Positions 1-64,000 of a stretch of DNA of 64,000 bases are shown one piece after another; within the stretch, counting starts at the first letter, position 1; the number at the start of each line of letters is the position of its first letter. The DNA comes from Chryseobacterium gleum (GTDB taxonomy: Bacteria; Bacteroidota; Bacteroidia; Flavobacteriales_D; Sanyastnellaceae). Position numbers and translations under genes: made by a program. A model generated the notes under the pieces. The model did not search any database. It was given only the letters and a program-made list of their open reading frames with translations, and had not been told where the DNA came from. The DNA is taken from the NCBI GenBank assembly GCA_945874695.1, contig CAMCHP010000003.1:1-64000 (forward strand). The letters run 5' to 3'.

Positions 1-1
1 T

Positions 2-1225
2 ACCTCTTACCTGTGGTTTTTTGGTGACAACACCACCTCTACACTGCAAGCTCCACTGCACTTGTACAGCTTTGCAATCGATTACACCACACAGCTCCAA
101 ATCATGGCTTCAAATGGTTGTACGGGTACTGCTACAGCCACTGCCAGTGTGTTGCCGCTTCCGATTGCAGATTTCACGGTGGACAATGCGTGTTTTGGCG
201 TTCCTTACACCTTGGTCGATGCTAGCATTTCAGGTGGCGAGATTGCTACGTACACATGGACGGTTCCAGGTGTGGGTAGCTTCAGCGGTGAAACAGCCGA
301 GGTTGTTTTTTCATCGACCGGTTTTAATCCCGTCACTTTAACCGTAGTTACAGCCAACGGTTGCATGGGGGAACGCACACGCCAGATTCCCGTGTTTGAC
401 TTACCGGTAGTGGGTTTTGATGCCGATCTAACGATCGGATTGCCTCCTTTGCAGGTTGGTTTTACCAACACCTCCCAGGGAGCCATTGCCTATGTGTGGG
501 ATTTCGGAACGGGTGATCAAAGCGAGCTCACTGCACCAAACTATGTGTTTACCGAAGAAGGGAGTTTTGTTGTTTCGCTAACCGGAACAAACATTTACGG
601 GTGTTCTGCTATGGCAACCCTTGCCATTGATGTAACTGAACCTTTACTTGATTTACGGGTTGAAGAGGTGTACCTCGAACAGCTTGCTTGGGGTTGGCAA
701 GTAACCGTAGCTTTAGTAAATCAAGGGAACTTTGTTTTAGATGAGGTTTTGTTAACGCTCACCCCAGGCAATGGCAGTGGAATTGCTGAGTTGATGACAA
801 CACCCCTGCCGCCGAATGTGCCCATGTTTTACACCTTTCAGTCGGTGCTGCAGCCGGGCACGAATGCCTATCCGTACCTCTGTGTGGAGGCATCGGCACC
901 GAGTGCTTTGGTGCTTGATGGTGATTTGAGCAACAACAGGCGCTGTGCATCCTTCTCGGCTGATTTTGAGGTAACACCGGTATTCCCGAACCCCGCGTCG
1001 TTCGGGGGTGACCTGCGAATGCGCTGCATCCTGCCGGAGGCAGAAACCTATACCCTGCAAGTGTTTGACACACGCGGCAGTCAAGTTTTTGCTGCCGAAC
1101 CTTTGTTTTTGAATGCGGGTTTTAATGAGGTTTTGCTGCCGATTGATTTAGCCGCTGGCCAGTATACTTTGGTCTTTGAAGGTCGGCGCCAGCGCGCCGT
1201 GCAACACTTTCAAGTGCGGCCTTAA
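2..1225 (+). CDS. PKD-domain T9SS-secreted surface protein, 3' part
   Basis: This is the C-terminal part of a large secreted protein; the reading frame is open to the left edge, so the start lies outside the window. The first residues (YLWFFGDNTTST) and a second segment near base 495 (AYVWDFGTGDQS) are typical PKD-domain strands. The last 80 or so residues, from VFPNPASFGGD on, form a type A T9SS C-terminal sorting domain ending VQHFQVRP. Proteins of this family are exported by the Sec system, then by T9SS, and are anchored or released at the cell surface; adhesion is a common role but is inference here. The stop codon overlaps the convergent flippase stop through a shared TTAA. A palindromic element lies at 1027-1046 in the sorting domain. 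Confidence 0.85.
   Translation, partial: TSYLWFFGDNTTSTLQAPLHLYSFAIDYTTQLQIMASNGCTGTATATASVLPLPIADFTVDNACFGVPYTLVDASISGGEIATYTWTVPGVGSFSGETAEVVFSSTGFNPVTLTVVTANGCMGERTRQIPVFDLPVVGFDADLTIGLPPLQVGFTNTSQGAIAYVWDFGTGDQSELTAPNYVFTEEGSFVVSLTGTNIYGCSAMATLAIDVTEPLLDLRVEEVYLEQLAWGWQVTVALVNQGNFVLDEVLLTLTPGNGSGIAELMTTPLPPNVPMFYTFQSVLQPGTNAYPYLCVEASAPSALVLDGDLSNNRRCASFSADFEVTPVFPNPASFGGDLRMRCILPEAETYTLQVFDTRGSQVFAAEPLFLNAGFNEVLLPIDLAAGQYTLVFEGRRQRAVQHFQVRP
1027..1046 (-). repeat. Dispersed palindromic element, copy 1 (in T9SS gene)
   Basis: Read on the minus strand: TTTC, arm TGCC, loop TCC, arm GGCA, GGATG. It has the shortest loop of the family (3 nt). It encodes LPEAE in the sorting domain of the host gene, a sequence that could also arise by chance in such domains, so this is one of the weaker copies. 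Confidence 0.5.
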
Positions 1226-2586
1226 ATCATTTCGAACAGGGCGAGGCCGCAAGTTGCGACTACCAAGGCTATGATGAGGGCCCCCCAACGAACGAGTGGT
1301 GCATGAACGACTCTGAATACACCGATGCAAAGCCACCCGTATGCGAGAATGTTAGCTATGGCAAAGCCGCCCATCATTTCAAGAAAACCCAAATTCAACC
1401 AGCCGGGGATGGCAATGCCAGCCAAACGAAGCACAAAGAGTGCAATTTGGAAACGGAAGAGTTTGGCTTCGTTGCGGGTTACCGTGTAGAGCGATGAAAG
1501 GGGCACGCTGATATAACGGAAGAGGTAGGAGAAGGCAAGCACTGCAGCTGCTTGACCGGCCATTGCCCAATCTTCGCCGAAGAGCCAAGCAAAAAGCACT
1601 TCTCCGAAGAAGTAAAGAAGCAGGGTGGGTGCAAGTCCGGCCAATAAAAGGGTCTGAAACAGTTTGCGCATTTTACTGCGCACAGCATCGGGATTGGTTT
1701 TCCAGAGGTCGGCGCTTTCTTGCAAGAACACTTGGGCGAGCCCGGCACTCAGCAAGCGAACCGGCAACTCAAGCAGCATTACGGCATAAGTATAGAATCC
1801 AACAGCGGCTGTATTGAGCAAGAAGAGTGGAAGTACTAAGATGGGAACGTAGTTTGAAAGTTGGTTGAGGAGGTTGCTCCACACCACGTAGCGCGGATAA
1901 TCGCGGTAGTTAGCAAACGCGTTGCGCAAGGCGTCGCGGGAAACGGCACCGAGGAGCGTTTGCTTGGCGTTGTTAATCACAAAGCCCAAGTGCACAACAA
2001 TGCGACTGACAGCGGCGATGAGGTGGGTATATATCAGGCCGTCGACGCTGGGTGAGATGTAGCGGCCATAGGCCACATTGAAGCCTTTCGAAGCAAGACT
2101 TAGGGGTATGCTAGCGAGGCTTGATTTACGGTATGCACGGGCCTGCATCGTCCAGCTGACAATGTATTGGTCGTATGCACTGATTAATGCGATCGGCCCA
2201 ACGAGGTAGATCCACCATCCGATGCCATCGGCAGAGAAAAAGGTGGCGATTGACTGGCCGAAAAACAAAAAAATCAAGCTGAGCGTGAGTGCTGTGAGCG
2301 TTGAAAGTAGCAGCGCTAATCTTAAGAGCGCTTTGAATTCGTGCTGTTCTCTCGGCAAGAGCAATGCGCGGTTGTAGCCAAGCATTACGAGGGTCATGAC
2401 CATGTTCAAAAAGGTGCCGAAAATGGCAAAAACACCGTACACTTCAGCGTCGTAGATGCGTGAAAGAATGGGTGCAAAAGCGAATTGAATCACCATGCCC
2501 CACGCCGAAGCCGACGAGAGTAAAAGGGTGTTCTGAATGAACGATCCTTTTTGGAATATACCCGCTTTGAAAATTTTATTGAGCAT
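1222..2586 (-). CDS. Wzx-like polysaccharide flippase (first of two)
   Basis: A 454-residue polytopic membrane protein of the MOP/polysaccharide-synthase (Wzx, RfbX) type, expected to flip lipid-linked glycan repeat units across the inner membrane. The start at MLNKIFKAGIFQKG is chosen because the 36 codons upstream are unlike the family and contain no plausible start region; family members begin just before such a segment. Hydrophobic segments are spread over the whole length. A possible -7 box TACCTTAG (7 of 8 to TAnnTTTG) lies at 2619-2626, after the yceI terminator, so it probably has its own promoter. It is separated from the main glycan locus by marR-yceI and the mutS-like gene. A second flippase is at 26816-28285. 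Confidence 0.85.
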   Translation of the reverse strand: MLNKIFKAGIFQKGSFIQNTLLLSSASAWGMVIQFAFAPILSRIYDAEVYGVFAIFGTFLNMVMTLVMLGYNRALLLPREQHEFKALLRLALLLSTLTALTLSLIFLFFGQSIATFFSADGIGWWIYLVGPIALISAYDQYIVSWTMQARAYRKSSLASIPLSLASKGFNVAYGRYISPSVDGLIYTHLIAAVSRIVVHLGFVINNAKQTLLGAVSRDALRNAFANYRDYPRYVVWSNLLNQLSNYVPILVLPLFLLNTAAVGFYTYAVMLLELPVRLLSAGLAQVFLQESADLWKTNPDAVRSKMRKLFQTLLLAGLAPTLLLYFFGEVLFAWLFGEDWAMAGQAAAVLAFSYLFRYISVPLSSLYTVTRNEAKLFRFQIALFVLRLAGIAIPGWLNLGFLEMMGGFAIANILAYGWLCIGVFRVVHAPLVRWGALIIALVVATCGLALFEMI

Positions 2587-2640
2587 TGTGCTTGCCGCGC
2601 ATCCGCTTTCGGCCGCCGCTAAGGTACACGGAAGCGCACA

Positions 2641-2673
2641 AAAAAATGCCCCGACGTGAATCGAGGCATTTTT
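2641..2673 (-). terminator. Rho-independent terminator after yceI
   Basis: On the minus strand AATGCC-T-CGA, loop TTCACG, TCG-G-GGCATT forms a 10-bp stem (one G-T pair) followed directly by a run of six T. It lies 44 bases past the yceI stop and before the flippase start. Confidence 0.85.
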
Positions 2674-2716
2674 AACATCCTTGCAGGGAGGCATGTGTGG
2701 TCAACCAAAACCAAGT

Positions 2717-3322
2717 TTATTTCGTAGCTACGAAGTTAAATCCGATTTGTACATCGTCATAAATTACTTTGTCGCCGAGGTTATCGAAGAATGATCCCGA
2801 GCCGTAGCGAACGTCCCACTTTGAGCGATCAAAGGTAAGGTTTGCGCTGGCTTCAATGCGGCCTTCACTCATGCGTACGATGGCCGGAAAGGTGATTTCG
2901 TGGGTAATGCCCTTGATGGTGAGTTTGCCCGTTACGGTGTAATTTGCAACCGTGCTGCTCTGAATTGGAGTGAACGCGGTGAGTTGGAATTTCGCAGTGG
3001 TATGCTCTTCAACGTTAAAGAAATCAGGCGAATTGAGGTGGCCAACAAGTTTGCCTTTGGTGCCATCATCCATGCCTTCGTCGGTAACCCGAATGGTGGT
3101 CATGTCGATTGTCACGAGTGCGGTTTCGATTTTGCCATTCGCAACGGTCAATGTACCTTCTTTAATGGCAATGGTTCCGGTGTGTGACCCACCTACTTTT
3201 TTACCAACCCAATTGAGGGTGCTGGCTTTAGTTTGGACGGTGTATTTGTCGCCATTTCCGTCGTTAGCGAATGAGGTGCTGCCAATCAGGGCCAGCGCAA
3301 GTGTAATTGCAAGGGTTTTCAT
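2717..3322 (-). CDS. YceI family periplasmic protein
   Basis: A 201-residue protein with a clear signal peptide (MKTLAITLALALIGSTSFAND) followed by a YceI lipocalin-like domain: YTVQTKASTLNWVGKKVGGSHTG at the start, SPDFFNVEEHTTAKF in the middle, and LTFDRSKWDVRYGSGSFF near the end are typical family blocks. YceI proteins bind isoprenoid-like lipids in an eight-stranded barrel; the physiological role here is unknown. It follows a MarR-type regulator by 12 bases and should be in one operon with it, so it is a likely regulatory target. A strong terminator follows. Confidence 0.92.
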   Translation of the reverse strand: MKTLAITLALALIGSTSFANDGNGDKYTVQTKASTLNWVGKKVGGSHTGTIAIKEGTLTVANGKIETALVTIDMTTIRVTDEGMDDGTKGKLVGHLNSPDFFNVEEHTTAKFQLTAFTPIQSSTVANYTVTGKLTIKGITHEITFPAIVRMSEGRIEASANLTFDRSKWDVRYGSGSFFDNLGDKVIYDDVQIGFNFVATK

Positions 3323-3334
3323 AAATGAGGGATT

Positions 3335-3835
3335 TTATTCGGTTTTACATAGATTTCGTTCGTTGAACAGTTGCTGAAAGAGGGCGCCTTCGCGCATCTT
3401 GTCGAGCAGCTGATTCAAGGTTGTTATTTCATCCAATGTGAGCGCGTCGAAATGATCAACAGTAGCTTTCATTTTTTGGTCAATGCGTTCTAAAAGTTTC
3501 AATCCAGCCGGTGTAATGAACACCTGCGCTTGCCTGCGGTCAGTGGCACACGTTTCGCGAGTGATCAACTGCTTCAACCGCAGTTTTTCAACAATGCGCG
3601 ATGCATTCGAAGTTGGATCGAGCATGCGTTGCGAAATGTCGTTCACCCCAATCTGCGCACCGTGTTGGCCGCGTAAGATACGTAAAACATTGAATTGCTG
3701 CGGGGTTAAGTCAAATTCGCGCAAGAAGCGTTGATGCATGAAGCTGAGCAAACCAGCACTGTACACTACATTTACTGTGAGCTTTTGCTGCGCACTGGCG
3801 AATTCACGTTGTTGTATGGCATCTTCGATCTTCAC
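3335..3835 (-). CDS. MarR family transcriptional regulator
   Basis: A winged-helix repressor of the MarR family. The block FDLTPQQFNVLRILRGQHG, then NDISQRMLDPTSNASRIVEKL (recognition region) and TRETCATDRRQAQVFITPAG (wing) are in order. The frame is open a further hundred codons upstream, but the family is about 150 residues and the region upstream holds a promoter-like box and two palindromes. A GTG at 3833-3835 gives a 166-residue protein beginning VKIEDAIQQREF, and is preferred. The -7-like box TACATTTG ends only 4 bases before that GTG, which would make the message leaderless. It is upstream of yceI in one unit and probably controls itself and yceI. Confidence 0.88.
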   Translation of the reverse strand: MKIEDAIQQREFASAQQKLTVNVVYSAGLLSFMHQRFLREFDLTPQQFNVLRILRGQHGAQIGVNDISQRMLDPTSNASRIVEKLRLKQLITRETCATDRRQAQVFITPAGLKLLERIDQKMKATVDHFDALTLDEITTLNQLLDKMREGALFQQLFNERNLCKTE

Positions 3836-3839
3836 CCTG

Positions 3840-3872
3840 CAAATGTATGTAGTTACAATAGATGTAGCTACA
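3840..3872 (-). promoter_or_regulatory. marR promoter (-7 box) with two operator palindromes
   Basis: The minus strand carries TACATTTG (exact TAnnTTTG) at 3847-3840. Immediately upstream lie TGTAGTTACA (3848-3857, one mismatch from palindromic) and TGTAGCTACA (3863-3872, perfectly palindromic), 15 bases apart centre to centre. A dimeric MarR protein binding there would block the -7/-33 region, so autorepression of marR-yceI is inferred. Confidence 0.65.
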
Positions 3873-3942
3873 CGTAATTCGATAAAAAATGTGAAACGCT
3901 TTGGTTTGGGCGGTGTGTGGTGGCATTCGGCGAGAGATGTTG

Positions 3943-3950
3943 TTACTTTG
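3943..3950 (+). promoter_or_regulatory. Possible -7 promoter box of the mutS-like gene
   Basis: TTACTTTG matches the Bacteroidota -7 consensus TAnnTTTG at 7 of 8 positions and ends 4 bases before the ATG at 3955, the same spacing as at marR and at the thioredoxin-like gene. This would give a leaderless or nearly leaderless message. Confidence 0.4.
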
Positions 3951-3954
3951 TCAC

Positions 3955-5769
3955 ATGAAAGCAATACACGACGTTTACGAGGGTTTTCGGGCAGCCGCGG
4001 CCGCAGAGTTGGCTCATTTTCAATCGCATTCGCGTTTGATTTCGACACTGCGGGTGGTTGTTTTTCTCGTACTCGGATTTTGTGCGGTGATGGGCGTGCG
4101 TGCTGCCGCTGTTCACCAAGCCTCAACGGTTTGGTTTGCAAGTGCGATAGGGCTCCTTTTGATTTTTCTTTATCTCGTTCGAAAGCAGGCGGTTATAGAG
4201 GTTTCGCGCTTACGCGCGGATGCTCGCCACAACGCGGTGCAAGCTGAATTGGCGGCGTTGCGTGGTGATTACAGTGCATTTGATGCAGGAGATTTGCAAG
4301 CCTCAGACCACGCGTATGCTGCCGATTTGGATGTTTTTGGACCAGCCGGTTTGTACCAACAATTGAGTTGTTGCGCGAGCGCACCGGGCAAAGCGCTGAT
4401 GCATGCGCACCTCTTGAAGCCAAGTGTTCAGGTGCGTGATTGGCCGACCTGGCATGCCGCAGTGAAGGGCTTGGCGCAGGCGCATGAAGCGCGTTTCGGG
4501 TTTGTAGCCGCGGCTTCTTCATCGGCCGGTGATGCGAAGTCGTGGTCTGCCTTAAGCGCATGGAGCAGCGCCACTCACACCGCTGGTTTTTCAGGGCGGT
4601 TGGTTAAGTTTATATTGGTCATGGCTCCGGTTTACGCTGCGGTTGTTATTGCAGCGTATGCTTTTGATCGGATCAGTGACTCAGCCTTGATGCTTGCGTT
4701 TTTACTGCCGCTGACCATTGCAGGTTTGTATTTCAAGGCGAGCACCCAGTTGTATACTGACTTAAGCAGACAGGCTGATTTCTTAAAGTCGCTCTCCTAT
4801 TTCATTGCTCGAGCACAGGCCTTGCCGGCAGAGGCAGAACTGGTAATGCAGGCCCAAGCACAGCTTCAAGTGGCGCAAGAGGCCGTTGCCGAATTGGGAC
4901 AGGTTGTTGCCGCATACGATCAGCGCAACAACATCTTCGCTGCGATCATCACGAACGCGCTTTACCTTGCTGAGCTTCGCAATGCGCGGCGTGCAACCGT
5001 TTGGCGTGTGAAATACGGTGCCCAGGTTGGGACATGGATTGATGCTTTGGCGCGGTTGGAAGTATTGGTTTCGCTGGCACAATTTACGGCACGTCATGGC
5101 GATCGATTGGTGTTTCCTGAGGTGATGCCTGTTTCAGGCGTGCGTGCAACCGGTTTGTTGCATCCGCTAATGCTGCACAAAGACATGGTACCGAATGACG
5201 CGGAACTCACGCCGCAGCGCCAAGTGGCCTTGATTACTGGCGCCAACATGGCCGGCAAAAGCACCTATTTGCGCAGTTTGGGCTTAAACGTGCTGTTGGC
5301 AAAAATGGGTGCGCCAGTTGCCGCCACATCGTTTCAAATGTCAGACCTGCGGTTGTTTACATCGATGCGAACGACCGACTCATTGGCTACGGGCACGTCA
5401 TATTTTATGGCGGAATTACGGCGCTTGTCGGCTTTGGTTGAGGCCGTTCCAGGTGATTCGCCGTTGTTGGTTTTGCTGGACGAAATTTTGAAAGGCACGA
5501 ATTCAACTGATAAGGAAGCCGGCAGCCGCGCTTTCGTGGAGAAACTGCTCGGTTTGCATGTTTTGACAGTTGTGGCAACGCACGATGTATCGCTGTGCAC
5601 GTTAGCTGCTGCACATGCGGAGATTGTGAATTTACATTTCGCAGCTGATGTTGGCCAAAACGATTTGCATTTTGATTACCGCTTGAAGTCGGGTGTTTGT
5701 GATACCATGAACGCCACGTGGTTGATGCGTAAAATGGGACTCATTGACGATGCTCCAGCGCTTAAGTAG
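3955..5769 (+). CDS. MutS-family ATPase with membrane segments
   Basis: A 604-residue protein. The C-terminal third is a MutS ATPase: Walker A GANMAGKST near residue 430, Walker B LLVLLDEILKGTNS near 505, then VVATHD. The N-terminal half is unlike canonical MutS: no mismatch-recognition domain is visible, and two hydrophobic segments near residues 32-75 and two more near 210-260 suggest an inner-membrane anchor. Bacteroidota encode such short MutS-related proteins in addition to true MutS; their function is not established and mismatch repair should not be assumed. The start MKAIHDVYEGF is chosen because the 18 upstream codons are not family-like and a promoter-like box sits just before. The stop overlaps the convergent glycosyltransferase stop by 8 bases. 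Confidence 0.85.
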   Translation: MKAIHDVYEGFRAAAAAELAHFQSHSRLISTLRVVVFLVLGFCAVMGVRAAAVHQASTVWFASAIGLLLIFLYLVRKQAVIEVSRLRADARHNAVQAELAALRGDYSAFDAGDLQASDHAYAADLDVFGPAGLYQQLSCCASAPGKALMHAHLLKPSVQVRDWPTWHAAVKGLAQAHEARFGFVAAASSSAGDAKSWSALSAWSSATHTAGFSGRLVKFILVMAPVYAAVVIAAYAFDRISDSALMLAFLLPLTIAGLYFKASTQLYTDLSRQADFLKSLSYFIARAQALPAEAELVMQAQAQLQVAQEAVAELGQVVAAYDQRNNIFAAIITNALYLAELRNARRATVWRVKYGAQVGTWIDALARLEVLVSLAQFTARHGDRLVFPEVMPVSGVRATGLLHPLMLHKDMVPNDAELTPQRQVALITGANMAGKSTYLRSLGLNVLLAKMGAPVAATSFQMSDLRLFTSMRTTDSLATGTSYFMAELRRLSALVEAVPGDSPLLVLLDEILKGTNSTDKEAGSRAFVEKLLGLHVLTVVATHDVSLCTLAAAHAEIVNLHFAADVGQNDLHFDYRLKSGVCDTMNATWLMRKMGLIDDAPALK

Positions 5770-6805
5770 CAAAGCTTAGCGCGGTTTGCACCCATTTTTC
5801 GAGCGTGATTTTTTGTGCCAATTCGTGGCTGCGCTGTCCCATGTTGGCGCGTGCCTCTGCCGACAGGTCAGTCATTTTTTTCATGGCTTCATACAACGCG
5901 TTAACGTTGTTTGCCGGGATGATGTATCCGTTTTCATTTTCGTTGACGAAAGCGGTTGCAGCGCCAACCTGATGGGTACAAATCATGGGGAAACCGGCTG
6001 CCGCCAATTCGTGCACCACTACGCCCCAAGGTTCTTTGTGACTTGGTAAGACAAATACACCGGCTTGTTCAAGGTAGTGCGGAAGATTTGCCGGTTGTAC
6101 AAATCCAACATGGTGCAGATGTGGCATTTCTTGCCGATCGTTGTAGCGGTCGCCCGTGCCGATAGAGATCAATTCCCAATGGGGTGCATCCTGCCGTAAG
6201 GCAGAAAACGCAGACCACAGTTCAAAGATGCCTTTGAAATCGACGTATCGGCCAATGAAAATGAAGCGCTCAGGAAGCGCTAATTTACGTTCGGGGTGTG
6301 CAGTATAAAATGCGCTGAAGGCAGCGGTATCGGCGCAATAGAATCCGGTCGCAATGCGGTTTTTTGCAAAACCGAGTTTAAGCGCAAACGGCACTTGCGG
6401 CGCCCCGGGTACCCAGGCATGTGTAAAATGGCGCGTGAATTTAAAACGAGCGTACAGGGCGCCCAGCTGTTGCCGAAGCTCGCCCGTCCAATGGTTATCG
6501 AAAGCCATTACTTTCGCGCATGGAAAGGTGATGTTGGCAACGGCATGTACGTAGCCGCGATCCATCCAGCCCGAACAAATGATCACGTCGGGTTTGCTGG
6601 TGTTGAGCCATTGCAGCAGCGACTGGTCGGTGAATTGTGCGCGGTCGTGAAAGGTTGTTCGGGCAAGTTTTCGGAGTTCGAAAGGCGCTTCATTGTTCAC
6701 CGGCCAACGTACAACTTCAACGTGATGGCCTGCCAGCTCGAGTGCTTCAAGGCATGCCATGATGTATTCAGCAAGCTCAGTATAAAGAAAAGTGAAACGT
6801 TTCAT
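5762..6805 (-). CDS. Glycosyltransferase, GT4-like
   Basis: A 347-residue GT-B fold retaining glycosyltransferase. The N-terminal part (LYTELAEYIMACLEALELAGHHVEVV broken by no gaps) matches the acceptor-side Rossmann domain; RFIFIGRYVDFKGIFELWSAF begins the donor domain; FVLPSHKEPWGVVVHELAAAG carries the E-x7-E motif of GT4 enzymes near residue 265. It is the last gene of the main glycan locus and overlaps the upstream Wzy-like gene by 4 bases. The sugar donor cannot be told from sequence. A palindromic element at 6187-6208 encodes SALRQDAP near residue 203, in the loop after the first donor-domain helix. Confidence 0.85.
   Translation of the reverse strand: MKRFTFLYTELAEYIMACLEALELAGHHVEVVRWPVNNEAPFELRKLARTTFHDRAQFTDQSLLQWLNTSKPDVIICSGWMDRGYVHAVANITFPCAKVMAFDNHWTGELRQQLGALYARFKFTRHFTHAWVPGAPQVPFALKLGFAKNRIATGFYCADTAAFSAFYTAHPERKLALPERFIFIGRYVDFKGIFELWSAFSALRQDAPHWELISIGTGDRYNDRQEMPHLHHVGFVQPANLPHYLEQAGVFVLPSHKEPWGVVVHELAAAGFPMICTHQVGAATAFVNENENGYIIPANNVNALYEAMKKMTDLSAEARANMGQRSHELAQKITLEKWVQTALSFAT
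6187..6208 (-). repeat. Dispersed palindromic element, copy 2 (in GT4 gene)
   Basis: On the minus strand: TTTTC, arm TGCC, loop TTAC, arm GGCA, GGATG. It lies in the coding strand sense of the glycosyltransferase gene and encodes FSALRQDA. Confidence 0.75.
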
Positions 6806-8106
6806 GAGGCTTTGGCCAATGCAGTGTGATCTTCTTCAGGGTCAGCTGTTGTTTCGAGCTCTTGGGCAAGCCATTGGGCATCGTTTTGCTTTCGAATGTA
6901 ATAGTACATCCACAGAAAGAATGGGAAACCATTGAGGAAATAGTGACCTTGGCGAGCCAAGTACACGAGAATGACCACTAAAATGGCGTTTGACATTAAC
7001 CAGTTCGTTTCATTTGCTGACCGTTGCCGAGAGACATAATTTCGAATAACTAGGAAAAGCATAAAAATGATACCGTACAACCCCGTTTCTGACATCAGGC
7101 GTAAGAACATAGAATTGGCATCAGACTTGTTAAAGTCAATTTGTATGACCCCCCTTTGATTGGTTAACGAGTATTTGTCAAAGGCAACTTGATGAGACCC
7201 GAAACCGGTTCCAAAGAATGGGTTTCGTTTGAAGTTCTCGAATGCTACAACGTAGTTGTTGTAAAGAACGAAACTCGACCCGTGCACTTCATTGAAGTTT
7301 TGGCCTTCTTCTTCGCCTTCCGCAAACACGGTCACCGTTCCATCGACGCGATCGCGAAACTCGTCAACGTTTCTGTAAGTGTAGTCGTAACCGAAGTAAA
7401 GCAATGGTCCAATAAAAACAATGTACCGAACAAAGCCGAAGTTGATCAATAGGAGGAGTGCCGCCACGAACATTGAAATAATGCCCAACGAGGAAAAAGT
7501 TAATGAGTATGCTGTGATAATAATGATGGCTTGCCGCCGTGTCATGAAGTTCTTTTGCCGACGAATCAAGTTGTATAGCGCGATAAAGAACGCTGGGCCG
7601 ATTACACCAGCGAAGTATGCAGGTTCGGAGAAGATGGAGTTCATTCGAATACCGATTCCGCCAAAGCTCAACCCCCACTTATTGAAGATCCATGAGTAGT
7701 TGTAGCCTGGTGTAAAACCAGCAAAGAAGCTTGCAACTTGGAACAAACCAATGAGTGAAACAATGACAGCTCCGCTGATATAGAGTTGGAATAGGCTTTC
7801 GAGGTTGTAGTCGAACGATTGAATGACATACCGGTAAAATAAGACGGAGGCGAATAATCCGATGAAGATTTTCAGAAATAGCTCGATTTCGTTATCGCCC
7901 GTTTGAACGAAAACCAAACCTGAAAGAAAAGGAACCAAGAAGATGAAAACGGGTTCTTTCGGCACCCCATAACGCAAGAAGTAGATCGGCAAGTACAGAA
8001 GGAAAACCGCATAAGTGATGTATCCTTCAAAGGGCTCTCTGAACAGAATGTATGAACTCAAGAAAATCGTGAGTCCGATGACCAAACGTGAAAAATTCCC
8101 GGTCAT
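6802..8106 (-). CDS. Wzy/O-antigen ligase-like membrane protein
   Basis: A 434-residue polytopic protein with about ten to twelve hydrophobic segments and one large soluble loop (about residues 240-310, with NEVHGSSFVLYNNYVVAF and NPFFGTGFGSHQVAF). The NPFFGTGFGSH block followed by DANSMFLRLMSETGLYG is the usual signature of the O-antigen ligase/polymerase family (PF04932-like), where it precedes the last helices. It probably polymerises lipid-linked repeats or ligates glycan to a carrier; the two cannot be separated by sequence alone. It overlaps neighbours on both sides by 4 bases. Confidence 0.85.
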   Translation of the reverse strand: MTGNFSRLVIGLTIFLSSYILFREPFEGYITYAVFLLYLPIYFLRYGVPKEPVFIFLVPFLSGLVFVQTGDNEIELFLKIFIGLFASVLFYRYVIQSFDYNLESLFQLYISGAVIVSLIGLFQVASFFAGFTPGYNYSWIFNKWGLSFGGIGIRMNSIFSEPAYFAGVIGPAFFIALYNLIRRQKNFMTRRQAIIIITAYSLTFSSLGIISMFVAALLLLINFGFVRYIVFIGPLLYFGYDYTYRNVDEFRDRVDGTVTVFAEGEEEGQNFNEVHGSSFVLYNNYVVAFENFKRNPFFGTGFGSHQVAFDKYSLTNQRGVIQIDFNKSDANSMFLRLMSETGLYGIIFMLFLVIRNYVSRQRSANETNWLMSNAILVVILVYLARQGHYFLNGFPFFLWMYYYIRKQNDAQWLAQELETTADPEEDHTALAKAS

Positions 8107-9407
8107 GTGTTTGCGGTGTCGCTGCTTTTGATCTGGGCGAAGCGCGATTTCAACCGAATGAAGCGCGACTCAATCAACCGATGTGAAAGATACGACACGA
8201 AGATGGTGATTCCGATGGTGAGCACATAAATGAGCAAGTGATGTGACCATGGCTGGACTTCTTGTTTAGGTGCAAAATGCATGTACAAATGAAGCACGAA
8301 AGTGATCACCATCATGTGATACATGTAGATTCCGTAACTAATACGGCCGAGGAAATCGTATACCCGGCCACGCATTTTAATTAAACTTTTTGGGTTTGAT
8401 GCGACATTTAAAATGATGATTAAAAAGAGTGGGCTGATGATCAAATGAATCACATTTTCCAAAAACGCTGGCGTAAGGTAAAGCACCGAAATGAAGGCCA
8501 CCAAACAAGCTACTTGCACAGCACCTTTATAGATAAAATTGAGCAGACGTTCGCGTCGGTTGTAGAGTAACCATGCCCCCATGGCTCCTATGGCCATTGA
8601 CTCAAGCTTACTCATGGCTAAAAACTTTCGAAGTACGTTGAGCGCCTCCCAGTCCCAAAGCCGCGATGCCATCAGAACCACCATTTTGAGCACCATAAAA
8701 GCCACGAAAAAACGGAGTATAACAACCAAGGGCTGTTTAGCTTTGCGAATAATCCATGGCCAAATCAAGTAAAATTGCTCTTCGACACCAATTGACCAGC
8801 TTTGGCCAATGTTTGGAAATGGCCCAAAGAGCGCATATGCCATATTTGGAAGCATCAGCACAAAGAGGGCAAAAGAAGCCCAAAATTGATGGCTTTGCTG
8901 CGGACTCAAGATCGCTGATTGGTAAGGTATGTAGAACCAACTGATCAGAGGTAAAATGAAGAAGCCCAAGCTAACAACGACGAGGTACAAGGGCCAAATA
9001 CGCAGCAACCGTCTGAAATAGAATTTGCGGATTGAGATGAATCCAAGCTGCTCTTTTTCTGCAAGGAGCAAGTAAGTAATTAAAAAACCACTGAGCACGA
9101 AAAAGAAGACTACACCCATTGGGCCCGCTTGATGAATCAGCGGACTGTACCATGTTACATTGCTGTCTTCGATGATTGTAAGCAAGGGGATCGTTTCAAC
9201 AACAGCTTGGCCCATTTTATCACCTGATTGCCACGTACCCCAAAGGTCGATCCAGCCGTGTTGAAACGGGTAGAGGCCATTCATGAGTTTTTTGAGCAAC
9301 TCAACATGGGTGACGATCACTGCAAGTGCGGCCACGAAACGCAAGCCGTTAAGTCCAGGGAAATGGACCTTTTTTTCGTTGCTGTGTTTATTTTCCAAGG
9401 TGTTCAA
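8103..9407 (-). CDS. Acyltransferase family 3 (OafA/YrhL-like)
   Basis: A 434-residue integral membrane acyltransferase. FPGLNGLRFVAALAVIVTH near the start carries the conserved RxxA and the catalytic-type His, followed by VVFFFVLSGFLITYLLL near residue 100, and YGIYMYHMMV near residue 365. The usual ten or so membrane helices are visible. Such enzymes O-acetylate surface glycans using cytoplasmic acetyl-CoA. It lies between a glycosyltransferase and the Wzy-like gene with overlapping ends, so it probably decorates the same glycan. Confidence 0.9.
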   Translation of the reverse strand: MNTLENKHSNEKKVHFPGLNGLRFVAALAVIVTHVELLKKLMNGLYPFQHGWIDLWGTWQSGDKMGQAVVETIPLLTIIEDSNVTWYSPLIHQAGPMGVVFFFVLSGFLITYLLLAEKEQLGFISIRKFYFRRLLRIWPLYLVVVSLGFFILPLISWFYIPYQSAILSPQQSHQFWASFALFVLMLPNMAYALFGPFPNIGQSWSIGVEEQFYLIWPWIIRKAKQPLVVILRFFVAFMVLKMVVLMASRLWDWEALNVLRKFLAMSKLESMAIGAMGAWLLYNRRERLLNFIYKGAVQVACLVAFISVLYLTPAFLENVIHLIISPLFLIIILNVASNPKSLIKMRGRVYDFLGRISYGIYMYHMMVITFVLHLYMHFAPKQEVQPWSHHLLIYVLTIGITIFVSYLSHRLIESRFIRLKSRFAQIKSSDTANT

Positions 9408-10545
9408 AGCTACGAAGCGTTTGTAGAATCACTTGTTCCCACGTGAAAGTTCTGCGCACTTTATTTGCAGAAGCTGTTCGCATGCCATCGAGCAACGCAG
9501 CGGGGATGTGAAGCGCTTGTTCAAAGGCGATACGCAGCGCTTCTTCGTTGGCGGCTTCAATGAGCCATCCATTTTGCGCATCAACTTGCGCACTTACGGC
9601 GCCAACATCGGTTGCTATAACAGCCAACCCACGAGCCATGCCCTCCATGATTACATTGGGCATGCCTTCAGCGTACGATGGAGTTACGAGCACGTGACTT
9701 GCATCGAGCACAGCTTGAATTTCAGCCGTCGATTTCAACTGGCCGTGGTAAACGATCCGCTGATTTTTAATTTTTTTCGACGGTGGGATCGGTCCGATAA
9801 AGTGAAACTCAAAGGCAAGCTCTTCAGGCATTTTTGCCAACATGTGATGCAGCTCTTCAATGCCTTTGCGACGCTCATACCTTCCTATGAACACGAAGCG
9901 GCGTAGCGCATTTTCTGAGGAGGGCAAGGGTAAGTTGCGACACCATGAGGCCGCGATTCCCGTAGGTACTTCGATGATGCGTTGCGGTGAAACGCCAAGT
10001 TCGGTGATCAACGCGGTGATTTTACCGCCATATGCGTACACATAATCTGCATGGATATTACAGAACTTCACGGGCCCACGCAGCAACCAGCGTGAAAAAA
10101 CCCCTTGGATTCCGGGCGTGTACTGAAACATCTCATAGCCATGAAATTTCACGGCAACCGGAGGCGTTTGAAGTCCTTTTCGCTTGCGATTCAACAATTC
10201 CCAAGCAGTGAAGCCTTTGGCGTAAATGACGTCGAATTCGTTCAACCGGGGCTGAAGCACTTTAAAGAGTTCAATAGAATAAGCATACGACTCACGCAAG
10301 TAATGCCCGGGCATATTGCCCATACGCGGAAACCGTTTGCCAATAACCTCCAAAGGGGCATCGCTCGGTAAATCGAGGGCTTTAAGCACCTCTTCGCGCT
10401 CGGGTATGTGGGCCGTGTGCACGCAATGCAAGAGCAGCACTTCTACGCCTTCGCGCGCGAGAAAAGCCGCGAGGTAATGCGAATGCTTCTGCATTCCGCC
10501 AACGACAAAGGGCATGATACCATCGGTTAAAAGCGCGACCTTCAT
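9388..10545 (-). CDS. Glycosyltransferase, GT4 family
   Basis: A 385-residue GT-B enzyme. MKVALLTDGIMPFVVGGMQKH is a classical GT4 N-terminus with the glycine-rich loop; FVFIGRYERRKGIEELHHM begins the donor domain near residue 215; TPSYAEGMPNVIMEGMARG carries the E-x7-E motif near residue 300. It overlaps the acyltransferase start by 20 bases and is separated from the upstream GT gene by 33 bases. Confidence 0.92.
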   Translation of the reverse strand: MKVALLTDGIMPFVVGGMQKHSHYLAAFLAREGVEVLLLHCVHTAHIPEREEVLKALDLPSDAPLEVIGKRFPRMGNMPGHYLRESYAYSIELFKVLQPRLNEFDVIYAKGFTAWELLNRKRKGLQTPPVAVKFHGYEMFQYTPGIQGVFSRWLLRGPVKFCNIHADYVYAYGGKITALITELGVSPQRIIEVPTGIAASWCRNLPLPSSENALRRFVFIGRYERRKGIEELHHMLAKMPEELAFEFHFIGPIPPSKKIKNQRIVYHGQLKSTAEIQAVLDASHVLVTPSYAEGMPNVIMEGMARGLAVIATDVGAVSAQVDAQNGWLIEAANEEALRIAFEQALHIPAALLDGMRTASANKVRRTFTWEQVILQTLRSFEHLGK

Positions 10546-10578
10546 GCCAATTTGCTTTTCAGGTTGAAAATTCGTATC

Positions 10579-11796
10579 TTATGCTTCATGGTCATCTTTT
10601 TGAGTAATGCACGCAAGGGCCGCATCCAAAATCCGATCGGCCATTGCCCGCCATGTATGTTCGCGTTGCACTTTCAATTGAAAACGCTCGGCGAGCGCGT
10701 GACGGAGGTCTGCATCCGCCGATAGGCGCAAAAGACCTTGCTGCAAAGCTTGCTCGGTTGAGGAAACCAGTAAACCATGTTGCTCATGCACCATTACGTC
10801 GCGCATCGGAACAGTGTCGGCGGCCAAAATTGCTTTGCCCATGACCCCGTATTCGAAGGCTTTAATGGGCGACATGTACCAGCCTGCATCGGGCACCACG
10901 CAGATATCCATGAGCGCGATGTGGCTGTACACTTGGTTTGGCTGCACCTTGCCGGTGAAAATCACGTGTGCGGTCAGCTGCAAGGTTTCATCTAAGGCGC
11001 GCAAGTCGGGTAAAATTTTACCGTCGCCGACGATCAGAAGCCGCGCGTGGGCATGGCGTTGCGCTACTGCCTGAAAGGCCCGAATGAGCCGGTCAACACC
11101 GTGGTAGGGGAAAATAGAGCCTACAAAACCAATAACCAGCTTGTTTTCAAGTTGAAGTTGGCTGCGCAGGTGTTGGGTTTCGCCCTGAACGGGCGGATGG
11201 AAGTCGTGCCGTATGGCGTTCGGTGTGATGATGATTTTTGGTCGACTCTCGCCGTATGCGGTGGCAAAATGATCACGGAGTGCCGATGAAACCACCACAA
11301 TGCGCGAAGCGGTGTTGATTTGGATGCTTTCGCGTTGCAATGCGATGCGGCTCAACAACGACGGGCCTTCCATCGCAGCGCGTTCTTCGCAGTAGGGGGC
11401 GTTGAGCTCAAGGATGAGTGGGATATCTAATTTTTTCGCAACACGGGCGCCAGCAGTCATGAGGTAGTAGCCGCGCTCATAGATGAAGTCGGGACGCTGT
11501 GCTTCGGCCTGGGCAAGCAAGGTGCGGTAGGCATGATCGTCGAAACGCAGGAGTTTGATGTCTTTAGCCGTTTGCCAAATGAGGTTTGGGATGAAGCGCT
11601 TGATGGTTTTTTTACTGCTTCCCACCGGTGGGTTAGCTGCTTGGCCTTCTTGCGCATCGATTCCTCCCATGATGACCGGTGTAACATGGTGCCCCGCAGC
11701 TTCAAAACCACTTATAATTTCGCGCATGTGGGTACCCGGACCGGCAGCGATGTTCAGGTAGAGGTTTGGGTGCGGCGAAAAGTAAATGATGTTCAT
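10579..11796 (-). CDS. Glycosyltransferase, GT4 family
   Basis: A 405-residue GT-B enzyme. MNIIYFSPHPNLYLNIAAGPG is the acceptor-domain start, LVIGFVGSIFPYHGVDRLI begins the donor domain near residue 222, and MSPIKAFEYGVMGKAIL carries the E-containing donor-sugar loop near 315. The stretch just before the donor domain, HPPVQGET, is encoded by a palindromic element (11177-11200) and makes the interdomain linker longer than it need be. Overlaps the upstream gene by 4 bases. Confidence 0.9.
   Translation of the reverse strand: MNIIYFSPHPNLYLNIAAGPGTHMREIISGFEAAGHHVTPVIMGGIDAQEGQAANPPVGSSKKTIKRFIPNLIWQTAKDIKLLRFDDHAYRTLLAQAEAQRPDFIYERGYYLMTAGARVAKKLDIPLILELNAPYCEERAAMEGPSLLSRIALQRESIQINTASRIVVVSSALRDHFATAYGESRPKIIITPNAIRHDFHPPVQGETQHLRSQLQLENKLVIGFVGSIFPYHGVDRLIRAFQAVAQRHAHARLLIVGDGKILPDLRALDETLQLTAHVIFTGKVQPNQVYSHIALMDICVVPDAGWYMSPIKAFEYGVMGKAILAADTVPMRDVMVHEQHGLLVSSTEQALQQGLLRLSADADLRHALAERFQLKVQREHTWRAMADRILDAALACITQKDDHEA
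11177..11200 (+). repeat. Dispersed palindromic element, copy 3 (in GT4 gene)
   Basis: On the plus strand: GTTTC, arm GCCC, loop TGAAC, arm GGGC, GGATGG. It is antisense to the host gene, which reads it as HPPVQGET, in the same frame as the copies at 22394, 33184, 39981, 57889 and 59405. Confidence 0.8.
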
Positions 11797-13037
11797 GCGA
11801 TCAAGTTTACAAGTTCGCGTGTACGTTGGCCTAAAGTCAACTGCTCAAGCGGGAAATCAGCATTGAAAACGTAGGTGCCCGTTGCCAAATCGCGCACCAT
11901 GCGCTCAAAGTCTTCAACGCTATTAATTATGCTGCCCAAGCGGTTGCGCTCAATGAATTGCGCCACATGCCCTTGCGGGCCGAAGTACATCAGCGGTTTT
12001 CGAAAAGGCAAGAACTCGAAAAACTTCGTGGTGAGGTAATCTTTGTTATGGTCAGCAAGAAAGATGATGATGGCAGCTGCCTGATTGACCTCTTTGAAAA
12101 TACCCTTGCCGATGACGCCGCTGAAATGGAGGTGTTCGCCGAGTGCGTCAAAATGATGCTGATACTGGGCATGCGGTGTGAAAATACGCAATTGTACAGA
12201 CCTTGAATTTTGTGCGTTGTAGTGTTGCAAGGCGTTGCTTAAGAGCGCAAACTCGGTTTCCAAGCCGAGGTACAAGCTGCCACCGTAAACCAGGTTTAGC
12301 TGAGGTGTAGAAACACCTGCAAGGGTTGAATCGAGAAATGCACTTACATCGTCTACATCGTAAGAATGGGCGAGCACCTCGAATCGCGCAATCGGGGTAT
12401 TGGTTGCCGTACTTTTGATCTCATCAAGCAAGAATTCGTTCGGACAGGTGACCACATCGGCATGCTTAAAGATAAAGTCTTGCTTCGCAATTTCGGCTTG
12501 AAGTTGGGCCTCGGAGAGGTTGCGCATGCCGTAATTGGGTGCGTTGAGCCAGGGGTCGCGGTAGTCGGCCAAGAGACGTATATGCGGGTATTTTTGCTTC
12601 ACTTTGGCTGCATAGTAGAGCAAATTGAATGGTGCACCGGTAGCCAGAATTGCGGTCACCTGCAGGTTTTCAATGAGGTGGCAGGCCTTCTGGGCAAAGC
12701 TCTTTTCCCATCCAATGGCTACATCGTAAAGGGTTCCGTTTTCTTTGCGCCTCAATCGGCGGATGTTGATGCGGTATTTCAGTTTCTCCCACAGGTTACG
12801 TGGTCCGTGTGAAATTTCACGCGGGTACACACGGGGCAACGAATGGATGGTGATGTGTGAATGATTCAACTCGTCCATCCAGCCGGAAGGCTGATCACCC
12901 GAAACCGGGTCAGCTTTGATCACATGCACATGATGCCCCATTGCTGCGAGTGCTTTGGCAAATTTCGCCCAGCGTCGTCCGCCAATTCCTGAATTGGGCG
13001 GAAAGTCGTAGCAAGCAATGATGAACGTTTCAGCCAT
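11793..13037 (-). CDS. Glycosyltransferase, GT4/WbuB-like
   Basis: A 414-residue GT-B protein. The start at MAETFIIACYDFPPNSG is preferred because 25 upstream codons (MCRCRCMPSS and on) overlap the end of the aminotransferase gene and are unlike the family. The N-terminus continues GIGGRRWAKFAKALAAMGHHVHVI, as in WbuB-type GT4 enzymes; DYLTTKFFEFLPFRKPLMYFG near residue 355 holds the donor-binding glutamate loop. It begins 8 bases inside the upstream gene. A palindromic element lies at 12875-12898, encoding DQPSGWMDE near residues 48-56. Confidence 0.85.
   Translation of the reverse strand: MAETFIIACYDFPPNSGIGGRRWAKFAKALAAMGHHVHVIKADPVSGDQPSGWMDELNHSHITIHSLPRVYPREISHGPRNLWEKLKYRINIRRLRRKENGTLYDVAIGWEKSFAQKACHLIENLQVTAILATGAPFNLLYYAAKVKQKYPHIRLLADYRDPWLNAPNYGMRNLSEAQLQAEIAKQDFIFKHADVVTCPNEFLLDEIKSTATNTPIARFEVLAHSYDVDDVSAFLDSTLAGVSTPQLNLVYGGSLYLGLETEFALLSNALQHYNAQNSRSVQLRIFTPHAQYQHHFDALGEHLHFSGVIGKGIFKEVNQAAAIIIFLADHNKDYLTTKFFEFLPFRKPLMYFGPQGHVAQFIERNRLGSIINSVEDFERMVRDLATGTYVFNADFPLEQLTLGQRTRELVNLIA
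12875..12898 (-). repeat. Dispersed palindromic element, copy 4 (in GT gene)
   Basis: On the minus strand: GTGATC, arm AGCC, loop TTCC, arm GGCT, GGATGG. The 5' T-run is lost but the arms stay complementary and the 3' flank is exact. The host gene reads it as GDQPSGWMD. Confidence 0.65.
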
Positions 13038-14127
13038 TGAACCGTTGAATGACGTCAGCGACGTACTGTTGTTGTTCTTCGGAGAGCTCGGCATACATCG
13101 GCAGCGACACAATGCGCGCGCAAGCGGCTGCAGCTACTGGGAAATCGGCGCTTGCATGTTTGAATTTTGCATAGCACGGCATCAAAGGTATGGGTGTTGG
13201 ATAGTGAACCGCATGTCCGACGTTGTGATCGGTGAGGTGCTTCATGAAAGCTGTTCGGCTTTCGGTTTGCACCACGTAGAGGTGATACACATGTTCACGT
13301 TCTTCAGGGGTAAAAGGGAGGGTAAGCCCCGAAGCTTGCAAAAGCGTGTTGTACCGAGCGGCATTGCGCTGGCGTTCAGCTGTCCAGAGTGGTAAGTAGG
13401 GGAGCTTGGCGTTCAAAATGGCCGCTTGCAAGGTGTCGAGTCGCGAGTTGCGCCCTTCGATTTGATGATCGTGCTTTTTGGGTTGACCATGGTTTGCGAT
13501 CATTCGGATGTGATCAGCGAGTTCAATGTGGTCGGTTACAACCGCCCCAGCATCGCCGTAAGCACCTAAGTTTTTACCCGGATAAAAACTGAAGCTGGCA
13601 GCCACACCGAATGTGGCAATGTTTTGTTGCTTGATGCGCGCGCCGTGCGCTTGCGCGCAGTCTTCAATGACGAAAAGACCGTGTTTTTCTGCGATTTCCA
13701 TGATCCGCGGCATGTTTGCAGGGCACCCGTAGAGGTGCACGGGCATAATGCCTTTTGTGCGCGGTGTGATGCGCTCTTCGATCAATTCCGGGTCAATGGT
13801 ATAGGTTTTGTCAATGTCTACAAACACGGGTGTTGCACCGCGTGTTCCGACGACCTCAGCGGTTGAGATCCAGGAGAGGGCGGGAACGATAATTTCATCT
13901 CCGGCTTGAACGCCCAAAGCGTCAAGGATCATTTCGAGGGAATCCGTTCCATTCGCACAGGCGATGGTATGGGCGACCTCCGTGTAGTTCGAAAAGTTGC
14001 TTTCGAAGTTTTTGATGCGTTCGCCCCCGATGAAAGCAGTATCGGCAATTACACCGGCAATTGCGGCGTCGATTTCGGTGCGGTAGCGCAGATATTGCGC
14101 GTGCAGATCAACAAAGGGTACGTTCAT
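13030..14127 (-). CDS. DegT/DnrJ/EryC1 sugar aminotransferase (WbpE-like)
   Basis: A 365-residue PLP enzyme of the sugar aminotransferase class. MNVPFVDLHAQYLRYRTEIDAAI is the usual start; SFYPGKNLGAYGDAGAVVTD near residue 186 contains the PLP-binding lysine. Next to a WbpB-like dehydrogenase and a WbpD-like acetyltransferase, it most likely transfers an amino group to C3 of a 3-keto UDP-GlcNAcA-type sugar, as WbpE/WlbC do. That assignment rests on context; the family also aminates C4 keto sugars. Overlaps neighbours by 4 and 8 bases. Confidence 0.88.
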   Translation of the reverse strand: MNVPFVDLHAQYLRYRTEIDAAIAGVIADTAFIGGERIKNFESNFSNYTEVAHTIACANGTDSLEMILDALGVQAGDEIIVPALSWISTAEVVGTRGATPVFVDIDKTYTIDPELIEERITPRTKGIMPVHLYGCPANMPRIMEIAEKHGLFVIEDCAQAHGARIKQQNIATFGVAASFSFYPGKNLGAYGDAGAVVTDHIELADHIRMIANHGQPKKHDHQIEGRNSRLDTLQAAILNAKLPYLPLWTAERQRNAARYNTLLQASGLTLPFTPEEREHVYHLYVVQTESRTAFMKHLTDHNVGHAVHYPTPIPLMPCYAKFKHASADFPVAAAACARIVSLPMYAELSEEQQQYVADVIQRFNG

Positions 14128-14585
14128 GGACGCAGTTTTTTGGCAGGATTACCGGCATAAATGCCAGGTTCAATAATATTTTTAGTGACAACCGCCCCGG
14201 CACCAATGACCACGTTGTCACAGATTTCAACGGGCAAAATGGTCGCATTGCTGCCAATTGAAACATGGTTACCGATGCGGGTGGATTTCCATTTGCTGGC
14301 ATCGCCTCCGGCGGGTTTTCCGTCGCTGAACAGGTCGTTGATGAACATCACGCCGTGACCAATGAAGCAATCGTTGCCGATGGTGACCAACTCGCAAATG
14401 AAGCTGTGTGACTGAATGCGCGTGCGGTCTCCGATTTGAACGCCCTTTTGAATTTCGCAAAAGGGTCCGACAAAGCAGTTATTACCCAAAATGCATTCAT
14501 ACAAGTTCGAGGGTTCAACGAGTGTGCAATTGTTTCCAAAAGAAACCTCGCGGATAGCAGCTTGAAATCGACGCGGATCAGGCAT
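14124..14585 (-). CDS. Hexapeptide-repeat N-acetyltransferase (WbpD-like)
   Basis: A 153-residue left-handed beta-helix protein. The repeats are evident (GNNCTLVEPSNLYECILGNN, then VGPFCEIQKGVQIGDRTRI, then IGNHVSIGSNATILPVEICDN and VVIGAGAVVTKNI), and the end GIYAGNPAKKLRP is standard for sugar N-acyltransferases. In context it should acetylate the 3-amino group made by the neighbouring aminotransferase, like WbpD/WlbB. Overlaps both neighbours. Confidence 0.88.
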   Translation of the reverse strand: MPDPRRFQAAIREVSFGNNCTLVEPSNLYECILGNNCFVGPFCEIQKGVQIGDRTRIQSHSFICELVTIGNDCFIGHGVMFINDLFSDGKPAGGDASKWKSTRIGNHVSIGSNATILPVEICDNVVIGAGAVVTKNIIEPGIYAGNPAKKLRP

Positions 14586-15594
14586 GGCTTACGGCTTGGT
14601 AAATGTATTCGATGGCTGCGATAGATTTCATGCCTTCAAAGCCGTCCACGGTTTCATTGCCTTCATGGTGCAAATGCGAAATCAAGGCCTTGACTACTTT
14701 GTCGTGGTTTGAGCTAGTTCCCTGGTATTTTCCATAAGCATTGGGTTTATCAGAAAAGTCGATGCCTTCTGGAAGGGGGTAGCCTTCGACGTCCCAAAAC
14801 TCAATTTTATTGAGGTATTTGCCTCCAATTTTGATGGTGCCGCGTTCGCCGATGATGGTTATGCTGCCTTCGAAATTTTTATTGTAAACGCAGGTTGTCC
14901 AAACCAGTGAACCGATTGTGCCCGAAGAAAAATTGAGAATGGCTACTCCGCTATCTTCGGTTTCGATGTTATGGTTTTGGGTTTCGGCGTGCCCTTGTGC
15001 GCTAACCACATCACCGCACCACCAAATGAGGAGGTCGATGAAATGGCTGGCTTGGGTAAAGAGTGCCCCGCCTTCGAGCGCCTTGTTGCCGCGCCACGGC
15101 GAATCGTCGTAATAGCCTTGGTAGCGGTTCCACAAGATGTCGCATTTGATCATGAAGATCTTACCCAGCATGCCTTTGTCGATCACATCTTTGGCCAATC
15201 GCACAGGCACATTGTGTCGATTTTGCTTCACTACCCACAGGCGTTTACCGGTGCGTTTAGCTGCAGCGTTCATGCGTTCGCAATCGGCTACGGTGAGGGC
15301 CATGGGTTTTTCAACAAGTACGTCGAAACCGGCTTCCAGCGCTTCAATGGCCATATCGGCATGCAAGGCGTGAGGTGTTGCAATGCTGATGATGTCGGCT
15401 TCTACCTCGTTCAGCATTTGGCTGTAATTGGTGAATAAGGGCAAGCCCTCATAGAGTAACGCTTGTTCGCGTCCGGTGACTTCGTTGTTGTCACAAATCG
15501 CGACCACTTGTGCACGCTCTTCGGCGTCAATTACAGCAATGTGTCGCTTTCCGATGCTTCCACAGCCAACGATGGCGAATTTGGTAAGTTTCAT
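14578..15594 (-). CDS. Gfo/Idh/MocA sugar dehydrogenase (WbpB-like)
   Basis: A 338-residue NAD-dependent oxidoreductase. FAIVGCGSIGKRHIAVI is the Rossmann dinucleotide loop; VLVEKPMAL near residue 94 is the family EKP motif; EGGALFTQASHFIDLLIWW carries the active-site His. With the WbpE-like and WbpD-like genes directly downstream, it fits the C3 oxidation of UDP-GlcNAcA in the pathway to UDP-2,3-diacetamido-uronic acid. The UDP-GlcNAc 6-dehydrogenase (WbpA) that would supply the substrate is not in the window. Confidence 0.88.
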   Translation of the reverse strand: MKLTKFAIVGCGSIGKRHIAVIDAEERAQVVAICDNNEVTGREQALLYEGLPLFTNYSQMLNEVEADIISIATPHALHADMAIEALEAGFDVLVEKPMALTVADCERMNAAAKRTGKRLWVVKQNRHNVPVRLAKDVIDKGMLGKIFMIKCDILWNRYQGYYDDSPWRGNKALEGGALFTQASHFIDLLIWWCGDVVSAQGHAETQNHNIETEDSGVAILNFSSGTIGSLVWTTCVYNKNFEGSITIIGERGTIKIGGKYLNKIEFWDVEGYPLPEGIDFSDKPNAYGKYQGTSSNHDKVVKALISHLHHEGNETVDGFEGMKSIAAIEYIYQAVSHA

Positions 15595-16769
15595 GCGTGG
15601 TAGGCCTTGCTTTTGCTATCGCGTCGAATACCTAAAGTGCGTTTTGCCAGCCGGGTGAGTGGCGAAATGGCACGCATGATGTTTTCGTGATAGCGGTAGT
15701 GTTTGGTGATGTAGCTGTCGAAATCGGTGTGCTGTTTAATGGGCAGTGCCATGATTTCATCGAATTCTTTGGGTGACAGCCCGAATTTTTTCAGCACAAA
15801 TGCACGGTCTTCATTGAGCATTTGTTCTTCGTATATGGGTTTTTCGAGTTCGATCAGTGCTTCTTCCCGGGTAATTTGTTGGCTGGCAATCAGCGAAGAA
15901 AGGTGGGCTTTACGTTTGTCAACCCCGAATTTTTCGGGCAGGATGTAGCCTTGATAGAAGCGTGTGATGATGCTTTCGAAGTGTTTGCCGCCGTAATCGC
16001 GCCAGCCTAATTCTTTGGTGATGATGGCTTTGGCCTCATCTTTGTTGTAGTCGATGTAGTTGAGCGGTTGAATGCTTTGCATACGCTTCACCAAATCGAA
16101 GTACACTTTCTTCGAAAAACTCACATGTGGGAAGGTTTTTAGTTTAACCGTTCCAAATTTTTTATGGATTGACTTGATGTTGAGCCAATCGTATTTGTAC
16201 CATCGCCATGCTTCGGGCAGAATGCCTTCGGTGGTGATGTTGAAGCCGTTTAAAAGATAATTGATGTTGTACTTTTTGGCCAAGTCGTAGATCACTGCGA
16301 AAATTGCGTGATCACTAGTAAGTTCAAGATCAATAACGGATGCTTTCAGGAATGCGAGTTGTAGGTCACGAAACTCTTCCCAATCGATGACATGGGTGTG
16401 GAGGTCGTAACCACAATGATCGATGATGTTATTGATGTTCTGATTGGCGATTTCTGAGTTCCACCCATTGTCAAGATGAACGAGAAGCGGGCGGAGGTTA
16501 TACTTTTTACAGAGGTAAACCATATAGGTACTGTCAACCCCACCACTGATGCCGGTAATGCAATCATACTTTTTTCCTTTTCCTTCTTCGCGAATGCGGT
16601 TGAAAAGGATTTCGAGCTCGCGTTGGCCTTGTTCACCACCAATGAAGAAGCGATCAACACGGGCTTGATAAAGGTGGTAATAATTGCACACCCCATGGTC
16701 GTCGAAGCGGATTCCCGGATCGGCGATTGTATCCATCACAGTTTTCGTACAAATGCGGTACTTCTCCAT
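15591..16769 (-). CDS. N-acetyl sugar amidotransferase (WbpG/PseA-like)
   Basis: A 392-residue PP-loop ATPase: ITGISGGVDSTYMVYLCKKY near residue 83 is the adenylating loop. Family members use ammonia made by a partner HisH/HisF pair to turn an N-acetyl group into an acetamidino group; both partners follow the same strand directly upstream (16855-18220). Odd point: relatives begin with two CxxC pairs, but here they read CTKT and CNYY, so the second cysteine of each pair is missing and the usual zinc site is probably lost. Overlaps the WbpB-like gene by 4 bases. Confidence 0.88.
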   Translation of the reverse strand: MEKYRICTKTVMDTIADPGIRFDDHGVCNYYHLYQARVDRFFIGGEQGQRELEILFNRIREEGKGKKYDCITGISGGVDSTYMVYLCKKYNLRPLLVHLDNGWNSEIANQNINNIIDHCGYDLHTHVIDWEEFRDLQLAFLKASVIDLELTSDHAIFAVIYDLAKKYNINYLLNGFNITTEGILPEAWRWYKYDWLNIKSIHKKFGTVKLKTFPHVSFSKKVYFDLVKRMQSIQPLNYIDYNKDEAKAIITKELGWRDYGGKHFESIITRFYQGYILPEKFGVDKRKAHLSSLIASQQITREEALIELEKPIYEEQMLNEDRAFVLKKFGLSPKEFDEIMALPIKQHTDFDSYITKHYRYHENIMRAISPLTRLAKRTLGIRRDSKSKAYHA

Positions 16770-16854
16770 TAGGTTCTCTCCCGAGATAGCGTTAATCGTA
16801 GTTGGTCAAAAGTACCCAACAAAGCTAAGAAATCTGATGGGAGCGAAGGTCGAT

Positions 16855-17613
16855 TTAAGGAAGAATATCCGTTGGTGTGGGGTAAGAAATGAGAATGGAT
16901 TGGGTATTTCCGCCGCGATAGACGAAAATACTGCCTGCCGCCGCGGCAGACGCTCCCGTTTCTACAATGGTATTTAACATGTCATCGACAGATGCTGCGC
17001 CTCCTGCGGCAATAACTGGAATTGAAACGGCCTGGGCCACGGTGCGGGTGAGCATTCGGTCGAGTCCGCTGAACGTGCCATCGCGATCAATGCGGTGCAC
17101 CATGAGTTCGCCAGCGCCGCGCGCTTCAAGTGATTGGGCCCATTCAACGATGCCCGCTTTCACACGCCTACTTCCTGATTGCGTGAATGCACGTTCGCCG
17201 TGAAGCAGCGTTTTTTTTACGTCAATTGAAACGACAACGCTCTGATTGCCATAGGTATTGGCGATTTCGGTGATGAGCTCTGGCTTTTCGTAAGCGGCGG
17301 TGTTCAAGATCACTTTTTCAACGCCGCAGGCGAAAACACGTTTCGCATCATCGAGGGTTTGAATGCCGCCACCATAACCTAAGGGGGAGAAGCATTCGCT
17401 GGCCATTTCATGGAGGTAGGCAAAGTTCGGCTTGCGTTGTTCACGGCTGGCGCTGATGTCGAGCACGATGATTTCATCGACCATCTTATCATTAAAGATT
17501 TTCAGGGCATTGATCGGGTCGCCGATGTATTTCGGGGCTGAGAACCGAACTGTTTTCACAAGTTTTCGACCCTCCATGGTGAGAATAGGGAGTATGCGCG
17601 GACGTTGGCTCAT
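16855..17613 (-). CDS. HisF-like amidotransferase partner
   Basis: A 252-residue TIM-barrel protein related to imidazole glycerol-phosphate synthase subunit HisF. SPLGYGGGIQTLDDA, SIDVKKT and PVIAAGGAAS are the phosphate- and substrate-site loops. The equivalent of HisF Asp11 is Thr (PILTMEGRKLVKTV instead of PCLDVKDGRVVKG), while the second catalytic Asp (VVSIDVKK) is kept. That loss, plus the neighbouring WbpG-like gene, argues that it only channels ammonia for sugar amidination and does not make histidine. The start MSQRPRILP follows the HisH stop by one base; an ATG four codons earlier (17625) is also possible. Confidence 0.88.
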   Translation of the reverse strand: MSQRPRILPILTMEGRKLVKTVRFSAPKYIGDPINALKIFNDKMVDEIIVLDISASREQRKPNFAYLHEMASECFSPLGYGGGIQTLDDAKRVFACGVEKVILNTAAYEKPELITEIANTYGNQSVVVSIDVKKTLLHGERAFTQSGSRRVKAGIVEWAQSLEARGAGELMVHRIDRDGTFSGLDRMLTRTVAQAVSIPVIAAGGAASVDDMLNTIVETGASAAAAGSIFVYRGGNTQSILISYPTPTDILP

Positions 17614-17614
17614 G

Positions 17615-18220
17615 TCACCAGTCAATGAAGTTTTTCATTAGAGCCAAACCGAACACATGGCTTTTCTCGGGGTGGAACTGCACCCCAGCGATATTGTTTT
17701 TTGCAATTCCAGCAGCAAAGGGATTGCCGTGGTGCGCAAGGCAGAGTATGTCTTCAGGTTGCTTACACCGCATGAAATAGCTGTGCACAAAGTAGTACCG
17801 TTGATTGACCGCTGTATTTTTGAATAAGGCATGGTTTTGCCGCACTTCGATTCCATTCCAGCCCATGTGCGGAACTTTGAGTTGTGCTGGAAGTGCGGTG
17901 AACTTTACCGTTTCTGCGGATATAAGCCCCAAACCGGCACAATTATTCTCTTCACTGTGTTCGGTGAGTAGTTGTGCACCGAGGCAAATGCCAAGCAATT
18001 TCACACCAGCCGCTGTTCGCGCCTTGATGAGGCTGTCAAGTTGGGCATTACGCAGGTTCTCCATGCCTTTTCCAAAAGCGCCTACCCCTGGTAAGATGAG
18101 TTTTTCTGCTTCGGAAAGTTGTTGATGATCTGCGGTGATGAGCGCATCGGCCCCAGCTTTTCGAAGCATGTTTTTCACCGATTCAGGGTTCCCTAAGCCA
18201 TAGTCAACGATTGCAATCAT
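17615..18220 (-). CDS. HisH-like glutaminase
   Basis: A 201-residue class I glutamine amidotransferase. IVDYGLGNPESVKNML starts the domain, LLGICLGAQLLTEHS near residue 80 has the nucleophilic Cys, and GVQFHPEKSH near residue 185 gives the His-Glu pair. It should hydrolyse glutamine and pass ammonia through the HisF-like barrel to the WbpG-like enzyme. Lies between that gene and a putative glycosyltransferase, with 4-base overlap upstream. Confidence 0.92.
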   Translation of the reverse strand: MIAIVDYGLGNPESVKNMLRKAGADALITADHQQLSEAEKLILPGVGAFGKGMENLRNAQLDSLIKARTAAGVKLLGICLGAQLLTEHSEENNCAGLGLISAETVKFTALPAQLKVPHMGWNGIEVRQNHALFKNTAVNQRYYFVHSYFMRCKQPEDILCLAHHGNPFAAGIAKNNIAGVQFHPEKSHVFGLALMKNFIDW

Positions 18221-19539
18221 GAAGCGTGAAAATAAGGATAGTCGCTGTGTCGATAGCGCGATAATCCGGGAATTGCAAAAAAGTCTGTCGCGTCAATAGA
18301 TGTGAGCTGCTCAATTTGTTGCTGAAGCTGGTGTCGATTGTTGAAGCAGATGTGCTCCAATGCACTTCCCGAAAGTGGAAAATCGGCCATGCCGTAGTTT
18401 CCAATGAGGGTTTTGTACCCACAGAAAAGCCGTTCGTAGAGTATGGTGCTAAAGGCAGCGACGCCAATGTCAGCGGCATCGAAACACTGGGTTGAGGGCG
18501 TTTTGAGTTCAGCGAAAGAGAACGCTTTTCCATCAAAAAAAGCGCTATAGTGGTCACGCATTTTCTGTAGGTTTTCATCGCGCTTTTCGCGTGGATGGGG
18601 GAAGATTACCAACCGCAGACGGTGGTCTACATCGAGAATAGCAGCTAAATCGCGCAACAATTTTTCTTCTGCTTCGGCGATGTTTAAGCCATCATCGCGG
18701 TGGCCTTCTTCCTTTCGCAACCATGATCCGTGAGAATAGAAGCCAATGGTAAACTTCGGTGCTACTGGGGCTAGCGGGATGTAGCGATCGATGTAGGTAA
18801 ATGACCATTCAGGAAGCCATTTCGTGCTGGTTCTGTAGTGTACGTGAGGTAAATGAGGCAATTCTTCTTCGTGGTAGCCGCTGCTGAGAATCAAATGGTC
18901 GCAGAACATCATTTGATTGTGAGTTTTCAAAGGGCCAGGCGAAGGGAGTTTGTGATAGTGCACGTTCAACGACTTCAGTAGCAGGTACGACCAGTTGCTG
19001 TCGATTAAATAGGGAGCGAAATCATACAGTTCAAGCACTTTTAAATCATTAACAAGCTGAATAAGCGCGGCTTGTTCGGCGACCAAGGTGATGTGTAAGG
19101 CACGATTGGCGCGGTTCTTCGAGCTGAGCAAACACCGAAAGGCCTGTATAAGCGCAAAACTGAGCCACAGCATTTGCGCATTAAGCTGCCCCTTGAATCG
19201 TCGTGTTAAAAATGTTTTCGCAATGAAATGCGCAGAGCGAGCACCACTTTGTCGATCAACATAGTCGCGCTCTAATTTCTCATAACTGAAGTCAGAGTCG
19301 AGAATCGCGATACCGCCATCTGCATTTATAGAATGGACATGTTCCCCACCCGTGCGCATGCTTCGAAAGGTGCGAACGAGTACCCGAAAGCCGATGGAGG
19401 GCTGCTGGTCAACATCTTGCCTTAGGCGGTAGGTTACATTGTGTTCAAGGCAATGCCATGCCATGGCAAGGTCACCTTTAGCGTCCTTGCTCCGAATTTT
19501 CTTATAGTCAAGAAGAACTTGTCGAAGTTCAGCCAACAT
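18217..19539 (-). CDS. Putative GT-B glycan transferase, family unassigned
   Basis: A 440-residue soluble protein that I do not firmly recognise. The second half has features of GT-B capsule-type transferases: IGFYSHGSWLRKEEGH near residue 250, LVIFPHPREKRDENL near residue 310, and CFDAADIGVAAFSTILYERLF near residue 360, a pattern like the HP and S/T motifs of polysialyl- and glycerophosphotransferases. The start MLAELRQVLLDYKK lies 11 bases inside the short neuB-like gene. A longer reading upstream overlaps that gene fully and is rejected. In context it may transfer a nonulosonic or related sugar, which is inference only. Confidence 0.6.
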   Translation of the reverse strand: MLAELRQVLLDYKKIRSKDAKGDLAMAWHCLEHNVTYRLRQDVDQQPSIGFRVLVRTFRSMRTGGEHVHSINADGGIAILDSDFSYEKLERDYVDRQSGARSAHFIAKTFLTRRFKGQLNAQMLWLSFALIQAFRCLLSSKNRANRALHITLVAEQAALIQLVNDLKVLELYDFAPYLIDSNWSYLLLKSLNVHYHKLPSPGPLKTHNQMMFCDHLILSSGYHEEELPHLPHVHYRTSTKWLPEWSFTYIDRYIPLAPVAPKFTIGFYSHGSWLRKEEGHRDDGLNIAEAEEKLLRDLAAILDVDHRLRLVIFPHPREKRDENLQKMRDHYSAFFDGKAFSFAELKTPSTQCFDAADIGVAAFSTILYERLFCGYKTLIGNYGMADFPLSGSALEHICFNNRHQLQQQIEQLTSIDATDFFAIPGLSRYRHSDYPYFHAS

Positions 19540-20239
19540 CCTTTCCTGTCGCGCGACGTAAAATTTCAAATTCAGTTGCCGTGTTCTTGATGTCGAGCAA
19601 ATCTTGCTGATCCATCGAGCACAAATGCGCCATTTCACCCGTGCGCTGAAACGATTTGCGCAAAGTGAAGTGCTTCTCGAGATAGCGTGCGCCATGCGCT
19701 GAAGCAAACATAGCTGCAGAATTACCTAAAGTATGGTCTGAAATCCCGTCGAACCTACTGTTTTGAAAATCAGGCATTTGAAACTCTTCCAAAAGTGTCG
19801 GGTACTTCACCACGCAATACAAATAGATCGCATGTTTGGCGATGGTAATTTTCTCAACATCTTCAGCTTCCATGTCGGCTGGTATTGACACAAAGGTCGT
19901 TTTTCCAACTTGCATAATGTCGCGAGTGAGCTCAGGAAACTGAACATGCATGCGTGCCGCAACTTTCATGTATTCTAGGTCGAGTTTTACGCACCAGTCG
20001 AGAAATTTTGCGTGAAAAGGTGTCGCGAATACGGGGATGCCATGATGTTTGCCGAAATCGCGCAAATGCTCGAGTGTTTCGTACGACATGGCGTGTGACG
20101 CTGGCTTGTTGAACTGCGTTGGATCATACAACTGCACTTTCACGGCTTCAGCACCGCCAAGTTTCGATTGTAAAATCATTTGTTCTGCTGTAGCAATGTC
20201 GCCACTGAACTGAGGAGAAATTTCAGAAATGATAAACAT
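19529..20239 (-). CDS. Short NeuB-like synthase without SAF domain
   Basis: A 236-residue TIM barrel of the N-acetylneuraminate synthase family. ISEISPQFSGDIATAEQMI, GAEAVKVQLYDP, and the two metal-ligand blocks ISDHTLGNSA and YLEKHFTL are conserved, so the PEP-condensing site looks intact. Full-length NeuB proteins are about 340 residues with a C-terminal SAF (antifreeze-like) domain that completes the partner active site; here the protein stops right after the barrel and the next gene starts within it. A normal NeuB is encoded at 31426. The short form may be a distinct synthase or may depend on another protein for the missing lid. Confidence 0.8.
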   Translation of the reverse strand: MFIISEISPQFSGDIATAEQMILQSKLGGAEAVKVQLYDPTQFNKPASHAMSYETLEHLRDFGKHHGIPVFATPFHAKFLDWCVKLDLEYMKVAARMHVQFPELTRDIMQVGKTTFVSIPADMEAEDVEKITIAKHAIYLYCVVKYPTLLEEFQMPDFQNSRFDGISDHTLGNSAAMFASAHGARYLEKHFTLRKSFQRTGEMAHLCSMDQQDLLDIKNTATEFEILRRATGKDVG

Positions 20240-20248
20240 AGTAGGTGG

Positions 20249-22096
20249 TTATTGCTGATTCTTGGAAGCGGCTTGCTGCTCCAAGAATATTTTAACATTG
20301 ATGAAGTTAAATAAGAATTTTTTGTCGCTGTTCGGATAAGCACTCAGGCTGAGCATTTGCTCAATCTTCTCCCGCTTGAAGATCTCAAAAACGGGCGAGT
20401 TACTTAAAAAGTAATCGCGATGTTTTGGGTTGGAGAAATCAAAAATAGAGTTTATAGAAGCATTGAAGCCTCGTTTTTCGCGGGTCAATCGAACTTGGTC
20501 GTTCAACAAACCTTTCAGCGCTGAACGCAAAATGAACTTGTTGTAGCCCTCATTGATGAGGTGCTCGGTAGGTATGCTATATGCCCACTCAAACAATGAT
20601 TTATCGAGGAAAGGGCTGCGGTTTTCGATGCTGTACATCATGCTGTTCAAATCGTCTTCGTGCAAAATCACGCGCACAACCTCGTGAAACATTTCGTTCA
20701 TCATGCGGTTGCGCAGTAAGCTGTCGGTGTAGCGAGTTTCAGCAAATGTTAAGTCGATCGGGTGATGCAAAAAGCTATTATACACCTCGCTGTTGAGGTA
20801 AATATGTTCACGCTTGTCAGGTGAATTGAAATATAGATCGTGACGTCTGAAGTCAGGGTGGCGCACATAGGTCAACACATGTTCTTGCCAATCGCTGAGC
20901 AGTTGGTTGAATTTTGCATGATTCCTCATTTCGTAGAGGTGCAAATTGAAGTGGTCGTAGTACCCTGTAAAAATCTCGTCGGCACCAGTTCCTGATACTG
21001 ATATCTTGAATCCGCCCTTAGCGATCGACTCAGTGAGCAAGGCGTGTACGAAATATGAAATGGTCGCGATAGGCGCGTCGTGGTAGGCTATGATGTCTTC
21101 AAGCCGGGTGATGTTCCCATCACCTGGTTCAAGCAGTATTTTGGTGCTCGCGCATCCAGTATCGTCAATGGTCGCTTGAATGTTGGTGAGTTCATTGTAT
21201 CGCTCATCTGTGTCGATGATCGAAAAAGTTTGTGCCTGAACGTTGAACACTTTTGAGGCAATTGAAACCAATCCGGCTGAATCAACACCTCCGCTGAGGC
21301 AAAATGCCAAGGGAACATCGGAGCGCATGCGCAGACGCACACTTTCAATAAGACGTTCGCGTGTGCCTTCGATAGCTTCGCCTATGCTCATCGGCTGCAC
21401 CACGCTTGTTGGCACCCAAAAACGCTCAGCATTCAACGTTGCTGGCGCATTGGCTGAAATTATGGCCGACGAAGCAATCGGAAATTCAGAAACACCGTGG
21501 TGATAAGTCTCACTAGTTTTATAAAGCGACTTGTGCCCAGTGACAACATAGCGCACCAAATGGCCGCGATTGACTTCGAAACTGCGGTTGGCTAGCTGCT
21601 GCAAGATTTTTATCTCTGACGCGAAGTAAGTGCCTCCATCGCCTTGAAAAATGTACAAGGGTTTTTCACCAAACCGATCACGCGACACAAAAAGCTGCCT
21701 ATTGCGGCCATCCCAAAGTGCAAATGCCCACATGCCTTCGAAATGCGTTGTACAATCTTTACCCCAAGCGCGGTAAGCTTCGAGCAATACTTCGGTATCT
21801 GAATTGGTTGAAAAAGTGTGCCCGAGTGCCCCGAGCTGATCGCGCAGCTCGAGGTAGTTGTAGATTTCACCGTTAAACACTAACGTAAGACCCTCTTTTT
21901 CAAAGGGTTGATTCGAACGCACGTCGAGATCAATGATGCTTAAACGGCTGTGCAACAAACAAACGAAGGTATTGCCTGCGCTAAGTATTTGCGATGCATG
22001 ATGGTCAGGCCCTCGGCGATCCATGCGCGCGAGGCTGCGCTGAATTAGCGACTGATCAACAGCTTGTGTTCCAATGTAACCAGCGATTCCACACAT
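20249..22096 (-). CDS. Asparagine synthase-like glutamine amidotransferase
   Basis: A 615-residue AsnB-family enzyme. MCGIAGYIG gives the N-terminal Cys nucleophile of the glutaminase domain; LAFCLSGGVDSAGLVSIAS near residue 265 is the ATP-binding PP-loop of the synthetase domain; GTGADEIFTGYY and SPFLDKSLFEWAYSIP follow in order. Inside glycan loci such proteins (for example WbpS in Pseudomonas aeruginosa O6) amidate the carboxyl of uronic acids, and that is the likely role here. It sits 2 bases from the cytidylyltransferase gene and 9 bases from the short neuB-like gene, so it may act on the same sugar. Confidence 0.88.
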   Translation of the reverse strand: MCGIAGYIGTQAVDQSLIQRSLARMDRRGPDHHASQILSAGNTFVCLLHSRLSIIDLDVRSNQPFEKEGLTLVFNGEIYNYLELRDQLGALGHTFSTNSDTEVLLEAYRAWGKDCTTHFEGMWAFALWDGRNRQLFVSRDRFGEKPLYIFQGDGGTYFASEIKILQQLANRSFEVNRGHLVRYVVTGHKSLYKTSETYHHGVSEFPIASSAIISANAPATLNAERFWVPTSVVQPMSIGEAIEGTRERLIESVRLRMRSDVPLAFCLSGGVDSAGLVSIASKVFNVQAQTFSIIDTDERYNELTNIQATIDDTGCASTKILLEPGDGNITRLEDIIAYHDAPIATISYFVHALLTESIAKGGFKISVSGTGADEIFTGYYDHFNLHLYEMRNHAKFNQLLSDWQEHVLTYVRHPDFRRHDLYFNSPDKREHIYLNSEVYNSFLHHPIDLTFAETRYTDSLLRNRMMNEMFHEVVRVILHEDDLNSMMYSIENRSPFLDKSLFEWAYSIPTEHLINEGYNKFILRSALKGLLNDQVRLTREKRGFNASINSIFDFSNPKHRDYFLSNSPVFEIFKREKIEQMLSLSAYPNSDKKFLFNFINVKIFLEQQAASKNQQ

Positions 22097-22098
22097 AG

Positions 22099-22683
22099 TT
22101 ATTCGGGTTGGTGTCGCGCCTTGAATTCGGGGTCAGCTTCAAGCGCATGCACATCTTCGAGGGTGTGAATGTCGCGAATATTTGCCACAACAAATCCGCA
22201 ATGCGCACTTAAAAATGTATTTCCGAGAGCATGTAAGCGCACCATCCTAAAGGCCGCGTTTTGCACCCCGGAGTCGTCAGCACTCATCACTTCCCAGAGC
22301 GAGTGGCGATTCAGGAGCTCATATCCGCGCGTTAGCGCGAAAATATCCAACTCTGGCGAGTTTGCTTGTGCTACAATTATGGTATCAATGGGGTTTTCGG
22401 CCTGAACGGCCGGATCAGTGACGGCCTGACGGATGGCCTCTATTTTCGGCGTTTGGTCGTCGGCAAGGTGCTCGGGTCGTTTTATAGGGATGGCACCAAA
22501 GTATGCTGCTACCTGTAAAATGGCATCGTCGTCGCTGCTCACAAAGATGGCATCAACGAAATCGCACGCTTTGAGTGCCTCAATGGTGTAAGCGATCATG
22601 GGCTTGCCAAAAACAGGATAGATGTTTTTGTGCTGCAGCCTTTTTGAGCCTCCGCGAGCGGGTATAATGGCGATGGTTTTCAT
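22099..22683 (-). CDS. Acylneuraminate cytidylyltransferase-like (NeuA/PseF)
   Basis: A 194-residue nucleotidyltransferase. IAIIPARGGSKRLQHKNIYPVFGKPMI broken at the family motif gives the CTP-binding loop; FVSSDDDAIL and the C-terminal DPEFKARHQPE region are also family-like. It should activate a nonulosonic acid with CMP. It is shorter than the usual 225-230 residues. The PAVQAEN segment near residues 90-96 is encoded by a palindromic element (22394-22416) and recurs in the unrelated SDR at 32553. Overlaps the GT-B gene by 4 bases. Confidence 0.85.
   Translation of the reverse strand: MKTIAIIPARGGSKRLQHKNIYPVFGKPMIAYTIEALKACDFVDAIFVSSDDDAILQVAAYFGAIPIKRPEHLADDQTPKIEAIRQAVTDPAVQAENPIDTIIVAQANSPELDIFALTRGYELLNRHSLWEVMSADDSGVQNAAFRMVRLHALGNTFLSAHCGFVVANIRDIHTLEDVHALEADPEFKARHQPE
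22394..22416 (+). repeat. Dispersed palindromic element, copy 5 (in neuA-like gene)
   Basis: On the plus strand: TTTTC, arm GGCC, loop TGAAC, arm GGCC, GGATC (last base differs from the usual GGATG). Antisense to the host, which reads it as DPAVQAEN. Confidence 0.88.
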
Positions 22684-23774
22684 GAGAGGCGGTCGAGGAT
22701 GTCGCGTGCAATAACTTCGGCGCCATTCACCGGCATGTCGTGCGAAGTCATGTTTTGCGCAATATATTTGTACTCGTGGTCGATGAAATGTGGCAGGTAC
22801 CGTCCTAAATCATTTTTAAAGGTTTCGAGACTGATGAAACTGCCGAGTCCGGCTTTTTTCAAATTCACGATGTTTTCGTTCATCTCTGGATTCATGGCCT
22901 CGCCGATCAAGAGCATCGGCGTGCGCAGTCCGATGCACTCGCTAATGGTGTTAAATCCAGCCCGTCCAATTACCAAGTCCATCTGATTAATGTAATCAAC
23001 CATAAGTTCTTGAGCATCGATGTACTTCACGTTGCTGCAGTCGCAGGTTAAATTTGAAGACACATAAAACTCGATGTCGTTCAACGAAGCCACCGAGCTC
23101 AAGGCGTTGAGAATGGTGTTGCGTAGAACGCCTGCACCGCTGTCGGTTATAAGTACTTTAAATTTTTGAGTAGGTTCGAGCGCTTTCTTGCTGTTGCTTT
23201 TGCCAACAATAAGTGGTACCTCCTGTGCATTGGCATTGTAGTAGCGCAGAATTTCTTCTGGCGTGAATGGAGGAAAGTAAAGTCTGGTTGCTTTTTTAGC
23301 GGCCTCAAAGAAGTATGTCATCACCTGAGTTTGAACAGGCGGCGGGTAGAGTTTTGCAAAGAACCAATCCCAAGTAAAATGAGCCACACCAAACGCTGGA
23401 AGCGCGTGTTGGTTGGCAAGATCGAAGGCTTCGTAAACAAAATCAGAGATAACAAAATCGTGCGCAAACGATTGATTTTCAACGTCGAGCCATCTCGCTG
23501 CGGTGTCTTGGTAATTGGCGAATTCAGCTTGAATGGCGTCAATATCGGGTGACCCATTCTCTTGTTTGTGCCATGTGATATTGTTGTACCGATCAAGGGT
23601 TTTTACCCCCGGTATGATCCGCTGAACTGCCGCAATGTGACGGTGTGTTTGGATTGTGAAATCAAGCGACGGATCTAGAGCAGCAAGGGCTTCCATAATT
23701 GCGCGTTGCCTCACAATGTGACCATAGCCTTCGTCTGATAAATACACTTTGCCGCTGCGTGTTCCCATGTCCAA
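22680..23774 (-). CDS. MurG-like GT-B protein (GT28-like or PseG-like)
   Basis: A 364-residue protein with an N-terminal GYGHIVRQRAIMEAL loop and a C-terminal GRAGFNTISECIGLRTPMLLIG block, the donor-binding signature of MurG/GT28-type GT-B proteins. The middle segment FGVAHFTWDWFFAKLY is seen in GT28-like proteins of unknown acceptor. PseG, which hydrolyses the UDP-sugar in the pseudaminic pathway, has the same fold, so a hydrolase in the nonulosonic route is a possible alternative to a transferase. The neighbouring cytidylyltransferase supports either. A second ATG two codons in is equally possible as start. Confidence 0.75.
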   Translation of the reverse strand: MDMGTRSGKVYLSDEGYGHIVRQRAIMEALAALDPSLDFTIQTHRHIAAVQRIIPGVKTLDRYNNITWHKQENGSPDIDAIQAEFANYQDTAARWLDVENQSFAHDFVISDFVYEAFDLANQHALPAFGVAHFTWDWFFAKLYPPPVQTQVMTYFFEAAKKATRLYFPPFTPEEILRYYNANAQEVPLIVGKSNSKKALEPTQKFKVLITDSGAGVLRNTILNALSSVASLNDIEFYVSSNLTCDCSNVKYIDAQELMVDYINQMDLVIGRAGFNTISECIGLRTPMLLIGEAMNPEMNENIVNLKKAGLGSFISLETFKNDLGRYLPHFIDHEYKYIAQNMTSHDMPVNGAEVIARDILDRLS

Positions 23775-23881
23775 TTGGTTCCATCCTCGAATTTTCTGCG
23801 GTAAAGGTCGTAATTTGACTTGGAGTGACGATATACAATCACCTCAGTTTTGCTCAACCGCAGTGGCGAATGCTCTGAGGT

Positions 23882-25582
23882 CTATTGTACCAAAGCCCTT
23901 GTGGTCAAGGTCGTTGATTCAGTCATGACCGAAATGAGGTACATTCCGGCCGTACAGGCCGCAGGTAATCCCAATTGCAAGAAACTAGCGTCTTCAATTT
24001 TATTCACTTGGCGGCGTAGCAATTCTCTTCCTGCCATGTTGTGAACAATAACCCATGCATCTCCATGCAGATTTGCGTTTCGAAGATCTAAGTTTGCAAT
24101 GCCATCTCTGATCGGGTTAGGAAATACTGCGAACTCAGGTTCAGGCTGCTCAAATATACTTTCGGATTCACTGGAACGGTAGTCATAATCAGGCAAAACG
24201 GCATTGGGATTTCCGATAAGAATAGGGCAGAAGTAGCCGTAATCGCCTTCTTGTGGGTCATTGCATGCGTCAACTGTGCCGAGCAGCGGTTTCGCGCCAA
24301 CTCGATAGCTCTGTCCGAAGGTAAGCCCAAGTGGAAGTAGGTAAAGCGAAGTGTTCACGCTATAGGCAACGATGGCAGGACCAACTGGCGTCATTGTGAC
24401 ATCACCCGTTTCGATCGGACTGATTTGCCACGCATAGCTATCAACTATTGGTAAGAAATCGCACTGCAGCGTTGCTCCGGGGAACTGTGTTGTGTTGCAG
24501 AATTGTGGGCGCACGTTGACGTAGGGAATCGGGTTTGTGATAATGAAATCTGCGGTACTCCACGGACCCCAAACACCACAATAAAAGGCGCGAATTTCAA
24601 CGGTGTAGATACGGTTGTATCGTAGGCAGGTAGTTTGATCAAAATAGAGGTAGCTTGAATTGGCGGCTGAGTTTTCAATAACCTCAGTCATTCCATTGTC
24701 GGTAGTCAATCGCCATTGGATACTCTGCCCCGCACCTACGAAACGCGCCTTGAGGTCGTCGTTTAGGTCGTAATTCTGGCCAGCGTAACCGGGTTCAAGC
24801 TCAGTTGTAGGCGCGGCTTCCATAATGATTTGCCGAACGGCACCATAGCCACACCAATACCCATCAACCTGAACCTGCACTAAAACATCGTACGACGTAC
24901 CGAAGCACAAACCACCAACTGCATTAAGATTTAGGACGCTATTGGTACCGTTCACTTGGAATGTGTATTCATCTAAGGTATTGATGTCAGTAAATTGCCA
25001 GCGAGTCGCTTGAATTTGCCCGTTGTTCGGCGCGTATTGGTCGCGGTTGACGGCTTCATTAACACGAAAACCGGGCAATCCAATGTCGGGCGATGGTACT
25101 GGGTGCCAACCATCGCGCACTTTAGAGGCAGGGTAAAACTGCCCGCAAACTGTGTAAGCACCGCCAGCGCCATTGGTTGAATGTATGCGCAAGTAATAGG
25201 TTTGCCCCGCCGTTAGCCCTGAAACCCGTAAAGTTTCTCCAGCCCCTGCGCCCGAAGCGTTGCTGCAAGAAATCGAGGCTAAATTGCCAGTATTAAGGAC
25301 TTCCAGAACGAGATCTGCACCCGCTGCTGTTGCCACAAACTTTGCAGCTTGTGTTTGGGCGGTGAAGACGTACCATGCGTCATCAGAATCTGTGCCTGAA
25401 CAGGTCGGTACCCCGCTTCCAGATGCTCCTAGATTACCTGCTAATGCGGTGCATCCAACACCTGTTCCTGTGTCTTCTAAATAGTTCGTTAAATCGAGAT
25501 TCAACGCGGTAGCTTCGTTTTCTTGCCCCAACGAAGGATAACAGAGTATGCCAAAAAGGAAAATGGTGAGTAGCGTTTTCAT
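23882..25582 (-). CDS. T9SS-secreted protein with PPC-like domain
   Basis: A 566-residue secreted protein. A signal peptide (MKTLLTIFLFGILCYPSLGQ) is followed by a PPC-type beta domain (about residues 30-150; DDAWYVFTAQTQAAKFVAT and GQTYYLRIHST are typical), then two or three repeated modules ending in LTFGQSYRVGAKP-type segments, and a T9SS type A sorting domain from FAVFPNPIRDG to RALVQ. No catalytic motif was seen. It interrupts the glycan locus between two biosynthetic genes and has a candidate promoter box (TAACTTCG at 25605-25612). It could be a surface target of the glycan, but nothing in the sequence proves that. Confidence 0.85.
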   Translation of the reverse strand: MKTLLTIFLFGILCYPSLGQENEATALNLDLTNYLEDTGTGVGCTALAGNLGASGSGVPTCSGTDSDDAWYVFTAQTQAAKFVATAAGADLVLEVLNTGNLASISCSNASGAGAGETLRVSGLTAGQTYYLRIHSTNGAGGAYTVCGQFYPASKVRDGWHPVPSPDIGLPGFRVNEAVNRDQYAPNNGQIQATRWQFTDINTLDEYTFQVNGTNSVLNLNAVGGLCFGTSYDVLVQVQVDGYWCGYGAVRQIIMEAAPTTELEPGYAGQNYDLNDDLKARFVGAGQSIQWRLTTDNGMTEVIENSAANSSYLYFDQTTCLRYNRIYTVEIRAFYCGVWGPWSTADFIITNPIPYVNVRPQFCNTTQFPGATLQCDFLPIVDSYAWQISPIETGDVTMTPVGPAIVAYSVNTSLYLLPLGLTFGQSYRVGAKPLLGTVDACNDPQEGDYGYFCPILIGNPNAVLPDYDYRSSESESIFEQPEPEFAVFPNPIRDGIANLDLRNANLHGDAWVIVHNMAGRELLRRQVNKIEDASFLQLGLPAACTAGMYLISVMTESTTLTTRALVQ

Positions 25583-25761
25583 AATGGTTGACGGTCAGAC
25601 GTCTCGAAGTTACATAATATTCGTGAATGTTTTCTAGCAGGTCGATAGATCACATGAAATCAGGTACAAAACCACAGGGTTTTCGCGATAAACCAAGATT
25701 TGTACAGCTTTGTAGAAGTGAAGCCAAGTGCCGAATAAGCAATTACGCCAAGATTACCGCG

Positions 25762-26787
25762 ATGATTCAATTTAACATCTCCGATTCAGAAGTTGAAATC
25801 TTACACAATTGTCCTGCCTGTGGATCGGGTGAGTCAACCCTTTTGAGTGAGGTTAGTTTGCCTAATCAAAAGGCTTTTCTTTCAACTGCTATTTGCAATC
25901 ACTGCAATCACGTTTACAGAAGTACACGTCCGTCAGAAGCGTGGTTTTTCCGTGCCTTTGACGAGCGTCACGCCCAGCAACAATTGGCTGGCGTTTCGCC
26001 AATTAACCCAGAAGTAGAAGAAGATCGATACAAGCGCTATGCTGCAATTGGTGCGTTCTTTCAGCGCAACTTTCCCGAAGTCAAAACTTTGTTAGATGTG
26101 GGTTGTAGCCCCGGCACAGGGTTAATAGCCCTCAGTGATCTGGGCTTCAATTGCACCGGAATCGACGCCGATGAGTCACGCGCAAGTTATGCGGTTGAAA
26201 AAGGGTTGAATATTTTTATCGGAGCTTGGAAAGATTACCATACCGACGAGGGCTTCGATGTGGTGTCTTGCATTCATTCGCTTGAGCATTTTTACGAGCC
26301 TGAGAAGTTCTTGAGTGAAATTGCGCAGCGCGTGAAAGACAACGGCTATTTATACATCGAAGTGCCAGAGACCTTAGACCATGTCAAAGATTGGAATGAC
26401 TCGCTTTACCTTGCGCACTTGAGTAACTTTAACCAGTACTCCTTGGCTGTTCTGGCGGAGAATTGCGGATGGGAAGCTGTCGGAAGATTTAATCCATACA
26501 GTGCAACAGGGTTGCACGAAGGGCACTTGGTGATGGTATTCAAAAAAGCCAAAGCTTCAATTGCCGCGAAAGCAGCCAATTTTGCCCTTGATCAAGGTTA
26601 TGCCGATCGGTTGAAAGCCGTATACAACCACGGATACAATCAGCCATATCCACACCATTTCACGGTTTCTATGATCAACGATTTGTCGCTTACATATAAG
26701 CGTTCGCAAGAAATTTTGCGTTCAGTTGACGCGAATTACATCCAGCGTGAACTGCGAATTGTAAACGAGCAGACCGAAGTTTTCTGA
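25762..26787 (+). CDS. SAM-dependent methyltransferase with zinc-finger N-terminus
   Basis: A 341-residue class I methyltransferase. CPACGSG and CNHCNH near the start form a two-CxxC zinc module, LLDVGCSPGTGLIALSDLG near residue 112 is SAM motif I, and VVSCIHSLEHFYEPEKFL is motif IV region. This layout is common in sugar C- or O-methyltransferases of surface-glycan loci. The start MIQFNISDSEVEIL is chosen because 45 codons upstream have no family similarity. It is the only plus-strand gene within the main locus and faces the second flippase convergently with 28 bases between stops. Confidence 0.85.
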   Translation: MIQFNISDSEVEILHNCPACGSGESTLLSEVSLPNQKAFLSTAICNHCNHVYRSTRPSEAWFFRAFDERHAQQQLAGVSPINPEVEEDRYKRYAAIGAFFQRNFPEVKTLLDVGCSPGTGLIALSDLGFNCTGIDADESRASYAVEKGLNIFIGAWKDYHTDEGFDVVSCIHSLEHFYEPEKFLSEIAQRVKDNGYLYIEVPETLDHVKDWNDSLYLAHLSNFNQYSLAVLAENCGWEAVGRFNPYSATGLHEGHLVMVFKKAKASIAAKAANFALDQGYADRLKAVYNHGYNQPYPHHFTVSMINDLSLTYKRSQEILRSVDANYIQRELRIVNEQTEVF

Positions 26788-26815
26788 GTTTTTCAGATTT
26801 CTAGGATGAAAGGAA

Positions 26816-28285
26816 TCATTGGCTAATTGCGACCTGATACTTTCGAATATCAGCTATGAACTGCTTCCCCTTTTTGAGGTACCAATAGGCGAAGAGCAGC
26901 AAGATCACTGCGGTTATCCCCACTTTTACAGGCCACGCAAATTCAACGGCATAGGTAAGCCCGACGCCTGTTATGGTAGTGCCCAAAAACAGCCATACCA
27001 CACCGTAAGAAACGGGAATAAAACGCCGCGTATCTTTAAATAAATGGCCGGCCATTCCCATGTACATGTAGCACACATAAGTTGTGAAAATGGCTGCTTC
27101 AATGCCGTAAATGGGGACAAAGATGACGTTCAAAACAAGGTTTAGGATACCAGCCAATGTGGTGATCTTAAAAAGGGAGGTTGTTTTCTCTTGAAAAATG
27201 ATGAAATCGACCGAAGCTACATACAACGGCCGGTAACAAAATGCGAGGAACAGAAAGATAATATACTTGTACGCATCGCGCAAACCGTCGGTATTGTTGA
27301 TGAAGAAGAATTGAAAAACCTCTTTAGCCCACAAACTTCCGAGCACAGCAGCCAAGAAACTGAGAGCAAACCATAAAAACGTGAAGCTGCGCACCATGCG
27401 CGGTGCATCGTTCGAACTGTCGCGAAACATGCTGAAGTAAATCGGCGATACAATGGTGTTAACTTGGTTGCTAAAGTGGCTGAAATAACCCGCAAAATTA
27501 TAGGCGACATTGTACATTCCTATAGTAGAGGTGTTCACGTTTGACTGCCCGATCGCTTGGTCGAGTACAACGCGGTCAGAGGAAGACAATAAGTAGTCTG
27601 AAAATTTGTGTGGAACCAAAGGGAGTGAGATTTTAAGCCATCCCGAAATGCGATTTCGCTTTAAACTAACCCGCGGCCATAAACCTTCTTTGGCATATAG
27701 AATCCAAGCAAAGGCTGCCCCCTGAAAAATGAGACTAACAAAATTGGAAATAAAAAAGCCCAAGTAGCCCAGTCTATAAACATAAATTGTAACGAAGGTC
27801 GTAACCACAGTTAATGCACCTGCCATTAAGGTGATTTGATGTACTGTGCGATGTTGATGCTTGTATTGCATGAGGCGCATACCCACGCCGCGGGGCAGCT
27901 CGAAGCTTATGAGCGGTGAAATCAACAGCCCAATGATGAGCCACATGTGCTCGCCCGATATTTGGTCGTGCAAGGCATACCATACCAAGGCCGCAGCAAT
28001 GAGTCCGAAAAAAAATCGATACACAAATAAGAACCCTAGATAATGCCTCCAGAAAAGCGGGTAACGTGTGCCCTTTTTGAAAAAGGCGTTCTGAAAAAGA
28101 GGCGACATCCCCAAATCGGCCAGCATCATTAACATGCCCAAGTAGCCCATAGCGGTGCCGAAAACAAAGTAGTCGAAAGTGGTTAGAAACTCAGAAATGA
28201 TAGGGTATAACAGCAAGTTCGCGAACATTGGAATCTGACTCGCAACGCTGTAATAAATTGAATTCTTGAAGATGAATTTCAGCAT
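26816..28285 (-). CDS. Wzx-like polysaccharide flippase (second)
   Basis: A 489-residue polytopic protein of the MOP exporter superfamily; hydrophobic segments recur through the full length and SLPLVPHKFSDYLLSSSDRVVLDQ is a typical central block. It should move lipid-linked oligosaccharide to the periplasmic face. The presence of a second flippase at 1222 suggests two different glycans. A 311-base gap with no supported gene lies upstream, larger than other gaps in this locus. Confidence 0.88.
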   Translation of the reverse strand: MLKFIFKNSIYYSVASQIPMFANLLLYPIISEFLTTFDYFVFGTAMGYLGMLMMLADLGMSPLFQNAFFKKGTRYPLFWRHYLGFLFVYRFFFGLIAAALVWYALHDQISGEHMWLIIGLLISPLISFELPRGVGMRLMQYKHQHRTVHQITLMAGALTVVTTFVTIYVYRLGYLGFFISNFVSLIFQGAAFAWILYAKEGLWPRVSLKRNRISGWLKISLPLVPHKFSDYLLSSSDRVVLDQAIGQSNVNTSTIGMYNVAYNFAGYFSHFSNQVNTIVSPIYFSMFRDSSNDAPRMVRSFTFLWFALSFLAAVLGSLWAKEVFQFFFINNTDGLRDAYKYIIFLFLAFCYRPLYVASVDFIIFQEKTTSLFKITTLAGILNLVLNVIFVPIYGIEAAIFTTYVCYMYMGMAGHLFKDTRRFIPVSYGVVWLFLGTTITGVGLTYAVEFAWPVKVGITAVILLLFAYWYLKKGKQFIADIRKYQVAISQ

Positions 28286-28596
28286 CCTTGAGCAGTTTCA
28301 ACACCTTGAATTGAGCGTGGCTGTCTCCAACTTTCTCGTGTAAAATAGAGCTGAAAACATGAACGTGCGCAAGTTTACTAAAAAGCAACTTGACCCCTCG
28401 CTGCGAAGGTCGCAATTCGAAACTATTTACCCCGCTTTCATGGAGAGAATTCGAAAGATCGCGCACAATCTGCATCAACAGCCCAAGTTTGATCGGGGCT
28501 GTGATCCTTTGCAAGGAGCTGAAACACCCTCCAGATCTGCCCTTTAGAGCGAGCTGTTCGTCGAATCTTCAAGTTGTCCTCGGCAACAAGTTCAGT
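28286..28596. other. 311-base gap without a supported gene
   Basis: Most neighbouring genes touch or overlap, so this gap is unusual. A 107-codon minus-strand frame (28191-28514) runs into the flippase gene and shows no recognisable motif or normal start context. I see no strong hairpin or promoter box. It may be a remnant of a lost gene. Confidence 0.4.
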
Positions 28597-29958
28597 TTAG
28601 AGTTGCAAATTGAACGGACCATATACCGCGTCCAATGCGAGTAAGTCATTTGCGTTGTAAATTCGAAACTTCTCAATCGGGTCTTCGCCGAATGCGATAG
28701 GAAAAGCAACTTGCTCTAACACCATAGCGCGCGCATAGTCTGCAGAATCGCCATAATTCTGGATCGAAAGATTCATTACACCCAATCCAAGTGCGTCAAA
28801 AAATGTCGTGCTGTACACGCTTACTTGAATTTTACACCGACAAAGCAAGTGCATCAATTCACTGCCTTTGCCAAAAACTTCGCACTGTGCATGATCACTG
28901 AGATGTGCGTATCGATTAGGTTCTTTCTCGAGTGGATGAAGCTTCACCCAAACTTTCCATTCGGGGTAATTTACACGCAGCAACTCAAGTAGGTTTTCAG
29001 TGTATTTCACATACAATTCGGGCATGTTCTTTTGCGCGCCGATTAGAATCGCATTTTCTTTCGTTGCCCCATAATAACGGGCCCTGCCCGACGATTGCAA
29101 ACTGTAATCACCTGCAACGATGACCTGCTCAGACTTGAATTCAAAGCCGCGCAACAACACATCTTTCCAATATTGCCCGAAGACGTAAATCTTATCTGGA
29201 AAGAGAGCCTGATCGGCAATCGCTTCAACTTGATTTGGATAAACGTAGTATAAATCTTGCTCAGCAATCAAGCCATGTTGAAACTCTAACACCTCAATGC
29301 CATGCATGCGCGCAGCTGCAATTAGCCCCTCGCGATGGTAATGCATCGTGATGAACAACTGCTTCACGTTTTGACCGTCAAATAAGTTGTAATAGCGGTG
29401 AAAATCTTCGAAAAATACTGTGAAGCAAGAGGTCAGGTATTGATAGTATAAGCTGCTTGCGCCGTATACCTTAGCCGCAATACCGAGCACTTTCTGAATG
29501 TCTTTTAAAACACGCCGCGAAGCCAAACCCAATTTGCGATTGGCGTATTTGTTTGAATCACACTTTGTTACCGTCCATTCAAAAGCAGAAGGTTCGTCTT
29601 TATCTGCAATTACTGATATCCCGTTCAAAGGCAGCAAGCGCGCAATGCGGTCGAAATAGTATGATTGTTTGCCAATCGGGGTTTCGATGGTGCGGTGGTC
29701 ATCGAGGAGCACTACTGGAGCCAACTTCGAACGGTGTTGTTCCCGGATCAACTGGCGTGTCAAGTACCTAAATCGGGTTTGATAAATGGGCCGATCGATG
29801 GTGCTCTTTAATAATTTACTTGTGCTTTGGCGCAGTTCGTAGCTCGCAGCATGCTGAAAAAGTTTATAGTAATGAAAAAGGTCGCCTGCTGCAATTTTCG
29901 GTTCCCGAAGCCGCTCATGAAAATGAGCGTGAATATCTTCAAACGTTACAGATGCCAT
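28597..29958 (-). CDS. Putative GT-B glycan transferase, family unassigned
   Basis: A 453-residue soluble protein. The second half looks like a capsule-type GT-B domain: KIYVFGQYWKDVLLRGF, then ILIGAQKNMPELYVKY, VWVKLHPLEKEPNRYAHL near residue 345, and QVSVYSTTFFDALGLGV near residue 385, the HP and S/T motifs of polysialyltransferase-like and related enzymes. It shares this layout, but little sequence, with the protein at 18217. The two genes each lie near a neuB-like gene, so transfer of a nonulosonic-type sugar is a reasonable but unproved role. Confidence 0.6.
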   Translation of the reverse strand: MASVTFEDIHAHFHERLREPKIAAGDLFHYYKLFQHAASYELRQSTSKLLKSTIDRPIYQTRFRYLTRQLIREQHRSKLAPVVLLDDHRTIETPIGKQSYYFDRIARLLPLNGISVIADKDEPSAFEWTVTKCDSNKYANRKLGLASRRVLKDIQKVLGIAAKVYGASSLYYQYLTSCFTVFFEDFHRYYNLFDGQNVKQLFITMHYHREGLIAAARMHGIEVLEFQHGLIAEQDLYYVYPNQVEAIADQALFPDKIYVFGQYWKDVLLRGFEFKSEQVIVAGDYSLQSSGRARYYGATKENAILIGAQKNMPELYVKYTENLLELLRVNYPEWKVWVKLHPLEKEPNRYAHLSDHAQCEVFGKGSELMHLLCRCKIQVSVYSTTFFDALGLGVMNLSIQNYGDSADYARAMVLEQVAFPIAFGEDPIEKFRIYNANDLLALDAVYGPFNLQL

Positions 29959-30158
29959 TGTGGCGAAGTTATGGTTTAGCCTCCTACCTCAGCAAGAAGT
30001 CGTTTAGTTTGTGTCTTAAAGCCGCTAAGCTGCTTAAAAACCATTGCGGTCGTGGTACCGAAATGGTTTACAAGGATAAGCATATTTGTTTGAAAGCTGA
30101 AAAACGGAGGTTCTTTTGTTGGCAATAACCGTCGAAAAGAATGCGATCTATGCGCTTA

Positions 30159-31439
30159 TCAAACCAAAATTTTCGCCTGCAGGCATTGTTGTATCGCTTC
30201 TGCAAATCGAAGCGCACTGCAGCCGCGTCGATCTGCAATTTCAAGCAAATCGGTGTCGCCATCGGCAAAAGCCAAGAGGTGCAAGAGGTCGTGTACGGTC
30301 TGCCGTGAATCGTCAGGGTTTACTGAACTGGGATACAATCCTCTTTTGCCCAGCTGAGGTTCGCAGTGCGCGACGGTATTGCGGTATTTTCGATTCAATT
30401 CTAACACTTGCACAATCGCGAAATAGCTGTCAATGGTGTCTTTCAGGTGTTCGAATGATATAAAATCACGGTTGTCAAGTGAGGTATGGTAGGCTGCGAA
30501 CTGTTGGTAGGGTGTGCGCATCAATGAGCCTACGGGAAGGTTAAATCCGGGTGAACAGTACTGCCGTTCGTCACTTCCGCCAACTGCGAACGGAATAACC
30601 CGATGAGGCTTGCCACTGTGGCGCAACACATGTTCGGCCACCCTGTCGGCCAAGCTAGTTTCTCGCTTCGAGCGCTTATAGGTCAAATCGCCCCGATCGC
30701 CCACACAGGTTATTACGTAGCCCGCATCCAAATGAGTTTTTAAATGCTGGCCGATCCGATCCAAGTAACCCACAATGCCGATGGTTTCAGGGGCAAACAC
30801 AAATCGGTAGGTGTAACGCCGATCGGCCATCCCGGCGATAAGCCGGTACAAAAACGCCTGAACCAACGGGCCGCTTAACTCGTTGTTGGCCATGCTCGGA
30901 TGGCAAACATAAGTGCTGAACAACACTTCGCGATCACTGCTCCCGGGTAACACTGCTTCACCGTAATCGAGGAAGCCGTCGCTCAGGTCGCTGTCAATCA
31001 CCACTTTGTACTTTCCTTCGCGAGGTTGCTTTGACCAGGTGTTGTGGTCGAGACAGAAGCCCCAAGCGCGTTTGTAATAGGTGGTTACATAAGGGATGGC
31101 GTTGGGCTGTTGCGGCAAGGTGCGAATGTGTGGCTCCAACTCGTCGTAGCTGAATTCACCTTGAATGGGAATGGAGTAACTCCAAACGTGCAAATTATTC
31201 ACCGCAAGGTCTGCAATGCGTTCCCCAGCGGGGTTCTCGAGCCAAGCGGCACGAATGTTCCATTCTTGGGGCACTTCCCAGTCAAAAACTTTGCTCCCAC
31301 TGGCTATGCGGTGCCGCTCCATCGGAACCAATTCGCTCAAAATGTCAAGGCTCTCGCGAACCCCAGCCCCCGTTAAACTGCGGCAAATCGGCCACAGTCG
31401 GTCGAAATAGGCGGCAATTTCGTGCTCAGCTGAGGACAT
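30159..31439 (-). CDS. DUF4910-type aminopeptidase-like protein
   Basis: A 426-residue protein of the DUF4910/DUF2172 aminopeptidase-like family. LWPICRSLTGAGVRESLDIL at the start, TYVCHPSMANNELSGP near residue 180, and SDERQYCSPGFNLPVGS near residue 310 are characteristic, and the HPsmaNNElSG and YHTSLDN blocks resemble metal sites of M28 peptidases. The family recurs in surface-glycan loci, but its reaction is not established; an amidohydrolase acting on an amino sugar or a peptide-like modification is possible. The start MSSAEHEIAAYF is 14 bases inside the neuB-like gene; 28 upstream codons are rejected. Upstream 29959-30158 holds no supported gene. Confidence 0.82.
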   Translation of the reverse strand: MSSAEHEIAAYFDRLWPICRSLTGAGVRESLDILSELVPMERHRIASGSKVFDWEVPQEWNIRAAWLENPAGERIADLAVNNLHVWSYSIPIQGEFSYDELEPHIRTLPQQPNAIPYVTTYYKRAWGFCLDHNTWSKQPREGKYKVVIDSDLSDGFLDYGEAVLPGSSDREVLFSTYVCHPSMANNELSGPLVQAFLYRLIAGMADRRYTYRFVFAPETIGIVGYLDRIGQHLKTHLDAGYVITCVGDRGDLTYKRSKRETSLADRVAEHVLRHSGKPHRVIPFAVGGSDERQYCSPGFNLPVGSLMRTPYQQFAAYHTSLDNRDFISFEHLKDTIDSYFAIVQVLELNRKYRNTVAHCEPQLGKRGLYPSSVNPDDSRQTVHDLLHLLAFADGDTDLLEIADRRGCSALRFAEAIQQCLQAKILV

Positions 31440-32475
31440 TCCACTGCATGATTTCGTCTTCTTCGATGGCGCGCAAAGCTTGCTTACCAATGACTTCTTC
31501 GATGTGTCGCGGACTAATGCCATGTGCCGGACGTTTCCAAGTCAAATCGGCCCGTTGAATCGTTGCACCAGCCGCAATCGCGCGTGCAGCAACCAAACTA
31601 CGACGGGCATTGTTGCGCGCTTTTTCTTCGCCAGGTAGCGCCGTTAATTCAAAACTACCTAAGAGCTCGAAGGTGCGATCCATGAGCGCGTTAAAGTGCT
31701 TCAAGTCTTCTTTATCCATCGCATGGTAGTGGTCGTTGCCCGGCAATGATTTATCATGCGTGAAGTGCTTTTCGATGACAGCCGCACCGAGGAGGGTGGC
31801 CATTTTCATCACTTCCATATCGTGTGGAAGGGTGTGGTCGCTATAGCCCGGCACGTGATCGGGAAAATGACGAATGAGTGCTTTGATCATGCCCAAATGG
31901 GCGTTTTGATCTTCGGTAGGGTAATTCAACACACAGTGCATGAGGCACAAGCGGTTGCCATGTCGCTCAATGGTTTCAACGGCTTGCTGCACTTCCCACA
32001 AGTAAGATGCACCCGTGGAAAGTATAATCGGCTTGCCAAAACGGCACATGTACTCGATGAATGGCAAGTTGGTGATATCGCTCGATGAAATCTTGTACAC
32101 ATCCATCAAGTCATTCAAAAAATCAGCCGATGCCACGTCAAAAGGGGTGCTCATGAAGGCAATGCCAGCGGTTTCGCAATGGCGGGCAAGCGCTTCATAT
32201 TCGTTCTTCCAAAATGAATCGTATTTCTTAAAGAGTTCGAACTGACTGCGCGTAGGCTCCTTGGTAATGTCCCAATAGTAAGGTGAATCTTTCGACGCAA
32301 TGGTCTCAGCCTTGTAGGTTTGAAACTTAATCGCATGCGCACCGCCTTCAGCAGCCTCGTCGATCAGCCGCTTGGCCAGTTCCATTGATCCTTCGTGATT
32401 CACACCTGCTTCGGCAATCACATAAGGGCGGGTGAGTACTTTCGGATTGTAGTTATTTAAGAATTCGGTCAACAT
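31426..32475 (-). CDS. NeuB-family nonulosonic acid synthase (full length)
   Basis: A 349-residue N-acetylneuraminate synthase family protein. YVIAEAGVNHEGSMELAKRL, GAHAIKFQTYKAETI, PGYSDHTLPHDMEV and VIEKHFTHDKSLPGNDH carry the barrel motifs and the metal-ligand histidines. Residues after about 290 (SLVAARAIAAGATI and on) form the C-terminal SAF domain. The enzyme condenses phosphoenolpyruvate with a six-carbon amino sugar to a nine-carbon sugar acid. Which one cannot be told: the neighbours (SDR, class III aminotransferase, SpsF-like) are not the usual sialic, legionaminic or pseudaminic sets. Confidence 0.92.
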   Translation of the reverse strand: MLTEFLNNYNPKVLTRPYVIAEAGVNHEGSMELAKRLIDEAAEGGAHAIKFQTYKAETIASKDSPYYWDITKEPTRSQFELFKKYDSFWKNEYEALARHCETAGIAFMSTPFDVASADFLNDLMDVYKISSSDITNLPFIEYMCRFGKPIILSTGASYLWEVQQAVETIERHGNRLCLMHCVLNYPTEDQNAHLGMIKALIRHFPDHVPGYSDHTLPHDMEVMKMATLLGAAVIEKHFTHDKSLPGNDHYHAMDKEDLKHFNALMDRTFELLGSFELTALPGEEKARNNARRSLVAARAIAAGATIQRADLTWKRPAHGISPRHIEEVIGKQALRAIEEDEIMQWNVLS

Positions 32476-32552
32476 GATGATTGCTTTGGATATGGACGAT
32501 TAAACCGTGCGTCAAGTTCGTGTTTTTACTGAAACCCTGCTAAAAAAATGGC

Positions 32553-33377
32553 TCACCAAACGGTCCAGCCGCCTTCAACTTTGAGGTTGTCGCCGGTAAC
32601 ATAACTCGAGGCATCAGATAGCAAATAAATGAGTGCTCCTGCGACTTCGTGATTGTAGCTTAAGCGCTCCATGGGTGAAAAGCGTGCAAAGTTGGCCTCG
32701 AATTGGGCTTCGTGGTTGTTCCAAACGCCGTGTGGTGTAATCATGTTTACACGTACTTTTTTTGTAGCCCAATACGAAGCGAGGTAGCGCGAAAGTGCGT
32801 CAACTGCACCTTTCGACGCGCTGTAAGCCGCAGGGCAACCTAAACTTGTACCCTTATAGAGGTTCTGATTTGGAGCAACCACGCTGTAGGTCGAGGGCAT
32901 ATTCACTACGCTGCCGCCACCGTGTTCAGCCATCCAATGCCCCATGATTTGACAGGTCAAAAAGGTGCCCTTGAGGTTCACATCAACAACAGTATCCCAA
33001 TTTTCGTCGCTCACTTTTTCAAAGGGCTCAAAAATGAGGTGGGTTTTGTTCTGATGCGCATTCACCAAGCCATCGAGTCGTCCGAACGTGCTTAAAATCT
33101 GGTCCAGCGCCGATTGCACACTGTCACGCTTACTCACGTCTAAATCGAGACCGAGCATGGTACGATCGTGTTTTTTGCTAAGGTTTTCGGCCTGAACGGC
33201 CGGATGGGCTTGTGCGATATCAAGCAGTACGACGTGGCCTCCAAATTGGGCCACCGCTTCACAAAAAGCTCTTCCCACAAGGCCGCAAGCGCCAGTGATG
33301 GCGATAACTTTATTCTGCAATTCAAATTTCGAGCGGAAGTCGATTTGATTCGCGTCGGTGGTGCGCAAAGGTTCCAT
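32553..33377 (-). CDS. Short-chain dehydrogenase (PtmA-like)
   Basis: A 274-residue SDR. KVIAITGACGLVGRAFCEAV near residue 24 is the NAD(P)-binding loop, and YSASKGAVDALSRYLASYW near residue 187 is the YxxxK active site. The start MEPLRTTDANQ is two bases after the aminotransferase stop; the longer reading begins inside that gene. Similar SDRs accompany nonulosonic-acid genes in flagellin-glycosylation loci (PtmA). A plausible job is oxidation of a hydroxyl to the ketone that the class III aminotransferase then aminates. The segment HPAVQAEN (about residues 57-64) is encoded by a palindromic element and lies in the Rossmann fold surface between beta-2 and beta-3. Confidence 0.9.
   Translation of the reverse strand: MEPLRTTDANQIDFRSKFELQNKVIAITGACGLVGRAFCEAVAQFGGHVVLLDIAQAHPAVQAENLSKKHDRTMLGLDLDVSKRDSVQSALDQILSTFGRLDGLVNAHQNKTHLIFEPFEKVSDENWDTVVDVNLKGTFLTCQIMGHWMAEHGGGSVVNMPSTYSVVAPNQNLYKGTSLGCPAAYSASKGAVDALSRYLASYWATKKVRVNMITPHGVWNNHEAQFEANFARFSPMERLSYNHEVAGALIYLLSDASSYVTGDNLKVEGGWTVW
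33184..33208 (+). repeat. Dispersed palindromic element, copy 6 (in SDR gene)
   Basis: On the plus strand: TTTTC, arm GGCC, loop TGAAC, arm GGCC, GGATGGG. It is identical over 22 bases to the copy at 22394 in an unrelated gene, and both are read antisense as PAVQAEN. Confidence 0.92.
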
Positions 33378-33378
33378 A

Positions 33379-34722
33379 TCAGTTGAAAGTTCTAAATACA
33401 GGTTTAATTGATGGGCCAACCAGGTGCTTATGCACGCCATCTTCCAATGCGCGGTTAAACACTTCACAGCTCTCGTCAAATGCTGCGAGCATAAAGTCGA
33501 TGTCGTCGTTGGTATGCGAATAACAAGGCGACAAAATGCCTTGGTACAACACCCCGCGTGCGATCATTTCTTGCATAAACAAGGTGCGATAATCCATACA
33601 CGGTTGCTTCTCGGCATTCTTCACGATCAATCCAACGCTCCAATTGAAACCTGTAAGTTGCAGGTAATCGTGCAGGTTGTGGCGGCTTGCAATCTCATTG
33701 AAGCCAGCAATAAAGCGGTCTCCAATGGCATGATTGTGTTCAATTACCGGTTCGTTTTCGAAAACATCCATTGTTGCTAGGCCCGCAGCAATGGCATGGG
33801 TTTCTCCGCCGTGGGTGGTGCTAACTAAAAAAAGTTTCTTCTCGCCGTGGCGCTGAATACCGCCCAACTCCATCACTTCTTTCTTGCCAGTTAAAGCGCA
33901 AAACGAAAAACCGTTGGCGATGCCTTTTCCCCATGTGGCCATGTCGGGCTCGGCGTTGAGCTTTTTGATGCTTCCGGGGTAGTCGGTTTTAAAGCCGGTG
34001 ATCATCTCATCCATGATCCAAAGTGCGCCGTGTTTGTGCGCGAGGGCAATTGCTTTTTCGTAAAAGTCAGGCGCGACAACTTGCCATTTTTCAGGCTCGC
34101 CAATTACGCAGGCGATTTGGTTCGGGTAGGCATTGAACATGCGCTCCAAATCGGCTAAGTCGTTGTGTTTGAAGGTAACGGTCATGTCTTTCACCTGCGG
34201 TGGAACGCCGAAATCACAAGCGGTTGATCCAATGAACCAGTCGTCATAGCTGTAAAAAGGATGCTCCGCGGTGCGTGCGACCAATTGCCGACCTGTAAAG
34301 GCACGGGCAAGTTTAATGGCTGCTGTGGTTACCACGGAGCCATTTTTGGCGTATTTGATCATGTCATGGCATGGAACTAGCGCTAAAAAGCGTTCGGCCA
34401 TTTCACGTTCAATGATTGACGGACGCGAGAAATTAACGCCGCGTTCGAGTTCTTCCCTTACGCGCGCTAAAACGGGTTCATAAGCGTGACCCAGTGAAAC
34501 TGACGTAAGACCCATGAGGGTGTCGAGGTACTTATTTCCGTCGAGATCCCAGCAATAGGCCCCTTTGCCGTGGGTTATAGCAGCCGGTGAATGCACTGGA
34601 AATTGGTCGTCTCCTTTCGAGTAGGTGTGCGCACCCCCGGGAATGAGGGAGTGAATTACAGCGCGGTGCGCGTCGCTTCGCTCGAATTGAGTTATTTTTG
34701 GTAAGGCCTTCGATGTTTTCAT
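33379..34722 (-). CDS. Class III aminotransferase (glutamate-1-semialdehyde aminomutase-like)
   Basis: A 447-residue PLP enzyme of class III. LIPGGAHTYSKGDDQFPVHSP is the usual start of the glutamate-1-semialdehyde aminotransferase group, ALWIMDEMITGFKTDY carries the cofactor Asp, and MATWGKGIANGFSFCAL near residue 268 carries the PLP lysine. It lies between an SpsF-like cytidylyltransferase and an SDR with touching ends, so a role in sugar biosynthesis, not haem synthesis, is inferred. Homologues in this context are often misnamed hemL. Confidence 0.9.
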   Translation of the reverse strand: MKTSKALPKITQFERSDAHRAVIHSLIPGGAHTYSKGDDQFPVHSPAAITHGKGAYCWDLDGNKYLDTLMGLTSVSLGHAYEPVLARVREELERGVNFSRPSIIEREMAERFLALVPCHDMIKYAKNGSVVTTAAIKLARAFTGRQLVARTAEHPFYSYDDWFIGSTACDFGVPPQVKDMTVTFKHNDLADLERMFNAYPNQIACVIGEPEKWQVVAPDFYEKAIALAHKHGALWIMDEMITGFKTDYPGSIKKLNAEPDMATWGKGIANGFSFCALTGKKEVMELGGIQRHGEKKLFLVSTTHGGETHAIAAGLATMDVFENEPVIEHNHAIGDRFIAGFNEIASRHNLHDYLQLTGFNWSVGLIVKNAEKQPCMDYRTLFMQEMIARGVLYQGILSPCYSHTNDDIDFMLAAFDESCEVFNRALEDGVHKHLVGPSIKPVFRTFN

Positions 34723-35507
34723 TTTACCTCGCGATCTTCCTTCAGCGATTTGATATAACCGCTATTAATGGTACTTTCTTTATTGATTTCAACGATTTCA
34801 GGATGGGCCTTCAGTAAGCGTGTCACATCAGAAATCTGAAAATCGGGTTGGTCATTCAATGCCTCGAAGATACGGGCAACCGTTTGAAGGTCGGCCTCGG
34901 TATCTACAGAAAGTTTGAACATGTATTCAGGGTCAACCTTGCGCCAGGCGCACGAAAAATGTTTTTTGATGTACGGACAAACGTGCTCACGCTCACTCAT
35001 CAATTTCGCCTTCGCTTGCGCTGCTTCGAGGGCTTCAAAGCTGAATACTTCGGTGTCGAATCCGTCTTCTAAATAGTCAGGCTCTTGGTTCGAGTTTGAA
35101 AAGTATGCGGTGCCGGCTTCATGAAAGTTTTGCACCACTGTGTCAAGTACCGTGTAATGGTGAAGCGGGTTGTCGCAGCAGATGCGCACAATGGTTTTCG
35201 GGCGCTCTTCGAAACAATTCGCAGCTTGCCAAAAACGATCAAGCACATCCCAATCGCTGCCTCGAAAGCAACGAACGTGATGCGCGGTACACCAGGCAGC
35301 CAGAACGTCGTCTTCAGGATTATTTGTGGTGGCGACGATAAATGCATCAACCGTAACGCTAGGCGCCAATCGTTCTATTAAATGCGCAATGATTGGTTTC
35401 CCGTGTATCTCCCGTAAAATTTTTCCCGGTAAACGGCTTGAGCCCATGCGGGCTTGAAGTATAGCAAGGGTTTTCAAAGGCTCGTTGAATTGAAAATCGA
35501 CATCCAC
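34719..35507 (-). CDS. SpsF-like cytidylyltransferase
   Basis: A 262-residue nucleotidyltransferase of the SpsF/CMP-KDO synthetase-like family. TLAILQARMGSSRLPGKIL near residue 12 is the nucleotide-binding loop, and VRICCDNPL and FKLSVDTEADLQTVARIF are typical later blocks. It probably activates the product of the adjacent NeuB-like enzyme with CMP. A second, NeuA-type cytidylyltransferase is at 22099. The start overlaps the GNAT gene by 34 bases, longer than other overlaps here, so a later start at a TTG near residue 11 is possible. Confidence 0.85.
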   Translation of the reverse strand: MDVDFQFNEPLKTLAILQARMGSSRLPGKILREIHGKPIIAHLIERLAPSVTVDAFIVATTNNPEDDVLAAWCTAHHVRCFRGSDWDVLDRFWQAANCFEERPKTIVRICCDNPLHHYTVLDTVVQNFHEAGTAYFSNSNQEPDYLEDGFDTEVFSFEALEAAQAKAKLMSEREHVCPYIKKHFSCAWRKVDPEYMFKLSVDTEADLQTVARIFEALNDQPDFQISDVTRLLKAHPEIVEINKESTINSGYIKSLKEDREVK

Positions 35508-36010
35508 AGCTTGTCATGATATTCGCCTTGAACAAGAACATGAGCTTTGAGTCTGCCTTCGATGCTAAAACCTAACGCTTCATACACTGCTTGTGCTGAA
35601 GGGTTATTGCTGTAAACGGTGAGTGAAACTTTTCGCAGCCCAAGCGTTTTAAATGCATAGCCGATCAAGAGTCTGCATGCATCTTTTGCGATACCACGTC
35701 CCCAATAGTTTTTATCACCAAGCATGATGCCGAGTTCCGCGGTACCTGATATATAGTCAAAGCGGTCAAGTTTAATGTTTCCGATGTGCTTGCCCCCTAC
35801 TTTCTCACAAATGGCAAGCATAACCACGTTTTGATCGTGAATTATGCGCGTAACAAAGTCTGTCAAACGCTCCTTGGAAGTCGGAAAACGACCGGTTTCC
35901 ATACCTTTAGTCACCTCTGCATCGTTGAGCCATGCCACGTATTCATCTGATACGTCACGCAGGGTTAATGCGCGTAACACAATTCGTTCGTCTTCCAGAA
36001 ATACACTCAT
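35474..36010 (-). CDS. GNAT N-acetyltransferase (RimJ/RimL-like)
   Basis: A 178-residue acetyltransferase of the GNAT fold. IVLRALTLRDVSDEYVAWL starts the domain and LGIMLGDKNYWGRGIAKDA near residue 95 is the acetyl-CoA pyrophosphate loop, followed by LRKVSLTVYSNNPSAQAVYE. Close relatives in nonulosonic loci (PseH-type) acetylate an amino sugar. Downstream of the GT2 gene with a 4-base overlap and upstream of the cytidylyltransferase, it may acetylate the amine made by the class III aminotransferase. Confidence 0.88.
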   Translation of the reverse strand: MSVFLEDERIVLRALTLRDVSDEYVAWLNDAEVTKGMETGRFPTSKERLTDFVTRIIHDQNVVMLAICEKVGGKHIGNIKLDRFDYISGTAELGIMLGDKNYWGRGIAKDACRLLIGYAFKTLGLRKVSLTVYSNNPSAQAVYEALGFSIEGRLKAHVLVQGEYHDKLWMSIFNSTSL

Positions 36011-36648
36011 AAACTGTGTTTTTTGTCGAGAAGCTTCGCTGCATCATCCATCGCTTCGTCGTTTTTTGTGAGGTTGCGATCATGCATACGATAGCGGTAA
36101 AGGGGGAGAATCAAGTTATAGATTTTGAATCGCTTCAGCCACCGGATTCGCAGATCTTCTTCTTCACGTGCTTTGAAGTCTTCATCGTACAAACCCACCT
36201 CAAACAAAAAGTCTTTTCTGAACATGACCCCACAGGCGATCGGTTGTTCTTCAGCTGAAACATGCTTCAAATGTGCCCCGCGTTCATCAACCAGCCAATA
36301 ATCAGTTGATACGGCATCGAGCGCATTGTTTTCTTCGAGGAAAAGCTTCTGAACCTTCAGCAGGTCGCGGTGAATGTAGTCGTCGGCGTCGAGGAAAACG
36401 ACGAATTGCCCGCGAGCCTTTTTAATTCCAAAGTTGCGAGCGGCCGCCAAACCTTGATTTTGTTCAAAGTTAAATACCCGCACTTGGTCTTCATAATTGG
36501 CTAAAACAGCGGGGGTGTGGTCGGTGCTTGCATCGTTGATTACAATAATTTCATACCGATCCGAGGGCAAGCTTTGATCAAGCGCACTCCGAATCGCGCG
36601 TTCAACATAGCGTGCGTAATTGTAGGTAGTGATAATCAGCGAAACCAT
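36007..36648 (-). CDS. Glycosyltransferase family 2
   Basis: A 213-residue GT-A enzyme. MVSLIITTYNYARYVERAI and VINDASTDHTPAVL are the N-terminal nucleotide-binding blocks, and FLDADDYIHRDL near residue 92 holds the DxD motif. It is short for the family (often 250-330), lacking any membrane C-terminus. It follows wzc by 31 bases and is the first transferase gene of the locus. Confidence 0.88.
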   Translation of the reverse strand: MVSLIITTYNYARYVERAIRSALDQSLPSDRYEIIVINDASTDHTPAVLANYEDQVRVFNFEQNQGLAAARNFGIKKARGQFVVFLDADDYIHRDLLKVQKLFLEENNALDAVSTDYWLVDERGAHLKHVSAEEQPIACGVMFRKDFLFEVGLYDEDFKAREEEDLRIRWLKRFKIYNLILPLYRYRMHDRNLTKNDEAMDDAAKLLDKKHSL

Positions 36649-36679
36649 AGCACATGTTTCTTTTGTGAGCTAGAACAGG

Positions 36680-39115
36680 CTAACTCTTTCCGTTCTTCTG
36701 TTGCGATTTCCCTTTTGTTTCTTTCAGATCATCGCCATAGCCCCCATAACCGTAGCCACCATAGCCATAGCCATAGCCATAGCCATAGCCATAACCGTAG
36801 CCGTAGCCGTATTTATAAGCGTATTTGCCATAGTAATACTTCCACCTCTTTTGCTTAATGTTGTTCAGCAGTAGCGAAAGATTCATCAATTTACTATGTT
36901 CGAGCACTTCTTCCAAGTACCTCAAACCTTGCTTGGTAGCCTTTTCAGTGTTCAAAACAAAGATACCTGTATTTGCCAACTTCATTAATACCAATGCGTC
37001 GGTGATCAACATCACAGGCGGGGTGTCAAGCAAAATATAGTCGTATTGTTTTCGAAGAGAATCGAATAATAAACCTACACGGTCGCTCAATACCAACTCT
37101 GATGCGTTTGGAGGTACAGGTCCTGCCGTCACCACCTCCAAATTTTCAATTTGGGTCGGAAGAGTACACGCTGAAATGTCGGTTTTCCCAATCAAAATCG
37201 TCGATACACCCGAGATGTTCTCAAAGCCAAAATTTTTGTGAACTTTTGGTTTATGCAAGTCAAAATCAAGCAAAATCACCTTCTTCCCGGCCCGTGCCAA
37301 AACCGATGCGAGGTTGGTCGAGGTAAACGTTTTTCCCTCTCCAGGGTGCAACGAAGTAACCAAAATTACCTTCGAACCTTCTTCTTTCAGAATGTACTGC
37401 AGGTTGGTGCGTATCGATCGAAATGCTTCACTGACATTTGATCGTGAGCTGTTAATTATCGCTATGGGCTCATTTTCAATTTCGACATAATGCGGAACGC
37501 CCCCAATAACAGGTAAACGCGTCACCGCTTTCAATTCACGGGTGTTCTCGATTTTCTCAAAGAACACCAAGCGAATCAAGCCAATTACTGCTGCGATTAG
37601 GAGGGCAAGTCCAACGGCGATGGCCATGAAGCGTTTTTTGTCAGGACCAACTACGCCCAGCAACCGTGACTCTTCGACCATTGAAGCTTCGGGCACAATC
37701 GCTGCCCGTGCAATTACAGTACTTGCCTTTTTTTCCAGCAAGAACATATACAACCCCTCATTTACCTTCAACTTTCGGTCAATGCCCAATATATCGCGCT
37801 GTGAGCGCGGAATCTGCTGCAATTTACCTTCAACCTTTCGGATTTGCCCGTCTAAATCACGCATCCGCGATGATATCGCCCCACGTGTATCTACTGTATA
37901 CCGATATATACCCAAGCTCACGGTGCTAATAAGTGAGTCAAGACGTATAATATTGCGGTTGGTCGGTTCAAACTGAGACAACTCATCTGCACGCTGTACT
38001 TTCAAATTGTACAACTCGCTGAGCTGGTTCTGCAAAAGCAAGTCTTCCTCAAACATGTAAATCGCTGGCGGCAAATCAGCCTTCATGTTGCCTTCGCGCA
38101 AAAAATTCTCCATTGATTTGATCGACTGAAGCCGCAATTCCAACTTCCGGCGTTCCTCGTCGATGTCAACCAACGTGTTAAAGAGCTCATTTTGCTCCCG
38201 GTTCAAATCAAGAATCTGATGCCGATCTCGGAAGTCTTGCATCATAAATTCAAGTGAATCCATGATCTCTTCCAATTCGTTCAACTGTTTGTCTATGTAG
38301 CGCTGCGTATTCTCGTTCACTTGAATACGCGACAATTGCGTGTAGTCGATATATACAGTTGACAGGGTGTCAAGAAAGCGCTTAGCCCGCTCAGGCACTT
38401 CATCTTGAATTTCGAGGTTCAAAATGCTCGTGTAATCAACGTTCTTGATGCTCAATTTAGCTTTGTAGCGATTGACCAGCCAATCATGTGTGCGCACCTG
38501 AAACATGAAGTCTTGCTGGCGAATCGTCTCAATGGTTGACGGGTTGATCAGGTCAGTCTTATTGATCGTAATGACGTAATCAACATCCTCGACCTTTTCG
38601 CCAAACCGATGCGTTTTGCGCACTTTTTGGCCATTCAATTCGTACAATAAATCATACGAATCGAGGTCAATAACCTTAATGCCGATCGGTAGATTATACA
38701 TCCGACTGGCAAAGTGATTGCGGTCGATTTGGATGTCAAGGGCGTGTATACGATCAACCGGATCGGTGCGAACCCGACCTACCAAATAATAGGAGATCCC
38801 ATAATCAAGCTTGTGAAGGGCCTTCGAAATAATGTCGTACGACGATAATACGCGCTGCTGGTTCGTGACGTCGGCCATCAGCGAGTAGTAACCAAACGAT
38901 GAATAAATCTGGCTCTGGTAATCGTAGGTCTCTTGCTGACGTAATAAGATCTCTGACTTGGCGGCGTAAATGTCGTTCTGACGGTGCGTGTAAACCAACG
39001 CAATAAAGTAGCCGATAAGCGGGAAAAGCAGCAGTAAATACCAGTTCTTACCGATGAATTTCAGTACAGGCCTGATGTCGTCAGGATCGAGAATCGATGT
39101 CTTCTTCTCCGCCAT
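36680..39115 (-). CDS. wzc: Wzc-type polysaccharide co-polymerase / BY-kinase
   Basis: An 811-residue inner-membrane protein controlling polysaccharide chain length and export. A Wzz-like N-terminus with a membrane helix near residues 25-42 is followed by a long periplasmic coiled-coil part, a second helix near 490-510 (MAIAVGLALLIAAVIGLI), and a bacterial tyrosine kinase domain: Walker A SLHPGEGKTF near 585, Walker A' VILLDFDLHKPK near 615, Walker B YILLDTPP near 690. The C-terminal tail is the usual autophosphorylated tyrosine cluster, here a long YG repeat. It is the first gene of the leftward glycan locus and has its own promoter. No Wza-type outer-membrane exporter is nearby. Confidence 0.93.
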   Translation of the reverse strand: MAEKKTSILDPDDIRPVLKFIGKNWYLLLLFPLIGYFIALVYTHRQNDIYAAKSEILLRQQETYDYQSQIYSSFGYYSLMADVTNQQRVLSSYDIISKALHKLDYGISYYLVGRVRTDPVDRIHALDIQIDRNHFASRMYNLPIGIKVIDLDSYDLLYELNGQKVRKTHRFGEKVEDVDYVITINKTDLINPSTIETIRQQDFMFQVRTHDWLVNRYKAKLSIKNVDYTSILNLEIQDEVPERAKRFLDTLSTVYIDYTQLSRIQVNENTQRYIDKQLNELEEIMDSLEFMMQDFRDRHQILDLNREQNELFNTLVDIDEERRKLELRLQSIKSMENFLREGNMKADLPPAIYMFEEDLLLQNQLSELYNLKVQRADELSQFEPTNRNIIRLDSLISTVSLGIYRYTVDTRGAISSRMRDLDGQIRKVEGKLQQIPRSQRDILGIDRKLKVNEGLYMFLLEKKASTVIARAAIVPEASMVEESRLLGVVGPDKKRFMAIAVGLALLIAAVIGLIRLVFFEKIENTRELKAVTRLPVIGGVPHYVEIENEPIAIINSSRSNVSEAFRSIRTNLQYILKEEGSKVILVTSLHPGEGKTFTSTNLASVLARAGKKVILLDFDLHKPKVHKNFGFENISGVSTILIGKTDISACTLPTQIENLEVVTAGPVPPNASELVLSDRVGLLFDSLRKQYDYILLDTPPVMLITDALVLMKLANTGIFVLNTEKATKQGLRYLEEVLEHSKLMNLSLLLNNIKQKRWKYYYGKYAYKYGYGYGYGYGYGYGYGYGGYGYGGYGDDLKETKGKSQQKNGKS
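36761..36790 (-). repeat. Hexanucleotide repeat coding the wzc tyrosine tail
   Basis: Five exact tandem copies of ATAGCC on the plus strand (TATGGC, Tyr-Gly, in the gene sense), flanked by degenerate copies (ATAACC, GTAGCC). Being 6 bases long, slippage would add or remove Tyr-Gly pairs without shifting the frame. Confidence 0.85.
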
Positions 39116-39133
39116 GGATAGTGGTCAAGGCAA

Positions 39134-39141
39134 CAAAGATA
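39134..39141 (-). promoter_or_regulatory. -7 promoter box of wzc
   Basis: TATCTTTG on the minus strand is an exact TAnnTTTG and ends 18 bases before the wzc ATG. It would drive wzc and probably the glycan genes beyond. No clear TTG -33 element was found. Confidence 0.6.
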
Positions 39142-39214
39142 ATTTATTTAGTGGTGAAAACTGGCGTGACGTATTTCGTAGAAAATGACGAGCCAATGAA
39201 TCAATCGATTTGTT

Positions 39215-39222
39215 TATCTTTG
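39215..39222 (+). promoter_or_regulatory. -7 promoter box of the exosortase group
   Basis: TATCTTTG on the plus strand, exact TAnnTTTG, ends 18 bases before the ATG at 39241. It is the same octamer and the same spacing as the divergent wzc promoter, about 80 bases away. Confidence 0.6.
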
Positions 39223-39240
39223 ACAAAATTCACGATCGCT

Positions 39241-39462
39241 ATGTGCAAGAAATGGATGTGCCGCACGCTAATTGTTGCGTTTTTTGCTGTGCCGCTGAGT
39301 GCTTTCGCTCAAGATGCGCCTTTTCCTGGTGATGACCTCGAATGTGATGGCCCACCCTTTGCACCTGTTTGTCCGATCGATGGCGGCGTCAGCTTCTTAA
39401 TTGCTGCCGGCATTGCCTTGGGTGGAAAGAAAGCCTACGACCTCTCGCGTAAAAACGCATGA
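39241..39462 (+). CDS. Small PID-CTERM-like exosortase substrate
   Basis: A 73-residue protein. After a signal peptide (LIVAFFAVPLSAFAQDA) comes a short acidic, Cys-containing segment (FPGDDLECDGPPFAPVC), then PIDGGVSFLIAAGIALGGKKAYD, in which PIDGG, a hydrophobic helix and a basic tail form a tripartite sorting signal. This matches the PID-CTERM type of Bacteroidota exosortase signals. The mature protein is therefore little more than the signal itself. Earlier in-frame ATGs would overlap the promoter box, so 39241 is chosen. Its stop overlaps the exosortase start in ATGA. Confidence 0.8.
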   Translation: MCKKWMCRTLIVAFFAVPLSAFAQDAPFPGDDLECDGPPFAPVCPIDGGVSFLIAAGIALGGKKAYDLSRKNA

Positions 39463-40022
39463 TCAAACTGCTGAAGCGCAACCCGGTGTTGCGTTTTTTG
39501 CTTCTCGGCACCCTTGCTTATCTCACGTGGTACATCGCCTACGAATTCTGGCTTAAACCCAACTCCGTGCTTGATGAGTGGGTCATTCAGCGCATTGTCA
39601 ACGGAACCCGATTCGCTCTCAAAAGTTTCGGCTACACCTTGCTTGAACCGCTTCAAACTCTCGGCTTCGAAAACCGAGTAGGCATTCACGGGTCGTCGGG
39701 CGTAATTGTGGGGGCGCCTTGCGACGGACTTGTGCTCTTCGCCCTCTTTACTTCCTTTGTCATCGCATATCCCGGCCCATTGAAGCATAAAGCGTGGTTC
39801 ATTCCGCTGGGAGTCTTTAGCATTCACTGCATCAATGTGGCCCGCGTGGTGGCACTAGCGATCACCGTGAACATCAACCCCGAGTGGCTCGCGTTCAACC
39901 ACGACTACACGTTCACCATACTAGTCTACAGCTTCGTATTCTTGCTTTGGTACATTTGGGTGCAGCGTTTTGCGCACAGCCATCCTGCCGTTAGGCAGAA
40001 AGAAAAAGAACCTGCACGATGA
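39459..40022 (+). CDS. Exosortase family protein
   Basis: A 187-residue polytopic membrane cysteine protease/transpeptidase. The three catalytic residues of the family are in place: Cys88 in IVGAPCDGLVLF, Arg129 in INVARVVAL and His148 in AFNHDYTFTI. Family members cleave C-terminal sorting signals such as that of the protein encoded directly upstream and transfer the rest to an unknown acceptor, often in loci making extracellular polysaccharide. The C-terminal HPAVRQK (residues 175-181) is encoded by a palindromic element. Overlaps both neighbours by 4 bases. Confidence 0.9.
   Translation: MIKLLKRNPVLRFLLLGTLAYLTWYIAYEFWLKPNSVLDEWVIQRIVNGTRFALKSFGYTLLEPLQTLGFENRVGIHGSSGVIVGAPCDGLVLFALFTSFVIAYPGPLKHKAWFIPLGVFSIHCINVARVVALAITVNINPEWLAFNHDYTFTILVYSFVFLLWYIWVQRFAHSHPAVRQKEKEPAR
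39981..40002 (-). repeat. Dispersed palindromic element, copy 7 (exosortase C-terminus)
   Basis: On the minus strand: CTTTC, arm TGCC, loop TAAC, arm GGCA, GGATG. Antisense to the exosortase gene, which reads it as HPAVRQK, the same frame as the PAVQAEN copies. Confidence 0.85.
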
Positions 40023-40561
40023 AGCTGACGGCGCTGAGCATTTTCGTGTGGATCGCAGGCTTTATTGCGCTCGGTTTTGTGCAAGAACGTGCCAAAGTGA
40101 GCTTAAATTACTACCTTGATCGCGGCGCGCTTGAACCGCAATTTTTTGAATTTCCGCCTGAACGGCGGGATGCATGGCTCCAAGCACACGCCATTGATGC
40201 GCCCTATGACTATTACTACAACCATGCGCGGGTAAAATGGTACGATCACCTGTCACGCAAACAGCTCGAGTTGCTCAAATGGATGTACGCAATTATTTTC
40301 ATTGTGCTGCATGTGCTGCTGTCGCATCTCGCACTCAAGTGGTGGAAGGCGCCACGTGAAATGTTGGTTACTATATATATAGGTACCGTGGTGGTAATGC
40401 TGCTCAGTTTATGCTTCTTTGCGGCCTCACGCGTTGGTGCAGGAGATGCTGCCTACAACGTCGCCCGGAAATTACTTGGTTTTATTCAATCACCCTTGCC
40501 GCTGGTGCTGCTGCTTTTTACGCGCCGCCTCGGAATTCACACTTCAACATCGAGATTATGA
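40019..40561 (+). CDS. Exosortase-associated membrane protein
   Basis: A 180-residue protein with four hydrophobic segments (about residues 5-20, 90-110, 118-138 and 158-172) and an N-terminal soluble loop containing tyrosine-rich APYDYYYNHARVKWYDHL. No enzyme motif is seen. Exosortase genes of Bacteroidota are often followed by such a small membrane protein (the XrtF- and XrtX-associated families); the tight overlap with the exosortase gene supports the same pairing. A palindromic element codes FPPERRDAW near residues 45-53. Confidence 0.7.
   Translation: MKLTALSIFVWIAGFIALGFVQERAKVSLNYYLDRGALEPQFFEFPPERRDAWLQAHAIDAPYDYYYNHARVKWYDHLSRKQLELLKWMYAIIFIVLHVLLSHLALKWWKAPREMLVTIYIGTVVVMLLSLCFFAASRVGAGDAAYNVARKLLGFIQSPLPLVLLLFTRRLGIHTSTSRL
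40151..40172 (+). repeat. Dispersed palindromic element, copy 8 (exosortase partner)
   Basis: On the plus strand: TTTC, arm CGCC, loop TGAAC, arm GGCG, GGATG. Sense to the host gene, read as FPPERRDA. It is only 149 bases from copy 7. Confidence 0.8.
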
Positions 40562-41037
40562 GCTTACAGGCACTCCCTGACCATGCGCGTGTGTGGATTT
40601 ATACAGCTGATCGTGAAATTACACCGGCTGAAATAGACCACACTCAGTTGTACATGTCGAACTTCATCAGCAATTGGGCGGCTCATGGAGCAGGTTTGAA
40701 AGCAGGGGTCGAAGTGATGCACCAAAGGTATTTGGTGCTAGCAGCCGATGAAGCGTGGGTTGCCGCTTCGGGATGTTCAATTGACAGCTCAGTTCGCGCG
40801 ATAAAAATGCTTGGCACAGACTTAGGGATCGATTTCTTCAATCGCACCTGGGTCGGATTTCAAGAGCGCGAACGCTTACAGTTTACTCCTATACACGACT
40901 TCTGGGCGCGCAGGAAAGCAAACCTTGTAACCGATGATACCCGCGTTTTTAACACGCTGGCCAATACCTTGGGTGACTTGCGCCGTGAAGCGCTACTTCG
41001 GTTTGCCGATAGCTGGCATGCCGAGATGTGGAGATAG
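40558..41037 (+). CDS. Small conserved protein, function unknown
   Basis: A 159-residue soluble protein starting MSLQALPDHARVWIYTADREI. The motif ADREITPAEIDHTQLYMSNFISNWAAHG is not given a function; similar small proteins in flavobacteria are often named ABC transporter ATPase by error, but there is no Walker motif here. It overlaps the stop of the exosortase partner in ATGA, so it is probably in one message with the exosortase group, though these proteins also occur away from exosortases. Confidence 0.75.
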   Translation: MSLQALPDHARVWIYTADREITPAEIDHTQLYMSNFISNWAAHGAGLKAGVEVMHQRYLVLAADEAWVAASGCSIDSSVRAIKMLGTDLGIDFFNRTWVGFQERERLQFTPIHDFWARRKANLVTDDTRVFNTLANTLGDLRREALLRFADSWHAEMWR

Positions 41038-41494
41038 TCGTCAGATTTAAACGCGCAATAAATCAGCGTGTTGCGTTGGGTTTGCTAAAGAAATTTAAGA
41101 TTGATTCATGCGATGTGTGCGCGTTTGCCTTCTACGATAGGTGTGAAAATACCGATGAATGGTTTTTTCGTCGAAAATTTTTGCTTTCGAGATGAAGATA
41201 TGTGAAAGTTCCCTAAATTAGGAGTCCAAATTAATGGGAAAGACCTGCGGGTTGAAACTAACTATACTAAGCGAATTGATTTCAATTCATTGAATTTCGA
41301 AGTTTTGCGCTAAGTACAGTTAAGGCTACCAAAGCCGCTGAAGAGCGGTGGTAACTGACCGAAGATGAGTTCTGCGTGCCAGAAATGGCGTCGTTGTCTC
41401 GTTTTTTTTGTTGTGGATGAGTGCCGGGCAACCGGTTTAAAAATGGGTTTCGACCCGAAGAATAAATAAGTGTATTAACCAAAACCAAAACAAG
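41038..41494 (+). other. 457-base intergenic region
   Basis: No gene, tRNA or strong hairpin was found. It must contain the promoter of the large repeat protein at 41495, but I could not find an exact TAnnTTTG close to that start. The stretch just before the ATG (ACCAAAACCAAAACAAG) is A-rich, as is usual for unstructured leaders in this phylum. Confidence 0.4.
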
Positions 41495-44400
41495 ATGAAG
41501 AGTATCTTTATCCGATGTAGCTTCGCTCTACTAACACTTGCCTTTATGGCATTTGGAGCGAGTTCTTCTTATGCTCAATGTACCTATGCTGGTACGAATT
41601 ATGGCAACGTAACTCCAGCTGGAGTGGGTGCGACGTTCACCCAAACGTTTGTATGGGGCGGCGACCACTATAGCCTTGACGTTGTTGCAGGGTCGGTGTA
41701 CCGTGTTTCTTTCTGCGCAGCAGAAGGGGGTGTGACTGCTTTCGATACCCAAATCACTGTTTTCAACTCTGCCCTTCAGGTTGCAGCCGGAGGTTACAAC
41801 GATGATTTCTGCGGTGCAGGATCGCAGGTGGAATTCACAGCTACTGAGACTGCCACTTGGACCATCCAGGTGAATCAATACTTCTGCGCGGTGAACAGCG
41901 GTCCAAATGCGACAATGGTGGTTCGGTATGTGTCTTCAGCTGGCTTGCCCGACGAAGGATGCACCGATCCGACTGCGTTGAATTACGACCCAGCAGCAAT
42001 CACCGATGATGGCTCATGCATCGTCCCTGATTGTGTTGATGCGCCAGAGCAGTGGAGCTACTGTTACCCAAATGGGGACAACAGCACCTTCATTTGGAAC
42101 CCTACCAACGCTGGTGACAACATCATCATCGAATTCCTTCAAGGTTCGATCGAGTCTAATACTTGGGACGACATTGTAATTACTGATGGTCCTGGTGGAG
42201 CTGTTTTGTACACTAACGGTGCCGTTACCACGAACTTAGCTGGTTTGATTGTAGAAACTGTTTCAGGAAACGGATTGGTGATCACCATTACTTCTGATAG
42301 TTCTGTTTCATGTGGTTCAGGTTCTTTCTTGCAAATGATTGCCGATGTATATTGTGCGACTGAAGCGGTTCTGGGTTGTACTGATCCAGCAGCTTCAAAC
42401 TATGATCCAGCAGCGACGATCGACGATGGGTCATGTGTTTTCTGTAGCGGTACTTTAGTTACGCTTGATATGTTCGATGCTTTCGGCGACGGGTGGAATG
42501 GAGCAACTTACAACTTTGTTGATGGCAATGGCGTAACAGTTGCAAGCGGCACAATGACGGGTAGCTTCGCGCAAAACGTAATCTGTCTTGATAATGGCTG
42601 CTACACTTTCAACGTTGGAGGTGGTACTTTTGATGGTGAGATTAGCTGGACTTTGTCTAACATTATCGGTGGAAGCCTTTCGGGTGGAGCTCCTTCAAGC
42701 CAGTTGGTGCAAGTTGGCGCAACGTGTGTGCCAGGCTGTACTGATCCTACTGCATGTAACTTCGACGCTTCGGCAGACTTCAACTTTGGCTGTGACTTCG
42801 TTTCATGCGCAGGTTGTACTGATCCTTTCGCAACAAACTACGATCCAGCGGCGACGCTTGACGATGGTTCTTGTATTCTTTGTAATGCAGGTGAAATCCT
42901 TCTATTCATTGACATGACCGATACTTTTGGTGATGGCTGGGACGGTGCGTTATGGTCTATCGTAACAACTGGAGGTACTTTCATTGACTCTGGTGATATT
43001 GATAACGCCGCAGAAGGCGACGGTGCTTCATTCGGTACTGACGCAGTTTGTTTGGCTCCAGGTTGCTATTTGTTCAATGTTACAGGAGGGCTCTTCCCTG
43101 CTGAGGTTGGTTGGTCACTTACTGACCAGTTGGGCAACTTCTATGGTGCGCAGTCTTCGCCAAACGGTGTAGCGGTTAACTATCCAATCGACTTCGGCTT
43201 CACAGGTATCTGTGACTTCCCAGGTTGTACCAACCCAATCGCGATAAACTTCTTGCCATCTGCGACCATCGACGATGGTTCATGTTTGTTGCCTCCAGCG
43301 AACAACGATGTGTGTGACGCTGAAGGTATTACATGTGGTATTCCTGCAACAGGTACTACTGAATTCGCAACTGACAACGAAGGTTTGATCGGAACATTCT
43401 GCGGTACGCCGAACATCTCTTCTCCAGGGGTATGGTACGAGTTTAACGCGGCTGCTGATCAACAAGTAACTGTAAGCACTTGTACTTCATTAGGTGGTGA
43501 TACCAAGATCCACGTATTCGCTGGTGCGCCTGATTGCACCCAGTTGGTATGTATCGGTGGTAACGATGATGGTTGTGGTCTTGGATCATTGTTGTCTTCT
43601 ATCACATTTACTGCTCAAACGGGCTTCAACTACTTCATTTTGGTTTCTGAATTCGGTGTAGGTACTGGTATTGACTTTACCTTGACCGTTGATTGCCAGT
43701 CTTGCGACGCAATCCCAACCAACGATGACTGTGTTGACGCATTGCCACAGGTTTCTGGTATTCCTTTCTCTGGATCGACTTGCTGCTCAAACCCATCTGA
43801 CGCGCCTAACTTCGCTGCAGGTTTCGGTACAGCTTACGACCAGTTCTTCGTATTCAACTCTTCAGATTACGACACATTCTTTTTCGAAGTTGTAAACACA
43901 GGCGGCACCAACGTTGGTTTGATGATCTACGACGGCGATTGCAACACCCTAGATGATGTAGCAGGTTGTGTCGTTGCAGGTACATGTGCAGGCTCAATCG
44001 AGGCTTTCCTGCCCTTGACTCCAAACACCGACTATTACTTCGCAGTATTTACTACCGATGCAGCTGGTTGTGGTGATTACACATTTACAACAACGGGTAT
44101 CTATCTCGGTTGTACTGACCCAACTGCGGCGAACTTCGATCCGATTGCCAATCAAGACGATGGCACTTGTGATTACACAGGTGTGACTCAAGCGAATGAC
44201 GACTGTGCAAATGCTGAGGCAATCGCATGCGGAGATACAGTAGAAGGTTCTACTGGCGGCGCAACTACAAGTGTTGAGGCTGTGGCTTGCGCAGGTGGTG
44301 GCGTTACTTGTGCTGCTGCACCAGGCTTCGGAGTTGATACATCGAGCGCTTGCTACGAAGAAGTTGTATTGAACGACCCATTCTGCTGTAACAACATTTG

Positions 44401-45871
44401 GGACGCGTTCTGCCAAGGTGCGTACGATGCATGTGCTGGCGGTGGTGCTGGTGATGTTTGGTACCAGTTCACAGGTACGGGTGACCTCGTTACTGTAACC
44501 ACTTGTGGTTCTGTAATCGGGGCAGACCTTACCGTGTACGAAGGCGCTGACTGTGCTTCTGCATTGACGTGTGTTACGGGCTTGGAAGGTTACGAAGTAT
44601 GTGATTTCTTTAGTGCTGATGACAGCGCAATCACCTTCATCTCGGGTGTTGGTGTGAACTACTACTTTGTAGTGGCCGGTGAAGCTGGATCATTTGTTCT
44701 GGACGTTACTTGTACACCAATTGTTGAGGGTTGTACCAACCCAGTTGCTTACAACTACAATGCCGCGGCAAACTTCGACGATGGAACTTGTGACTTCTTC
44801 TCTGGAACATGTGTTGGTGCTGGTACACCAGTTCAATTGAACATGTTCGATAGCTTCGGCGACGGATGGGATAACACAACCTACACCATCACCAACGGTG
44901 CTGGAGATGTAATCGCAACTGGTAACATTGACAACGCGTTGTACAGCGAAGACGAAAACAACTTCGTAGGTCCAGAATTCGGATTTGACTTGATCTGTCT
45001 CCAAGACGGTTGCTACACCATTACCATTGCTGACGGATTCTTCCCTGGTGAAGTATCTTACGACTTGGTAGACGAGTTTGGCAACTCATTGGCTTCTGGT
45101 GCGGGCTTTGGCTCAAACAGCTTCACCATTGGTGGTGCGGTGTGTGGCTGTACTGATTCAGGTGCTTGTAACTTTGATCCAGCTGCAACAGACAACGACG
45201 GTTCATGTGAATTTATCACATGTGCAGGTTGTACTGATGCTGCTGCTTGTAACTTCGATCCTTCAGCTACCATCGATGATGGATCTTGCTGTGCTGACAA
45301 CTGTGTGACCATCCAAATGAGCGATTTATTCGGTGATGGTTGGAACGGAGCAAGCTACCAGATCTTCACAATTGACGGATTGCTAGTTGCAACTGGCGAC
45401 TTGAACAACGCTCAAGTTGGTAACGGTACTTCAACTGGAACAGACGTGATCTGTTTGGCTGATGGCTGCTACTTCATCTCTGTACCTGGTGGATTCTTCC
45501 CGGGTGAAGTGTCTTGGAACCTCTTCGGTATCAACGGTGCACCACTTTCAGGTGGTGGCAACGCTGGTCTTGATGGTAGCTTGATCTTCTCTGTAGGTGC
45601 AGGTGCTTGTGTGGTAGGATGTACAGAGCCTGTGGCTTGTAACTACGACCCCGCTGCGAACATCTCTGATTGTGAGTCTTGTGAATACAGCTCATGTTTA
45701 GGTTGTACTTATGCCGGAGCGACGAACTTCGATGCTGCTGCTGTAATTGACGATGGTTCATGTTTGTTCGATCTCTCGAACCCATGTCCTGCTGACTTGA
45801 ACGAAGACGGCATCGTGAACACAACTGACCTCTTGTCGTTCCTCGGAGCGTTCGGGACCATTTGTAACTAA
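41495..45871 (+). CDS. Large secreted Cys/Asp-rich repeat protein
   Basis: A 1458-residue secreted protein with a signal peptide (ALLTLAFMAFGASSSYAQ). About eleven copies of a short module of the form GCTDPxAxNYDPxAxxDDGSC alternate with larger domains. One larger domain, starting FGDGWNGATY and ending CYxFxVxGGxF, occurs four times (near residues 320, 470, 1120 and 1270). PPC-like domains with NDDCxxAxP starts also occur. The C-terminus, DLNEDGIVNTTDLLSFLGAFG, is dockerin-like with a possible calcium loop and is not a standard T9SS type A domain. Asp/Cys-rich modules suggest calcium- and disulphide-stabilised structure; adhesion or matrix function is inferred. Confidence 0.85.
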   Translation: MKSIFIRCSFALLTLAFMAFGASSSYAQCTYAGTNYGNVTPAGVGATFTQTFVWGGDHYSLDVVAGSVYRVSFCAAEGGVTAFDTQITVFNSALQVAAGGYNDDFCGAGSQVEFTATETATWTIQVNQYFCAVNSGPNATMVVRYVSSAGLPDEGCTDPTALNYDPAAITDDGSCIVPDCVDAPEQWSYCYPNGDNSTFIWNPTNAGDNIIIEFLQGSIESNTWDDIVITDGPGGAVLYTNGAVTTNLAGLIVETVSGNGLVITITSDSSVSCGSGSFLQMIADVYCATEAVLGCTDPAASNYDPAATIDDGSCVFCSGTLVTLDMFDAFGDGWNGATYNFVDGNGVTVASGTMTGSFAQNVICLDNGCYTFNVGGGTFDGEISWTLSNIIGGSLSGGAPSSQLVQVGATCVPGCTDPTACNFDASADFNFGCDFVSCAGCTDPFATNYDPAATLDDGSCILCNAGEILLFIDMTDTFGDGWDGALWSIVTTGGTFIDSGDIDNAAEGDGASFGTDAVCLAPGCYLFNVTGGLFPAEVGWSLTDQLGNFYGAQSSPNGVAVNYPIDFGFTGICDFPGCTNPIAINFLPSATIDDGSCLLPPANNDVCDAEGITCGIPATGTTEFATDNEGLIGTFCGTPNISSPGVWYEFNAAADQQVTVSTCTSLGGDTKIHVFAGAPDCTQLVCIGGNDDGCGLGSLLSSITFTAQTGFNYFILVSEFGVGTGIDFTLTVDCQSCDAIPTNDDCVDALPQVSGIPFSGSTCCSNPSDAPNFAAGFGTAYDQFFVFNSSDYDTFFFEVVNTGGTNVGLMIYDGDCNTLDDVAGCVVAGTCAGSIEAFLPLTPNTDYYFAVFTTDAAGCGDYTFTTTGIYLGCTDPTAANFDPIANQDDGTCDYTGVTQANDDCANAEAIACGDTVEGSTGGATTSVEAVACAGGGVTCAAAPGFGVDTSSACYEEVVLNDPFCCNNIWDAFCQGAYDACAGGGAGDVWYQFTGTGDLVTVTTCGSVIGADLTVYEGADCASALTCVTGLEGYEVCDFFSADDSAITFISGVGVNYYFVVAGEAGSFVLDVTCTPIVEGCTNPVAYNYNAAANFDDGTCDFFSGTCVGAGTPVQLNMFDSFGDGWDNTTYTITNGAGDVIATGNIDNALYSEDENNFVGPEFGFDLICLQDGCYTITIADGFFPGEVSYDLVDEFGNSLASGAGFGSNSFTIGGAVCGCTDSGACNFDPAATDNDGSCEFITCAGCTDAAACNFDPSATIDDGSCCADNCVTIQMSDLFGDGWNGASYQIFTIDGLLVATGDLNNAQVGNGTSTGTDVICLADGCYFISVPGGFFPGEVSWNLFGINGAPLSGGGNAGLDGSLIFSVGAGACVVGCTEPVACNYDPAANISDCESCEYSSCLGCTYAGATNFDAAAVIDDGSCLFDLSNPCPADLNEDGIVNTTDLLSFLGAFGTICN

Positions 45872-45898
45872 GTTGAATTAACCAAAAAAAGAAGGTAG

Positions 45899-45925
45899 CC
45901 CCGACCTGGAAGGTCCAGGTCGGGG
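45899..45925 (+). terminator. Strong hairpin between the two repeat-protein genes
   Basis: CCCCGACCTGGA, loop AGG, TCCAGGTCGGGG: a perfect 12-bp stem. No T-run follows on the plus strand, so it could be a terminator of unusual type, an RNA-stabilising hairpin or a site for partial read-through into the next gene. On the minus strand a T-rich stretch lies some bases downstream, but no minus gene ends here. Confidence 0.6.
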
Positions 45926-45958
45926 TCAACTTCAAAGTTTAACTATAATTCTAGCACT

Positions 45959-48700
45959 ATGAAACGACTATTATTGTTAGTCACAGCTTTTGCAGCCTGG
46001 TTTTCCAGCACTGCTCAGCTTAACGGTGTAGTAATCGAGGAACACAACCCTCAGATTCAAGCACCAGGCTATGTAGCTCCAGCAGGTATGGTGACATACC
46101 GCATCTATGCTGAGTTTGCGAGCCCTCTTGACAAAGTTTCGGCTTTGTACGGTTTGCCGTTGATTGTTAATGCTCAGGCGGTTGGGCCTTGCCAACAGAC
46201 GAGGATTGAAACCACGACTTCGTGGTTTAACGAATCAATGTTTGGGTCTAACCTAGGTGCAGGTGTGAACTGTGCATTCTTCGGATTCGTGCCTGTTATC
46301 GCAGCTGACTCATGGTTGTCGATTGGCGCACAGTGTAACTCAGACGCTGGTGCGGCTGAGATTCAGGCAGCGGTAATTGATCCGCCGTCATTGAACCCTC
46401 ACTTCACCACAAACAACGGAACCAGCTTCGTCATGAATGATGGGGCGGTTTTTACCCTCTTCACATCACCTTCAGGTTTTGGTAGCGGTCCAAATAACCG
46501 TGTGTTGCTTGCGCAATTGACAACTTCTGGAGAAATTTCTTATGAGTTGAACCTTCAGGTTTTCTTGGGAAATAACCAAGCGAACGAGGTGCGTTACGTA
46601 GCAAGCACTGGTTGCAATGGTGATAACCCAGCAATTGAAGTCGATGGTTCGCAGCTCGGTTTGGTTTACCCAGCTCCAGTTGTTGGTGTACCAGGTTGTA
46701 CCGATGCCCTCGCATGTAACTTTGATCCATCAGCAACCATCGACGATGGTTCTTGTTTGGCTCTTGATGAGTGCGGTAACTGTGGTGGAACTGAAACTAC
46801 GGGTTGTACAGATCCAACAGCTTGTAACTACGACATGAACGCTGGTTGTGATGACGGTTCTTGCTTGGCTCTTGATGAGTGCGGTAACTGTGGTGGAACT
46901 GAAACTACGGGTTGTACCGATCCAGCAGCATGTAACTACGACATGAACGCTGGTTGTGATGATGGTTCTTGCTTGACATTGGATGCTTGCGGAAACTGTG
47001 GTGGTACTGACACTGCAGGTTGTACTGATCCAACTGCATGTAACTACGACATGAACGCTGGTTGTGATGATGGTTCTTGCTTGACATTGGATGCTTGCGG
47101 CAACTGTGGTGGTACTGACACCGCTGGTTGTACTGATCCAACTGCATGTAACTACGACATGAACGCTGATTGCGACGACAATTCTTGTATCCTTCCTGAC
47201 GGATGTACGAATCCAGCTGCTTGTAACTTCGATGCCAATGCATTGTGTGACGACGGATCTTGTGATCTAGGTCCTTGTGATGTGTTTGGTTGTACTGATG
47301 TTGCAGCATGTAACTATGATCCCGCAGCAACTATCGATGATGGCTCATGTGTTGCAGGTCCATGCATCAACGATCTTTCATCTTTGGCTTACGCACTTCC
47401 AATGAACGCTTTGGGTGTGTGTGCAGGCTTCTCGGGTGAAGATATCGATGCTGCAACTATCGCATCTCCTGAAGGTCAAGGTTTCTCACAGGGTGACGGT
47501 CGTGACTTGTGGTACAGCTTCGTACCTACAACTTCTGCGGTACGTCTTGAAGTGAATACTTCTGACTTCGACGCGTTGATCGAATTGCAAGATGCTTCTA
47601 ACAACCTCGTTGCACTAGAAGACGTTGTATTCGTAAACGGTTCTGAAGCAATGAACATCGATGGCTTGACTGTAGGTGCAACTTACTTGGTACGTGTTTA
47701 CTCTTGGTTGACGACTGACGCTCCTGCGTTGTTCGACATCTGTGTGCAAGCAGTTCCTTCTTCACGTTGTGACTACGGTCCTGGTCCATACAGCTTGTGT
47801 AACACCTTCAAGGGTCGTTGGTTAACTGGTGCTGATGATTACATCTTCACCTTCACATCACAAACTGACGGTTCTGAATATGTGAAGCAACAAGGTGCTG
47901 CGAACACATTCGTGCAACTCTTCACTGTTGCTGATCTCCAGTGGGGTGACAACTACGACGTAGAGGTTAGCGTAATGTTTGACCTTCTCGACGGTGCTGG
48001 AAACATGGAAACGGTAGTTGTTGAAACGAACGAGCCATGTGAAATCACAGTCAATGCTCAACCAGCTGCACAATTGTCTCCTTCAGACAACCAAGCGAAC
48101 TTCGGACCACACTTCCTCGGAAACTATGTGTCTGCCACACCTTGGGTTTGCAGCACTGTAGACTGGACATGGGTGTTCGTAAACACAGATGGTTCACAGT
48201 TACCGATCACGCACCAACGTGGTACTAGCAACCGTTTCTTGCGTTTGAGTGACGTTCCAGGCCTTCAGCCAGGTGCGGTTTACGAAGTAACTGTGAAGCC
48301 TGAGTTCTCAAATGGCTCTGCAACTGACTTCGGAGCTACTCAGCTTCTTGCTATCATCGGTTCTGCTGGTATGGCAACCGAAATCGAGACGCCAGTGGCT
48401 GTTCTTGACAACGCTGATCGCTTCTCAACAGAAGAAGAGAGCACATTGGCTATCTACCCGAACCCGAACAAAGGTGAGTTCGTTAACTTGAACGTAACCA
48501 ACATCGCTGATGGTGTAGATCGTATTACTGTTGACATCTATGACACTTACGGTAAACTTGTGATCAGCCGTCAACTTGCTACCACTGGTAGCCAGTTGAA
48601 CGTGATCATGCCACTTGACGGTATTGCGTCTGGTGTTTACACTGTAAGCATCATCGTTAACGGTGAAGTGCGCACTGAACGTATGATCGTTCAGAAATAA
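45959..48700 (+). CDS. T9SS-secreted repeat protein with 36-residue tandem modules
   Basis: A 913-residue secreted protein with a signal peptide (LLLLVTAFAAWFSSTAQ). The first 240 residues form a globular part. Then come four tandem 36-residue modules (GCTDPTACNYDMNAGCDDGS followed by CLALDECGNCGGTETT or a variant), encoded by 108-bp direct repeats at about 46694-47125, and three divergent copies to about residue 465. A PPC-like domain and two Ig-like modules with WVFVNTDGSQLP-type strands follow. The C-terminus, IYPNPNKGEFVNLNV to RTERMIVQK, is a T9SS type A sorting domain. A terminator follows. The gene shares its modules with the one at 41495 and probably the same surface role. Confidence 0.88.
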   Translation: MKRLLLLVTAFAAWFSSTAQLNGVVIEEHNPQIQAPGYVAPAGMVTYRIYAEFASPLDKVSALYGLPLIVNAQAVGPCQQTRIETTTSWFNESMFGSNLGAGVNCAFFGFVPVIAADSWLSIGAQCNSDAGAAEIQAAVIDPPSLNPHFTTNNGTSFVMNDGAVFTLFTSPSGFGSGPNNRVLLAQLTTSGEISYELNLQVFLGNNQANEVRYVASTGCNGDNPAIEVDGSQLGLVYPAPVVGVPGCTDALACNFDPSATIDDGSCLALDECGNCGGTETTGCTDPTACNYDMNAGCDDGSCLALDECGNCGGTETTGCTDPAACNYDMNAGCDDGSCLTLDACGNCGGTDTAGCTDPTACNYDMNAGCDDGSCLTLDACGNCGGTDTAGCTDPTACNYDMNADCDDNSCILPDGCTNPAACNFDANALCDDGSCDLGPCDVFGCTDVAACNYDPAATIDDGSCVAGPCINDLSSLAYALPMNALGVCAGFSGEDIDAATIASPEGQGFSQGDGRDLWYSFVPTTSAVRLEVNTSDFDALIELQDASNNLVALEDVVFVNGSEAMNIDGLTVGATYLVRVYSWLTTDAPALFDICVQAVPSSRCDYGPGPYSLCNTFKGRWLTGADDYIFTFTSQTDGSEYVKQQGAANTFVQLFTVADLQWGDNYDVEVSVMFDLLDGAGNMETVVVETNEPCEITVNAQPAAQLSPSDNQANFGPHFLGNYVSATPWVCSTVDWTWVFVNTDGSQLPITHQRGTSNRFLRLSDVPGLQPGAVYEVTVKPEFSNGSATDFGATQLLAIIGSAGMATEIETPVAVLDNADRFSTEEESTLAIYPNPNKGEFVNLNVTNIADGVDRITVDIYDTYGKLVISRQLATTGSQLNVIMPLDGIASGVYTVSIIVNGEVRTERMIVQK
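46694..47233 (+). repeat. 108-bp direct repeats coding Cys/Asp-rich modules
   Basis: The string GGTTGTAC recurs at 108-base spacing (46802, 46910, 47018, 47126), each beginning a 36-codon unit. Units are nearly identical at DNA level, with silent changes, which indicates recent duplication or homogenisation. Confidence 0.85.
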
Positions 48701-48757
48701 GAATCAATTCCAGGTATGACTTCTTGAGGTCAATATCTTGGTGCAATATTCGAAAAG

Positions 48758-48787
48758 AGCCCTCGGAGTATTCCGGGGGCTTTTTTT
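48758..48787 (+). terminator. Rho-independent terminator
   Basis: AGCCCTCGGA, loop GTAT, TCCGGGGGCT (one T-G pair), followed by seven T. It ends the transcript of the repeat protein and lies 25 bases before the next start. Confidence 0.88.
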
Positions 48788-48811
48788 ATCTTCACTTTCT
48801 ATAGGAATAGT

Positions 48812-49693
48812 ATGAAATCAGTATTTGTTTCGCTCGCTTTCTTGCTTGCTGTCACTGCTGTAAGAGCGCAGGCAATCACATACAACCAACCAGAAGAGGC
48901 CATCAAAGCCAAGCAAGTCGTCGTGAGTGACTTTGGCTTTGATCTCAGCAATGAACAACAAACAAGCCTCAAGTTGACTTGGCCGAGCCTCAACTTTGAT
49001 CGCAAGTGCAATGTGGAGTCTCTGCGCGATTCGTCGCTCTTATTCGTTCAAGTCGAAGCATTGGATCAGAAACGGCAGCGAATTGTAGTCTATAAGGGAG
49101 GTAAAGGTTTGGTCTCTGCTCGGCGGGGCAGCTTGCCCAATGGCGCAAGCGTTCTTGCATGCCTTACGGTTGAGCAAGGTTCAATTAAGCCTCAGCTCGT
49201 TCCCACGTACCTTTTGGCTCTGCGTGACATGCTCGACCTCGGTTTCAACCATGCCTCTGATCGTCACGCGCGCGCGATGAAGAGCGATCTAGAATGGTTG
49301 GCTTTGAACAATACGGTGTACATCGACTCCTTGCACCTGTCTGATTTTTTTCGGAACCAAGAAGGGCTAGCCAAGCTCGGTATTGACAATGTGGTGTACG
49401 CGAACTACCTCGACGTGGCTGAAACTTTAGGCAAGAAGGCTGACGAGAAGAGCAAAGGGCTCTGGGTAACTCGGCAATTGGTAACCTATGGCAAACAAGA
49501 GTACGTGCAAACCTACATTTTCAACCTCAACAAAGGATTGCAATTCTTCGTCGAAGAGCCCCGCGTAAAATACGGTTCTTTTGAAATTGCTAAGAATTAC
49601 CTCATGCATCTCTTCCGTCCTGAACGCGGCGAACCGATCAAAGACCCCGATCTACTTGATAAACCTGATTTTGTCGTTCAGCGCCAATTCTAA
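48812..49693 (+). CDS. Secreted protein of unknown function
   Basis: A 293-residue protein with a signal peptide (VSLAFLLAVTAVRAQA). I recognise no domain. The mature part is mixed alpha/beta with WLALNNTVYIDSLHLSDFF and EYVQTYIFNLNKGLQFFVEEP, and no cysteine pairs, lipobox or sorting domain. It lies alone after a terminator and faces the M28 peptidase gene convergently with three bases between the stops. Confidence 0.75.
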   Translation: MKSVFVSLAFLLAVTAVRAQAITYNQPEEAIKAKQVVVSDFGFDLSNEQQTSLKLTWPSLNFDRKCNVESLRDSSLLFVQVEALDQKRQRIVVYKGGKGLVSARRGSLPNGASVLACLTVEQGSIKPQLVPTYLLALRDMLDLGFNHASDRHARAMKSDLEWLALNNTVYIDSLHLSDFFRNQEGLAKLGIDNVVYANYLDVAETLGKKADEKSKGLWVTRQLVTYGKQEYVQTYIFNLNKGLQFFVEEPRVKYGSFEIAKNYLMHLFRPERGEPIKDPDLLDKPDFVVQRQF

Positions 49694-49696
49694 AGG

Positions 49697-51082
49697 CTAT
49701 TTTACAAGCCTGTGGCTATCGAGCATGTAAATCCATGCCGCAAGTGATGCAGCACCCAATTCGAGTTCGCGCTTGTTCACAGTCTCGAAAACATCGCGCT
49801 GCGAGTGATGGTAGTCAAAATAACGCTGTGGATCAGGCACCAAGCCGAAAAGCATGACGTAATCGTCTTTTAACGGACGAATATCGACGCCACTCCATCC
49901 GCGGCGTAATAGATGAATGTCATATGCCTCAAACAGGGGAAACCACGATTTGAGCGTGGCATATTGCGCGTCAGTGGCTTCAGTACTGAAACCCCGCGGT
50001 GAGAAGCCGCCAGCGTCTGATTCAACGGCAGCATAGTGCACTTCGCCCTTTGCTTTGGCCACTGCCGCGTACGTTTCGCCTCCGCGATTGCCGTTTTCTT
50101 CATTCACATACAACACTACACGTATGCTATGTTTCGGCTGATAACCGATGGCTTTGAATATGCGAAGAACTTCCATCGACTGCACGATTCCAGCCCCATC
50201 GTCATGGGCCCCTTCGCCAATGTCCCAGGAGTCTAAATGACCGCCAACTACGATGTACTCATCCGGATAGGTGCTGCCTTTAATCTCGGCAATTACATTG
50301 TGTTGCTCTACGTCGGCATACGCCGTACAATTGAGCTCCAAGGTAAATTTGAGGTCGGGATGCGCACGCAGCGCATCTTTTAATCGCTGTGCATCAACCG
50401 TACTAATCGCTGCCGCTGGAATGGGCGTCACATCAGGCTGGTAGCCCATTGCACCCGTATGAGGAAAGGTATCCAAGGCGTGGGTCAACGAACGTACCAA
50501 GGTGCCCACAGCGCCATACCGCGAAGCAGCACTTGCTCCATCGCTCCGCTGGTCGAAGGCACCCCCATAGGCTGATCCGGTGTTGATCATCAAAGGGTCC
50601 ATCGGGCGGTTAAAAAACACAATCTTACCAGCCACCTGTTCGCGTGGAAGGGCCTCTAAATCTTCAATTCGCTTCACCTCAACAACTCCAGCTTCTAAAC
50701 TTGCAGCGGTGCCGACCGAGCCACCTAAGGCCGTAATATTGACTTTGTTGAAGCGTCCGTTGATCCAATAACCACCGAGGGCATGGCTGCCGCGCGTCCA
50801 CTTCGGAACCATCACCGGTTGCAGCCACAACGAATCGGGTTTATAAGTTTGCAAAACGCTGGCGCCCCATGCTATGGCGGCATCCAGCTGGGGCGATCCA
50901 CTTAGGCGGTGCCCGATTTGCTTGCATAAGGTTTCCAAATTGGCGTAACATTCACCGCGCCCGAGGGCCTCGTCGTAAATTTTACGCACCATCAGTGAAT
51001 CATCGCGGTACCCATCCTGCGCTGAGCAGAAAAAAGAAAAAAGAAGCGCTGTAGCCAGCAAGCCGTGTTTTATTGCATCCAT
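49697..51082 (-). CDS. M28 family metallopeptidase (carboxypeptidase Q-like)
   Basis: A 461-residue exported zinc peptidase. A signal peptide (LLATALLFSFFCSAQDG) precedes a PA-type insert (about residues 130-260) and the catalytic domain: VVGGHLDSWDIGEGAHDDGAG near residue 278 supplies the first zinc His and bridging Asp, and VNEENGNRGG near 330 the catalytic Glu pair. It should cleave dipeptides or amino acids from peptide ends in the periplasm. The start lies 13 bases inside the upstream SDR gene, so the two are likely co-transcribed. Confidence 0.9.
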   Translation of the reverse strand: MDAIKHGLLATALLFSFFCSAQDGYRDDSLMVRKIYDEALGRGECYANLETLCKQIGHRLSGSPQLDAAIAWGASVLQTYKPDSLWLQPVMVPKWTRGSHALGGYWINGRFNKVNITALGGSVGTAASLEAGVVEVKRIEDLEALPREQVAGKIVFFNRPMDPLMINTGSAYGGAFDQRSDGASAASRYGAVGTLVRSLTHALDTFPHTGAMGYQPDVTPIPAAAISTVDAQRLKDALRAHPDLKFTLELNCTAYADVEQHNVIAEIKGSTYPDEYIVVGGHLDSWDIGEGAHDDGAGIVQSMEVLRIFKAIGYQPKHSIRVVLYVNEENGNRGGETYAAVAKAKGEVHYAAVESDAGGFSPRGFSTEATDAQYATLKSWFPLFEAYDIHLLRRGWSGVDIRPLKDDYVMLFGLVPDPQRYFDYHHSQRDVFETVNKRELELGAASLAAWIYMLDSHRLVK

Positions 51083-51834
51083 GAGCCGTTGTTGATGTCG
51101 ATGCCCTGACCGGTCATTGAGTTTTGAGCGCCTGAAAATAAGAATTCAACGAGTTTAGCGACCTCCTGGGGCAAGCTCATGCGCTGCAAAGGCACATAGC
51201 CCATTTGCGTGTCAAAAGCGGCTTGAAAGGGCTCTCCGGCACGATCTGCGAGCAACTGAATGCCGGCGCGTGCCATGTCGGTATCAACCCAACCCGGACA
51301 CAAGGCATTTACCAATATACGCGATGAGGCCAGCTCCACAGCTAAAGCGCGTGTAAGCCCCAATAAGCCCGTTTTTGAGGTGCAATAGGCGGTGTAATTC
51401 GGAACTCCAAAGCGTGCTAAACACGATGATGTGATCAAAATATGCCGAAAATCTTGCTTGCTCTGCTTCAGGTAAGGCAAGGTCTCCATGATGCTGTTGT
51501 AGGTTCCAGTGAGGTTCGTGTCGATGATTTCTTGCCAGCGATCGCCCGCACCGTAAGTGTTTTCGCCGCCGATGCCTGCGTTGGCAAACAAGGCGAATAT
51601 GTCGCGCTTCTCAGGAGAGATGTTCGCTATGGCCGCCCGCAGCGCTTGCTGGTCGCTGATGTCAACAGCCAAGGTTACATGCTGGTCAGCATTTGGAAGC
51701 TGCCTCCGTACTTCTTCCAGTTTGTCGGCTCTACGGCCAATAAGTACGAGGTGATGCGCACTGTTCTGTGCAAGTTGCTGGGCGGTTGCGCTGCCCATGC
51801 CGCTGCCGGCACCCGTGATGAGTATGGTTTTCAT
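51070..51834 (-). CDS. Short-chain dehydrogenase/reductase
   Basis: A 254-residue SDR: ILITGAGSGMGSATAQQLA is the cofactor loop, NAGIGG follows, and YTAYCTSKTGLLGLTRALA near residue 148 is the YxxxK site. The substrate is unknown. A -7 box (TATATTTG) ends only 5 bases before the ATG, so the message may be leaderless. The M28 peptidase gene follows with an overlap. Confidence 0.9.
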   Translation of the reverse strand: MKTILITGAGSGMGSATAQQLAQNSAHHLVLIGRRADKLEEVRRQLPNADQHVTLAVDISDQQALRAAIANISPEKRDIFALFANAGIGGENTYGAGDRWQEIIDTNLTGTYNSIMETLPYLKQSKQDFRHILITSSCLARFGVPNYTAYCTSKTGLLGLTRALAVELASSRILVNALCPGWVDTDMARAGIQLLADRAGEPFQAAFDTQMGYVPLQRMSLPQEVAKLVEFLFSGAQNSMTGQGIDINNGSWMQ

Positions 51835-51839
51835 GTGTG

Positions 51840-51847
51840 CAAATATA
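51840..51847 (-). promoter_or_regulatory. -7 promoter box of the SDR-peptidase pair
   Basis: TATATTTG, exact TAnnTTTG on the minus strand, 5 bases before the ATG at 51834. Confidence 0.55.
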
Positions 51848-51861
51848 GGGGAGTAGGCGGG

Positions 51862-53544
51862 CTACCGAAGTTCTTCAAATTCAAAATAAACAAGCTGTCG
51901 GGTAGCTAAAGGCAAACCTTCAAGCCGAGCTGGATACATGTAGGGCATCGCTTGTAAAAACTCAAGCGTGATCGCAAAGTACTCGGGCTTGGTGCTGCTC
52001 AAACAGGTAATGCCAATTACATGGCCGGTGTCTTCGACATCAAGCGCATAGGTCACATCCGGATCGCTGATGGGCAAGGTGGAACATGCGTAGCGCATAC
52101 GTTGGCTGCGCAGTACAATTTCGCGGTAGGTCATGTAATACAAATGCAAGCGCGCGGGTTGCAGGGTGGGGTTGAAACGTAACGAGGTAAACACAGGCAT
52201 GTCTATACGCAGTTCATCATCTCCAGTGAAAGCATTGGAGTAAACACCTGCAGCGAGGGTGTCGCTCCAAGTTGCTTTGCCCCGCCGATTGTACACTTGC
52301 CAAACTTTATCGGGTACATCTTGCCGGTAATGGCGCCGCATTTCAAGACTGCCACGGTTGAATAAACGCGCCTCGCCATTGCGCCGGCCATTGTCGTAGT
52401 TCAAGGTTTGCAACGTGTCGCCGTAAAAATCGAAGTAGGTCCATTTGCCGTGCTTTCGGTAATTGTGGTAAACACCGCCGAAGTCGACGATGCGGTTGCG
52501 GCGTAACCTGTACGCTTCAATTGTGCTATCGTTTAAGAAGTTGAGCACGTCGGTGCGCCGTATGAGGTCATATTTTTTCCACCTGCCGGTGGGATAGCCT
52601 TGCTGCCAGGCGCCTTCGACCATGCGTCGGTTGCCCGGTTCAAAATACCACGCGGCGCCGTGACGTAAGCCCTTGGCGTAGTTTTCAACGCGTGCCGTAT
52701 CGGTGTCGAAGCCGTACCGGATGAGTACTCCTGTACCGTCGCTAAAATCGCCCCCATCTAAGAAGTTGCCCCACTGATCAACCGGCGGAAGGGCATTGAT
52801 GAGTTCGCCACGGTCGTAAACCAGTTGTTCGGCCCTGCGGCCGTTGAAATGGTAGCGCCGATAGGTGCCATGGTAACACGCCTCGGGCACCTGAAACACG
52901 TCGTTTGCCCCTGGATCAATCAATGCCACCGTTGTGAGGTAGTTGTCGCCGCGATTTAACTTGCGCTGAACCGTTGCATCATCGCGAAACAGCAGTAAAC
53001 GGTAGCGTTCAGCAGGTGCCGCTGATGGAAAATATGATCGGTGCTCTGCCTCACTCTCAAAACCTGAATGTGCGGTGAACGTCCGCATCCAAGCGGTGTC
53101 ACCCGTGGGAAAGAAAAATGTGATTTGATCGATCAGGGTATCGTTGCGCTGTAGAATTTGCGCCCAGGGCTTTTGGTCGGGGTAGCTGCTGGTTTGCCAT
53201 CCGGCCGGCAGGCCGAAATTAAACTGCTTTTTGGCCAACTGCGCCCCACTTGGGTAAGCGTACACCCAATCGCCATGCTGACGCCCCCGCACGTGCTGTC
53301 CGCGCGCAACAACCGCACCCGTTTCGAGGTCGTAGTGTTCCCACAGTCCCGTTTTTCGGCGGCGGTCAAATTGCCCTTTGATGATGATCTGGTCGTGATA
53401 ATAAGCCTCGAAGGCACCATGCAAAAGGGTAGTGTCGTTAATCGATCGCTGAAATCGCAGTTGAAAGGCCTGTCCACGGCCCCAATCTGCCCATTCGATG
53501 GTGTCTGGAGGCGAAATTAAGAGGGCGAGCAAGAGCATTTTCAT
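51862..53544 (-). CDS. MORN-like repeat protein
   Basis: A 560-residue protein, probably exported (short hydrophobic N-terminus MKMLLLALLISPPDT). Many repeats of the form GxWxxYDxxxGxVxxxGxY, for example GLWEHYDLETGAVVARGQH, GDWVYAYPSGAQ and GKWTYFDFYGDTLQTLNY, are MORN-like, as in the YwqK group. The last 100 residues resemble a TonB-C/periplasmic closing domain (FAITLEFLQAMPYMYPARLEGL). No catalytic motif. A palindromic element encodes FGLPAGWQ near residues 109-116, within a repeat. Confidence 0.75.
   Translation of the reverse strand: MKMLLLALLISPPDTIEWADWGRGQAFQLRFQRSINDTTLLHGAFEAYYHDQIIIKGQFDRRRKTGLWEHYDLETGAVVARGQHVRGRQHGDWVYAYPSGAQLAKKQFNFGLPAGWQTSSYPDQKPWAQILQRNDTLIDQITFFFPTGDTAWMRTFTAHSGFESEAEHRSYFPSAAPAERYRLLLFRDDATVQRKLNRGDNYLTTVALIDPGANDVFQVPEACYHGTYRRYHFNGRRAEQLVYDRGELINALPPVDQWGNFLDGGDFSDGTGVLIRYGFDTDTARVENYAKGLRHGAAWYFEPGNRRMVEGAWQQGYPTGRWKKYDLIRRTDVLNFLNDSTIEAYRLRRNRIVDFGGVYHNYRKHGKWTYFDFYGDTLQTLNYDNGRRNGEARLFNRGSLEMRRHYRQDVPDKVWQVYNRRGKATWSDTLAAGVYSNAFTGDDELRIDMPVFTSLRFNPTLQPARLHLYYMTYREIVLRSQRMRYACSTLPISDPDVTYALDVEDTGHVIGITCLSSTKPEYFAITLEFLQAMPYMYPARLEGLPLATRQLVYFEFEELR
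53197..53220 (-). repeat. Dispersed palindromic element, copy 9 (in MORN-like gene)
   Basis: On the minus strand: ATTTC, arm GGCC, loop TGCC, arm GGCC, GGATGG. Sense to the host, read as FGLPAGWQ. Confidence 0.85.
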
Positions 53545-53592
53545 AGCTGCGTTGTTTCCACTTCGTTTGCTGCGGTGAGCTAAAAGGTATTG

Positions 53593-53600
53593 TACATTTG
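53593..53600 (+). promoter_or_regulatory. -7 promoter box of the thioredoxin-like operon
   Basis: TACATTTG, exact TAnnTTTG, ends 4 bases before the ATG at 53605. A TTTG at 53566-53569 could be the -33 element, although the spacer of 23 is long. The octamer and gap equal those at marR. Confidence 0.6.
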
Positions 53601-53604
53601 CAAT

Positions 53605-54168
53605 ATGGCAAGAACATTAACACATCAAATCCCTTTAGGATTTATTGCGCCTGATTTTTTTCTGCTCAACCCGCGCGATGGCAAGTATTACCGCTATGCC
53701 GATGTGCGCGGTAATAAAGGTACGGTGGTTGTATTTATGTGCAACCACTGCCCGTTTGTGGTGCATATTCTCGATGAACTGTTGGCCGTGGCCCGCGATT
53801 TCACAGCCCGTGGCATAGGATTTGTCTTCATTAACGCCAATGATGTTGTGGCGTATCCGGCTGATCATCCCGATTTGATGAAAACCCTAGCTGATACGCA
53901 CAATTTTCCCTGTGCCTATTTGTTCGATGAAACGCAGGAGGTTGCGAAGGCGTACGACGCAGCCTGCACGCCCGATTTCAATGTGTTCGACGCCAACGAT
54001 CGTTGCGTGTACCGCGGACAATTCGATACGGCTCGCCCCGGCAACGAACACCCCGTAACCGGCCGCGATTTGCGCAGTGCACTTCAGCGTGTGGTGGCAG
54101 GTGAACGGCCAAACGAAGCAGATCAAATCCCAAGCATGGGATGCAACATCAAATGGAAACCCGAATGA
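53605..54168 (+). CDS. Thioredoxin-like / AhpC-TSA family protein
   Basis: A 187-residue redox protein. APDFFLLNPRDGKYYRYADV begins the AhpC/TSA-type fold, VVVFMCNHCPFVVHIL near residue 48 has the CNHC motif of a CxxC thioredoxin site, and DFNVFDANDRCVYRGQFD follows. No signal peptide, so cytoplasmic. The start MARTLTHQIPLG is chosen; five codons upstream overlap the promoter box. First of four plus-strand genes whose ends overlap (53605-55806). Confidence 0.9.
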   Translation: MARTLTHQIPLGFIAPDFFLLNPRDGKYYRYADVRGNKGTVVVFMCNHCPFVVHILDELLAVARDFTARGIGFVFINANDVVAYPADHPDLMKTLADTHNFPCAYLFDETQEVAKAYDAACTPDFNVFDANDRCVYRGQFDTARPGNEHPVTGRDLRSALQRVVAGERPNEADQIPSMGCNIKWKPE

Positions 54169-54758
54169 AATACAACCTCAGTGAAATCAATGCGGTGATT
54201 CGCGATCGCCGCTCAATCATGCCCGAAGATTACAGCGCGCGCAAGGTGCACCGTGAAATTGTTGAAAATGTGCTGCAGAACGCTACGTGGGCTCCTACAC
54301 ACGGCATGACGCAACCGTGGCGTTTCAAAGTGTTCATGGAAGAGGGCTTGCAACAGCTTGCAGAGTTTTTGCCCGCGTTGTATAAGAGCAAAAGCACCCC
54401 CGAGAATTTCTCGCAGCGCAAATATGACCGCATGGCTGAACGTCCGAAGCAGGTTTCGGTGATCATCGCCATTTGCATGGAGCGCGACCCAAACAATAAA
54501 ATCCCAGTCATTGAAGAGGTTGAAGCTGTGGCTTGCGCGGTTCAAAACATGGCCCTGACCTGCACCGCGTACGGTTTGGGCGGATTTTGGTCGTCGCCAG
54601 GCATTGTGTATTCGCAAGAAATGCGCGACTTCCTAAAGCTCGGTGCCGATGATCAGTGCCTGGGCTTTTTCTACATGGGGTACCCCGCTGGTGATTGGCC
54701 CAAAAGCCACCGCAAGCCGCTGGAGTATGTAACCGAGTGGATCACTGCATGCGATTAA
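54165..54758 (+). CDS. Nitroreductase family protein
   Basis: A 197-residue FMN-dependent oxidoreductase. VIRDRRSIMPEDYSARKVHRE and NATWAPTHGMTQPWRFKVF near the start and AYGLGGFWSSPG near residue 130 are typical of the NfsA/NfnB fold (YdjA-like group). It would reduce nitro or quinone compounds with NAD(P)H. ATG overlaps the stop of the thioredoxin-like gene. Confidence 0.9.
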   Translation: MKYNLSEINAVIRDRRSIMPEDYSARKVHREIVENVLQNATWAPTHGMTQPWRFKVFMEEGLQQLAEFLPALYKSKSTPENFSQRKYDRMAERPKQVSVIIAICMERDPNNKIPVIEEVEAVACAVQNMALTCTAYGLGGFWSSPGIVYSQEMRDFLKLGADDQCLGFFYMGYPAGDWPKSHRKPLEYVTEWITACD

Positions 54759-55081
54759 CGAACTATTACGAGCACGAGGGTGATAACCGGTACTACGTAT
54801 TCACCTACGCTACAGCTGAATTGGCTGATGAGTTTCAGGCACACCTTGAAGCGAAAAATATCACTTTTCAGCGCCATTTTGACGACGAAGCAGGCAATCA
54901 AAATGCCTACCTTTTTGGCGTGAGCCGCAACGATTTGAAGCAGGTCATGTGGTGCAATAACATGGTGTATGCGCGCCATCGCAAAAAGTTTATTTCACAC
55001 GGATTTCTGCGTTGGTTTTTATTGTTATTTACCTTCGGATTGGTCGCTTTGGCCATCGTGGGTTATTTCAAAAGCAGGTGA
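54749..55081 (+). CDS. Small protein with C-terminal membrane helix, unknown
   Basis: A 110-residue protein, MRLTNYYEHEGDNRYYVFTYA and on, with one hydrophobic segment near residues 88-105 (FLLLFTFGLVALAIVGYF). No function recognised. The start is 10 bases inside the nitroreductase gene, and the stop overlaps the next start, so translation is probably coupled. It is a likely single-pass membrane protein with an N-terminal cytoplasmic alpha/beta part. Confidence 0.7.
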   Translation: MRLTNYYEHEGDNRYYVFTYATAELADEFQAHLEAKNITFQRHFDDEAGNQNAYLFGVSRNDLKQVMWCNNMVYARHRKKFISHGFLRWFLLLFTFGLVALAIVGYFKSR

Positions 55082-55806
55082 TGAAGTTCGCATTAAGCTT
55101 AGCAGGGGTGCTGCTCGCACTAGGGGCCATCGCGCAAGAGGGCGTGTTGACCTTTGGTTTGCAAGCGCGTCCGCTTTTGCCCAACCGTTTCGTGAACTTT
55201 GCAGAAACTACGGCCGAGCAAGGGGCCTATTCTGCGGTGTGGACGCCGCGCTTGTCGCTCAATTTCGGCGGGGTGGTGCGCTACGGCATCACTGACGCGG
55301 TATCGATCGAAACCGGCATTAATCTCGTGCGTCGAAACTACCAAGTCGATATCCGTGAAAGCGACGTCAACGTCAACGGTCAAATTCGCTACGCCTTTGC
55401 AGGATATGAAATTCCGGTGCAAGGCATGTTTTTTGTCCGCCTTGGCAAACAAATGTGGATGAACGCGGCAGGAGGTTTGTCAGTCGACATGTACCCGAGC
55501 AGCACTTTCGCAACAAGTTCAACCCGAATTGATACCGTGGTTTACGACTTCGAGCAGTTCACCGCCCGCAGCAATTGGGTGCAATTGGCCGTGCAAGCCA
55601 ACTACGGCTTTGAATACCGCAGCAAAGCGTCGGGTTACTTTTACTTGGGGGTGAGCTTCCACCGGCCGTTCACTGCCATGGCATTAACCGAAGCGGTAAT
55701 GACTTGGCAAGACCAGCGAAGACGGGTGATTACAGAGCTTGATGGCACCTATTTCACGGTCGATCTGCGCTACTTTTTTCACGAGGATCCTGAGCGAAAA
55801 CGCTGA
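55081..55806 (+). CDS. Outer-membrane beta-barrel protein
   Basis: A 241-residue exported protein. A signal peptide (ALSLAGVLLALGAIAQ) is followed by alternating hydrophobic strands (SLNFGGVVRYGITDAVSIETGINLV split by turns, YGFEYRSKASGYFYLGVSF) and a terminal strand TYFTVDLRYFFHEDPERKR. It fits the small porin-like/OmpA-barrel class of Bacteroidota; ligand unknown. The last four codons are part of a 59-bp tandem repeat that continues past the stop. Confidence 0.75.
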   Translation: MKFALSLAGVLLALGAIAQEGVLTFGLQARPLLPNRFVNFAETTAEQGAYSAVWTPRLSLNFGGVVRYGITDAVSIETGINLVRRNYQVDIRESDVNVNGQIRYAFAGYEIPVQGMFFVRLGKQMWMNAAGGLSVDMYPSSTFATSSTRIDTVVYDFEQFTARSNWVQLAVQANYGFEYRSKASGYFYLGVSFHRPFTAMALTEAVMTWQDQRRRVITELDGTYFTVDLRYFFHEDPERKR

Positions 55807-55818
55807 TCGAAGTGTAAG

Positions 55819-55845
55819 TTTTTTCGGCCTAAACGGCCGGATGGG
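55819..55845 (+). repeat. Dispersed palindromic element, copy 10 (intergenic)
   Basis: TTTTTTC, arm GGCC, loop TAAAC, arm GGCC, GGATGGG. Plus-strand orientation, inside the first 59-bp tandem unit. Confidence 0.9.
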
Positions 55846-55877
55846 TGCTCGAGCGAAAACGCTGATCGAAGTGTAAG

Positions 55878-55904
55878 TTTTTTCGGCCTAAACGGCCGGA
55901 TGGG
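55878..55904 (+). repeat. Dispersed palindromic element, copy 11 (intergenic)
   Basis: Same as copy 10, in the second tandem unit. It presumably arose by tandem duplication of the whole 59-bp unit rather than by a separate insertion. Confidence 0.9.
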
Positions 55905-55933
55905 GGCTCGAGCGAAAACGCTGATTTAGCCGA

Positions 55934-57022
55934 TTACTCGTTGTAATCCATCACGCGATAGCCACCATCGCGCAAGTGTTTCTCTTTGCGAAACAGCTCA
56001 ACATCAGCACGCATCATTTCTTCAACCAAAGTCTCAAAACCGCACTCGTGCTGCCAGCCAAAAGTTTCACGTGCTTTGGTCGCATCGCCAACGAGCAGTT
56101 CAACTTCAGTCGGACGGAAATAGCGCGGATCAACCTCTACCAATACCGCCCCTGTAGCCGCATTGATGCCTTGTTCGTGCACCCCTGCACCTTTCCAAGT
56201 GAGTTGAATGCCTACGTGGCTGAAAGCCAATTCGGCAAAGCGACGAATGCTGTGTGTTTCGCCGGTTGCAAGCACATAGTCGTCAGGCGTGTGGTGTTGC
56301 ATCATCATCCACATGCCTTTGACGTAGTCGCGTGCATGCCCCCAATCGCGCTGGGCGTCGAGGTTGCCTAAGAAAAGTTTGTCTTGCATACCGAGGCTGA
56401 TCTTCGCCGCGGCCCGGGTGATTTTTCGGGTCACGAAAGTTTCGCCTCTGAGCGGACTTTCATGGTTGAATAGAATACCGTTGCAAGCGAACATGTTGTA
56501 GGCCTCGCGGTAGTTTTTGGCGATCCAGTATGCGTAAAGTTTAGCCACACCGTAAGGGCTTCGCGGATAAAAAGGCGTGGTTTCTTTCTGTGGTACCTCT
56601 TGCACCAGACCGTACAATTCAGAGGTTGATGCTTGGTAAAACTTGGTTTTTTCGGTGAGTTTAAGAATGCGAATCGCTTCGAGCAAACGCAAGGTGCCAA
56701 TGGCATCAGCGTTCGCGGTGTATTCAGGCGTTTCAAACGAAACCATCACATGGCTTTGCGCTGCGAGGTTGTAAATTTCATCGGGCGCTGTTTCTTGTAC
56801 CAAACGAATGAGGTTGGTGCTGTCGGTCAAGTCGCCGTAATGCAAGAAGAAATTGACGTTTTTCTCGTGCTGGTCTTGGTAGAGGTGATCAACCCGGTCG
56901 GTGTTAAACATCGAACTGCGGCGTTTCACACCGTGTACAATGTAACCCTTGCTCAGCAGCAGTTCAGCGAGGTATGCGCCGTCTTGTCCGGTGATGCCGG
57001 TGATCAATGCAGTCTTTGCCAT
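55934..57022 (-). CDS. gmd: GDP-mannose 4,6-dehydratase
   Basis: A 362-residue NDP-sugar dehydratase of the extended SDR class. [20 protein letters not shown] is the cofactor loop, [15 protein letters not shown] holds the catalytic Thr/Ser-Glu, and [19 protein letters not shown] is the YxxxK site; the C-terminal [20 protein letters not shown] is diagnostic of Gmd. It makes GDP-4-keto-6-deoxymannose, precursor of fucose, rhamnose or perosamine. No GDP-fucose synthase lies next to it. A promoter box (57040-57047) precedes it. Confidence 0.95.
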
Positions 57023-57039
57023 AAGTTTCTGGTTCGCGA

Positions 57040-57047
57040 CAAAAGTA
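57040..57047 (-). promoter_or_regulatory. -7 promoter box of gmd
   Basis: TACTTTTG, exact TAnnTTTG on the minus strand, 17 bases before the ATG. Confidence 0.55.
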
Positions 57048-57118
57048 CGAAAAGCGATAGGCTTATGGCTGCTTTGCCCCTGAAAGCATGTAATTCGGCA
57101 ACATACAAATCGACATCC

Positions 57119-58960
57119 TCAGCTCACAACCGCATTTTCGCGGTCACCTTTGCCGTACAGCAGCTGCCGATATAAGCCCCCTTGTTCGAGTAAAGACGCA
57201 TGCGTGCCGGCTTCAGCCACGCGACCTTGGTCGAGGACAAATATTTGGTCGGCATTTTGAATGGTCGATAGCCGGTGCGCAATCACAATGGATGTGCGGT
57301 TTTGCATCAACTTATCAAGGGCATCTTGCACCAAACGCTCGCTTTCACTGTCGAGCGAGCTCGTGGCCTCATCTAAAATGAGTACGGTCGGGTTCTTTAA
57401 CACCGCACGTGCGATGGCAATGCGCTGACGTTGTCCGCCTGATAATTGAATGCCCCGATCGCCCACCACCGTATCAAACTGGTCAGGAAACTGCCTAATG
57501 AAATCGATGGCATTGGCTTGGGCTGCGGCCATCCTAATTTCATCTTCGGTGGCATCGGGTTTGCCATAGGCAATGTTCTCGCGAATGCTTCCTCCAAACA
57601 AAATCACTTCTTGGGGCACGTAAGCCATTTGATTGCGCAGCTCTGACAATTCGTAGCTTCCGGCCGTTAGGCCGTCAAACAAAATCGCACCTGATGTTGG
57701 CTTGTAGAACTGCAGTACAAGCGATGCAATGGTTGATTTTCCCGCGCCCGACGAGCCCACAATGGCAACCTGTTTGCCGGCGTGTACGGTGAATGAGAGG
57801 TCTTGCAACACGGTTACATCGGGCCGACTCGCGTATTGAAAGGTCACATTTTTGAAAGCAACTTCACCTTGCAAGGGGGCGTTTTTTGTTTTCGCCCTAT
57901 CGGGCGGATGGAGGGTGATTGGTTCGGGCTCCATCTCCAACATATCCATCACATTTTCGATCGCACCAATGCCTTTTTGGAGCACACCGAACTGCGAGGC
58001 AATGCCGCCAATTGAACCGGCAACAAGTCCGGTCATCAGCAGGAAGGTGAAGAAGTGTTCACTGCCGAGTTCACCGCTTTGCATGAGCTCAGCTCCCTTG
58101 TAGATCACAATCGAAATGGCCCCGAAAATAAAGAGGATGATAAACGATGCAAACGCGCCGCGCCATTTGGCACCGCGCAATGCGTAACTGCGGATGTCGG
58201 TAATGCTTTGCATATACCGACCAATTTCGAGCAGTTCATTGGCGAAGCTTTTCACGTTGACGATTCCGGTGAGGGTTTCTTGCACCACTACGTTCGACTC
58301 GGCCACTTTGTCTTGCGTCGCCTTGCTCAATTTGCGAATGAAACGTCCGAACACCACAGCTACCACCATCATTACCGGGAGGGTGCTGAGCATAATGGCC
58401 GTTAACACGGGCGAGAAGTAGAGCAATGCGAGAATACCACCGACAATGATGATCAGTTGGCGCAAGAGTTCAACAAGGGTCGTGGTGAACACATCTTGAA
58501 TCGAGGTAATGTCGGCGCTGATGCGTGAGTTGAGGTCGCCCACCCGTTGCTCGTTGAAGTATTGCATGGGCATGGCCACAATGCGTTTGAAGGTATCGCG
58601 TCGCAGATTGAGCATCATGTTTTCAGTGACATTGGCGAAAATGATCACCCGCAGGTAGCTAAGTCCGGCTTGAATCACGAGCACTGCGAAAATGGCCAAG
58701 ATGATGCTTTGCAGGTCGGCCAGGTTGAGGTTGAAATTAACAAGCTCAGAAGCGCCATTTTGGGCCGTTGCGCCGGTGCCCACGCCACCGAGTTGACCCC
58801 ACAAGCGGGTCACCAGTAGGGTAAACACACTGGAGAGCGAAATCAGGACCAGGCCTAGGGTAAATTGCCAAGCGTAGGGCTTAACGTATTTAAAAATGCG
58901 CGACGCTTTTTTGAGCCCGTCGCGGGTCAGCTTCTTTTTTTTTGGTTTCTCTTCAGCCAC
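57119..58960 (-). CDS. MsbA-like ABC exporter (permease-ATPase fusion)
   Basis: A 613-residue half-transporter. About six membrane helices fill residues 30-330, followed by an ABC domain: Walker A IVGSSGAGKST near residue 402, signature QLSGGQRQR near 500, Walker B VLILDEATSSLDSES near 525, and IVIAHRLST. It would form a homodimer that exports lipids, glycolipids or drugs. The start is GTG (VAEEKPKKKKL). A palindromic element at 57889 codes HPPDRAKT in the linker between the two domains, and a possible second one at 57661 codes DGLTAG in the ATPase domain. A -7 box lies at 58978-58985. Confidence 0.93.
   Translation of the reverse strand: MAEEKPKKKKLTRDGLKKASRIFKYVKPYAWQFTLGLVLISLSSVFTLLVTRLWGQLGGVGTGATAQNGASELVNFNLNLADLQSIILAIFAVLVIQAGLSYLRVIIFANVTENMMLNLRRDTFKRIVAMPMQYFNEQRVGDLNSRISADITSIQDVFTTTLVELLRQLIIIVGGILALLYFSPVLTAIMLSTLPVMMVVAVVFGRFIRKLSKATQDKVAESNVVVQETLTGIVNVKSFANELLEIGRYMQSITDIRSYALRGAKWRGAFASFIILFIFGAISIVIYKGAELMQSGELGSEHFFTFLLMTGLVAGSIGGIASQFGVLQKGIGAIENVMDMLEMEPEPITLHPPDRAKTKNAPLQGEVAFKNVTFQYASRPDVTVLQDLSFTVHAGKQVAIVGSSGAGKSTIASLVLQFYKPTSGAILFDGLTAGSYELSELRNQMAYVPQEVILFGGSIRENIAYGKPDATEDEIRMAAAQANAIDFIRQFPDQFDTVVGDRGIQLSGGQRQRIAIARAVLKNPTVLILDEATSSLDSESERLVQDALDKLMQNRTSIVIAHRLSTIQNADQIFVLDQGRVAEAGTHASLLEQGGLYRQLLYGKGDRENAVVS
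57661..57674 (-). repeat. Possible dispersed palindromic element (in ABC exporter)
   Basis: On the minus strand: TTTGAC, arm GGCC, loop TAAC, arm GGCC, GGAAG. The core matches but the flanks do not fully; it codes DGLTAGSYE, where relatives have DGxDI. Counted as weak. Confidence 0.4.
57889..57911 (+). repeat. Dispersed palindromic element, copy 12 (in ABC exporter)
   Basis: On the plus strand: TTTTC, arm GCCC, loop TATC, arm GGGC, GGATGG. Antisense to the host, read as HPPDRAKT in the interdomain linker. Same frame as the PAVQAEN copies. Confidence 0.82.
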
Positions 58961-58977
58961 AAGAACAGGATATGCCG

Positions 58978-58985
58978 CAAAGGTA
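58978..58985 (-). promoter_or_regulatory. -7 promoter box of the ABC exporter
   Basis: TACCTTTG, exact TAnnTTTG on the minus strand, 17 bases before the GTG start. Confidence 0.55.
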
Positions 58986-59157
58986 GTTGATTCAACGCGG
59001 GCAGCCGCATCAGTTTAGGGGCTTTTTGGGGGTGGTGATTGATTGCACGCCGCGCATCAAGTATTCAACTTCTGCGTCATGTTACATCGCCTACAAAGCT
59101 CAATTGATGAAGCCAACCGCGCAAATACCCTTAGCGCGATAAAACAGGGGCAGGAAC

Positions 59158-60564
59158 TCAGTGCCTCACCAAAAGACGAAGCGGCCGGCATAATTGTGAC
59201 GTTCCCGAACGTAACTCAAGTAAGTATAATCCATTGGGTAAAGAGGCCGTAGGTATTTCGATGTGTTGCATACCAGCTTCAAATAGCAGGTTGCGAGTCA
59301 ACTTTCCAGCTGATGTATAGATCAATACCTCAAGTGTTGATGAGCTTGGTTTGCGCAGGTCAATTTTGCAAAACGAATGCGCCGGGTTTGGATATAGGGT
59401 CGGGTTTTCGGCCTGAGCGGCCAGATGGTCGATTCCAAGGGCCACCCACTCAAGTTCTCCTTCGGGTGTAAACGGATTACTCCAGCGTTCATCGATGTAT
59501 ACGTTTGTTCCGGTGAGCGTGGCGAGAAAAGCGGCAATAGCATTGATTTGGCCGGACGTAAGATTTAAATTTTGACCTTGACCATTAGGACCAGCTAGAC
59601 GTGGGTCTAGATTGGGGTTTATGGCTATGGCGTTGTAATGTTCTACCACATCAACAAGAGATGTGATTTCGCCTGTATGCATGAAGCCACCGTTGATTTC
59701 TCCGCTCGGATTCACCAAATCGCGCAATGACGGTGCTCGGGTGTTGGTTAAGTCTTGGGCATCCGGATCGCCAATCACGCCGATTATTCCATTGTTGAGG
59801 CTTACAGGGTCAATATCAAATTCAGGGGCACGATGGCAACCTTGGCATCCTGCGCCCATAGGTGGAGCATTCAAGAAGAGTTGTTTCCCCATGTTTTCTT
59901 GCATTGAAAAATTTGGAAACGGGGTAAGGTCATTTGCGACAAGTGCGCGGCCTTCATCGTAACGCGAGTCAAAAGATTGAATACTTCGAACGAATTGGGA
60001 GAGCGCGCGTTGAATCCTATTTTCGGTAATCTCCTCATCCCCGAAAGCATGAGCGAAGAGCGCGGGGTAATAATCAGTCGTATTCAAGCGCTCGATGAGT
60101 TCATCGAATCCAGGTTGACCGTTTTCACCACTGAAACCCATTTCAATATGATCTTGAATCGGCTGTGTGGTTTGATCTTCGAGGGTTGCTGCCCGTTCAT
60201 CCCAGAAGAATCGTATTTCTTGAGCAAATCGTCCATTAATCAAGCGCATCGAATGCCGGGCTGTCGCACCGCCTTCGAATCCTTCACTTGCCGTTGCCAA
60301 ATCTGAGAAGCCATGGTTTTGTTGGTGGCAGTTTGCGCAAGAAATCGACTCGTCAAGTGAAAGTTTAACATCGTAAAAGAGTACCCTGCCGAGTGTTGCT
60401 CCCGCATCGGTAATGGGGTTGTTTGGCGGTTGATTGTCGCGAGTTATATAGTCAGGTACCGGTTGATTGGCATAATTGAGCAAATTGTTGAGGTCGATTC
60501 CGCTGCTACCGAAAACAACTACAACGCATCCAAGGACTGCAAAAACAAGCGTTTTACGGGGCAT
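59158..60564 (-). CDS. Di-haem cytochrome c peroxidase with T9SS domain
   Basis: A 468-residue exported MauG/CcpA-type peroxidase. A signal peptide (LVFAVLGCVVVVFGSSG) is followed by two haem sites, CANCHQQNHG near residue 78 and CQGCHRAPEF near 241, with FWDERAATLEDQT and HTGEITSLVDVVEHY typical of the family. From LYPNPAHSFCKIDL (about residue 392) a T9SS type A sorting domain begins, so the enzyme should be moved to the cell surface. The junction between the two parts, HLAAQAEN, is encoded by a palindromic element. The hydrogen peroxide reductase role is inferred from the family. Confidence 0.92.
   Translation of the reverse strand: MPRKTLVFAVLGCVVVVFGSSGIDLNNLLNYANQPVPDYITRDNQPPNNPITDAGATLGRVLFYDVKLSLDESISCANCHQQNHGFSDLATASEGFEGGATARHSMRLINGRFAQEIRFFWDERAATLEDQTTQPIQDHIEMGFSGENGQPGFDELIERLNTTDYYPALFAHAFGDEEITENRIQRALSQFVRSIQSFDSRYDEGRALVANDLTPFPNFSMQENMGKQLFLNAPPMGAGCQGCHRAPEFDIDPVSLNNGIIGVIGDPDAQDLTNTRAPSLRDLVNPSGEINGGFMHTGEITSLVDVVEHYNAIAINPNLDPRLAGPNGQGQNLNLTSGQINAIAAFLATLTGTNVYIDERWSNPFTPEGELEWVALGIDHLAAQAENPTLYPNPAHSFCKIDLRKPSSSTLEVLIYTSAGKLTRNLLFEAGMQHIEIPTASLPNGLYLLELRSGTSQLCRPLRLLVRH
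59405..59428 (+). repeat. Dispersed palindromic element, copy 13 (in peroxidase gene)
   Basis: On the plus strand: TTTTC, arm GGCC, loop TGAGC, arm GGCC, AGATGG (one change in the 3' flank). Antisense to the host, read as HLAAQAEN at the linker before the sorting domain. Confidence 0.85.
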
Positions 60565-60983
60565 AGAGCGGTTGATTAAAGCGTTAAAACGAACAAACTA
60601 CATGTCGATCAATGGGCTTAGACTCCAAAAAATGCTGAAGGTTTAATTGGGGCTGGTGAGGGGGCGAGGGGAGGATCGGTTTTTTCAATTGACCCAGTTA
60701 CATACGATTCAATGGCCTATGCCAATCTGGCGTGACCAATGCTATCGCTGTTTGCTTACAACGATATGCCGTTTTACCAACACAAATCATGAACAAATCG
60801 TGGCTCAAGACCGCCGCTATGCCGCTATTTCTGAACATTACACGTGGCTTTCAGCGAGGTAATTGAAGTTAGCTTTCCAACCCGCGGTTTTGAAAATTAC
60901 GTTGCTATTACGATTTCTACAGTATTGAATTACCGCAACTTACTTTTTCTTGTAACTTGTTACCCGTGAAACGGCTCCCCCCT
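60565..60983. other. Divergent intergenic region, 419 bases
   Basis: Lies between the peroxidase (minus) and the beta-propeller protein (plus) and should hold both promoters. A TAACTTGT (6 of 8 to TAnnTTTG) is at 60953-60960, inside an imperfect GTAAC-TT-GTTAC palindrome. No supported gene; a 71-codon plus-strand frame (60647-60862) has no recognisable features. Confidence 0.4.
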
Positions 60984-63900
60984 ATGGCGCAGATTTACTT
61001 TGGTCGTAATTTTTGTTGCAACATACTGAAAACCGCGGGCATCGCACTGCTCGTGCTTTGCAGTGTGATGCAACATATTGCCTTGAACGCTCAAAACATC
61101 TGGCTGCGCCAAGGGGGTAGCCAAGCCAACGACGAGGCACTCGCAATTAGCCGGTGTGGCGCCGATCACGTGGTTACAACCGGTTACTTCAATCAGTCAG
61201 CAAGCTTCTGGGGTACCTCGCTTTCGAGCGCTGGGCTCCGTGATGTTATGGTCAATAAACTGCACGCCAATGGCACAGCCGAATGGTCAGTGCGCATGGG
61301 CGGTCCACAAGGCGACTTCGGTTCGGCCATCGCTTGCGACAATCAAGGGAACATCTTCGTTGCTGGAAGCTTCGCGGCAACTGCTCAGTTCGGACCAATC
61401 TCCATGACGGCCGTCGGCGATTCTTCAGATGTTTTTATTGTTAAACTCAATGCGGCCGGTGTGGTGCAATGGGCCCGCCAATGCGGTGGAGCAAGTGCTG
61501 ATCGCGCAGGCGGTATTCACATCAATGCTGCGGGCGAAGTGGTTGTCGTTGGCCAGTTTCGTGGCAATGCAACCTTTGGCGCAGCAACGTTCAACAGCAC
61601 AGGTTACGATTACGGCCCGGTGCCAAGCCTCGACGGTTTCATTGCCAAACTCTCAACCAACGGCGATTGGATTTGGGCCAAACAAGCCGCTGCACCCGAT
61701 GATGTTATTCTCACCGGGGTAACCCACGATGCCACAAACAATGTCTACTTCTGCGGTCAGTTCGGTGATGACCTTACCGTTGACATCTTTCACGCCAACA
61801 CCGTTGAAAATGCGGGTTTACTCATGAAACTAAATTCGGCCGGCAGCGAACAGTGGTTCGTGAAGTTCGGTGCCGTGAATGTAGACCCCACAGGCTTGGC
61901 CATTACAAGCGATAATCACATTGTGGTGGGGGGCGATTTCCTCGGGCAACTCACTGTCACCCATACCGCTACCAGCACATATCCTGTGGGATCGGGCGAT
62001 CACATCTTCGGGGCGCGATTTAATTTGAACGGACAGCTGCAATGGTTGACCAAGTACCGCAGCGATAACGAAATCAAGGCTACAGCCATCGCTGCCGGAA
62101 ACAACGGTGAATGCTACCTCGCTGGAAACTTCAGATGCAGCTTTACCGACCTCGCCGACCTCTTAGGCGAACAGGCATTTTACAGCATGGGCTTTCGCGA
62201 CATTTTCACCATTCGCCTCAACAGCGATGGCAGCTCACCCTGGCAACGCCACTACGCGGGTCCGCGCGACGTGCTCGCCAACGGGGCCGCCTTTGCAGCC
62301 GGTGAACGCGTAATGCTGGCCGGCGGATTCCAGTATGCGCTTAACGTGCCGGCAGGCACCAACTATACCTCCTATTCACCCGACAATACACAACCGATGA
62401 ATGTTGCGCCGGCACCGAATGCGGGCTTTGCCAACTGCGGCTACGATGATTACGGTACATTCCTCCGTGTGATTCATACCGGAGGGGTACTCAATACCAC
62501 GCGAGAAATGTTCGTGACTTCATGTTACAGTACCGAGGCGCCGCTGCTCGATTACGTGTTGCGAGGGGTAGGGCAATGTGATTTTTCTTTTCCTGAATTC
62601 TGTGTTTTTCCGGTGCCTGAATGTGTTGACGAGATTGAGAGTTGTTTCAACCTACCCATTACGTTTGAGGCTTACATGAATCTGAATTTGTCGAGTGGCC
62701 CGACTTTCAATTTCCAATGGTCGGCTAATGTGCCGAATCCATTAAACCCCACCACAGGTGGCACGGGCATTTACACCTTAGATTTGGTGCGCCTCGATGG
62801 TTGTATGTCCTTCAGCGATGATTTTTCATTCACCTTACTGCCCAATCCGCCGCCACCGCTGATCACCGATAACCAAGGGGTCAACAATGCAGTTTCAAAC
62901 ACTACCGAAGTGGTGACCTGTGAAGAAGAGGTGGTTGTATCAGCTACCGGATGCGCCACCTGCACCGTTGAATGGTCTGGTTTTGGAACTTCAACCGCCA
63001 CCATTTCTGAAACCGGTCTGCATTTCGCTTTGGCCACCGATGCGCAAGGCTGCACCACAGGCGCATTCATCGAAATTACGATCGACAGTGAGTTAGCCCT
63101 CCATGACACCACCAACCTTCAAGTCATTCCCTATTTCGCGGGCAATGATGTGGGCGGTGACACCATCACCATTTGCAACAATACCGAGATCTTTCCTGCC
63201 ATCATTCCACAACCCCCATATTTCAGCGAAGACGAGTACATTGGTTCGTACGAGGGCGTGATCTACTACGAGGTTTTCCTGAATGGGCAGCTGTTTTTAA
63301 CCGATGAGAATTCAAGCGAATGGACCGCGCCATTTCTGATTACCGAAGAAGGGTATTACGAGATGTATGTCTACATTGCCGATTCGCTCGAGAATGAATG
63401 CGGCACATGGTCGCATAATGTAGGTCCGCTCTACAACCATTTCTGGGTTGAACTCTACGATACCCCACCAAACAACTTCAGTTGGTATGCTGAACCGCCT
63501 TTGCTCTGTCCGGGCGATACGGCAACGGTCTACCTCAGCGGCGCACAAACCTACCTGTTAAACTTGGGTGATATTCTCGAATTGATCAACGACAGCACCT
63601 TCACGATAAACCAAGGCGTCGATTTCATTGTATCCGGTCAAACTGAAAGCGCCGAAGGGTGCGTGAATTCTATCCTGCAAACCATCTTGATACCCATGGT
63701 TGACCAACCTGAAGCGACGCTGCTGCCGTCGAATGGCGTGGTATGCCCTGGTGAATTCGTTGAACTCACAACAACCCCCGGAGAGGCCTACACCTGGGTC
63801 GGTCCGGGTGGAAACGTAGTTAGCACCAACCAAACCTTTGCGACCAACCAGCCCGGACAGTACTCCTGCATCGTCGAAATTGGGCAATGTGTCGTTGAAA

Positions 63901-64000
63901 CAAACATTGTTACCATCGCGCAGTACTTTGAACCTTACATTCTCTACTTGCCTGAACCTGACCCCTGCGATCAAACACCCGTTAGCGTTGAAATCGTTAC
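60984..64000 (+). CDS. Secreted beta-propeller (SBBP-type) and Ig-like protein, 5' part
   Basis: A reading frame from ATG at 60984 that stays open to the right edge (over 1000 codons). A signal peptide (IALLVLCSVMQHIALNAQ) precedes repeats of the SBBP/NHL-like beta-propeller type: ASFWGTSLSSAGLRDVMVNKL, NGTAEWSVRMGGPQGDFGSA and DNQGNIFVAGSF recur every 45-60 residues up to about residue 470. Then come PKD/Ig-like segments with Cys pairs (for example VVCPGEFVELTTTPG and WVGPGG). A T9SS domain would be expected past the edge. It is probably a large surface protein; function unknown. Confidence 0.85.
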   Translation, partial: MAQIYFGRNFCCNILKTAGIALLVLCSVMQHIALNAQNIWLRQGGSQANDEALAISRCGADHVVTTGYFNQSASFWGTSLSSAGLRDVMVNKLHANGTAEWSVRMGGPQGDFGSAIACDNQGNIFVAGSFAATAQFGPISMTAVGDSSDVFIVKLNAAGVVQWARQCGGASADRAGGIHINAAGEVVVVGQFRGNATFGAATFNSTGYDYGPVPSLDGFIAKLSTNGDWIWAKQAAAPDDVILTGVTHDATNNVYFCGQFGDDLTVDIFHANTVENAGLLMKLNSAGSEQWFVKFGAVNVDPTGLAITSDNHIVVGGDFLGQLTVTHTATSTYPVGSGDHIFGARFNLNGQLQWLTKYRSDNEIKATAIAAGNNGECYLAGNFRCSFTDLADLLGEQAFYSMGFRDIFTIRLNSDGSSPWQRHYAGPRDVLANGAAFAAGERVMLAGGFQYALNVPAGTNYTSYSPDNTQPMNVAPAPNAGFANCGYDDYGTFLRVIHTGGVLNTTREMFVTSCYSTEAPLLDYVLRGVGQCDFSFPEFCVFPVPECVDEIESCFNLPITFEAYMNLNLSSGPTFNFQWSANVPNPLNPTTGGTGIYTLDLVRLDGCMSFSDDFSFTLLPNPPPPLITDNQGVNNAVSNTTEVVTCEEEVVVSATGCATCTVEWSGFGTSTATISETGLHFALATDAQGCTTGAFIEITIDSELALHDTTNLQVIPYFAGNDVGGDTITICNNTEIFPAIIPQPPYFSEDEYIGSYEGVIYYEVFLNGQLFLTDENSSEWTAPFLITEEGYYEMYVYIADSLENECGTWSHNVGPLYNHFWVELYDTPPNNFSWYAEPPLLCPGDTATVYLSGAQTYLLNLGDILELINDSTFTINQGVDFIVSGQTESAEGCVNSILQTILIPMVDQPEATLLPSNGVVCPGEFVELTTTPGEAYTWVGPGGNVVSTNQTFATNQPGQYSCIVEIGQCVVETNIVTIAQYFEPYILYLPEPDPCDQTPVSVEIV

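Follow-up and report, generated by a model that had tools for sequence, protein, structure and literature searches.

A putatively dedicated XrtX exosortase and PID-CTERM peptide encoded beside wzc in a Flavobacteriales genome

The system closest to the locus described here is defined in NCBIfam by three families, the exosortase XrtX (NF046081), the PID-CTERM protein (NF046080), and the XrtX-associated membrane protein, XAP (NF046082). XrtF and the exosortase F system-associated protein (Fjoh_1448/1449) are likewise a Bacteroidota exosortase and its small membrane partner, with known deletion phenotypes. F. johnsoniae strains deleted for xrtF or the partner gene form no zorbs and make less biofilm, defects shared by mutants of the T9SS, the attachment complex, and a sugar aminotransferase (porU, porV, porZ, sprA, and a DegT aminotransferase gene) (PMC10936215). 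In the PEP-CTERM/EpsH (XrtA) and cyanoexosortase B systems, an exosortase is linked to Wzx/Wzy-type polysaccharide genes and acts with a tripartite C-terminal signal, and proteins are modeled as bridging polysaccharide and outer membrane (PMC12188702). C-terminal sugar conjugation in Bacteroidota is known from the PorU sortase of the type IX secretion system (T9SS), whose linking sugar derives from the Wbp/Vim pathway; the authors of that work propose that the exosortase acceptor or product may be a sugar modified with an amino acid (PMC7468200). The substrates of archaeosortase A end in a lipid (PMC7157517). Small tripartite signals with an invariant Cys, and an enzyme with a single dedicated target encoded beside it, are found in the MYXO-CTERM/myxosortase and MrtJ/JDVT-CTERM systems (PMC11980579). 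Full-text search of a literature library turned up nothing relevant on XrtX or PID-CTERM, and for no XrtX was cleavage, attachment, or localization found reported.

The window analyzed here, a stretch of 64,000 nucleotides, carries at 39241-40561 on the plus strand three genes with 4-nt overlaps, which encode a 73-residue PID-CTERM protein, an XrtX exosortase, and a four-helix membrane partner. The cassette diverges from wzc (36680-39115, minus strand) across a 125-bp spacer that fills the gap between the flanking genes (39116-39240). An earlier sequence-only reading had placed the genes in the same way, and its coordinates, reading frames, overlaps, and wzc divergence were all borne out by a sequence check. 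A fourth gene at 40558-41037, absent from the list of that reading, overlaps the partner gene by 4 nt. All three proteins match the three NCBIfam families in the same gene order. Chance is ruled out because the substrate and exosortase matches exceed curated cutoffs and the same gene order recurs in dozens of genomes, and the cassette belongs to a family already named in NCBIfam (PID_CTERM, XrtX, and XrtX-associated membrane protein). Within the spacer, TATCTTTG at 39215-39222, 18 bp 5' of the substrate start codon, fits the Bacteroidota -7 element TAnnTTTG; no clear -33 element was seen.

The same reading had described the three products as a protein made up almost entirely of a signal peptide and a PIDGG signal, an exosortase with Cys88, Arg129, and His148, and a four-helix membrane protein, and all three descriptions held. 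The substrate (73 aa, 39241-39462, plus strand) matches NF046080 with 36.6 bits against a membership cutoff of 26, and the match covers residues 45 to 67, at the C terminus of a secreted-type protein. It consists of a signal peptide of residues 1 to 23 (MCKKWMCRTLIVAFFAVPLSAFA, 39241-39309) with predicted cleavage at A23/Q24, a predicted mature part of 21 residues from Q24 to C44 (QDAPFPGDDLECDGPPFAPVC, 39310-39372) with C35 and C44 in C-x8-C spacing, and a tripartite sorting signal (39373-39441) in which PIDGG is followed by a hydrophobic helix and a basic tail with KK. The predicted cleavage site agrees with the Bacteroidetes Q-rule, by which signal peptidase leaves an N-terminal Gln (PMC5837995). 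Pfam gave no family on the substrate, so the C-terminal domain of T9SS cargo (Por_Secre_tail) was not found on it. Membership in the PEP-CTERM/XrtA system was rejected, as the motif is PIDGG instead of PEP and the XrtA model was not among the matches.

The exosortase (187 aa, 39459-40022, plus strand) scores 190.7 bits with NF046081 (cutoff, 170). Its C88, R129, and H148 form the exosortase triad and are invariant across 37 aligned XrtX homologs, and the AlphaFold2 model of this multi-pass membrane protein is helical with a mean pLDDT of 93.8. We rejected an identity as XrtF, since the score with the XrtF model TIGR04128 is 81.3 bits, below the cutoff of 90, and the XrtX model scores higher. 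Pfam gave no family name for XrtX, and neither sequence search nor fold search found a solved homolog. The partner (180 aa, 40019-40561, plus strand) has four hydrophobic segments and a confident all-helical AlphaFold2 model (mean pLDDT, 89.4). With 41.1 bits it misses the curated cutoff of 75 of NF046082, a cutoff that only 1 of 100 relatives passes; the same model is matched by 37 of 38 aligned homologs. Among 80 related loci a XAP match is present in 79, of which 57 pass a stricter position filter. The protein is homologous to the family and holds the same position, but is a diverged branch of it. TspO and similar Pfam matches to XAP were below cutoff, and fold search found no solved structure resembling it. 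From family membership we infer that XrtX cleaves PID-CTERM proteins; the two models leave the mechanism undecided because neither resembles a solved structure.

The genome (3.09 Mb, 97% complete) encodes one exosortase and one PID-CTERM protein, the latter found both by the NCBIfam model and by a profile built from the substrates of this order. No further PID-CTERM protein was found in the genome, the next match having an E value of 1.2 and lying inside an 876-aa frame. A genome search for other substrates was the check that the sequence-only reading had proposed, and the pair was not refuted as dedicated; as far as sequence can tell, XrtX and the PID-CTERM protein are a dedicated pair. Among 100 relatives, XrtX was found in 72 and a PID-CTERM match in 57, nearly always single and beside XrtX. 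Both were present in 56 of these genomes, XrtX alone in 16, PID-CTERM alone in 1, and neither in 27 (Fisher P = 3e-12); in the phylum the corresponding counts were 36, 4, 6, and 201 (Fisher P = 2e-32). Both P values are nominal, the genomes being related.

We then compared the substrates in 80 named related loci, mostly of Flavobacteriales, calling an adjacent substrate by a P-x-D motif pattern. It is kept in 66 of the 80 loci. The two cysteines that the earlier reading had singled out are conserved in the window's order: every one of the 66 adjacent substrates has a Cys no more than 5 residues ahead of P[IVL][DS], and in 64 another lies nearby (at least two Cys within 12 aa of the signal). 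The pattern demanded P-x-D and not Cys, so that the count is not circular, and the sequences counted are related to each other. Two forms prevail, CGxPFGxxC and C(W/F)PPPC-I, each followed by a near-invariant PIDGG and a helix ending in KK. The mature part is mostly 15 to 22 residues before PID and Gly/Pro-rich, with an aromatic residue between the two Cys (CWPPPC or CGxPFGxxC); in some relatives the substrates are larger and rich in Cys. Outside the order, 0 of 51 PID-CTERM proteins have a Cys in the 15 residues that precede the signal.

A Cys kept one to five residues before the signal would suit a lipopeptide, in which C44 is lipid modified and serves as the anchor, no disulfide forms, and XrtX then removes the helix. 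Such a route has been proposed for MYXO-CTERM and myxosortase, and an invariant Cys at a like position is needed for cleavage by myxosortase (PMC11980579). Lipidation of Cys as a general mechanism is weakened by the 51 proteins of other families, which do without the Cys and yet are paired with the same enzyme family. Furthermore, XrtX is no CPBP-type protease, and the second Cys, almost always present at spacings from C-x4-C to C-x8-C, fits a disulfide better. We consider this lipopeptide quite improbable.

The divergent neighbor wzc encodes a polysaccharide copolymerase/tyrosine autokinase (TIGR01007, 178.3 bits with a cutoff of 108; AAA_31). Its C terminus is a long YGYG repeat (YKYGYGYGYG...), extreme and of low complexity. 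Such Tyr-rich tails are of the kind that autokinases phosphorylate. Divergent wzc adjoins the cassette in 51 of the 62 loci with at least 3.2 kb of upstream flank, so the neighborhood noted in the sequence-only reading is conserved within the order; in our first locus set it was seen in 29 of 41 loci, from several families. The fourth gene, DS1 (40558-41037, plus strand), encodes a downstream soluble protein for which no NCBIfam or Pfam family was found. DS1 is a neighbor in 23 of 41 loci and lies beside wzc even without the cassette, and probably it belongs to the wzc side. Farther downstream, 41495-45871 encodes a 1,458-aa secreted protein that contains many GCTDPxAxNYDPxAxxDDGSC repeats, ends in a dockerin-like tail (NEDGIVNTTDLLSFLGAFG), and has no Pfam match; in 21 of 41 loci its homologs come after the cassette or DS1.

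The association with wzc has exceptions. In several relatives wzc is directly divergent from DS1 and the cassette is absent, one family (f4) has wzc orthologs at 45 to 47% identity and no XrtX, and in one genome (G042) the cassette is intact with wzc about 490 kb away. Within this order the association is thus genuine and ancient, but since wzc occurs without the cassette and the cassette away from wzc, it is not obligatory, and strict dependence of the cassette on wzc was rejected. The sequence-only reading had proposed that the peptide may be an acceptor, pilot, or sensor for glycan assembly. Its dedicated pair, its wzc neighbor, and its cysteines stand; against a strict role in glycan assembly speak the wzc orthologs in relatives with no XrtX or with XrtX elsewhere, and the genome with the cassette far from wzc.

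Outside the order, divergent wzc was found at XrtX in 0 of 20 sampled loci, one of which has wzc 2.6 kb downstream. A genome there can encode as many as six PID-CTERM proteins, mostly at scattered sites. In L073 to L142, 43 of 51 distinct PID-CTERM genes lie directly 3' of a large gene on the same strand whose product has a T9SS-type C terminus, as recognized by motif. Chance would put a few per cent of them there, because the genomes checked have only 18 to 122 T9SS-type C termini each. This position after T9SS cargo genes is a general rule for PID-CTERM proteins, one we found in no paper, and along with the missing divergent wzc it argues further against a strict glycan-assembly role. A similar arrangement may exist in the window's own family: in genus g5, XrtX and XAP follow an adenosylhomocysteinase gene and have no substrate beside them (L033, L037, L039, L047, and L048), and the substrate has likely been relocated beside large secreted-protein genes (L223, 6982-7344; L224, 6615-6974).

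These observations bear on two further explanations. In one, the position beside wzc is only inherited gene order, of no functional meaning, and the cassette serves the envelope in a general way connected with T9SS surface proteins. The sampled outside loci, the relatives with the cassette missing between wzc and DS1, and the g5 substrates next to large secreted-protein genes would all be expected from it. What it explains poorly is that divergent wzc outlasts the other neighbors, being kept in several families even at loci where neither DS1 nor the big secreted protein was found alongside, and we regard it as unlikely, though the strongest of the competing accounts. In the other, XrtX would be a protease only, and a Gln-initiated, disulfide-looped peptide would be set free in the periplasm or medium, to regulate Wzc or to signal between cells. 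The short, Gly/Pro-rich mature part with its aromatic residue between two Cys and the spacer common to the substrate gene and wzc are consistent with such a peptide. The studied sortase-like C-terminal systems, however, keep their substrates anchored, as in the lipid attachment by archaeosortase A (PMC7157517), the substrates of some relatives are larger and Cys-rich, and PID-CTERM genes elsewhere come after cargo genes and not wzc. Release of a free peptide therefore seems doubtful to us, and less probable than inherited gene order.

Sugar genes also occur next to XrtX. In 5 of the 20 outside loci (L261, L262, L265, L267, and L269), wbpE- and wbpB-like genes lie 0 to 3 kb upstream on the same strand, directly abutting in three of these loci, and wbpD-like genes were seen in L261 and L269. 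The sugar 3-dehydrogenase- and WbpE-type identities of these genes are backed by structure-sequence matches. The window has a similar set: WbpE-, WbpD-, and WbpB-like genes with N-acetyl sugar amidotransferase and HisF2/HisH-type genes (13030-18220, minus strand; WbuX, 296 bits; AglZ/HisF2, 322 bits) sit about 21 kb from the cassette, as context outside it. They are part of a Wzx/Wzy-type glycan cluster (13030-36648) with a NeuB-type synthase, cytidylyltransferases, and acetamidino-sugar genes (WbuX, HisF2, and HisH), whose content suggests synthesis of nonulosonic acid and amidinated diamino sugars.

What was observed directly is the order of the genes, their family membership, the conservation of the catalytic residues and of the substrate motif, and the one-to-one pairing; the conserved target peptide with its gene neighbors points to a peptide joined to a surface sugar or lipid. 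In the mechanism we favor, Sec would export the 73-aa precursor, signal peptidase I would remove residues 1 to 23 to leave an N-terminal Gln, and the C-terminal helix would, as in established families, keep the peptide in the inner membrane. XrtX, with Cys88 as nucleophile together with Arg129 and His148, and its presumed obligate partner XAP would cut at PIDGG. The resulting peptide of about 24 residues, probably with a C35-C44 disulfide, might then be passed to an acceptor in the envelope. The likeliest acceptor is a sugar or glycolipid made by the linked polysaccharide pathway, and it may be an amino sugar of the Wbp type. The product would be a very small surface adaptor that helps fasten polysaccharide, T9SS cargo, or both to the outer membrane, and no structural surface protein. 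Because of the lipid of archaeosortase A, the T9SS linking sugar, and the xrtF mutant phenotypes, this whole chain, ending in a sugar- or lipid-linked adaptor made by XrtX, is our best single guess, held tentatively and a little short of even. Against it are the scarcity of wbp-like genes near XrtX (5 of the 20 loci outside the order), the score of XAP under its family cutoff, and the wzc orthologs where XrtX is absent or elsewhere; the wbp-like genes of the window could serve the glycan alone. A more specific form of this adaptor mechanism is correspondingly speculative and, in our judgment, rather unlikely to hold in full: that the amino sugar to which XrtX joins the disulfide-looped, roughly 24-residue peptide is of the Wbp type, so that exosortase and T9SS have their sugar chemistry in common, and that in Flavobacteriales the peptide fastens either the polysaccharide that depends on Wzc or T9SS cargo to the outer membrane.

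A cassette of one enzyme, one partner, and a product of about 24 residues is among the simplest places to find an exosortase acceptor by intact-mass spectrometry, and the position of PID-CTERM genes behind T9SS cargo genes elsewhere, together with the wbp-like neighbors of some XrtX genes, offers a specific candidate for how exosortase sorting and the T9SS glycan anchor may be connected. Compared with the described systems, XrtF scores below its cutoff here and is without a known substrate (PMC12188702). The PEP-CTERM systems have many large substrates, in contrast to the single tiny one with PIDGG in the window. PorU is an outer-membrane enzyme of the gingipain family, whereas XrtX is an inner-membrane exosortase whose substrate has no T9SS domain; the likeness to the PorU system lies in wbp-like genes, which occur in the window and also next to XrtX at some loci. 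The enzymes of the MYXO-CTERM and MrtJ systems belong to an unrelated family, and the Cys of PID-CTERM proteins is not conserved outside the window's order. The NCBIfam XrtX system itself has up to six substrates per genome elsewhere; here there is one, beside XrtX and with two Cys before the signal, with a divergent wzc and a partner under the family cutoff. The system is thus mostly known, and the value of this locus lies in its simple one-substrate form, its order-specific two-Cys motif, and the associations with T9SS and Wbp.
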